From Candidatus Kapaibacterium sp. (GTDB lineage: Bacteria; Bacteroidota; Ignavibacteria; Kapaibacteriales; Kapaibacteriaceae): a stretch of 33,006 nt of DNA. Location of the stretch: assembly GCA_018882585.1 (NCBI GenBank), contig VFFB01000018.1:1-33006 (forward strand). The letters run 5' to 3'. The notes beneath the pieces are model-generated. The model was not told where the DNA came from and ran no database searches. It worked only from the letters and a program-made list of their open reading frames with translations. Positions 1 to 33,006 of the stretch are shown here, one piece after another (within the stretch, counting starts at the first letter, position 1; every line of letters starts with the position of its first letter). The position numbers and the translations under genes were made by a program.

Positions 1-365
1 GCGCTGATACCGTCGGCAGCTTCGATCGATGCCGTCAGCAGCAGCAAGGTCGACGTCGAAGGGTCGCGCAGGTAGGCCGACATCGGATCGCGGCCTTGTT
101 TATCTTTTCTAACGGCAACCTTATCGAACCGTCGCACCCATATCACGCGTCGGTCCGACATCATGGGATATGATTTCGCCAGCGAAACGATGGTGTCGAT
201 GCTCGTGTCCTCGCCATCCAGCACGTCGGTATTCATGCCTGTCGTATCCAGCGCGGCGGCGGCATCATACAGTCGTCTGGCGGCCTCTTCGACCATCAGG
301 TCCGAAGCGCCGAAGATCAGCAGTACCGGCGGGAAACTGCCCGAAGCGATCATTTGGTCGATCAT
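1..365 (-). CDS. holA: DNA polymerase III delta subunit, N-terminal part (cut by window edge)
   Basis: Clamp-loader delta subunit, which opens the sliding clamp during replication. Only the first 121 codons are inside the window; the frame runs open off the left edge. I read it from ATG at 365, which overlaps the stop of the upstream permease gene as ATGA. Visible features fit the HolA N-terminal domain: an opening strand ending LLIFGASDLMVEEAARRL near residues 14-31, then a segment SYPMMSDRRVIWVRRFDK near residue 70-88, where the family has a 'PMMSxRRvVxVR' type motif, then a strand STSTLLLLTAS. Family membership is inferred from these motifs; the C-terminal parts cannot be checked. It is the last visible gene of murI-dppB-dppC-holA, an arrangement with no obvious functional logic beyond cotranscription. 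Confidence 0.8.
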   Translation of the reverse strand, partial: MIDQMIASGSFPPVLLIFGASDLMVEEAARRLYDAAAALDTTGMNTDVLDGEDTSIDTIVSLAKSYPMMSDRRVIWVRRFDKVAVRKDKQGRDPMSAYLRDPSTSTLLLLTASIEAADGIS

Positions 366-1408
366 CGCTGCATCGTCTTAGGGTCGAGAGCATCGCGCAA
401 GCCATCGCCGAACAGGTTCAGCGCAAACACGGCAATGGCCATGGCCATGCTGGGGAACAGGGCCATGCCTACATTGGTACCGATGGCGATGTAGCCGTAT
501 CCATCGCGGATCATCGAGCCCCATGAAGGGGTCGGCGGTTGCACGCCAAGGCCGATGAACGACAGCGACGCCTCGAAGATGATGGCGGTGGCAAACCCTG
601 CCGTGCCGATCACAATGATGGGACCTGCTGCGTTCGGCAGCATGTGGCGGGCGATGACGCGCATCGACGTGAAGCCAAAGGCGCGGGTGGCCTCGACGTA
701 TTCCTGTTCGCGGATGCTGAAGAACTGTCCGCGGACGATGCGGGCGATGTCGACCCAGCTCGAGATGCCGATGGCAACGAAGGCCTGCCAGAAGCCCTGA
801 CCAAGGATGACGCTGAAGGCGATGACCAGCAGGATGGTGGGGAAGGACCACACGACGTTGGTGACGTACATGATGGCATCGTCGACACGGCCACGGTAAT
901 AGCCGGCCAACGCGCCCAGCAGGATGCCGATGAGCAGGGCAATACCTTCCGAGATCAGGCCCACGCTGAGGGAGACGCGCATGCCGTAGACCAGACGCGA
1001 GAACATGTCGCGTCCGAATCGATCCGTTCCCAACACAAACAGCGGTTCGGCGTGCCACTCGTTGGGGCCGCTGCCTTGCAGCTGCGACACGTGCAAGCGA
1101 TACGGCTGGCCGGCCGGGTCGGTGTAGTGGACGCTGTCGCCCTTGACATGCCAGTTGGTCACGGCAACGATGGACGGACGCTCGGGCTCGGCCACATTGC
1201 GTTTGAACAGGACGTTACCACGGAACATGGCAGGACGTACGGAATACTCCAGGATCTGCGTCGTGGGTTCGAAGGCCGTGATCAGCGGCGCGGCAACGGC
1301 CATCACGATCATCACGATCAGGACGGACATGCCGATGACGGCGCCGATGTTCTTGCGCAGACGTCGCCAGGCAAGGCTCCAGAGACTATCGGCCGAGGCA
1401 TTCGTCAT
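362..1408 (-). CDS. ABC transporter permease, dipeptide/oligopeptide (DppC/OppC) type
   Basis: Inner-membrane permease of a peptide/nickel-type ABC importer, 348 residues. The first membrane segment lies near residues 20-45 (GAVIGMSVLIVMIVMAVAAP). The family's conserved GTDRFGRDMFSRLVYG lies near residue 127-142, and the ATPase-docking EAA loop reads VEATRAFGFTSMRVIARHMLPN. The C-terminus has FIGLGVQPPTPSWGSMI, typical of DppC. The soluble stretch between the first membrane helix and the GTD motif is about 75-80 residues, longer than usual, which accounts for the extra length over the typical ~300. Its ATG overlaps the dppB stop as ATGA. No substrate-binding protein or ATPase gene is in the window, so substrate is unknown. 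Confidence 0.92.
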   Translation of the reverse strand: MTNASADSLWSLAWRRLRKNIGAVIGMSVLIVMIVMAVAAPLITAFEPTTQILEYSVRPAMFRGNVLFKRNVAEPERPSIVAVTNWHVKGDSVHYTDPAGQPYRLHVSQLQGSGPNEWHAEPLFVLGTDRFGRDMFSRLVYGMRVSLSVGLISEGIALLIGILLGALAGYYRGRVDDAIMYVTNVVWSFPTILLVIAFSVILGQGFWQAFVAIGISSWVDIARIVRGQFFSIREQEYVEATRAFGFTSMRVIARHMLPNAAGPIIVIGTAGFATAIIFEASLSFIGLGVQPPTPSWGSMIRDGYGYIAIGTNVGMALFPSMAMAIAVFALNLFGDGLRDALDPKTMQR

Positions 1409-2325
1409 TGCAGGCGCACCTTCGGATCAATGAAACCATAGAGCAGATCGGCAAACGTGTTTACCACAACGAAGATGACGGCCGAGAAGAGTACGACGCC
1501 CTGAATGATGGGATAGTCGAGCTTTTCGATGCCGTTGAACACCACCAAGCCGATACCGGGCCAGTTGAAGACGAATTCAATGAAGTACGTGCCGGCCAAC
1601 AATCCTGCAAACCAGGCGCTCACCGTTGTGACCACGGGATTGAGCGCATTGCGCAGCGCATGCTTCATGAAGACGGCACGGGCGCTGAGACCCTTGGCGC
1701 GGGCCGTTCGCACGTAGTCCTGTCCCAGCACGTCAAGCATGCTCGACCGCGTGACACGGGCAATGATCGACAAGGGACGGATGGCCAGCGTGACCATCGG
1801 CAGCACAAGATGTTCCCAGCCGCCGGTGATGTAGCCGCTGTTGGGAAACCACTCGAGTTTGACACCGAAGACGAGTACGAGCAGGAGGGCAACAACAAAG
1901 GCCGGCAGCGAGATGCCCAGCAGCGAGATGCCCATCACCGTCGAATCGATCCATGTGTTGGCTCGCCAGGCAGCCATCACGCCGATCAGGATACCGAGGA
2001 TCGTTGCGATGGCCATGGACGAGATGGCAAGCAAGGCCGTGGCGGGGAAACGCTCGACAAGCGTCTCGAAGACGTCGCGGTTTGTGGCGATCGACGTACC
2101 CATATCGCCCTGCGTCAGGTTGAGCATATACCGTCCGATCTGTACGGGCAGGGGCTGGTCAAGACCGAGACGTTCACGCAGGGCGGCAATGCTCTCGGCA
2201 TCGGCGCGCTGTCCAAGCAGCACGCGGGCGGGATCGCCCGGCGGACGCATGAAGAACGTCAGCACCACCACGCCCGCAAGGACGAGCACGGAGTAGATCA
2301 GTTTTCGCAGCAGGTAGATCGCCAT
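1405..2325 (-). CDS. ABC transporter permease, dipeptide/oligopeptide (DppB/OppB) type
   Basis: Partner inner-membrane permease, 306 residues, the normal length for DppB/OppB. The N-terminus has the typical start (YLLRKLIYSVLVLAGVVVLTFF), followed by PPGDPARVLLGQRA and LGLDQPLPVQ, conserved in this family. The EAA loop is RTARAKGLSARAVFMKHALRN, followed by the family segment VFNWPGIGLVVFNGI. About six membrane helices can be seen. The start lies 3 nt after the murI stop, and the stop overlaps the dppC ATG, so the two permeases are translated from one message with murI. Transported substrate cannot be told from the permeases alone. Confidence 0.93.
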   Translation of the reverse strand: MAIYLLRKLIYSVLVLAGVVVLTFFMRPPGDPARVLLGQRADAESIAALRERLGLDQPLPVQIGRYMLNLTQGDMGTSIATNRDVFETLVERFPATALLAISSMAIATILGILIGVMAAWRANTWIDSTVMGISLLGISLPAFVVALLLVLVFGVKLEWFPNSGYITGGWEHLVLPMVTLAIRPLSIIARVTRSSMLDVLGQDYVRTARAKGLSARAVFMKHALRNALNPVVTTVSAWFAGLLAGTYFIEFVFNWPGIGLVVFNGIEKLDYPIIQGVVLFSAVIFVVVNTFADLLYGFIDPKVRLQ

Positions 2326-2328
2326 GGT

Positions 2329-3150
2329 TTACGCATCCGTCAGATGGTCGACACTCACGCGCACAGGGTCGTTCACAGGTCGACCAAGGAATTGTTGGGC
2401 AAGTGACGTGAACAGCGGTGTGTGGTCGGTAACATAAAAGTACATGCCCGACTGCGCTTCGGGTCCGGCAAGTTCGTCGCGCTGCGCAAGAATGTCACAC
2501 GCATCGCGTGCCGTCCATTCGCCGCAGTCGATCAGCCGTACGCCCGGCAGCATTGCCTCGAGCATGGGCATCAGCAGCGGATAGTGCGTGCATCCAAGCA
2601 CCAGCGTATCGATGTGGTTGGCGATCAGCGGACGCAGATACTCGGCCGCGATCAGTCGTGTTGCCGGCAGGTCAAGCCATCCTTCTTCCACCAAGGGTAC
2701 AAAGAGGGGGCAAGGCTGACTCTGCACGATGACGCGCGACGTGGCAGACGCTTCGATGCAGCGTGCATAGCTGTTGGAGGCGATGGTGGCACGGGTGCCG
2801 ATCACGCCGACATGTCCGTTGGCCGTGCCTGCAGCGGCAGCACGCGATGCCGGCTCGATCACGCCAAGGACCGGCACGTCGAGCTCGCGCTGCAGTACGT
2901 CAAGGGCAAGGGCCGAGGCCGTATTGCAGGCAACGACGATCAGCTTGACGTTGTGCTGCTGCAGGAAGGCGGCACACTGCCGTGCATAGAGCTTGATGGT
3001 TTCGGCACTCTTGTTGCCATAGGGCACACGTGCCGTGTCGCCCAGATAGACAAAGCGCTCATGCGGCAGGTGATGCAGCAGGTGTTTCAGGACGCTGAGC
3101 CCGCCGATGCCGGAATCGAACACGCCGATGGGCCGTTGGTCATGTGTCAT
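2329..3150 (-). CDS. murI: Glutamate racemase
   Basis: Cytoplasmic cofactor-independent racemase that makes D-glutamate for peptidoglycan. 273 residues, full length. Both catalytic cysteines are present in their motifs: Cys75 in VVACNTASA and Cys187 in LVLGCTHYPLL. The N-terminal FDSGIGGLSVL (residues 11-21) with Asp12/Ser13 is the family signature, and GDTARVPYGNKS follows at 38-48. First gene of a minus-strand operon with two peptide permeases and holA. An exact TATCTTTG lies only 4 nt upstream of the ATG, so the mRNA is predicted to be leaderless. The divergent histidine kinase starts only 30 bp away. Confidence 0.97.
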   Translation of the reverse strand: MTHDQRPIGVFDSGIGGLSVLKHLLHHLPHERFVYLGDTARVPYGNKSAETIKLYARQCAAFLQQHNVKLIVVACNTASALALDVLQRELDVPVLGVIEPASRAAAAGTANGHVGVIGTRATIASNSYARCIEASATSRVIVQSQPCPLFVPLVEEGWLDLPATRLIAAEYLRPLIANHIDTLVLGCTHYPLLMPMLEAMLPGVRLIDCGEWTARDACDILAQRDELAGPEAQSGMYFYVTDHTPLFTSLAQQFLGRPVNDPVRVSVDHLTDA

Positions 3151-3154
3151 TCGG

Positions 3155-3162
3155 CAAAGATA
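3155..3162 (-). promoter_or_regulatory. Bacteroidota-type -7 element for murI (TATCTTTG)
   Basis: On the minus strand this reads TATCTTTG, an exact match to TAnnTTTG. It is followed by CCGA and then the murI ATG. The known element is centred near -7, so transcription should begin at or next to the A of the start codon. A TTTC about 20 nt upstream is a weak -33 candidate. No Shine-Dalgarno sequence could fit in the leader. Confidence 0.6.
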
Positions 3163-3166
3163 CTCG

Positions 3167-3174
3167 TATGTTCG
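3167..3174 (+). promoter_or_regulatory. Possible -7 element for the histidine kinase (TATGTTCG, one mismatch)
   Basis: TATGTTCG differs from TAnnTTTG at one base and lies 6 nt before the kinase ATG at 3181. It sits beside the opposed murI element, so the two promoters would share this 30-bp gap. Weaker than the exact matches. Confidence 0.3.
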
Positions 3175-3180
3175 CCATGC

Positions 3181-4719
3181 ATGAAACTCACGCTCCGGGC
3201 CCGACTTACGCTGATGTACAGTGCCATCGTGGCACTCACGGTGGCCGCCTTTGCCGCCGTGGCCTACGTTACCGTATCGAATCAGCTGAAGCGCAGTCTT
3301 GACACGTCGCTCGCCCGCGTTGCCTCGTCGTTACACGCCGTGATCCGCCGCGAACAGCGGTCCATGCAACGCCCCTTACTGCCTGCCCGACGTGAACGTC
3401 GGCGCGATGGTGAAAAGCGTACCGACGGACTTGAGTTCTTTGTGAAACGGTCGCTGCAGGAGATGGTGGGCCCGGTGCTTCCGTCCGAGTCACCCGTCGA
3501 TGCCGACCCCGTGTGGTCGGCCGTCTACGAACACATGCTCATCAACTCGTCGGCCTATCTGATCCAGGTCACCGACCGTGAAGGTCGCGTGGTGTGGAAG
3601 AGCGAGAACCTGATGAGCGACAGTTTGCCCATGGTGCGCACGTTTGAGCGGCATGGGGCCACGTTCGACGATGGACGGCTGTTTACCAACTATACGCTCG
3701 ACGGTGTGCGCTACCGTATGGTGCTGGCCAAGGGCGACGTTGCCGAGATCACGGCGGCCTATCCCGCAAGCGAAGTCGATGCCACGCTCAGACAGCTCTT
3801 TGCCATGCTGCTTTGGTCGCTGCCGGCATCGCTTGCCGTCTCGCTTGGCGCCGGCTGGTACCTTGCGCGACGTTCACTGCGACCCGTCGATCAGATCACG
3901 CAGTCGGCACGTCGCATCACGGCACAGAACCTTGCGCAGCGATTGCCGACGCCGACCGCGAACGACGAGATCGCACGTCTGACGGCAACGCTGAACGACA
4001 TGATCGCCCGCCTCGAAACATCGTTCGATCGCACGCGGCAGTTCACATCGGATGCATCGCATGAGCTGAAGACACCGCTGGCCATCCTGCTGGGTGAACT
4101 CGAGCTGGCGCTGCGAAAGCCCATGACGGACGATGAATACCGGGCAACGCTGGTGAGCTGCCTTGAAGAGGTAGAGCGTCTGACGTCCGTGGTGGAAGGA
4201 CTGCTGGACCTGTCGCGGGCCGACACCGGACAGGTCGACATGGTGATGCAACAGGTGCGGTTCTCGCGACTTGTTGATGAGATCTGCGACGACATCCTGA
4301 TCCTTGCCGACGTCAAGCGGATCACGGTGATCACCAACGTTCAACCCGACATTGTTGTCGAGGGTGACGCCGTGCGTCTGCATCAGGCACTCCTCAACGT
4401 GATCGAAAATGCCGTCAAGTACACGCCCGATGCCGGACGCATCGATGTGACGGTCACGGCCGACCAACGTCATGCATCCGTCGTTGTTGCAGACAACGGA
4501 CCCGGTATTGATGCAGATCATCTGCCCTTCATCTTCGACCGGTTCTACCGCGTCGACAAGGCCCGCTCGCAGCGCGTGCGAGGCACCGGCCTTGGTCTTG
4601 CCATCGCCAAGTGGGTCGTCGACGCCCACGACGGAACCATCGCCATCACCTCGGTGCCGGGCGCCGGAACCACCTGCACGATCACGCTTCCGTTGCGGCA
4701 TGCGAAACGTGCGTCGTAA
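3181..4719 (+). CDS. Membrane sensor histidine kinase with HAMP domain
   Basis: Two-component sensor, 512 residues from ATG at 3181. The frame is open further upstream, but that part is antisense to murI and is ignored. Order of parts: membrane helix 1 at about 11-31, an extracytoplasmic domain of about 175 residues, helix 2 at about 206-229, HAMP to about 282, then the kinase. The phospho-accepting histidine is His294 in FTSDASHELKTPLAIL. ATP-binding boxes are the N-box NVIENAVKYTP (Asn406 and Asn410), the G1 box DNGPGID (from Asp438), the F-box FDRFYRVDKARS and the G2 box GTGLGLAIAK. The signal is unknown. No response regulator is next to it in this window, so it is an orphan here. ileS starts 31 nt downstream and is probably cotranscribed. 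Confidence 0.93.
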   Translation: MKLTLRARLTLMYSAIVALTVAAFAAVAYVTVSNQLKRSLDTSLARVASSLHAVIRREQRSMQRPLLPARRERRRDGEKRTDGLEFFVKRSLQEMVGPVLPSESPVDADPVWSAVYEHMLINSSAYLIQVTDREGRVVWKSENLMSDSLPMVRTFERHGATFDDGRLFTNYTLDGVRYRMVLAKGDVAEITAAYPASEVDATLRQLFAMLLWSLPASLAVSLGAGWYLARRSLRPVDQITQSARRITAQNLAQRLPTPTANDEIARLTATLNDMIARLETSFDRTRQFTSDASHELKTPLAILLGELELALRKPMTDDEYRATLVSCLEEVERLTSVVEGLLDLSRADTGQVDMVMQQVRFSRLVDEICDDILILADVKRITVITNVQPDIVVEGDAVRLHQALLNVIENAVKYTPDAGRIDVTVTADQRHASVVVADNGPGIDADHLPFIFDRFYRVDKARSQRVRGTGLGLAIAKWVVDAHDGTIAITSVPGAGTTCTITLPLRHAKRAS

Positions 4720-4750
4720 CTTCGCACTTTCGTTACAGCCATTGCAGCAC

Positions 4751-7700
4751 ATGTTCAGCAGCCTACCCGACGACCTTTCCTATCCGTCTCTGGAGCAGGA
4801 TATCCTTGCTTATTGGGACAGCAACGACGTCTTTGCGCGCACGCTCGCCGCCCGCAAGGGTGCTCCGACGTTCTCGTTCTACGAGGGACCGCCGACCGTT
4901 AATGGTAAACCCGGCATCCATCACGTCCTTGCGCGTACCATCAAGGATGCCATCTGCAGGTACAAGACCCTGCAAGGGTTCAGCGTTCGACGTCAGGCCG
5001 GATGGGACACACACGGACTGCCCGTCGAACTCGCCGTCGAGAAAGAACTCGGCATTACCGAGAAGTCGCAGATCGAAGAGATCGGTGTTGCCAAGTTCAA
5101 TGCCGCATGCAAGGACATGGTCTATCGCAACATCTCGATGGACCAGGGTTGGCGTACGGTCACACGTCGCATGGGCTACTGGCTCGATCTTGACGCTGCC
5201 TACATCACGTGCGACAACAACTACATCGAATCGGTGTGGTGGGCACTCAAGCAGTTCTTCGATAAAGGACTCGTCTACAAGGGGTACAAGGTTGTCCCCG
5301 TATCACCCACACTTGGTACGCCGCTTTCATCGCACGAACTGTCGCTGAATTACAAAGAGGTTCGCGACGCCAACTGCTACGTCAAGACGCCCATCACCTC
5401 GTCGGGCCTTGCCCAGGCAGAGGGAGCACAGATCATTGTCTGGACGACGACGCCATGGACGCTCTTTGCCAACGTTGCGCTTGCCATTGGCGCCGACATC
5501 CCGTACGTCGTTGTCAACAACAGCCGTGAGGTTGGGGGGCAGCGCATCACCGAAAAGCTCATCCTTGCCGAGGCACGCCTCGAGATCCTCGATGGCGAGG
5601 TCGACGTGCTGCATCGCTGCATGGGGGCGGACCTTGTTGGCTCGACCTATGCGCAGATCCTTACAGACGTGCGTCTTGACGATGCCACCTATCCGAACGT
5701 CCTGCACATTCTGCCGGGAGACTTCGTTACGACCACCGACGGTTCGGGCGTTGTGCACATAGCGCCGGCCTTTGGTGCCGACGACTTCGAGATGGCCAAA
5801 CAGCATCATCTTCCCGTTGTTCAGCCTGTTACCGTCAACGGTCGTTTCACCGACGAGATCGCAGCCTTTGCCGGCAGGCCGGTAAAGACGTTTACGTTTG
5901 CAGATCATACGGAAGAGGGAGCCGACCGCGACATCGTTAAGGCACTGAAGATCGCAGGCAAGATCTACAAAGCATCGTTCGACTACCTGCATAGCTATCC
6001 GCACTGCTGGCGTACGGACAACCCGGTGATCTACTACGCGCGAGACTCCTGGTTCATCAAGTCGCCAGTCTATAAGGACCGCCTTGTCGGACTGAATAAG
6101 ACCATCAACTGGCATCCCGAAGAAATCGGCGTTGGTCGCTTCGGCAACTGGCTCGAAGACGTCAAGGAATGGTCGCTCTCGCGCGATCGCTACTGGGGCA
6201 CGCCGCTGCCGCTGTGGGTAAGCGACGACGGAGCCGACGTCTTTGCCGTTGGTTCGATCGCCGAGTTACGCCAGGGCATGTACGAGCAGGCCGACGGAAC
6301 GCGTGTTGCCGTTGATGCCTGCGGTGTCGACATCGATCTGCATCGCCCCTTTGTTGATAATGTCGTGTTCGAACGCAATGGCGCGACGTATCGACGTGTG
6401 CGCGAAGTCATCGACGTGTGGTTTGATTCGGGGTCGATGCCGTTTGCACAGCTGCATTATCCATTCGAAAATGTCGAGTTGTTCAAGCAATCATTCCCGG
6501 CTGACTTCATTGCCGAGGGCATCGACCAGACTCGCGGATGGTTCTATACGCTGCACAACATTGCAACCGCATTGTTCGACATGCCTGCCTACAAGCACGT
6601 CGTCGTGAACGATCTGGTGCTTGACAAGAACGGTCAGAAGATGTCGAAGTCGAAGGGCAATACTGTTGATCCCTTCGTTGTGATGGATCGCTTTGGTGCC
6701 GACGCTGTTCGATGGTACCTGATGTCGATGTCACCAACGTGGAAGGCCAAGGCATTCAACGAAGATGACATTGCCAAGGTTGTCATTGCAGACTTCTTCC
6801 GCTCGCTGATGAATACCTATGGCTTCTTCGCCATGTATGCCAACATTGATGGCTATACGGGGGCTGAACCTGCCGTGCCGATGGAGCAACGTCCCGAGAT
6901 CGACCGCTGGATTATCTCGCGTCTGCAGGCCGTCATGGCCGATTACGCCGAAGCGATGGACGAATACGACATCACGCGTGCATGTCGTATCGTACAAGAG
7001 TTTACGATCGATGATGTGTCCAATTGGTACGTGCGCCGCAACCGCCGTCGCTTCTGGAAAGGTGACTTCGATACGGACAAACACGCAGCGTATCAAACGT
7101 TGCATCAGGTGTTGAAGAATGTCGCGCAACTGGTCTCGCCGATCGCACCATTCCTAGCCGAATGGTTGTATCAACGACTACACAACAATGATGAACAATT
7201 GAGTGTTCATTGTAGTATATTGCAAACGTCCGATGTATCAATGATCGACAACGATCTTAATGCTCGGATGATGCAAGCGCAGATCATTGTCAGCCTTGCA
7301 CGTTCTTTGAGAGAGAAGGCGAAGATCAAAACGCGTCAACCGCTTCGACGCATTCTTCTTCCGGTAGACAGTCCGGCCATGCGTCGGCAACTACAAACGG
7401 TCGAAGACATCATCATCGAAGAGATCAATGTGAAGTCGATCGAATACGTTTCGGATGACACCAACATTGTTCGACGTTCGGCAAAGCCAAACTTCAAAGT
7501 CATTGGCAAGAAGTATGGTGGCGATACGAAAACGGTAGCGCAGGCGATCAAGTCTCTCACGAGCGAACAGGTGCGTCGACTCGAACAGTCGTCGGTACTG
7601 GCGGTCTCCATCGGAGATGCAACGGTACAGATCGACTTCGAAGATGTCGAGATCGTAAGCGAGGATATCGAAGGCTGGTTGGTTGCCACGGAGCGTGGTA

Positions 7701-7990
7701 TCACAGTAGCACTTGATACCGAACTGGATGACACGCTTCTGCGTGAAGGCCTGGCGCGCGAGTTCGTGAGTAAACTCCAGAAGATCCGCAAGGACTCAGG
7801 ATACGACGTGACGGATCGGGTTTCGGTTGTCATCGAAACAGATGATACCACGTATGCTGACCTGATGTCCATGCGGGCATACATCATGTCCGAAACTCTG
7901 GCGGAGGCGCTCGATCGGGGGGAATGCCAAGATGGCAACCGACTCGACGTCAATGGATCGACCGTCAGTGTGCGCGTAATGCGCATGTGA
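4751..7990 (+). CDS. ileS: Isoleucyl-tRNA synthetase, long IleS2-like form with GIHH motif
   Basis: Charges tRNA-Ile with isoleucine. ATG at 4751 gives 1079 residues, the long form typical of eukaryote-like bacterial IleS2. The class I signature, normally HIGH, reads GIHH at residues 55-58 after PPTVNGKP: the first and third positions are swapped. KMSKS is at 630-634. Other IleRS landmarks are GWDTHGLPVE, the Thr-rich editing motif WTTTPWTLF, GSGVVHIAPAFGADD, DVWFDSGSMPFAQ and DQTRGWFYTLH. The C-terminal third has the anticodon-binding domain (ISNWYVRRNRRRFW-like segment) and an extra tail, with no C-terminal Cys4 zinc finger visible. Base composition is visibly more AT-rich between about 7150 and 7560. 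No Shine-Dalgarno motif is evident; it follows the kinase gene closely. Confidence 0.97.
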   Translation: MFSSLPDDLSYPSLEQDILAYWDSNDVFARTLAARKGAPTFSFYEGPPTVNGKPGIHHVLARTIKDAICRYKTLQGFSVRRQAGWDTHGLPVELAVEKELGITEKSQIEEIGVAKFNAACKDMVYRNISMDQGWRTVTRRMGYWLDLDAAYITCDNNYIESVWWALKQFFDKGLVYKGYKVVPVSPTLGTPLSSHELSLNYKEVRDANCYVKTPITSSGLAQAEGAQIIVWTTTPWTLFANVALAIGADIPYVVVNNSREVGGQRITEKLILAEARLEILDGEVDVLHRCMGADLVGSTYAQILTDVRLDDATYPNVLHILPGDFVTTTDGSGVVHIAPAFGADDFEMAKQHHLPVVQPVTVNGRFTDEIAAFAGRPVKTFTFADHTEEGADRDIVKALKIAGKIYKASFDYLHSYPHCWRTDNPVIYYARDSWFIKSPVYKDRLVGLNKTINWHPEEIGVGRFGNWLEDVKEWSLSRDRYWGTPLPLWVSDDGADVFAVGSIAELRQGMYEQADGTRVAVDACGVDIDLHRPFVDNVVFERNGATYRRVREVIDVWFDSGSMPFAQLHYPFENVELFKQSFPADFIAEGIDQTRGWFYTLHNIATALFDMPAYKHVVVNDLVLDKNGQKMSKSKGNTVDPFVVMDRFGADAVRWYLMSMSPTWKAKAFNEDDIAKVVIADFFRSLMNTYGFFAMYANIDGYTGAEPAVPMEQRPEIDRWIISRLQAVMADYAEAMDEYDITRACRIVQEFTIDDVSNWYVRRNRRRFWKGDFDTDKHAAYQTLHQVLKNVAQLVSPIAPFLAEWLYQRLHNNDEQLSVHCSILQTSDVSMIDNDLNARMMQAQIIVSLARSLREKAKIKTRQPLRRILLPVDSPAMRRQLQTVEDIIIEEINVKSIEYVSDDTNIVRRSAKPNFKVIGKKYGGDTKTVAQAIKSLTSEQVRRLEQSSVLAVSIGDATVQIDFEDVEIVSEDIEGWLVATERGITVALDTELDDTLLREGLAREFVSKLQKIRKDSGYDVTDRVSVVIETDDTTYADLMSMRAYIMSETLAEALDRGECQDGNRLDVNGSTVSVRVMRM

Positions 7991-7997
7991 AGCTGGT

Positions 7998-8020
7998 ACG
8001 CCAAGGTGGCGTGCTTTGTT
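7998..8020 (+). terminator. Weak hairpin with short T-rich tail after ileS
   Basis: ACGCCA, a 3-nt loop, TGGCGT, then GCTTTGTT. The 6-bp stem and interrupted T tract suggest at most a weak terminator or attenuator between ileS and the lysine-rich ORF. Confidence 0.3.
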
Positions 8021-8048
8021 CATGTTCAATTTTTCAGAGGTGTTCGGT

Positions 8049-8360
8049 ATGGCAGCAGCGAAGAAGGCCGCAGCAAAGCCGGCAACAAAGAAGGCTACGG
8101 CTAAGAAGGCCGCAGCAAAGCCGGCAACCAAGGCCGCAGCTAAGCCTGCAGCAAAGCCGGCAGCAAAGAAGGCTACGGCCAAGAAGGCAGCCGCAAAGCC
8201 GGTAGCCAAGAAGGCAACGGCCAAGAAGGCAGCCGCAAAGCCGGCAGCCAAGCCAGCGGCCAAGAAGGCTACGGCAAAGAAGGCAGCCGCAAAGCCGGCA
8301 ACCAAGAAGGCTACGGCGAAGAAGGCCGCAGCTCCGGCAAAAAAAAAAGCAGCCAAGTAA
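8049..8360 (+). CDS. Lys/Ala/Pro-rich histone H1-like protein (possibly the N-terminal half of a fusion with the next ORF)
   Basis: 103 residues made almost only of Ala, Lys, Pro and Thr, in imperfect repeats of AAAKPA(T)KKATAKK. Such tails are known from bacterial histone H1-like proteins and bind nucleic acid non-specifically. ATG 8049 is chosen because AGAGGTG lies just upstream; an in-frame ATG at 8022 would add nine non-repetitive residues. The gene ends with codons GCA AAA AAA AAA GCA GCC AAG TAA, so a run of ten A (8339-8348) lies just before the stop. The -1 frame stays open from this run into the dksA-like ORF, so the two may be one protein made by slippage, or one gene broken by a missing A. 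As a free protein it would be a small DNA-binding basic peptide. Confidence 0.6.
   Translation: MAAAKKAAAKPATKKATAKKAAAKPATKAAAKPAAKPAAKKATAKKAAAKPVAKKATAKKAAAKPAAKPAAKKATAKKAAAKPATKKATAKKAAAPAKKKAAK
8055..8345 (+). repeat. Imperfect tandem repeat coding for Lys/Ala/Pro-rich tracts
   Basis: Units built from AAGAAGGCNACGGC, AAGAAGGCNGC and GCNGCAAAGCCGGC recur with variable order through the ORF. Synonymous drift between units (CGGCTAAG versus CGGCCAAG) shows that the repetition is old enough to have diverged at silent sites. Confidence 0.8.
8339..8348 (+). other. A10 tract, candidate slippage site
   Basis: Ten consecutive A, read in the upstream ORF as the last base of GCA plus AAA AAA AAA. 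This gives several overlapping A AAA AAA heptamers, which are classic -1 slippage sequences and also prone to RNA polymerase slippage. An AGAAGG lies about 14 nt upstream. A -1 shift, or one extra A, enters the frame that runs without stop into the dksA-like ORF. Confidence 0.6.
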
Positions 8361-8506
8361 GGGTAACTCCTGACTCGGTTGCGTCCCAGCGTTCCTCATC
8401 ATCGACTTCACCCAAGGCGACGGTTCATTCGAACGGTCCCAAGGCGTCGAAAGACAGTTCGGCCAATACAGCTCAAGCAAGTTCAAAGTCAGCATCAAGT
8501 GGAAAT

Positions 8507-9058
8507 GTGACGACGAAGTCCGTGAAGAAGACGAAGGAGACAGCTACGACTGCTCCGGTTGTTGCAAAGGCAGCCGGAGCAGTTGCCGTTTCGGCACCCG
8601 CTCCGCGGCCGTCGCAGCCTACGCTGCCCATTCCGCCGAAGCGTGGTCTGCGCTATGCGGACAAGGACCTGAATGCGTTCAAAGAGCAGATCATCAAGGA
8701 ACGCGCCGTCGCCGTCGAAGAACTCCGCATGCTGCGTGAGCGCCTCGAAGACCTGACGAACAGCGAAGCTGCAGAAGAGAGCTCGATCTACTCCATGCAC
8801 ATGGCCGAGCAGGGCTCAGAGGCCATCGAGAAGGAAAAGACCTATGCGCAGATCACGCGTATCCAGGACTACCTTCGCAAGCTCGACGAAGCGATGCATC
8901 GTATCGATGACAAGACCTTCGGTATCTGCAAGATGTGCGGCATTCTGATCGCGAAAGAGCGTCTGATGGCAGTTCCGATCACGACCCTCTCTGCCAGCTA
9001 CAAGATCCATAAGCGTTGTCCGGAAGACGGCATCGATCGCATCGTAGCCAAGTCGTAA
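8507..9058 (+). CDS. DksA/TraR-family zinc-finger protein
   Basis: As annotated from GTG 8507 it has 183 residues: a Ser/Thr/Ala/Pro-rich start, a coiled-coil segment (FKEQIIKERAVAVEELRMLRERL) and a DksA-like C-terminal zinc-finger region beginning FGICKMCGILIAKERLMAVP. DksA proteins bind the RNA polymerase secondary channel. The first CxxC pair is present, but where the second pair is expected after TT the sequence has LSASY; a lone Cys follows in HKRC. Loss of the second pair is common in Bacteroidota relatives. The GTG start has no convincing ribosome site, and the frame is open for 53 more codons back to the A10 tract, encoding a Ser/Lys-rich linker. The natural product is therefore probably a fusion of about 336 residues with the lysine-rich ORF. 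Confidence 0.8.
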   Translation: MTTKSVKKTKETATTAPVVAKAAGAVAVSAPAPRPSQPTLPIPPKRGLRYADKDLNAFKEQIIKERAVAVEELRMLRERLEDLTNSEAAEESSIYSMHMAEQGSEAIEKEKTYAQITRIQDYLRKLDEAMHRIDDKTFGICKMCGILIAKERLMAVPITTLSASYKIHKRCPEDGIDRIVAKS

Positions 9059-9064
9059 TGCAGG

Positions 9065-9685
9065 ATGCAAGCGGAGAACGGAACTGACGTGAAACAGCGG
9101 ATGTACTTTGTTGGAGCATTGCTCCTGGTTGTCATCGACCAGGTGACGAAGCTGCTTGTGAAAGGCTTCGATGTTGCTGGTATCAGCCATCAGGGTATGT
9201 ACCTCGGAGAGAGTATTCCCGTGCTGGGCGACGTCGTCAGGTTGACCTTCGTCGAGAATCCCGGCATGGCCTTCGGTATCAGCTTTGGCGCAGCCAAGGC
9301 ACTGTTGACGCTTGCCACGATCGCCATCGCGTCATTCCTGGCCTGGTATCTTTCCAAGCTTCACGTGGCCCCTCGAGCTGCGAGCATTGCCATCATGCTG
9401 GTGTTTGCCGGCGCCGTCGGAAACCTTATCGATAGGATGTTCTACGGCGTGTTGTACGGCGAAGCACCGCTGCTGTATGGTAAGGTGGTTGACTTTGTTC
9501 AGGTCGACATTCCGGATGTCACATGGTTTGGCGAAGTGTATACGCATTGGCCGGTGTTCAACGTAGCTGACTCATGCGTGAGCATCGGCGTTGTGATGCT
9601 CGTGCTGCTCAGCAGTAAGATGCCGGGGCTGTCCGAGTTGCGGCCAGCACAACCGACACAGGGAGCCGACAGTGGCGATCTATGA
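9065..9685 (+). CDS. lspA: Lipoprotein signal peptidase (signal peptidase II)
   Basis: Inner-membrane aspartic protease that cleaves prolipoprotein signal peptides after lipidation. 206 residues from ATG 9065. GTG 9089 (198 residues) is an alternative with GGAG 12 nt upstream and begins just before the first helix (MYFVGALLLVVIDQVTKLLV). The two catalytic aspartates are visible in the conserved motifs: Asp123 in GNLIDRM and Asp169 in FNVADSCVSIG (numbered from ATG 9065). The family motif ENPGMAFG is also present. Four membrane helices are expected. It lies between the dksA-like ORF and rluD; rluD starts inside its last codons. It could process the lipoprotein encoded at 25958-26770. Confidence 0.95.
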   Translation: MQAENGTDVKQRMYFVGALLLVVIDQVTKLLVKGFDVAGISHQGMYLGESIPVLGDVVRLTFVENPGMAFGISFGAAKALLTLATIAIASFLAWYLSKLHVAPRAASIAIMLVFAGAVGNLIDRMFYGVLYGEAPLLYGKVVDFVQVDIPDVTWFGEVYTHWPVFNVADSCVSIGVVMLVLLSSKMPGLSELRPAQPTQGADSGDL

Positions 9686-10760
9686 CGCGCAGTCGGGTGC
9701 CGACGAGCGTGTCGAGCATGTGTACTCGTTTGTTGTTACACCTCGACAAAAGCCGGAGCGGGTAGACGCATTTGTGACGCGTATGATCCAGCATGCCACG
9801 CGCTCTCGCGTGCAGAAGGCCATCGATCAAGGTACGGTCACGGTCAACGGAGCCGTAACCAAGGCCAATTACAAGATCAGACCCAACGATGTTGTTCAGG
9901 TCGTGGTGATGCGACAGCCACCCATCGCACTGATCCCCGAAGATATTCCGCTGCACATTCTCTACGAAGACGATCATCTGCTTGTGATCGACAAGCAGGC
10001 AGGGCTGCTGACGCATCCCGGTGTTGGCAACAGGTCGGGCACGTTGGTGAATGCCGTGCTGTGGCACCTTGGCCAACGCGAAGCCATTGAGGTTGATCTT
10101 GACGATGACGGCGGCGACGAAGACGACGAAGCAGCTTCATACGACGAACATCAGGTCATGTCATCCAGCGCCCTGCGTCCGGGTATTGTCCATCGCCTCG
10201 ATCGCGATACCACGGGCGTCATGGTCGTCGGCAAGTCGTACGAGGCCACAATGCACCTTGCGCGGCAGTTTCACGATCGGACCGTATCGCGCGAATACGT
10301 CGCCCTGGTTTGGGGCGTTGTCAAGCAGGACCATCAAACCATCGAAGGCAACATCGGTTTCAGCTCGCGCAATCGGAAACTCATGGCCGTGGTCGAACGC
10401 GGCGGCAAGCATGCTGCCACGGATGTTACCGTAACGGCACGGTTCGATCTTGCAAGCCTTGTACGACTGAAACTGCACACCGGAAGGACGCATCAGATAC
10501 GCGTCCACATGTCATCGATCCGCCATCCCGTGGTAGGGGATGCAGAGTACGGCGGTCGCGAGACGGCCGTCAACGGTGTGCATCACATGTACAGGCGCGT
10601 AGCGCAACGTGTTCTGGCATGCGTGCAGCGGCAGGCCCTGCATGCCCGCACGCTTGGCTTCACGCATCCCGTGACGAAGGAACGAATGTCGTTTGAAAGC
10701 CCCATTCCGGCCGATATGCAGTCGGCCATTGACGTCTTGTATGCTGCCTCAGAGGCGTGA
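9672..10760 (+). CDS. rluD: 23S rRNA pseudouridine synthase, RluD/RluA family
   Basis: Converts uridines to pseudouridine in rRNA, most likely 23S helix 69 if a true RluD. 362 residues from GTG 9672, preceded by GGGAG at good spacing and overlapping the lspA end by 14 nt. An N-terminal S4 RNA-binding domain (SRVQKAIDQGTVTVNGAVT) is followed by the catalytic domain with Asp177 in GIVHRLDRDTTGVMVV, and by LHTGRTHQIRVHMSSIRHPVVGD. Between these domains, near residues 138-158, is an acidic insertion (VDLDDDGGDEDDEAASYDE) not usual in E. coli RluD. The lspA-rluD pair is a common arrangement. The 3' end overlaps the convergent mtgA by 12 bp. Confidence 0.93.
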   Translation: MAIYDAQSGADERVEHVYSFVVTPRQKPERVDAFVTRMIQHATRSRVQKAIDQGTVTVNGAVTKANYKIRPNDVVQVVVMRQPPIALIPEDIPLHILYEDDHLLVIDKQAGLLTHPGVGNRSGTLVNAVLWHLGQREAIEVDLDDDGGDEDDEAASYDEHQVMSSSALRPGIVHRLDRDTTGVMVVGKSYEATMHLARQFHDRTVSREYVALVWGVVKQDHQTIEGNIGFSSRNRKLMAVVERGGKHAATDVTVTARFDLASLVRLKLHTGRTHQIRVHMSSIRHPVVGDAEYGGRETAVNGVHHMYRRVAQRVLACVQRQALHARTLGFTHPVTKERMSFESPIPADMQSAIDVLYAASEA

Positions 10761-11480
10761 TCGCTTCTGTTGCGACGTCTCGCCACGTAACTCCTTTGGT
10801 ATTGCGACGCCCCCCATCCTGCCTCGAATGAAGGCCTGACGCCTGCGCGTGTAGGGGCTGGGTGCGTCTGCCCGAAAACGACGTGGATTGGGCACGACGG
10901 CTGCAAGCCGAGAGGCAATCTCGGCATCGATCGCGGCCGCATCACGTTGCGTGTAGTGACGCGACGCTGCCTGAATGCCGTAGATGCCGTCACCCCATTC
11001 GATCATGTTGACGTAGACCTCAAGAATGCGAGCCTTGCCCCAGATCGCTTCGATCAGATAGGTGAAATACACTTCGAAGGCTTTACGCACCATAGATCGG
11101 ATGGGCAGCAGAAACACGTTCTTGGCAGTCTGCATCGTGATCGTACTTGCACCCAGCGGTGGCTTACCGCGCTTCACACGACCCGGATTGGCCCGCTCGG
11201 CCCGCTTGACGGCATTCCAGTCCACGCCGTTGTGTCGCATGAATCCGGCGTCTTCGCCGCCCACAACAGCTCGGAAAATGGTGGGCGAGATGTTCGAGGC
11301 CGATACCCATCGGTGTCGGATCAGCAATGAGTGTCCCGTAAATGGTGCCTCGACAAGCCGCTTGACCATCAGCGGCGTCAGCGCCGGCGGTACGAACCGC
11401 AACACTGCCACCACGACGATGCTGCCTACAAGAAAGGCAAGGCCCGTACGGAACGTCCACCGAATGATCTCGGATATCAT
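10749..11480 (-). CDS. mtgA: Monofunctional biosynthetic peptidoglycan transglycosylase
   Basis: GT51 enzyme that polymerises lipid II into glycan strands at the outer face of the inner membrane, with no transpeptidase domain. 243 residues. One N-terminal membrane anchor at about 9-30. Catalytic Glu76 lies in GGEDAGFMRHNGVDW, matching the GT51 EDxxFxxHxG signature. The second conserved motif reads GASTITMQTAKN where the family usually has GGSTITQQ, so a Gly and a Gln are replaced. ILEVYVNMIEWGDGIYGIQAAS is the third conserved block. Transcribed divergently from the Lrp-type regulator, with 84 bp between start codons. Confidence 0.94.
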   Translation of the reverse strand: MISEIIRWTFRTGLAFLVGSIVVVAVLRFVPPALTPLMVKRLVEAPFTGHSLLIRHRWVSASNISPTIFRAVVGGEDAGFMRHNGVDWNAVKRAERANPGRVKRGKPPLGASTITMQTAKNVFLLPIRSMVRKAFEVYFTYLIEAIWGKARILEVYVNMIEWGDGIYGIQAASRHYTQRDAAAIDAEIASRLAAVVPNPRRFRADAPSPYTRRRQAFIRGRMGGVAIPKELRGETSQQKRSRL

Positions 11481-11490
11481 GTTGTTGTCG

Positions 11491-11498
11491 AAAAGTTA
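11491..11498 (-). promoter_or_regulatory. Possible -7 element for mtgA (TAACTTTT, one mismatch)
   Basis: Minus-strand TAACTTTT matches TAnnTTTG except for the last base and ends 10 nt before the mtgA ATG. Low confidence. Confidence 0.25.
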
Positions 11499-11506
11499 AA
11501 GAAGCG

Positions 11507-11514
11507 TAAGTTTG
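11507..11514 (+). promoter_or_regulatory. Bacteroidota-type -7 element for the lrp-glnN unit (TAAGTTTG)
   Basis: Exact TAnnTTTG. A TTG at 11485-11487, 19 nt upstream, could serve as the -33 element. The start codon is 50 nt downstream, so this transcript has a normal leader that includes a TAGGGGG ribosome site. Confidence 0.5.
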
Positions 11515-11564
11515 TGGCTGAAAATCTTAAGAAAGTTAAGAAACAGCCGCTAGGGGGCATTGAA

Positions 11565-12008
11565 ATGCTGAAAGATGTCGACCGCCAGATATGCGCGCTG
11601 CTGCAAGAGAATGCGCGTATGAGCTTCAGCGATATCGCCGAGCGCGTGGGCTTATCGACGCCATCGGTGAGCGAGCATGTGCGCAAGCTGGAGGAGTCCG
11701 GACTCATCCGAGGATATGGTGCCGTGCTTGACCCGTCGGCATGTGGTGCGGATGTGACAGCATTCATCTTCGTCGACATTGATTCCTCGGCCAATTACGA
11801 TCTGTTCAGGCGCAACTGCAGGCAGCGCAAGGACGTGATGGAATGCCATGCCATCACGGGAACTGCGTCGCACCTGATCAAAGCGCGTGTGAAAAATACG
11901 GCATCGCTCGAGCAACTCCTCTCGGCGATCCAGCAGTGGAAGGGCGTGACACGCACCATGACGAATGTCGTGCTGTCATCACACAAAGAGACAATGGCTT
12001 TCCTGTAA
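11565..12008 (+). CDS. Lrp/AsnC-family transcriptional regulator
   Basis: DNA-binding regulator of 147 residues, normal for Lrp/AsnC. ATG 11565 is preceded by TAGGGGG at 8-9 nt; upstream in-frame starts would run into the mtgA promoter region. The winged helix-turn-helix covers about residues 1-60 (LKDVDRQICALLQENARMSF, then SDIAERVGLSTPSVSEHVRKLEESGLIRGY). The RAM effector domain follows (VTAFIFVDID, then MECHAITGTASHLIKARVKN). Glutamine synthetase III begins 33 nt downstream on the same strand, so it probably senses an amino acid and controls glnN, itself, or the divergent mtgA. Target and ligand are inference. Confidence 0.92.
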   Translation: MLKDVDRQICALLQENARMSFSDIAERVGLSTPSVSEHVRKLEESGLIRGYGAVLDPSACGADVTAFIFVDIDSSANYDLFRRNCRQRKDVMECHAITGTASHLIKARVKNTASLEQLLSAIQQWKGVTRTMTNVVLSSHKETMAFL

Positions 12009-12041
12009 CATGAACTACTCACGAATCAAGGACGCATCACG

Positions 12042-14192
12042 ATGAGCACACGCGATGCCGACATTCTGTCGGCGGCACGGAACTGGCGCATGGATGGCAT
12101 ACAGCTACCCTCGCCGGCAGCGGTTGTCAGCGAAGTCTTCGCCACCGACGTACTGACGGCCAACGAGCTTCGAGCACGTCTGAGCAAGCCGGTATGGCGA
12201 TCCTTGCAGGCCACCATGGAGCGAGGTGCTCCGATCGATCCGGCCATTGCCGACACCGTGGCCCTGGCCATGAAGACGTGGGCAATGGAAAAGGGGGCAA
12301 CGCACTACACGCACTGGTTCCAGCCGCTGACAGGCTCGACGGCCGAGAAGCACGAGAGCTTCGTTGTGCCCACGTCTGATGGAACGGCCATCTCGCAGTT
12401 CACCGGAAAAGAGCTGATCCAGGGCGAGCCGGATGCATCGTCGTTTCCGAGTGGTGGCCTGCGTGCCACCTTCGAAGCGCGCGGCTACACGGCGTGGGAT
12501 CCGACGTCACCGGCCTTCATTCTGCGACATGCGAACGGGGCAACGCTGACGGTGCCAACGGCATTTGCGTCGTTCACGGGCGAGGCGCTCGACCACAAGA
12601 CGCCGCTGCTGCGCTCGATGGAAGCGCTGAACACGCACGCCAAGCGTGCGTTGGCACTCTTTGGCGATCGCTCGGTGACTAAGGTGAGTTCCACGGTAGG
12701 AGCCGAGCAAGAGTATTTCCTGATCGACGAGGAGTTCTTCTATCGTCGGCCCGACCTTGTGATGTGCGGCCGTACGCTGTTCGGTGCGAAGCCGCCGCGC
12801 GGGCAGGAACTCGAAGACCATTACTTTGGATCGATCCCCGACAGGATCCTGACGTACATGACGGACGTCGAGCATCAGCTCTTCTCGCTGGGCATTCCCG
12901 TCCGTACACGCCATAACGAAGTAGCACCGGGCCAGTACGAATTCGCTCCGATCTTCGAGCACACAAATATTGCCGCCGATCATCAGCAGCTGGTGATGCA
13001 GGTCCTGCGCAATACGGCACGACGCTACGGACTTGTCTGCCTGATGCACGAAAAACCGTTTGCCGGCGTGAACGGATCCGGTAAGCACGTGAACTGGTCG
13101 ATGAGCACCGATAGCGGCGTAAACCTGCTTGATCCGGGCGACACGCCGCACGACAACATGGTCTTCCTGTTCTTCTGCGCTGCCGTCATCCGCGCCGTCG
13201 ATCTGCATCAGGACCTTCTTCGCGCCTGCGTCGCCTCGGCCTCGAACGACCATCGTCTTGGCGCCAACGAAGCGCCTCCGGCCATCATGTCGATGTTCCT
13301 GGGCCAGGAGCTGACAGAGGTCTACGAACGCATCCTGAGCGGCAAGCGTGGTGGCTCCAAGGCTTCCGGACTGCTTGGCCTTGGCACGCCCGTCCTGCCA
13401 CACATCCCGCTGCATGCCGGCGATCGCAACCGGACGTCGCCGTTTGCCTTCACGGGGAACAAATTCGAATTCCGCGCCGTCGGCTCAAGTCAGTCCATCT
13501 CGTTCCCGGCAACCGTCCTGAACACGATCGTGGCAGCATCGGTCGATGCCATGACGACGATGATCGAACAGCGCATGAAGAAGAAGGTGGCCTTCGAAAC
13601 GGCTCTCGTCGAAGTGTTGAAAGATACCTACACCAAGCACAGTCGGATCGTGTTCAACGGTGACGGATACTCGGCCAAGTGGCACAAGGAGGCCGAAAAG
13701 CGTGGTCTGCTGAACCTCCGTACGGCCGTCGACGCCATCGAGACCGTTGTCGGTCCGAAGAACATCGAGCTCTTCTCGACCTACGGTGTGCTCTCGAGCC
13801 GTGAGCTCGAGGCGCGACAGGAGGTGATGATGGAGCAGTACTTCAAGACGGTCAACATCGAGGGCGAGACCACGGAGTGGATCGCGCAGACGCAGTTGCT
13901 GCCAGGCGTCTTTGCCTACCTGCGTGACCTGGGCGCAGCCGGCGAAGCCGCCGGTGGAACGCATCAGTTGATCTCGACGATGGCTAATGACTTCGTAAGC
14001 GCACTTGCACGACTGCGAGCACAAAACGAGGAACTCGGCGGTGATACCGTCCACGCCAAGGCCCACCACATGCGCGACGCCGTGCTTCCTGCCATGATGG
14101 AGGTGCGTCGCACTGCCGACAGGCTTGAGCGCGTTGTTGCCCATCATCACTGGCCGCTTCCGGGCTACCGCGAAATGCTGTTCGTGAAATGA
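12042..14192 (+). CDS. glnN: Glutamine synthetase type III
   Basis: ATP-dependent assimilation of ammonia into glutamine in the cytoplasm. 716 residues, the expected size for GSIII and much longer than GSI or GSII. GSIII landmarks: EQEYFLID near residue 222, [32 protein letters not shown] near residues 336-352, [18 protein letters not shown] and [22 protein letters not shown] 12042 has AAGGA about 8 nt upstream. Type III enzymes are characteristic of Bacteroidota, cyanobacteria and some anaerobes. The preceding Lrp-type gene suggests local amino-acid-dependent control. Ended by a strong hairpin at 14217-14244. Confidence 0.97.
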
Positions 14193-14216
14193 TGCGCTAC
14201 ATCCATGCCAATACGA

Positions 14217-14244
14217 ACGAGGCCCTGCACATGCAGGGCCTCGT
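14217..14244. terminator. Strong bidirectional hairpin between glnN and topA
   Basis: Perfect 12-bp stem (ACGAGGCCCTGC paired with GCAGGGCCTCGT) with a 4-nt ACAT loop, followed on the plus strand by GTTGTTC. It lies between two convergent genes, so it likely terminates both. The T tract is short. Confidence 0.75.
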
Positions 14245-14280
14245 GTTGTTCATGGCGTGTTGAATGACAGTGACGTCCGG

Positions 14281-16704
14281 TCACTTCGCTGATGTCTTCT
14301 TCGCGGCCGACTTCTTTGCAGCCGACTTCTTTGCAGCAGGCTTCTTCGCGGCAGGCTTCTTTGCGGCAGGCTTCTTTGCAGCAGGCTTTTCAGACGTTGC
14401 CGTCGTCGCCTTCTTCGACGCTTTCTTTGCCGGTGCCGGAGCCTGCTGGGCGGCCAGCTGCAGACACTCCTCGAGGGTCAGCGTTTCCGCTTCGGTACCC
14501 TTCGGGATGCGGACATTCTGTTTGCCGACGACGATGAACGGTCCCCATCGGCCCTTCAGGATCTTCACGGTCGGGTCTTGGGCAAATTCCTTGATGGTCC
14601 GCTCCTGAAGCACCTTACGTCTGGCCTGGATCACTTCGATACCTCGATCGGCCGTGATCGTCGCCGGATCGTCTTCCTTCGGTATGGAATAGAATGCGCC
14701 GGCGTGTTCGATGTACGGTCCGAAGCGGCCAAGTTTCACGTCCATCTTCGAGCCTTCGAAGTCGCCGATGTTGCGCGGGAAGCGGAAGAGCTCGAGCGCT
14801 TCCGATAGGGTAATGCTGGCAATGCTCAGGCCACCGGTAAGACCCTTCTGACGCTTCTCCGTGTCATCGGCTTCGCCGATCTGCACGATCGGACCGTAGC
14901 GCCCAAGGCGTGCATAGACGTTCTTGCCGGAGGTGGGGTCGACGCCAACAAGGCGCTCGCCCTGCTCGCGCTGGGCGTTCTCTTTGGCCGACGTGACGTG
15001 CTTGTGGAACGGACCATAGAACGTGCGGATCATCTCCGTCCACGGCAGGTCGCCCTCGGCGATCTCGTCGAACTGCTTCTCGACCGTTGCCGTGAAGCTG
15101 TAGTCCATGATCTCGTCGAAGTACTTGATAAGGAAGTCCGTCGTAAGCATGCCCAGATCGGTAGGGAAGAGCTTGTTCCGCTCGGCGCCCGTATTCTCGG
15201 CCGTCACCGTTCGCATGATCGCACCGTGCTGCATCGTCAGCGTCCGCACGTCGCGCTGCCATCCGTCGCGATCTTCCTTGACGACGTACTCGCGCGTCTG
15301 AATCGTCGCAACGGTCGGAGCATACGTCGACGGACGACCAATGCCCAGCTCCTCGAGTTTCTTCACAAGGCTGGCCTCGGTGTACCGTGGAGCAGGCTTG
15401 TCGAATCGCTCCGCGGCCTTCATCAGCTGGAAGTTCAGCATCTGGCCAACGCGCAGCGGAGGCAGCATCTTCCGATGATCGTCTTCCGTGTCCTCGTCGG
15501 TTGATTCCGAATAGACCTTGTTGAAGCCTTCAAAGACGACCACCTCGCCATTGGCGACCAGCATGTCCGACATTGTCGAGATGCTGATCTTGGCCGTCGT
15601 GATCTCAAGGCGCATGGCCGACATCTGCGACGCAATGGCCCGCTTCCAGATCAGTTCGTACAGCCGTTGATGGGCTTCGGTCGCCCCGGCGCCACGCACG
15701 GCAAAATCCGTCGGACGGATCGCCTCGTGCGCTTCCTGCGCCGATGCCACCTTATTCGTGTACACCTTCGGATTACTGTATTCGGCGCCGTACGAGGCTG
15801 TGATCTGCTGCTTGGCAGCTTCGATGGCGAGCTCGGACAGGTTTACCGAGTCCGTCCGCATATACGTGATCATACCGCCTTCGTACAGGTCCTGTGCAAG
15901 CTTCATCGTCCGCGTGAGCGAATACCCAAGCTTCCGTGACGCTTCCTGCTGCAGGGTCGAGGTTGTAAAAGGGGCAGAGGGATTGCGCAGACTTGGCTTT
16001 GTTGCAAGGTCCTGCACGGAGAACGTTGCACCGATGCACTTCTCGAGGAACGCTCTGGCCTCTTCTTCGGTAGCGAATCGATGTGGCAGCTCGGCAACGA
16101 GCTTCTTACCGTCCACGTCAAACTCTGCCGTTACCTTGAAGGCACTCGTCGAGGTGAACGCCGAGATCTCGCGTTCACGTTCCACAACAAGGCGCACGGC
16201 AACGCTTTGTACGCGTCCGGCGGAAAGGCCGGCTTTGATCTTCGACCAAAGCACGGGCGACAGGTCATAGCCGAGCAGACGGTCGAGGACGCGGCGCGCC
16301 TGTTGTGCGTCGACAAGATTCTGATCGATGCCGCGGGGCTCCTTGACGGCGCGAAGAATGGCCGGTTTGGTGATCTCGTGAAAGACGATGCGGCGGATCT
16401 TGGCCGGAGGAATCTCGAGTTCATCGGCAAGGTGCCATGCAATGGCCTCGCCCTCGCGGTCTTCGTCGCTCGCAAGCCAGACGAGCTCGGCCGCGCGCGA
16501 CTGCTTTCTGAGTTCGGCCACAAGCGCACGCTTCTTCTCGTCGACGACATACTCCGGCTCGAAATCCTTCTCGATGTTGACGCCGAGACGCTTCGGCAGG
16601 TCACGGATGTGACCCATGCAAGACGTCACCTGGAAGTCTGCACCGAGGTACTTCTGAATGGTTTTCGCTTTGGAAGGCGACTCAACGATGACAAGGTTCT
16701 TCAT
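14281..16704 (-). CDS. topA: DNA topoisomerase I with lysine-rich C-terminal tail
   Basis: Type IA topoisomerase that relaxes negative supercoils. 807 residues. The toprim domain opens with NLVIVESPSKAKTIQKYLG and has its metal-binding acidic triad in SDEDREGEAIAWHL (Asp80, Glu81, Asp82). The nucleophile is Tyr281 in GGMITYMRTDSVNLS. Other motifs: RRVLDRLLGYDLSP, SAGRVQSVAVRLV, GIGRPSTYAPTVATIQ. After the core come short Gly-rich C-terminal repeats (LGRYGPIVQIGE, LGRFGPYIEHAG, KGRWGPFIVVG) instead of Cys4 zinc fingers, then a tail of about 60 residues of KPAAK repeats. The tail resembles the lysine-rich ORF at 8049. The fur-family gene lies upstream on the same strand, separated by a terminator. 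Confidence 0.97.
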   Translation of the reverse strand: MKNLVIVESPSKAKTIQKYLGADFQVTSCMGHIRDLPKRLGVNIEKDFEPEYVVDEKKRALVAELRKQSRAAELVWLASDEDREGEAIAWHLADELEIPPAKIRRIVFHEITKPAILRAVKEPRGIDQNLVDAQQARRVLDRLLGYDLSPVLWSKIKAGLSAGRVQSVAVRLVVEREREISAFTSTSAFKVTAEFDVDGKKLVAELPHRFATEEEARAFLEKCIGATFSVQDLATKPSLRNPSAPFTTSTLQQEASRKLGYSLTRTMKLAQDLYEGGMITYMRTDSVNLSELAIEAAKQQITASYGAEYSNPKVYTNKVASAQEAHEAIRPTDFAVRGAGATEAHQRLYELIWKRAIASQMSAMRLEITTAKISISTMSDMLVANGEVVVFEGFNKVYSESTDEDTEDDHRKMLPPLRVGQMLNFQLMKAAERFDKPAPRYTEASLVKKLEELGIGRPSTYAPTVATIQTREYVVKEDRDGWQRDVRTLTMQHGAIMRTVTAENTGAERNKLFPTDLGMLTTDFLIKYFDEIMDYSFTATVEKQFDEIAEGDLPWTEMIRTFYGPFHKHVTSAKENAQREQGERLVGVDPTSGKNVYARLGRYGPIVQIGEADDTEKRQKGLTGGLSIASITLSEALELFRFPRNIGDFEGSKMDVKLGRFGPYIEHAGAFYSIPKEDDPATITADRGIEVIQARRKVLQERTIKEFAQDPTVKILKGRWGPFIVVGKQNVRIPKGTEAETLTLEECLQLAAQQAPAPAKKASKKATTATSEKPAAKKPAAKKPAAKKPAAKKSAAKKSAAKKTSAK
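14296..14385 (-). repeat. Six tandem 15-bp units encoding the TopA KPAAK/KSAAK tail
   Basis: On the plus strand the unit reads CTTCTTTGCAGCAGG, with variants at three positions; six copies are adjacent without spacers. Each encodes five residues of the basic TopA tail. In-frame copy-number change would alter tail length without breaking the protein. Confidence 0.85.
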
Positions 16705-16751
16705 GCCAGTTCCGTGGATAACGTCGCTAGCCGCCTTGTGGCGGAACGACG

Positions 16752-16778
16752 AAAAAACGTGACAGCGCAGGCACTGTC
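16752..16778 (-). terminator. Intrinsic terminator after the fur-family gene
   Basis: On the minus strand: GACAGTGC, CT loop, GCGCTGTC (8-bp stem with one wobble), then ACG and six T. Located between the fur-family stop and topA, so topA needs its own promoter; no exact TAnnTTTG is visible in the 50 nt before topA. Confidence 0.55.
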
Positions 16779-16833
16779 GGCCGACAAATTGGAAAAAATG
16801 TTCGGTTCGACGTGCAGCGTGTCGCCTTGCCCC

Positions 16834-17304
16834 TTACGATCCCCGATTGAATGAGCAGGTTGTCGGGTCGGTGCAGACGGCAAAAATCTGCAGTGAGTGG
16901 GAAATGGGTTTGAATCCCAGCTCGTCGCAAACCTTGTCGCGTATGGCGTCCGTGGCTGTCTCTCGAAACTCGACGATACGCCCGCATTCCATGCACATCA
17001 GGTGGTCGTGGTTGGGCATACGGCTGGCCAGCTCGAAATGCGCACTCTCGCCCTGAAAGCGATGTCGAACAAGGATATTGCTCTTGGTAAGCAGATCCAG
17101 CGTAGAATAGATCGTTGCCCGCGAGACACGTTCGCCCTTCGTATTCATGTACACGTAGAGCTCGTCGGCGTTGAAATGACGGTCCAATTCGGCGATGCAG
17201 TCAAGGACGCGATACCGCTCCTGGGTGATGCGAAACTTCTTGCGGCGAAGGAAGTCGGTGAACTGCTTCGTGATCTGTTCAAGGTCAGGTGCTGCTGAAG
17301 ACAT
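16834..17304 (-). CDS. Fur-family metal-dependent transcriptional repressor
   Basis: 156-residue regulator of the Fur/PerR/Zur family. The N-terminal winged helix covers about residues 12-85 (FRITQERYRVLDCIAEL, then VSRATIYSTLDLL). Metal-site residues are His89 in AHFELA, HDH at 99-101, and the structural zinc cysteines Cys104 and Cys107 (LMCMECG), with Cys144 and Cys150 near the C-terminus; His136 is also conserved. The HDH motif is typical of Fur-type proteins, but Fur, Zur and PerR cannot be separated safely by eye. An exact TATATTTG lies 5 nt before the ATG, predicting a leaderless message. Divergent from speA with 59 bp between start codons, so it may control speA or itself. Confidence 0.93.
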   Translation of the reverse strand: MSSAAPDLEQITKQFTDFLRRKKFRITQERYRVLDCIAELDRHFNADELYVYMNTKGERVSRATIYSTLDLLTKSNILVRHRFQGESAHFELASRMPNHDHLMCMECGRIVEFRETATDAIRDKVCDELGFKPISHSLQIFAVCTDPTTCSFNRGS

Positions 17305-17309
17305 AGCGA

Positions 17310-17317
17310 CAAATATA
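17310..17317 (-). promoter_or_regulatory. Bacteroidota-type -7 element for the fur-family gene (TATATTTG)
   Basis: Exact TAnnTTTG on the minus strand, followed by TCGCT and then ATG. Transcription should start at or within a base or two of the start codon. Confidence 0.6.
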
Positions 17318-17325
17318 CTGGTTCG

Positions 17326-17333
17326 TAGTTTTG
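17326..17333 (+). promoter_or_regulatory. Bacteroidota-type -7 element for speA (TAGTTTTG)
   Basis: Exact TAnnTTTG on the plus strand, 30 nt before the speA ATG. It lies 8 bp from the opposed fur-family element, so the two promoters overlap and RNA polymerase cannot easily occupy both. Confidence 0.5.
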
Positions 17334-17363
17334 CACTCTTGCACCTTTACTGGCAGACACAAC

Positions 17364-19259
17364 ATGCGCAAATGGCGAATCGAAGATTCCCTTGAACTCT
17401 ACAGTGTTCAGGGATGGGGCGTTGGTTACGTGGGAATCAACACAAAAGGCAACGTCGTCATCGCCCCACGAAAGGCGAAGGGGCCCCAGATCGACATCAA
17501 GGAATTGATCGACGAGCTGGCACTGCGCGATGTAAGCGTGCCGGTGTTGTTGCGCTTTCCGGATATCCTTGACGATCGCATCGAGAAGATCTCGGCGTGC
17601 TTCGCAAAGGCTGCCTCCGAGTACAGCTACAAGGGCACCTACTTTTCGGTCTATCCGATCAAGGTGAACCAGCAGCGACCCGTCGTCGAAGAGCTGGTGC
17701 GCCACGGCAAGAAGTTCAACATTGGACTCGAAGCCGGCTCGAAGCCCGAACTGCATGCCGTGCTTGCGGTGATGGATAACAACGAGGCGCTGATCATCTG
17801 CAACGGTTACAAGGACGAGGAGTTCATCGAGCTGGCCCTGCTGGCGCAGAAGATGGGCAAGCGCGTCTTCATCGTTGTCGAGAAGCTGAACGAATTGCGT
17901 TTGATCGCCTCGGTAGCGGCCCGCCTGAAGGTGCGCCCCAACATTGGCATTCGCATCAAGCTGGCGGCTTCGGGGTCCGGCAAGTGGGAAGAGTCCGGTG
18001 GCGACGCTTCGAAGTTCGGTCTGAATGCCTGGGAACTTATCGAAGCGGTCGAACTTGCACGCGAGACCGACATGCTGGATTGCATCAAGCTGATCCACTT
18101 CCATCTTGGATCGCAGATCACGAACATCCGCAAGATCAAGGCCGGTCTGAACGAAGTGGCGCAGTTCTATGTCGAGATGATGCGCTTCGGCTGCAACATC
18201 GAGTTCGTCGACATCGGCGGCGGCCTTGGCGTCGATTATGATGGTTCGCGTTCGTCCGTCTCTTCCAGCATCAACTACTCCATCCAGGAGTATGCCAACG
18301 ATGCCATCGCGACGCTGGCTGATGCGGCCACGAAGAATAACCTGCCCCATCCGCATGTCATCACCGAGTCGGGACGGGCATTGACGGCCCATCACAGCGT
18401 GCTGATCTTCAACGTGCTGGAGCGTGCAGCCGTGCCGCTGTGGACGTCGAAGGACCGCGTCACCAAGAAGGACCACGAGCTTGTGCGCGAGCTGCATCAG
18501 ATCCTTGGCGCGCTGAACAGTCGCAACATGCTGGAGTCGTGGCACGACGCGCAGCAGCTGCGCGAGGAGGCGCTGGATCGGTTCTCGCTTGGAGTGCTTG
18601 ACCTGCGCACGCGCGCACAGGCCGAGAAACTCTACTGGGCCGTTGCCGAGCGTATCAACGAGATCGCCTCGACGCTCAAGCAGGTTCCCGACGAATTGAA
18701 GTCGCTGCCGAAGATGCTTGCCGACAAGTACTTCTGCAATTTCTCGCTCTTCCAGTCACTGCCGGACTCGTGGGCGATCGACCAGTTGTTTCCGATCATG
18801 CCCATCCACCGGTTGAACGAAAAGCCAACGCGATTCGCGACGCTGCAGGATATCACGTGCGACTCCGACGGTAAGATCGATCACTTCATCGGCCTTCGTG
18901 ACTTCTCGCACTCGCTCCAGCTGCACGAGCTGAAGCGCGACGAGCACTACTACCTTGCTGTCTTCCTGGTTGGAGCCTATCAGGAGATCCTTGGCGACCT
19001 GCACAACCTGTTTGGCGATACGAATGCCGTTCACATTCATGTGACGGACAAGGGCTACGAGATCGCCCAGGTGATCGACGGTGAGTCCGTTGCCGACGTA
19101 CTTGACTACGTGCAGTTCGATGCGAAGAAACTCGTCCGCACCATGGAGACGTGGGTGAGTGCGGCTGTCAAGGAGAAGCGCATCAGCGTGCAGGAGGGCA
19201 AGGAGTTTCTTGCCATGTACCGAAGCGGACTCTACGGGTACACGTATCTGGAAGAGTGA
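17364..19259 (+). CDS. speA: Biosynthetic arginine decarboxylase
   Basis: PLP enzyme (fold type III) that decarboxylates arginine to agmatine, the first step of a polyamine route. ATG 17364 gives 631 residues, normal for SpeA. The PLP lysine is Lys100 in VYPIKVNQQRPVVEE. Further landmarks are LGLEAGSKPEL-like NIGLEAGSKPELHAVL, KLIHFHLGSQITNIRKIK, EFVDIGGGLGVDYDGS, ESGRALTAHHSV, and Cys499 in DITCDSDGKIDHF, the active-site Cys motif of the family. No agmatinase or agmatine deiminase is nearby. Its promoter overlaps that of the divergent fur-family gene. It converges on rqcH with only 6 bp between stop codons. Confidence 0.96.
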   Translation: MRKWRIEDSLELYSVQGWGVGYVGINTKGNVVIAPRKAKGPQIDIKELIDELALRDVSVPVLLRFPDILDDRIEKISACFAKAASEYSYKGTYFSVYPIKVNQQRPVVEELVRHGKKFNIGLEAGSKPELHAVLAVMDNNEALIICNGYKDEEFIELALLAQKMGKRVFIVVEKLNELRLIASVAARLKVRPNIGIRIKLAASGSGKWEESGGDASKFGLNAWELIEAVELARETDMLDCIKLIHFHLGSQITNIRKIKAGLNEVAQFYVEMMRFGCNIEFVDIGGGLGVDYDGSRSSVSSSINYSIQEYANDAIATLADAATKNNLPHPHVITESGRALTAHHSVLIFNVLERAAVPLWTSKDRVTKKDHELVRELHQILGALNSRNMLESWHDAQQLREEALDRFSLGVLDLRTRAQAEKLYWAVAERINEIASTLKQVPDELKSLPKMLADKYFCNFSLFQSLPDSWAIDQLFPIMPIHRLNEKPTRFATLQDITCDSDGKIDHFIGLRDFSHSLQLHELKRDEHYYLAVFLVGAYQEILGDLHNLFGDTNAVHIHVTDKGYEIAQVIDGESVADVLDYVQFDAKKLVRTMETWVSAAVKEKRISVQEGKEFLAMYRSGLYGYTYLEE

Positions 19260-19265
19260 CGCCCG

Positions 19266-20729
19266 TTACGGCGCGTCGGGCAGATACGGTTTGACCATGA
19301 TGACCTGTTCGCGCTCGACGACGACGGCGCCGACGTTGGCACCCTTTGGCTTGCGCACGTACTTGCGCTGCGTGTAGATGACGGGCGTGTACGAGGCGTT
19401 ACGTGCTTGCGAGTAGTAGGCGGCGATGGCGGCAGCGCGTTCCAGAACGTCCTTTGGTGGACGCTCATTCCCGCCGCCACGAAGAAGGGCATGCGATCCG
19501 CTCACGCCCCGGGCATGCAGCCACCAGTCGTTCTGCTTGGCAAAGCGCATCGTGAGTTCGTCGTTGTTCGCTGCATTGCGCCCTACATACAGCGTGTACG
19601 TGTCGTTCAGAACAAATGTGCGATAGACGGTCGTGCCGTCGTCCTGTGCCCGGTCGTGCATGTAGCGCTCGTTCAAGCGTTGAAGGATCTGCTCGTCGGC
19701 CGTCTGTTCGGCCGTCGCAAGGTCTGTCCGTAGTTCAGACAGCCGCTGCTCGAACACGGGAATGCGCCGGTGACGCTCGGCAGCGGCCTGGACGGATTGT
19801 TTGGCCTTGGCGTAGTACGACGTAGCATTCTCGATCAGCGACCTCGTCGGGTCGATGCTGATCGTGACCATACTGCCATCTACATCCTGCACCGTGATAC
19901 GGTCACCCTTGATGTGCACATCCGTTCCCTGCGCCATCAGCAGGTTGCCGTAGTGTCGGTACATCGACGTGCGGTCGACGTTGGCCACGTCGCTCTGCAT
20001 GCCACGCAGTGACCTCTCCGTGCGTGCGATCCGCCGGCGCAGTTCCGTCAGCAACTGCGTTCGCATCGATTTCAGACGTGCCGTGGTCCGACGAATGCCC
20101 ACCGTGCGACGCAATGCCGCATTGATATCATCGTACTGCTCCAGAACATCCCATCCGTGCAAGGGCAGCAGCGAGAACACCACGTCATCGCCACGCCGAA
20201 GCACATAGTACGTCGTGCTCTCTCTGCAGGCCGCCTCAACATCCGACACATGGTCACGCTCGGCCTCGTACAGATTGCCAAGGGGCGGCGTACCGGCCGC
20301 GGCAACGGCGAAGGTTGTGCCGATGAGCTGCTTGGCATTGGTAAGGGCATCGACGATGATGCCATCGCGGGTCACGACGATGTTGCCGTGGCCCGAGCCA
20401 AAGAACAGTGCATGCATGACGAATGTGTCGAACCAGAACGAAACGATGCGGTCGTCGGCATGCTTCGTCACGTGCGCACACTGCATGCCGCACAGCATGT
20501 CGAACCTGTCGAGCGTGTTGCTGCGGGCGCGGCGGATATTCGTCCGCTCAAGGATGGTGCCGTAGGTTGGGTCGACGCTTACGGTGATCACGATCTCTGC
20601 ACCGTCCTTGAGGAAGCACAACGTCAGAACGTGCTTCTCCTGCGAGAATGCCTCGAGTAGTTGCGCGCCGGCAAGCCGGCGATGCAAGGCGTGGGCAAGA
20701 TGCTCCAGCGTCAGGTAATGGCGGATCAC
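19266..20729 (-). CDS. rqcH: RqcH/NFACT-family ribosome quality control protein
   Basis: In bacteria RqcH (NEMF/Rqc2 homologue) binds stalled 50S subunits and adds C-terminal alanine tails. GTG 20729 is the chosen start (487 residues): it overlaps the upstream TGA as GTGA, and the protein then begins VIRHYLTLEHLAHALHRRLAGAQL, where the NFACT-N domain begins. The track of open frame further upstream is antisense-like overlap with the previous gene. An ADDRIVSFWF segment matches the conserved Asp-Arg region of NFACT-N. The middle has two helical coiled-coil stretches. The C-terminal NFACT-R domain is clear: YTLYVGRNAANNDELTMRFA, NDWWLHARGVSGSHALLRG, then VRKPKGANVGAVV. Annotated in older schemes as a fibronectin-binding protein. 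Last gene of a six-gene minus-strand run. Confidence 0.9.
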   Translation of the reverse strand: MIRHYLTLEHLAHALHRRLAGAQLLEAFSQEKHVLTLCFLKDGAEIVITVSVDPTYGTILERTNIRRARSNTLDRFDMLCGMQCAHVTKHADDRIVSFWFDTFVMHALFFGSGHGNIVVTRDGIIVDALTNAKQLIGTTFAVAAAGTPPLGNLYEAERDHVSDVEAACRESTTYYVLRRGDDVVFSLLPLHGWDVLEQYDDINAALRRTVGIRRTTARLKSMRTQLLTELRRRIARTERSLRGMQSDVANVDRTSMYRHYGNLLMAQGTDVHIKGDRITVQDVDGSMVTISIDPTRSLIENATSYYAKAKQSVQAAAERHRRIPVFEQRLSELRTDLATAEQTADEQILQRLNERYMHDRAQDDGTTVYRTFVLNDTYTLYVGRNAANNDELTMRFAKQNDWWLHARGVSGSHALLRGGGNERPPKDVLERAAAIAAYYSQARNASYTPVIYTQRKYVRKPKGANVGAVVVEREQVIMVKPYLPDAP

Positions 20730-23536
20730 GGCGTCGGCTCGGACTTCCGTGTACGTCGCGACGCCGCGGAGCGGCGTCTTTCGCCTGTTCCCGCTGCAAG
20801 CTGCCGCTGCCAGAAGGCCGGCATTGAGGGTAGCAACCGCTCCATGGAACTGCGCTGCCATGCCGATGCGCTGCGATACCACGACGTGATGGCCTTGACG
20901 TCGGCCTTTGATGTGTCGGCCGCGGCAAGCAGGCGCAGTCCGCTTGTGATGATGCGTCGGTCGAGGCGGCCGCGCCACCAGCTTACAAGGTCGGACGCCT
21001 TGCGGCGGCTGCCGCGGTTCAGTCCCTCGATGGCCGCAAATCGTACCATCTGATCATCGTCGAGCAATGCCTCGCGCAGTAGTGCGAACGCCGGTGCACC
21101 TCCAAGCGAACCCACGGCAAAGGCACTGCGTGCGCGTACGTAGGCATGGGTATCACGAAGGGCCTCGACAAAGAACGGCAGGGCCGAGGCGTTGCCGATC
21201 TCCTGCAGGGCATGAATGGCGTTGCGACGCTGCTGCCAGCGACTGCCGGTGGTCAGGGCTCCGATGGCCGGGATCAGCACCGTGTCCATGACCTTGCCCG
21301 CAAGCGTGAGTACGGTGCTCTGCGTCACGGTAGACTTGCTGGACATGCTGTCGCTCAGGAGTTGTCGCACGGCAGTGGGCGAGGCTGCATAGATCTGCGG
21401 GATCACCTCTTCAAGGGCAAGACGCTCACGTGGCATCTGCGTGCCAAGGTAGGCCGCAAGACCCGGCAGTGCCGACGCCCCCATGGCAGCGAGCTTTGTT
21501 CGGGCCGGTTTGACGTTCGACTGGTATCGCAGTGGTGCAGCAGATGCCTGGACCATCAGACTGTCGACGCTGGAGCGAAGAGGCTCCGACACGGTCGTCG
21601 GCGCAGTGGTCTGCGCAGGCGTTTCGCCAGCAGCTGTCGCCGTAAGCTCGAGATCGGCGAAGACGCCATAGGTTGATTTCAGACTGACCGATGCATTGCG
21701 CGTCGTGCTTCCGTACGTGTCTGTACCTGCTGCATCCACGAACAGACCGATCATGCCGTATCCGCGTCGGTAGTCCGAAAAGCCCATGGTGTTTTGTGTG
21801 TTCGACGCAACGTAGGCGTCGTTGCCTGCGGCGTCGACCAAGATGCTGACGGCATTGGCATTGCCGCCGCCAAGCGAGAGCGACTCGCATGTATAGCTGT
21901 CGTTGCCGGCTTCGTCGATCAGCGTTCCCGTGGCAACGTCGTGTCCGCAGCCCTGGCTGACACCGTGCGACACGTAGACGTCATCACCGGCACGGTCTCG
22001 CAGTGCCCCCCAGGCAAAATGGACACCGGAGCCCTGGGCGTACTGATAGGCCTGATAGCGGTCTTCGCCGTCATCGTCGATCAACGCACCAAGGCCATAC
22101 CAATACGCCGTGCCCTGACCGTAGATGTCGGTCGAGTACTGATCGTTACCGCCATGGTCCAGCAATAGTCCGATACCGCCCGAGGCGATCGGGCGTATGC
22201 CAAGGGCTGCGCCCTGCGTAAAGGTGACGTGATGCGCCTCGTACCGCAGCACATCCACGTAGGGGCTGATGGCCAGGTAGGTGTCATTGCCGGAGCGATC
22301 CGACAGGATGCCTACGCCCCGCGTGCCACCGAATCCTTGTGCCTGCGCATGCGACCGATACAGGTCAAAGCCGCCGTCGTCAAGCAGCAGGCCAAGACCA
22401 AAGATGCCACAGCCCTGCGTGTTTTGTCCACCAAGGTAGGAGTCATTACCGGCAAGGTCATGCACGATGCCCACACCAAAGATGCCGCAGCCCAGCGACT
22501 GATCGTCGGCTCTGTAGGTGTCGTTACCGTTACGGTCGATCACGATGCCGATGCCGCCAAGGCCCGAGCCAAGATCATAGTCCGAGGCCAGATAGGCATC
22601 GTCGCCATCAAAGTCGACGATGCAGCGCACACCATACGCAAGTGCTGTGTCCTTTTCCGTATCGGATAGCTGATATGTGTCGTTCCCACCGATGTCGACG
22701 ATCAGCAGGAAGGTGCCCGTATACGTATCGTTACCGCTGCCGCCAAGTGCCACGCGTCCTGCAGGTGTATGCAGGATAACAGTCTTGACGCTGTCACGCA
22801 GGACATCGCTTGCACGATCAAACTGTGCAACGTACTCCAGCAGCTCCTGATACAGCGACCATCCATGTTGGTAAACCGACGTCATCGAACGCGGGTTTGC
22901 CTTGTTCATGAAGGCTCGCGTTCGCTCTTGCGACCGCACCTCGTCGTCGTGAAGCTGCCAGAGTGAAGCCGTTTCCGACTCGGTGCTGTTCATCCACAGT
23001 GAATCACACATGTCTACCAGCAGCCGCTGCGAAAGGAATCCCGTGCGTGCCGCCTTTGTCGAGTCGGCGGCAATCAGACAGGCAGCGATGTAGCGCTTCA
23101 GGAAGGTAGCTCCAATGAAGCCTGCAGCGCGCTCGGGATCTGTACCCAGCCGTCCGGCAAGTTCATTCGCCGTCATCGTCAGCTCGTAGCGGTGACGCCG
23201 GAACTCGCCCAGCCCCATCCGCGACATGCTCCATGCGACAATGCTGTCCATGGCATCGGACTTGCGACCGGCTGCATGACCTCGTATCGATTCAAGTTCA
23301 TCAAAGGGGCGAAGCGGGTCCGAAAACGAGATGTCGTGCACGGGCAGTCGATGCACGTCCGCGGGCAACAGGTCCGGCGGCATGGCCAGATCCTGTCGGC
23401 TCATCCCAAGGGCGAACAGCGCGGAATCAACGGCCCGCACGGCCACGGTAGGCCACGACCACTGTGCGGTGGCCGTTCCAAGCGACAGAAGCGTTGCAAC
23501 GGCAAGAACGACGGGAACGCGGATATGTGGGTGCAT
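20726..23536 (-). CDS. Secreted GND-x-Tyr repeat protein with C-terminal HEAT repeats
   Basis: 936 residues; I do not recognise a characterised homologue. A signal peptide (about residues 1-25, ending TATAQ) sends it across the inner membrane. Residues about 26-260 are helical and of unknown fold. Residues about 264-612 hold 13 copies of a motif DxxGNDxY (variants GDDAY, GFDLY, GEDRY, GTDTY), spaced roughly 22-45 residues and mostly near 30, with linking QGxGxxGxGxLxD strands; this looks like a beta-solenoid with possible metal-binding acidic turns. Residues about 660-880 are HEAT-like helical repeats (RRNAIHALQEIGNASALPFF, VRARSAFAVGSLGGAPAFA, VRFAAIEGLNRGS). A basic tail closes the protein. 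It begins 5 nt after the TPR gene and overlaps rqcH, so the three are cotranscribed. Role unknown; surface scaffold or binding protein is a guess. Confidence 0.85.
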   Translation of the reverse strand: MHPHIRVPVVLAVATLLSLGTATAQWSWPTVAVRAVDSALFALGMSRQDLAMPPDLLPADVHRLPVHDISFSDPLRPFDELESIRGHAAGRKSDAMDSIVAWSMSRMGLGEFRRHRYELTMTANELAGRLGTDPERAAGFIGATFLKRYIAACLIAADSTKAARTGFLSQRLLVDMCDSLWMNSTESETASLWQLHDDEVRSQERTRAFMNKANPRSMTSVYQHGWSLYQELLEYVAQFDRASDVLRDSVKTVILHTPAGRVALGGSGNDTYTGTFLLIVDIGGNDTYQLSDTEKDTALAYGVRCIVDFDGDDAYLASDYDLGSGLGGIGIVIDRNGNDTYRADDQSLGCGIFGVGIVHDLAGNDSYLGGQNTQGCGIFGLGLLLDDGGFDLYRSHAQAQGFGGTRGVGILSDRSGNDTYLAISPYVDVLRYEAHHVTFTQGAALGIRPIASGGIGLLLDHGGNDQYSTDIYGQGTAYWYGLGALIDDDGEDRYQAYQYAQGSGVHFAWGALRDRAGDDVYVSHGVSQGCGHDVATGTLIDEAGNDSYTCESLSLGGGNANAVSILVDAAGNDAYVASNTQNTMGFSDYRRGYGMIGLFVDAAGTDTYGSTTRNASVSLKSTYGVFADLELTATAAGETPAQTTAPTTVSEPLRSSVDSLMVQASAAPLRYQSNVKPARTKLAAMGASALPGLAAYLGTQMPRERLALEEVIPQIYAASPTAVRQLLSDSMSSKSTVTQSTVLTLAGKVMDTVLIPAIGALTTGSRWQQRRNAIHALQEIGNASALPFFVEALRDTHAYVRARSAFAVGSLGGAPAFALLREALLDDDQMVRFAAIEGLNRGSRRKASDLVSWWRGRLDRRIITSGLRLLAAADTSKADVKAITSWYRSASAWQRSSMERLLPSMPAFWQRQLAAGTGERRRSAASRRTRKSEPTP
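21700..22745 (-). repeat. Region encoding about 13 GND-x-Tyr protein repeats
   Basis: Degenerate at DNA level but clear in protein: D-x-x-G-N-D-x-Y recurs at a period near 30 residues (about 90 bp). The divergence between copies shows an old expansion. Boundaries are approximate. Confidence 0.75.
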
Positions 23537-23541
23537 GGGGG

Positions 23542-24861
23542 TTACTTCATCATCGTGCGAAGTTCATCGGCAAGAGCGGGGCTCGACGTATGCAACTGTT
23601 CGATGATAGCCATCGCTTCCTGCTTGCGACCAGTGCGGATGTAGACGCGGCCGATACCTGCCGTGATGTTATCGTCGGTGCTGAATCGCTCACGTTGTGA
23701 CATCAGATAGGCCAGGCATTCATCGAGTCGCATTGCCGCAAAGAGCGTATTGGCAAGTTCGGTGTGCAGCATGGCGACGGTATCGTCGAGTGCGATGGCC
23801 TGACGATGGGCCGCGAGGGCATCGTCGACGCGGCCCTGAGACCGGTACGAGATGCCGATGGCATTGTATGCACGCGGAGCAAGAATGCTGTTCATGACCG
23901 CACAGCGCCGAAGGGCGACGACGGCATCCTCTGAAAACCCGGCATGATCAAGGGCCAACCCCAGATTGAAGTAGGCTTCGCTGAAGTTCGGCCGGAGTTT
24001 TATGGCCTGGCGAAGCGCCTTGATGGCCGAGTCGGATTTGCCCGCAAGATCGAGTGCCGAGCCAAAATTGTACCAGCCGTCGGCATCGTCGGGATATCGT
24101 GCGACGTACGGACGCATGACGTCGACTGCCTCGCGATGCCGGCTCCGGGCGCCCAGTGCTGCGGCGAGTGTCTTGTATGTCGCTGCGCTGCCAGGATCGG
24201 CGGCAAGTGCGGCGCGATACCGATCGATCGCTTCATCCCATTGTTGCAGGTCCTGGTGCACGTCGCCCAGCGTCGTCAGCAGGCGCGCATCATTCGGTCG
24301 TTGGTCCACGGCCTGCGCATACAAGTCGGCCGCTTCCTGCAGTCTGCCAATTGTGCGGTAGCACATGGCAAGCATGACGATGACCTGTACGTCGCCAGGT
24401 CGACGAAAGGCCTGATCTTCGAGAGGGTCGATCGCTTCCTCGAAACGCTTCAGCGTCATTAGTGTCTGCGCAAGGCGCATTGCGAACTCTGGCCGCGATG
24501 GAAAACGTCGGCGCGCCTCGTCAAGCACCAGCAACGCAGAGTCGTGCTCGTTCATGCGCAGCAGCGACTCGGCGTGTACGGACCATGCCTGGGGGATGTC
24601 CGGCTGTTGTGCCCGTGCCGTGGCGCTTGCTGATCGCGCTTCGGGATAGCGTTGCAATTCGATGAAGGCCACGCTGCGCGCCAGCAGCACTTGGATGTCG
24701 CGGGGCTGGCGCTTGACAAGAGGGTCGGTGATGGCAATGACGTCGCGCCAGCGACGCTCGGCCGCCGCCTTGGCGGCGCGCTCCATCGGCGTTGGTTGCT
24801 GGGCAAGAACCGTTGTGACGGCGAGGAACAACCAGATGATGATCCAGATTCGGCGTTGCAT
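23542..24861 (-). CDS. Secreted/periplasmic TPR-repeat protein
   Basis: 439 residues. An N-terminal signal peptide (IWIIIWLFLAVTTVLAQ) is followed almost wholly by tetratricopeptide repeats, about ten of them, with the usual pattern W/L-G-Y-A-F-A-P: for example TYKTLAAALGARSRHREAVD, WYNFGSALDLAGKSDSAIKA, AYFNLGLALDHAGFSEDAVV and AYNAIGISYRSQGRVDDALA. TPR solenoids hold protein partners. It lies between ribD (8 nt gap) and the GND-repeat gene (5 nt gap), and both this protein and that one carry export signals, so they may work together at the cell envelope. No enzymatic domain is visible. Confidence 0.9.
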   Translation of the reverse strand: MQRRIWIIIWLFLAVTTVLAQQPTPMERAAKAAAERRWRDVIAITDPLVKRQPRDIQVLLARSVAFIELQRYPEARSASATARAQQPDIPQAWSVHAESLLRMNEHDSALLVLDEARRRFPSRPEFAMRLAQTLMTLKRFEEAIDPLEDQAFRRPGDVQVIVMLAMCYRTIGRLQEAADLYAQAVDQRPNDARLLTTLGDVHQDLQQWDEAIDRYRAALAADPGSAATYKTLAAALGARSRHREAVDVMRPYVARYPDDADGWYNFGSALDLAGKSDSAIKALRQAIKLRPNFSEAYFNLGLALDHAGFSEDAVVALRRCAVMNSILAPRAYNAIGISYRSQGRVDDALAAHRQAIALDDTVAMLHTELANTLFAAMRLDECLAYLMSQRERFSTDDNITAGIGRVYIRTGRKQEAMAIIEQLHTSSPALADELRTMMK

Positions 24862-24869
24862 TGGCAGGT

Positions 24870-25961
24870 TCAGGGCATGACGGGCAGCAGTGTCGTGTGA
24901 ACGTCTCCGTCCACATAATCAAGCGAATGTACGACCCACGTCGATGCCGTCGACGGATGGTCTGGCCGAAGCATGTTCCACCGAAGTCCGTCGCCCAGCA
25001 GGATCGGAGCCGTGTGCAGACGCAGTTCGTGGATGGCGTTGTTAGCCAGCAGCGACGTCAGGACGGTCGGGCCGGCCTCGACAAGGAGCATCGTGACAGA
25101 GAACTGCGTGGCACAGACGTCAAGTGCATCGGCGATGCTGAGTCGTCCGTTGACGCTTGGTATGCCAATGACGCTGCAGCCACGATCGCGCAGTGCCTGG
25201 GCGGCATCGCTGTCGTTGACGTCGGCAGCGCATAGGATCACAACGGGGGACACGGCCGTCGAAGCGACAAGTGCACCGTCGATCGGAGTACGCAACTGCG
25301 TGTCAAGAACGATGCGCATCGGCGAACGACCATCGACATGGCGAACGGTGAACAGCGGATCGTCGGCAAGCACCGTACCTACGCCTGTGAGCACGGCGTC
25401 GACTTCGCCGCGCAGGGCATGCACCACGTGGCGGCTGGCCTGCGAGGTGATCCATTTCGAGGCCCCGTTCCACGTGGCCATGCAACCGTCGAGCGATTGG
25501 CCGATCTTGGCCATCACCCATGGTCTGCGATGCGTCATCCAGTGGGCAAAGCCTCGGTTCAACCACAGGCATTCGTGGGCAAGCACATCGGTGACGACGC
25601 TGATGCCTGCCTCTCGAAGTGCTGCAATGCCCCTTCCCGACACCATGGGATTCGGGTCGGACATTCCAACAACAACATTGCGAATGCCCGAGGCGATGAT
25701 GGCATTGGTGCAGGGGGGCGTCTTGCCCTGATGGGCACATGGCTCCAGCGTGACGTACATCGTTGCATCGGCAGGGACGGTGTCGAGACCGGCAAGGGCA
25801 GCCACCTCGGCATGGGGTCCACCGAACACTGCATGCCATCCTTCGGCAATGATGTGATCATTGTGAACGATCACGCATCCTACCCGAGGGTTCGGTGCGA
25901 CGTGTCCGGTGCCGCGAGATGCCAGCTCCAGGGCACGACGCATGTACGGTTCGTGATTCAT
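24870..25961 (-). CDS. ribD: Bifunctional riboflavin biosynthesis deaminase/reductase
   Basis: Deaminates and then reduces the pyrimidine intermediate of riboflavin synthesis in the cytoplasm. ATG 25961 is chosen (363 residues) because it overlaps the upstream lipoprotein stop as ATGA; a start 15 nt earlier is possible. The deaminase domain has the zinc-binding HAE (His50, Glu52) in GGPHAEVAAL, and Cys75 and Cys84 in EPCAHQGKTPPC. The reductase domain follows (PWVMAKIGQSLDGCMA, then WITSQASRHVVHALR and DAVLTGVGTVLADDPLFTVR). The rest of the rib pathway is not in the window and no FMN riboswitch is seen; the gene is inside an operon led by a purine nucleoside phosphorylase. Confidence 0.96.
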   Translation of the reverse strand: MNHEPYMRRALELASRGTGHVAPNPRVGCVIVHNDHIIAEGWHAVFGGPHAEVAALAGLDTVPADATMYVTLEPCAHQGKTPPCTNAIIASGIRNVVVGMSDPNPMVSGRGIAALREAGISVVTDVLAHECLWLNRGFAHWMTHRRPWVMAKIGQSLDGCMATWNGASKWITSQASRHVVHALRGEVDAVLTGVGTVLADDPLFTVRHVDGRSPMRIVLDTQLRTPIDGALVASTAVSPVVILCAADVNDSDAAQALRDRGCSVIGIPSVNGRLSIADALDVCATQFSVTMLLVEAGPTVLTSLLANNAIHELRLHTAPILLGDGLRWNMLRPDHPSTASTWVVHSLDYVDGDVHTTLLPVMP

Positions 25962-26770
25962 GGTTGCGGTGGCCATTGCACGTCCAATGTCGAACGATAG
26001 GGGAACGGAATGGCCGGAATCAGGATCTCTGCGGTGTACGTGCCCTTAGGGACCGTCGTGCCGGACGAGGTCTGGCCGTTCCAGATGCGCGACACGGTTG
26101 CGACGTCGCCACGCTCCTGCGGTTGGACGGATGTGATCATGGTCAGGAAGGCCATGCCGCTGCCTGAATTCCACACCTCGGTACCCGAGGCATTGAACAC
26201 GGTCACGCGCACATCTTCCGAGCTGGGCAGGTATTCCTGCTCCGGAAGCCATACGCGCTGCACGTGGGCACCTAGTTCGATCCCGCCATCATCCGTGACG
26301 TGTTGAAAGGGGCTCAGTTCGACCGCAGAGGGATCGATCATGGTGACGGCCTGTGGAAAGACGACGTGGTCCGACGCCGTAACAACCGAGACGTCCACCC
26401 ACGGACTGGCGAACTCGGTAGCAGACGCAACAGATATGATCGCTTCGCCGATCAACGTCACTGCCGAACTGTCGGACGGTACTGCCTTGCGTGTCAGCTG
26501 AAAGTCGACCGTATCGCTGTAGAAGCCTTGAGCGGCGCCGACGGCGGCATAGACCGTTCGGATGACAGGATCGGACGTACGAAGGGTTGGCAAGGTGGCA
26601 AACGACAGTCGCAGGGTCGTGTCAGACAGACGCATGCCCCGAACGGCAAACACGGGCTCGCCAAGGCGGATGCCACGAACGTCATAGGTACTCGAAAAAC
26701 CGCGGTGACAGCCGCCGGCCAGGAGGCCTGCCTGCAGCACCACGAGCAGGATAAGCATGGTGCGATTCAT
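25958..26770 (-). CDS. Putative lipoprotein with FlgD-like Ig fold
   Basis: 270 residues of unknown function. Signal peptide with a lipobox ending LLAGGC, lipid-modified Cys21 expected, so it should be anchored to a membrane after LspA cleavage. The C-terminal 70 residues contain VSRIWNGQTSSGTTVPKGTY, matching the W-x-G-x(4-6)-G-x-x-V-x-x-G-x-Y pattern of FlgD-like Ig domains often found in secreted proteins of this group. The middle is beta-rich. The start overlaps the phosphorylase stop as ATGA and the stop overlaps ribD as ATGA, so translation is coupled. Lipoprotein prediction is firm; any role is open. Confidence 0.8.
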   Translation of the reverse strand: MNRTMLILLVVLQAGLLAGGCHRGFSSTYDVRGIRLGEPVFAVRGMRLSDTTLRLSFATLPTLRTSDPVIRTVYAAVGAAQGFYSDTVDFQLTRKAVPSDSSAVTLIGEAIISVASATEFASPWVDVSVVTASDHVVFPQAVTMIDPSAVELSPFQHVTDDGGIELGAHVQRVWLPEQEYLPSSEDVRVTVFNASGTEVWNSGSGMAFLTMITSVQPQERGDVATVSRIWNGQTSSGTTVPKGTYTAEILIPAIPFPYRSTLDVQWPPQP

Positions 26771-27570
26771 GAACGCAAAGATAGGTCCGTACGGGCGGCC
26801 ACGGCCTGCGTAATCACCTGTGACATTCGATCCGTGGCACGGCTTGCTGCATCGAGTACTTCCGCGTGTGATACCGAAACCACGGACGTATCCGTAAGCG
26901 TGTTGGTGATCATCGAACAGACGAGCGTTCGCATCCCGCGGGCGACGGCGCGCTTCAGCTCGACGGCCGTCGACATGCCCACGGCATCGGCACCAAGGGC
27001 ACGCAGCATGCGTATCTCGGCCCGCGTCTCGTAGGATGGTCCAACAACCTGTACGTACGTGCCAGACCGGACGGGAAGGGCGGTGCCAGCGCAGCGTTCC
27101 AACGTGGCAAGCAACCAGGGCACGTCCGGGGACGGACGCAGCGGCGACGCGTGGTCAGACCGTCGAAATGTCATGTCGATGATCTCGGCCGGCAGCAGCA
27201 CGTCGCCCACGCCAAGAGTTGTTGCAAGACCACCCGTGGCATTGGTCAGGATCAGCGAGTCGGTACCGATGTCGGCAAACAGGTCCACCAATGCCGTGAC
27301 CTGCGCAAGCGTACTGCCCTCGTACAAGTGCAGACGTCCCGTAGCAATAAGCACGTCTACGCCGGCAATGCTGCATTCGACAAGGCTCCTGCCATGTCCT
27401 TCGACCGATGGAAGTGGCAGACCGGGAATGCCATCCATTGGGTGTTCTGCTAGGACCGTGACGCCGGCCAGCGCGCGCATGATGCCCGAACCGGCCACGA
27501 TGGCAATGCCTGGCCGACGCTTGAGTCGACCCTGAAGATGCTCGGCAGCCATCGTGTTGGACATGGTCAT
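26767..27570 (-). CDS. Purine nucleoside phosphorylase (trimeric type)
   Basis: Phosphorolysis of inosine/guanosine in purine salvage. ATG 27570 gives 267 residues, normal for the trimeric PNP/MTAP family. Motifs: AIVAGSGI near residues 23-30 (phosphate site), GRLHLYEG (His and Tyr of the ribose/phosphate site), LTNATGGL, and the signature GPSYETRAEIRMLRALGADA followed by VGMSTAVE. The base-contacting Asn lies in MITNTLTD. An in-frame TTG two codons upstream lies inside the promoter motif and is not favoured. Exact TAGGTTTG ends only 3 nt before the ATG, predicting a leaderless mRNA. It heads the six-gene minus-strand run ending in rqcH. Confidence 0.93.
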   Translation of the reverse strand: MTMSNTMAAEHLQGRLKRRPGIAIVAGSGIMRALAGVTVLAEHPMDGIPGLPLPSVEGHGRSLVECSIAGVDVLIATGRLHLYEGSTLAQVTALVDLFADIGTDSLILTNATGGLATTLGVGDVLLPAEIIDMTFRRSDHASPLRPSPDVPWLLATLERCAGTALPVRSGTYVQVVGPSYETRAEIRMLRALGADAVGMSTAVELKRAVARGMRTLVCSMITNTLTDTSVVSVSHAEVLDAASRATDRMSQVITQAVAARTDLSLRS

Positions 27571-27573
27571 GTG

Positions 27574-27581
27574 CAAACCTA
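27574..27581 (-). promoter_or_regulatory. Bacteroidota-type -7 element for the phosphorylase operon (TAGGTTTG)
   Basis: Exact TAnnTTTG on the minus strand, followed by CAC and then ATG: the shortest spacing of the five leaderless candidates here. Confidence 0.55.
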
Positions 27582-27623
27582 GGAAGCGCCGACCAAGGAA
27601 CGACGGTGGCCACGTTGATATGC

Positions 27624-27631
27624 TATCTTTG
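27624..27631 (+). promoter_or_regulatory. Bacteroidota-type -7 element for yicC-gmk (TATCTTTG)
   Basis: Exact TAnnTTTG followed by CCGC and the yicC ATG. The same TATCTTTGCC string precedes murI. No clear TTG -33 element is seen. Confidence 0.6.
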
Positions 27632-27635
27632 CCGC

Positions 27636-28511
27636 ATGATCAAAAGCATGACGGGCTACGGACGCTTCGAGGGCATGGTCCTTGGCAAGCTATGTACGGT
27701 GGAAACGCGCTGCGTCAATGGACGCTATCTGGACGTCTCGGCAAAGATGCCCAAGGACTGGTCCGACAAGGAATTGCTAGTTCGCGAACTGGTCCGCGAA
27801 TACGTCTCGCGCGGCTCACTGTCGGTTTACATCCGCGTGGACGAGACGGTCGCTGCCGCCGATGTCCGCCTGAATGCCGACGCCGCCCGGTCGTACGTTT
27901 CGGCATTGCGAGCACTGCAGCAGGACCTTGGTATCGGTGGCGAGTTGACTCTTGACCATTTGGTTGCCTATCCCGGCATGTTTCAGCCGTCGGCGGCTGT
28001 GGCCGAACAGGCCGACTGCTGGCCTGAGCTGCGCATCGCCATTTCTGGTGCGCTTGAAGCCTTGAACGCCATGCGTGCCAAAGAGGGCGCGCAACTTGCG
28101 CTTGACTTCCTGGCGCGGCTGGACGGTATCGAATCCATGTTGGAACAGATCGAAGCACGGTCGCAGGCTCGCATTCCGGCAGAGCGCGAGCGCCTGCGTG
28201 AACGCGTCCGCCAGCTGATGGACGACGGCATCGTCGACGAACAGCGACTGCAGCTCGAGATCGTCCTCCTTGCCGAACGGCTCGACGTGGCCGAGGAATG
28301 CGTCCGCCTTCGCTCCCACCTGAAATTCTTCCGCGAGAACCTGGCCGAAGGCGTAGGCATCGGCCGCAAGCTCAACTTCCTGCTGCAGGAGATGAACCGC
28401 GAGGTGAATACCATCGGTTCGAAATCGAACGATGCCGAGATCGCCCGCATGGTGATCGCCTGCAAGGAGGAGCTGGAGCGCATCCGTGAACAGGTACAAA
28501 ACATCGAATGA
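27636..28511 (+). CDS. yicC: YicC/YloC-family endoribonuclease
   Basis: 291 residues, the family's usual length. YicC-type proteins are hexameric endoribonucleases implicated in RNA decay. The N-terminus has the signature MIKSMTGYGRFEG and then TRCVNGRYLDVSAKMP; the C-terminal signature reads GRKLNFLLQEMNREVNTIGS, followed by KSND with conserved acidic residues. ATG 27636 is preceded by TATCTTTG only 4 nt away, so the mRNA should be leaderless. The stop overlaps the gmk start as ATGA; the yicC-gmk pair is common across bacteria. Confidence 0.94.
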   Translation: MIKSMTGYGRFEGMVLGKLCTVETRCVNGRYLDVSAKMPKDWSDKELLVRELVREYVSRGSLSVYIRVDETVAAADVRLNADAARSYVSALRALQQDLGIGGELTLDHLVAYPGMFQPSAAVAEQADCWPELRIAISGALEALNAMRAKEGAQLALDFLARLDGIESMLEQIEARSQARIPAERERLRERVRQLMDDGIVDEQRLQLEIVLLAERLDVAEECVRLRSHLKFFRENLAEGVGIGRKLNFLLQEMNREVNTIGSKSNDAEIARMVIACKEELERIREQVQNIE

Positions 28512-29101
28512 CGAAGCATCTTATCGTGCTGAGTGCGCCCAGCGGCGCGGGAAAGACGACGGTGGCGAAACACCTGTTGGCAACCTTTCCCATCCTGACG
28601 TTCAGCGTGTCGGCCACGACACGTCCCATGCGTCCCGGCGAGGTCAATGGCAAGGACTATGTATTCCTGAGCCGTGATGAGTTCCGCCGACGCATCGAGA
28701 CCGATGATCTTATCGAATACGAGGAGATCTTCGGCAACTATTACGGAACGCTCCGTTCCATGGTCCAGGAATCCATTGCCCGGGGACAGTTCGTTGTCTT
28801 CGATGTGGATGTGAAAGGGGCCCTGTCCTTACAACGGGCGTTTCCTGACGACACCCTCCTGATGTTCGTTGCTCCGCCGGACATGCAGACGCTCGAGACG
28901 CGCCTGCGCAGCCGCAAGACGGAGTCGGAAGAACAGCTTGCCATGCGCCTTGCGCGCGCCGAAATGGAAATGGGTCACCGCGACGATTTTGATGTCGTTC
29001 TGGTGAACCGTGATCTGGCACAGACACTTGATCGTGCCGAGGCCATCGTACGGCAGGTAACCGTGGGCGCTCCGGAGCAATCTTCGCTCTTCGGTTCGTA
29101 G
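28508..29101 (+). CDS. gmk: Guanylate kinase
   Basis: Phosphorylates GMP to GDP with ATP, a purine nucleotide step. 197 residues, full length. The P-loop is [15 protein letters not shown] (residues 9-23). GMP-binding residues lie in [20 protein letters not shown] and [30 protein letters not shown] is the normal C-terminal block. Translation is coupled to yicC by an ATGA overlap. The E1 dehydrogenase gene starts 28 nt downstream with its own promoter motif. Confidence 0.97.
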
Positions 29102-29115
29102 AGTTTGCCGATTCG

Positions 29116-29123
29116 TATTTTTG
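29116..29123 (+). promoter_or_regulatory. Bacteroidota-type -7 element for the E1 dehydrogenase (TATTTTTG)
   Basis: Exact TAnnTTTG followed by CCGACT and the ATG at 29130, predicting a leaderless or near-leaderless mRNA. Located in the 28-nt gap after gmk. Confidence 0.55.
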
Positions 29124-29129
29124 CCGACT

Positions 29130-31592
29130 ATGAAGAAGGCAACGGCAAAGACGAAGGCAGCAACGGACGGAACATCTCCATCTGCAACCGCAGTGGCACC
29201 GGCAGGCGATGCCGCAGCCTTGCGTGAACGCATTCTGCGTGATTACCGCATCGCCGTCGAAAGTCGGCAGGCCTCACTGCTGGGTCGACGCGAAGTGCTC
29301 ACCGGCAAGGCCAAGTTCGGCATCTTTGGCGATGGCAAAGAGATCGCCCAGGTGGCGATGGCGGCAGCATTCCGCAAAGGCGACTGGCGGTCGGGATACT
29401 ACCGCGACCAGACCTTTATGTTCGCCATTGGCGAAAGCGATGTGCAGAAGTTCTTTGCGCAGCTGTATGCACACACGGATATCGCCGCCGAGCCGGCCTC
29501 GGCCGGGCGCTCCATGAATGGCCATTTTGCCACGCGCTTTCTGGATGAACAGGGCAACTTCCTGTCGCAGTCGGACCGATACAACGTCTCGGCCGATGTC
29601 TCGCCAACGGGTTCGCAGATGCCGCGCCTTGTAGGTCTGGCCTATGCGTCCGTCCTGTATCGCAATCTGCCCGAGCTGCACGACCTGCGGTCGTTCTCGT
29701 CGAACGGCGATGAAGTTGCCTTTGGCACCATTGGGAACGCCTCGTGTGCCGAGGGCATGTTCTGGGAGTCCGTCAACGCCATTGGCGTGCTGCGTGCGCC
29801 GGCCGTGATCTCTGTGTGGGATGACGGCTACGGCATCTCGGTGCCCAATCACATGCAGGTAACAAAGTCGAACGTCGGCGTGCTGCTCTCGGGTTTCCAG
29901 CGGGCGCCCGGAACGATGGACGGCTATGACATCCACGTTGTCCGCGCCTGGGACTATCCCGCCCTTGTCGAAACCTATGCCAAGGCCGCCGAAACGGCTC
30001 GCAGGGAGCATGTTCCCCAGATCGTGCACGTGATTGAAGTCACCCAGCCGCAAGGACATTCCACATCGGGATCGCACGAGCGATACAAGTCTGCCGAGCG
30101 TCTGCAGTGGGAGAAAGACTACGACGGCATCACCCGCATGCGAGCCTGGATGCTCGAACAGGGGATTGCCACGGCCGAAGAACTCGACCAGCTTGAGCAA
30201 ACGGCCACGGCCGATGTGCAGGCCTGGAAGGCAGCCGCATGGAATGCGTACATCGGACCGATCCGTACAGAGATCGCCGAATGCTCGGCCATCCTGCAGG
30301 ATCTTGCCGCCGTCGAACCGTCCGTTGCCACCATCGCTGCCGACCTGGCGGCGATCCGCGAGCCATTCCGGCGCGACATCATGGCGGCGGCGCACAATGC
30401 GCTGCTCGCCACGCGCAACTCGGATGCGCCTGCTCGGCAGCGGCTGCTGTCATGGATCAAGACCTACGATGCATCCATCGACCCCTTATATGCCTCGCAC
30501 CTGCACAGTGCTTCTGCCTTGCGTGCCGCCGCCGTCTGGGCTGTACCTGCCGCCTACGCAGAGGATGCGCCGTCGGTGAATGGCAGCGAGGTTATGAATG
30601 CCTGCTTCGACGCGGCCATGGCGCGCAACCCGCAGGTTGTGGCCTTTGGTGAAGACGTCGGACAACTCGGCGACGTCAATCAGGGCTTTGCCGGACTGCA
30701 GGCAAAGTATGGCGCGCTGCGCGTGGCTGACACGGGTATCCGCGAAGTGACGATCCTTGGTCAGGCCATCGGCATGGCCATGCGAGGCCTTCGCCCGATA
30801 GCCGAGATGCAGTATCTGGACTACGTCCTGTATGCATTGCAGCTTATGAGTGATGACCTGTCGACGGTGCAGTGGCGGACGCGTGGTGGACAGAAGGCAC
30901 CCGTCATCGTCCGCACCCGCGGTCATCGCCTGGAAGGTATCTGGCATTCGGGTTCGCCCATGTCGGGCATCATCAACCTTGTTCGCGGCATGTACGTTTG
31001 CGTTCCCCGCAACATGACGCAGGCCGCAGGCATGTACAACACGCTGCTTGCGGGCGATGACCCTGCGCTTGTGGTCGAAGTGCTGAACGGGTACCGGCTC
31101 AAGGAACGCCTTCCGGCAAACATCGCCGACTTCAAGGTGCCGCTTGGTGTGCCCGAGATCATTCGTCCCGGCCGCGACATTACGCTTGTTACCTACGGCG
31201 CCTGCTGCCGCGTCGCTCTCGATGCTGCAGCGCAACTTGCCGAGACGGGAATCGAGGTCGAGATCATCGACGTGCAGACACTGTTGCCATTCGACGTCAC
31301 GCAGACCATCCTTGGCTCGCTGCAGCGCACCAATCGTATCGTCTTCTTTGACGAGGACGTGCCCGGCGGAGCAACGGCCTACATGATGCGTCAAGTGCTC
31401 GAGGTCCAGCAGGGCTACCGTTGGCTCGATTCGGCTCCGCGAACCATCACGGCAACGGAGCATCGCCCTGCCTACGGTACGGATGGCAACTATTGGTCGA
31501 AGCCCGAGGTTGAACACGTGTTCCGCGCCGTGTACGACATGATGCACGAGGCTGCGCCGACGTCCTTCCCCAGGATTTTCGACGCCCCCTGA
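29130..31592 (+). CDS. Fused 2-oxoacid dehydrogenase E1 component, alpha and beta
   Basis: Thiamine diphosphate enzyme, the decarboxylating E1 part of a pyruvate or branched-chain 2-oxoacid dehydrogenase complex. ATG 29130 gives 820 residues: E1-alpha at about 20-470 and E1-beta at about 485-820 in one chain. In the alpha part the TPP region reads [19 protein letters not shown], then [11 protein letters not shown], where classical E1-alpha has GDG and NN; this form is familiar from Bacteroidota fused enzymes. The beta part has [34 protein letters not shown] and [14 protein letters not shown]. The N-terminus starts with a short Lys/Ala-rich stretch ([10 protein letters not shown]). E2 and E3 are not in the window, so substrate is undecided; fused forms are often annotated as branched-chain type. 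Confidence 0.92.
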
Positions 31593-31825
31593 CAATTGTC
31601 ATAGTTTCTATGACCGTTTGCCACGTCTTGACGTGGCTATTCGATCGCATGTAGATTCGTGCCGTACGAGGCCGGTCATTTCCTGATCGGTCGCCTTTGT
31701 TACGCGCATTGACGAACGGGTCGAATGATACTTCACACCTCAATCCCAGATGTACCTCCGGCGGCGGAACCAGCCGAATCCGTGTATGCCGCGCATGTAT
31801 CCCGGCAGTCGGGGAGTGCAGCGTA
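31593..31825. other. Intergenic region with several small inverted repeats
   Basis: 233 nt without a convincing gene. From left to right: a 12-bp palindrome TGACAATTGTCA (31590-31601) that includes the E1 stop, a small CATAG-TTT-CTATG hairpin (31600-31612), a perfect 8-bp hairpin GCCACGTC-TT-GACGTGGC (31620-31637), and CCGGTCA-TTTCC-TGATCGG (31672-31690) followed by TCGCCTTTGTT. The last may be a weak terminator. A good ribosome site GGGGAG precedes the ATPase ATG. No exact TAnnTTTG found. Confidence 0.5.
31672..31702 (+). terminator. Possible weak terminator after the E1 gene
   Basis: 7-bp stem with one G-T wobble and a 5-nt loop, followed by a loose T-rich stretch CCTTTGTT. Not strong. Confidence 0.3.
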
Positions 31826-33006
31826 ATGGAGCCGGTCGTACCATCGGGAGTGTCCGGAACAGCCGTTTGTCATCACTGTGGTGATCCGTGTCGTGACGAT
31901 ACTGTCACGGACGGTGTCCACGCCTTCTGCTGCAGCGGCTGCAAGTCGGTATTCCAGATCCTGCAATCACACGACATGTGTGAGTACTACGACCTTGACA
32001 GCCGTGCAGGCGTCTCGATGAAGGGGATAGGGGGCGATGAATATGCCGTGCTTGACGATGTCGAGATCGAGCGGCAATTCGTTGAATTCGAGGGCAATGG
32101 CATACGAAGACTTCGTTTCGAGACTCCCACGATGCATTGTGCTTCGTGTGTGTGGCTGCTTGAACAGCTTGACAGGCTTGACACGGGCATCGTGCGTTCG
32201 CAGGTAGACCTGATGCGGAAGCTGGTGCGTGTGGATATAGACCCAGCTCGAACGTCGTCGCGGGCCGTGGCCGGCCTGCTTGCGTCCATCGGCTACCGAC
32301 CGCTGATACGTCCCGAGGGAGCTCGCGGAACGTCGGCTGCGACGCGGTCCGTCTATCTGCGTCTTGGCGTGGCCGGCTTTGCGGCCGGAAACGTCATGAT
32401 GTTCAGCATTGCCCGGTACTTTGCCGGTCCCGACGGAATGGCGACGTCGCTCGTGACACTGTTTGACGTCCTGTCGATCGCGCTCTCCGTGCCCGTCCTG
32501 CTTTACGGGGCATCGCCCTGGTGGCGATCTGCCTGGGGCGCTCTTCGGCAGCGTACCATCAACCTTGACGTACCCGTTGCACTTGGCATCCTGGTGCTGT
32601 TTGTGCGGAGCGTGGCCGACATCCTCCTTGGACAGAGCGAGGGCTTCCTTGATTCGTTCACCGGACTGGTCTTCTTCCTGCTTATCGGACGGTTGTTCCA
32701 GCAGAAGGCCTTCGACGCCGTTTCGTTTGATCGTACCTATCGATCGTTCTTTCCACTCAGCGTGCGCGTGCTGCGAAAGGGCATCGAATCGACGATCCGC
32801 GTCGATAACGTCCGTGTGGGCGACACCGTGATCGTGCGCAATCAGGAGGTCATCCCCTGCGATGCCGTTCTGTTGAGCAATGCCGGCTACGTCGATTACA
32901 GCTTCGTCACTGGCGAGCAGATGCCCGTCGAATGTGTCGAAGGAGGCACCGTCTATGCCGGTGGCAAGGTCGTTGGACGTCGACTGCGCATGACCGTCAC
33001 CAAGCC
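31826..33006 (+). CDS. Heavy-metal P1B-type ATPase, N-terminal part (cut by window edge)
   Basis: Membrane pump for a soft metal, probably copper; first 393 codons only. ATG 31826 has GGGGAG about 9 nt upstream. The N-terminus has a Cys-rich metal-binding segment (CHHCGDPC near residues 15-22, then FCCSGCKSVFQIL), followed by an HMA domain whose CxxC is Cys105/Cys108 in MHCASCVW. Membrane helices begin near residue 175. The actuator domain has DYSFVTGEQMPVE with TGE at 362-364. The transmembrane CPx motif and the DKTGT phosphorylation site lie beyond the edge. The Cys-rich segment before HMA is typical of the FixI/CcoI subfamily that supplies copper to cbb3 oxidase; checking for cco genes just to the right would decide. 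Confidence 0.92.
   Translation, partial: MEPVVPSGVSGTAVCHHCGDPCRDDTVTDGVHAFCCSGCKSVFQILQSHDMCEYYDLDSRAGVSMKGIGGDEYAVLDDVEIERQFVEFEGNGIRRLRFETPTMHCASCVWLLEQLDRLDTGIVRSQVDLMRKLVRVDIDPARTSSRAVAGLLASIGYRPLIRPEGARGTSAATRSVYLRLGVAGFAAGNVMMFSIARYFAGPDGMATSLVTLFDVLSIALSVPVLLYGASPWWRSAWGALRQRTINLDVPVALGILVLFVRSVADILLGQSEGFLDSFTGLVFFLLIGRLFQQKAFDAVSFDRTYRSFFPLSVRVLRKGIESTIRVDNVRVGDTVIVRNQEVIPCDAVLLSNAGYVDYSFVTGEQMPVECVEGGTVYAGGKVVGRRLRMTVTK

Follow-up and report, generated by a model that had tools for sequence, protein, structure and literature searches.

A putative calcium-laddered beta-solenoid of fixed length, with a candidate functional site, in exported bacterial proteins

What is the large protein encoded on the reverse strand of the window (the whole 33,006-nucleotide stretch of DNA analysed here), and what might a long series of Asp- and Tyr-bearing repeats do for it in the cell envelope? 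The original prediction described an exported protein in which about 13 GND-x-Tyr repeats, with a period near 30 residues, form a beta-solenoid whose turns align their Asp/Asn residues and stack their Tyr residues in a ladder. It set these repeats between an N-terminal helical domain and C-terminal HEAT repeats, held that they were not the nine-residue RTX repeat, called the architecture one that it could not name, and proposed structure prediction and a profile search as checks. The features that we assign to the locus are collected in Table 1.

Table 1. Features of the solenoid locus, in window coordinates.
Feature	Coordinates	Strand	Residues (aa)	Basis or remark
Upstream TPR protein	23542..24861	(-)		Carries a signal peptide of its own; 5 bases upstream of the start codon of the solenoid gene
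Exported solenoid-HEAT protein ORF	20726..23536	(-)		Uninterrupted, 936 codons plus stop; full-length homologs in most relatives
Sec signal peptide	23465..23536	(-)	1-24	Sequence, crude signal-peptide check, alignment
Helical N-domain	22787..23449	(-)	~30-250	AlphaFold2
Beta-solenoid domain	21641..22780	(-)	253-632	12 coils, one GGSGND turn ahead
Turn 0, GGSGNDTY	22721..22744	(-)	265-272	Equals the canonical RTX Ca2+ turn GGxGxDxU
Insertion between coils 6 and 7	22181..22276	(-)	~421-452	In all homologs; model confidence low at aa 425-438
Candidate functional patch	21938..22195	(-)	R448, Y478, W479, H506, H532, D533	Conservation, 65 non-redundant homologs
C-terminal helical HEAT domain	20789..21568	(-)	657-916	Pfam HEAT_2 and AlphaFold2
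Basic C-terminal tail	20729..20782	(-)	919-936

The protein begins with a signal peptide that reads MHPHIRVPVVLAVATLLSLGTATA-QW in a crude sequence check, in agreement with the claim of export; cleavage is likely before Gln25, and the ..AQ ending recurs in the alignment of many orthologs. By a crude test, 47 of 64 homologs have a signal-peptide-like segment ahead of the core; among the neighbouring proteins used as controls, 12 of 73 do. The full-length AlphaFold2 model (12-14 sequences in the alignment) consists of helices at aa 30-250, where a helical N-terminal domain had been expected, a solenoid at aa 253-628 and helices at aa 657-916. The C-terminal HEAT repeats were confirmed by a HEAT_2 match at aa 761-839 (53.1 bits against a cut-off of 27.7, E=3.9e-14); HEAT gave the only Pfam matches above cut-off in the whole protein, and this domain also matches PDB sequences.

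The G-x-D-x-Y motif occurs 13 times from aa 268 to aa 604, as often as originally estimated and far more often than in shuffled versions of the protein (mean 0.27, maximum 4 in 10,000 shuffles). Their spacing is mostly 26-27 residues, which corrects the period of near 30; it is 16 residues before the first full coil, 47 across the insertion after coil 6 and 33 at the end. The solenoid comprises 12 coils of 26-27 residues with the turn D-x-x-G-[ND]-D-x-Y, of which the six-residue part D-x-x-G-[ND]-D occurs once per coil and has Asp at positions 1 and 6 in 88-100% of 65 non-redundant homologs at each of the 12 turns. In every group, intact homologs have about 12 D-x-x-G-x-D turns (a simple motif count gives 10-13) and one common spacing pattern, in which 20-26 additional residues separate coils 6 and 7. 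The solenoid is a fixed domain of about 375 aa and not a loose repeat array, with a coil number and an insertion that are fixed across three phyla. Of 16 HEAT-type orthologs, 12 have the GGxGxDx(Y/F/W) pattern of turn 0, which none of the 49 other homologs has.

When the full-length model was compared with the PDB, the top matches were all HEAT-type and masked the solenoid, which we therefore modelled alone. The best of five models has regularly spaced strands, a pLDDT of 83.1 and a pTM of 0.85 (pLDDT 56.6-71.4 for the other four), and we regard the predicted solenoid structure as fairly secure. Each modelled coil has three strands: the first follows the turn and contains the Tyr, the second, in the middle, is short, and the third, of six residues (G-x-G-x-L-x), runs up to and ends on the first Asp of the following turn. 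The stacked turns and regularly placed Tyr of the original prediction are supported. The top Foldseek match for the solenoid, the Ca2+-dependent antifreeze beta-helix of Marinomonas primoryensis (3p4g), is weak (probability 0.97, E=0.16, TM 0.43/0.54) and not significant, although suggestive; a CyaA RTX block lies further down the list. A comparison with viral structures gave no meaningful match.

RTX rolls bind Ca2+ in a six-residue turn, GGxGxD, whose carbonyls and Asp hold the ion as a bridge between coils (PMC6891781). In region IV of MpIBP, which has 12 coils with 19 residues each, the turn is XGTGND and Ca2+ lies along a single edge (PMC6891781, PMC3492233). By analogy, a metal bound by the solenoid turns of the window protein would likely be Ca2+, because the six-residue turn has the length of the RTX turn and the RTX-like region IV of MpIBP is the best, if weak (E=0.16), fold match. 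The coordination would differ from that of RTX proteins, since Asp replaces the first Gly and the second Gly (position 5 of GGxGxD) is not conserved.

Apart from ladder and Gly positions, six residues of coils 7-10 are highly conserved. Among the 65 homologs, H506 and D533 are identical in all, R448 in 64, Y478 in 62, and W479 and H532 in 53 each; R448, Y478, H506 and D533 occupy neither ladder nor structural Gly positions. W479 (coil 8), H506 (coil 9) and D533 (coil 10) share an offset of -8 relative to the turn Asp, and each directly follows the short middle strand in the AlphaFold2 model, so that these three residues should stack. Leu or Ile takes the corresponding position in coils 3-5 of the window protein. 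Within the solenoid, conservation is also higher in coils 6-12 (59-74% identity, against 44-62%). We infer from this conservation that the patch may be a functional site. One specific candidate, a Ser/Cys-His-Asp triad formed by S452, H506 and D533, was ruled out, as only about half of the homologs have Ser at residue 452, and a third have Ala.

The domain profile A2 was matched over nearly its full length in 72 of 197 sampled genomes of the window's class (~37%), 16 of 198 of its phylum, 101 of 246 sampled Planctomycetota (~41%, with up to 7 copies per genome) and 10 of 195 (~5%) of the phylum that includes the myxobacterial homolog. The best full-length relatives come from Ignavibacteria/Chlorobiota, one record being named OPB56, and identity between orthologs is 53-72% in the solenoid, 20-47% in the N-domain and 26-47% in the HEAT domain. 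The window's own genome holds a second solenoid gene (G000:C30, L029:4143-6179 (+)), which encodes an exported, HEAT-free protein of 679 aa; this copy and similar genes in G013, G015, G027 and G030 form a distinct subfamily.

No Pfam or NCBIfam model scored above its curated cut-off over the solenoid or the N-domain, PDB sequences searched with the solenoid profile gave nothing below E=0.76, and neither a plasmid collection nor viral contigs held a relative of the solenoid protein; a literature search on the motif and the domain found no paper. It is best described as a family of Sec-exported, fixed-length solenoids with 26-27-residue coils that is absent from the databases and papers searched. 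The view that the architecture could not be named stands in that the solenoid has no Pfam or NCBIfam name, but the domain is widespread and fixed in length, with HEAT as a lineage-specific addition.

The HEAT domain follows the solenoid in the window's lineage and is lacking in relatives from other phyla. Among 39 mainly planctomycete and myxobacterial homologs, 16 carry a PDZ domain and two a PpiC-type isomerase, with no other Pfam domain at E<=0.001. In the homologs examined, PDZ sits on the N-terminal side, and in one the isomerase is C-terminal (the parvulin domain of the L099 homolog, to which the C-terminus of L098 is similar). HEAT-type orthologs usually end in a Lys/Arg-rich stretch such as TKKKKKKKKTMPTP, with at least six K/R in the last 20 residues in 11 of 16; it is seen in the window (20729-20782) and at the C-termini of L002, L003, L007, L013, L014 and L020, and no HEAT-free homolog has six or more K/R there. 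For the N-domain, a profile built from 16 proteins found 20 at E<0.01 in iteration 0 and 25 in iteration 1 (best shuffled sequence 0.051); a shuffled sequence entered at borderline level in iteration 2 and clearly from iteration 3, and we therefore confined the evidence to iterations 0-1. By these profiles, the N-domain appears recognisable in some, not all, myxobacterial and planctomycete homologs. We dropped the idea that it is homologous across all members, for which the profile-profile probability was 21% or less.

A gene for an exported TPR protein adjoins the solenoid gene in many orthologous loci, within a gene order common to relatives: YicC, PNP, a BsuPI/FlgD-Ig-like protein, RibD, TPR, solenoid, Rqc, arginine decarboxylase, Fur and TopA. 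The named loci with the window's order belong to metagenome-assembled genomes labelled Ignavibacteria or Bacteroidetes. RibD, PNP, Rqc and YicC are housekeeping genes and give no hint to the function of the solenoid in the window's lineage. The small protein between PNP and RibD (25958-26770 (-)) keeps its place in this order and has weak, sub-threshold FlgD-Ig and BsuPI matches. In one relative (L018:3684-7655 (+)), RibD and the solenoid protein share a single open frame of 1324 codons, either a fusion or an assembly or start-site effect. The listed Rqc/NFACT ORF in the window (19266-20978 (-)) shares 253 bases with the solenoid ORF; homologs align from about its residue 109, which probably puts the true Rqc/NFACT start near 20654. 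Planctomycete and myxobacterial loci have no common neighbour apart from one planctomycete cluster (L076, L077, L080, L081, L085 and L086, possibly anammox relatives), where the solenoid gene is followed by a radical SAM gene; the product of the latter is near the PA0069/Rv2578c families, below NCBIfam cut-offs.

Taken together, we favour, with a probability of roughly 0.4, a Ca2+-laddered envelope factor for protein interaction or folding that has one specific site and protein clients, where the calcium, the functional role of the site and the clients are all deduced; the ORF, the export signal (by sequence), the fixed coil number, the conservation, the predicted solenoid and the associated modules are what the analysis shows directly. 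Its core would be a Ca2+-stabilised solenoid of 12 coils with three strands each, in a periplasmic or surface protein, and neighbouring D-x-x-G-[ND]-D turns would share one Ca2+ ion, by analogy with RTX proteins and MpIBP. With ions shared between turns, folding and stiffening of the solenoid would follow once Sec has exported it to a compartment rich in Ca2+, and the rigid solenoid would present a single specific site on coils 7-10 (R448, Y478, W479, H506, H532 and D533). The HEAT module of the window protein, the PDZ or parvulin domains of its relatives and the co-located exported TPR protein would point to protein clients, and the most likely job would be to hold, fold or assemble other envelope proteins. 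We prefer proteins to sugars as clients because of the PDZ, parvulin, HEAT and TPR company, which is association only. More tentative still is the extension to the whole family, in which planctomycetes, myxobacteria and Chlorobiota/Ignavibacteria relatives would possess an undescribed group of Ca2+-folded envelope chaperones or assembly factors, each with the 12-coil solenoid, an invariant Arg/Tyr/Trp/His/Asp site and interchangeable PDZ, parvulin, HEAT or TPR modules; we consider this possible but doubtful.

The main rival concerns the same patch. Right-handed beta-helix enzymes bear active sites on successive coils, and the invariant Arg, Tyr, His and Asp, clustered in coils 7-10 in one register and distinct from ladder and Gly positions, would agree with an enzyme, secreted or at the surface (such as a polysaccharide lyase, an epimerase or a hydrolase), that uses R448, Y478, H506 and D533 as its active site, with Ca2+ and HEAT as accessories. 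We consider this unlikely, given that neither a Pfam or NCBIfam enzyme family nor a PDB sequence matches, and that the 39 homologs have PDZ and parvulin domains yet no fused carbohydrate-binding or other catalytic domain; the His-Asp pair could, moreover, be buried and structural.

The remaining alternatives would do without a site or without a metal. A structural adhesin or rigid surface spacer, RTX-adhesin-like and lacking a specific site, would suit an exported, repetitive protein whose nearest (weakly matching) fold is an RTX adhesin domain, but spacer arrays vary in length, whereas here coil number and insertion are fixed in three phyla and H506 and D533 are invariant, and we judge this reading distinctly unlikely. 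Other solenoids owe stability to ladders of Asn and Asp with no metal involved, and the Asp/Asn/Tyr ladders of the window protein might likewise be hydrogen-bond ladders that close the coils of a metal-free solenoid, a possibility that would also fit the loss of the RTX position-5 Gly. Against it are the conservation of both Asp in all 12 turns, the agreement of turn length and turn 0 with the RTX Ca2+ turn, and a fold match, if a weak one (E=0.16), to a Ca2+ protein, which together make this reading improbable.

With a fixed coil number and an invariant patch, point mutations can put a specific function to the test. The domain occurs in ~40% of sampled planctomycete genomes and in over one third of those of the window's class, often in multiple copies, yet neither Pfam nor NCBIfam has a family for it and no relative has been solved; naming the solenoid family would annotate many hypothetical proteins. 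If calcium is confirmed, the RTX-type Ca2+ solenoid would extend from T1SS-exported repeat arrays to Sec-exported fixed domains.

Among known systems, region IV of MpIBP/MpAFP (3p4g) is an exported right-handed beta-solenoid with a six-residue Ca2+-type turn (XGTGND) on a single edge of each coil; the window protein, likewise exported and with a similar number of coils (12-13), probably shares this arrangement, with one D-x-x-G-N-D turn per coil in its predicted solenoid. Region IV differs in its 19-residue coils (xGTGNDxuxuGGxuxGxux, against 26-27 residues with D-x-x-G-x-D-x-Y), in lacking the conserved Asp at turn position 1, in its flat Thr/Asx ice face, which is not seen in the window protein, and in belonging to a T1SS RTX adhesin, whereas the window protein has an N-terminal signal peptide; the two have no detectable sequence relation. 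In the RTX beta-roll (Pfam HemolysinCabind, GGxGxDxUx), Gly-7 and Asp-9 correspond to Gly-4 and Asp-6 of the turn here, and an exact GGxGxDxU turn occurs at aa 265, but the roll has two turns per 18 residues in place of one per 26-27. As originally held, this is not the nine-residue repeat: tandem GGxGxDxUx nonapeptides were not found in the window protein, the match at aa 265 being single, and HemolysinCabind gave no Pfam match even at E<=10. RTX proteins also carry a C-terminal T1SS signal and no N-terminal signal peptide, whereas the window protein has such a peptide and its solenoid is internal and is followed by HEAT. The C-terminal domain resembles HEAT-repeat proteins (Pfam HEAT_2; alphaRep designs in the PDB), and HEAT is one of several optional attachments in the family. 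Through the PDZ or PpiC-type domains of its relatives, the family recalls periplasmic PDZ/parvulin proteins (HtrA/CtpA-like, PpiC/SurA-like), from which it differs in having no protease domain and, in the window protein, neither PDZ nor parvulin. The window protein is thus not an RTX protein, though by its turn and fold it stands near the RTX-type Ca2+ solenoids.
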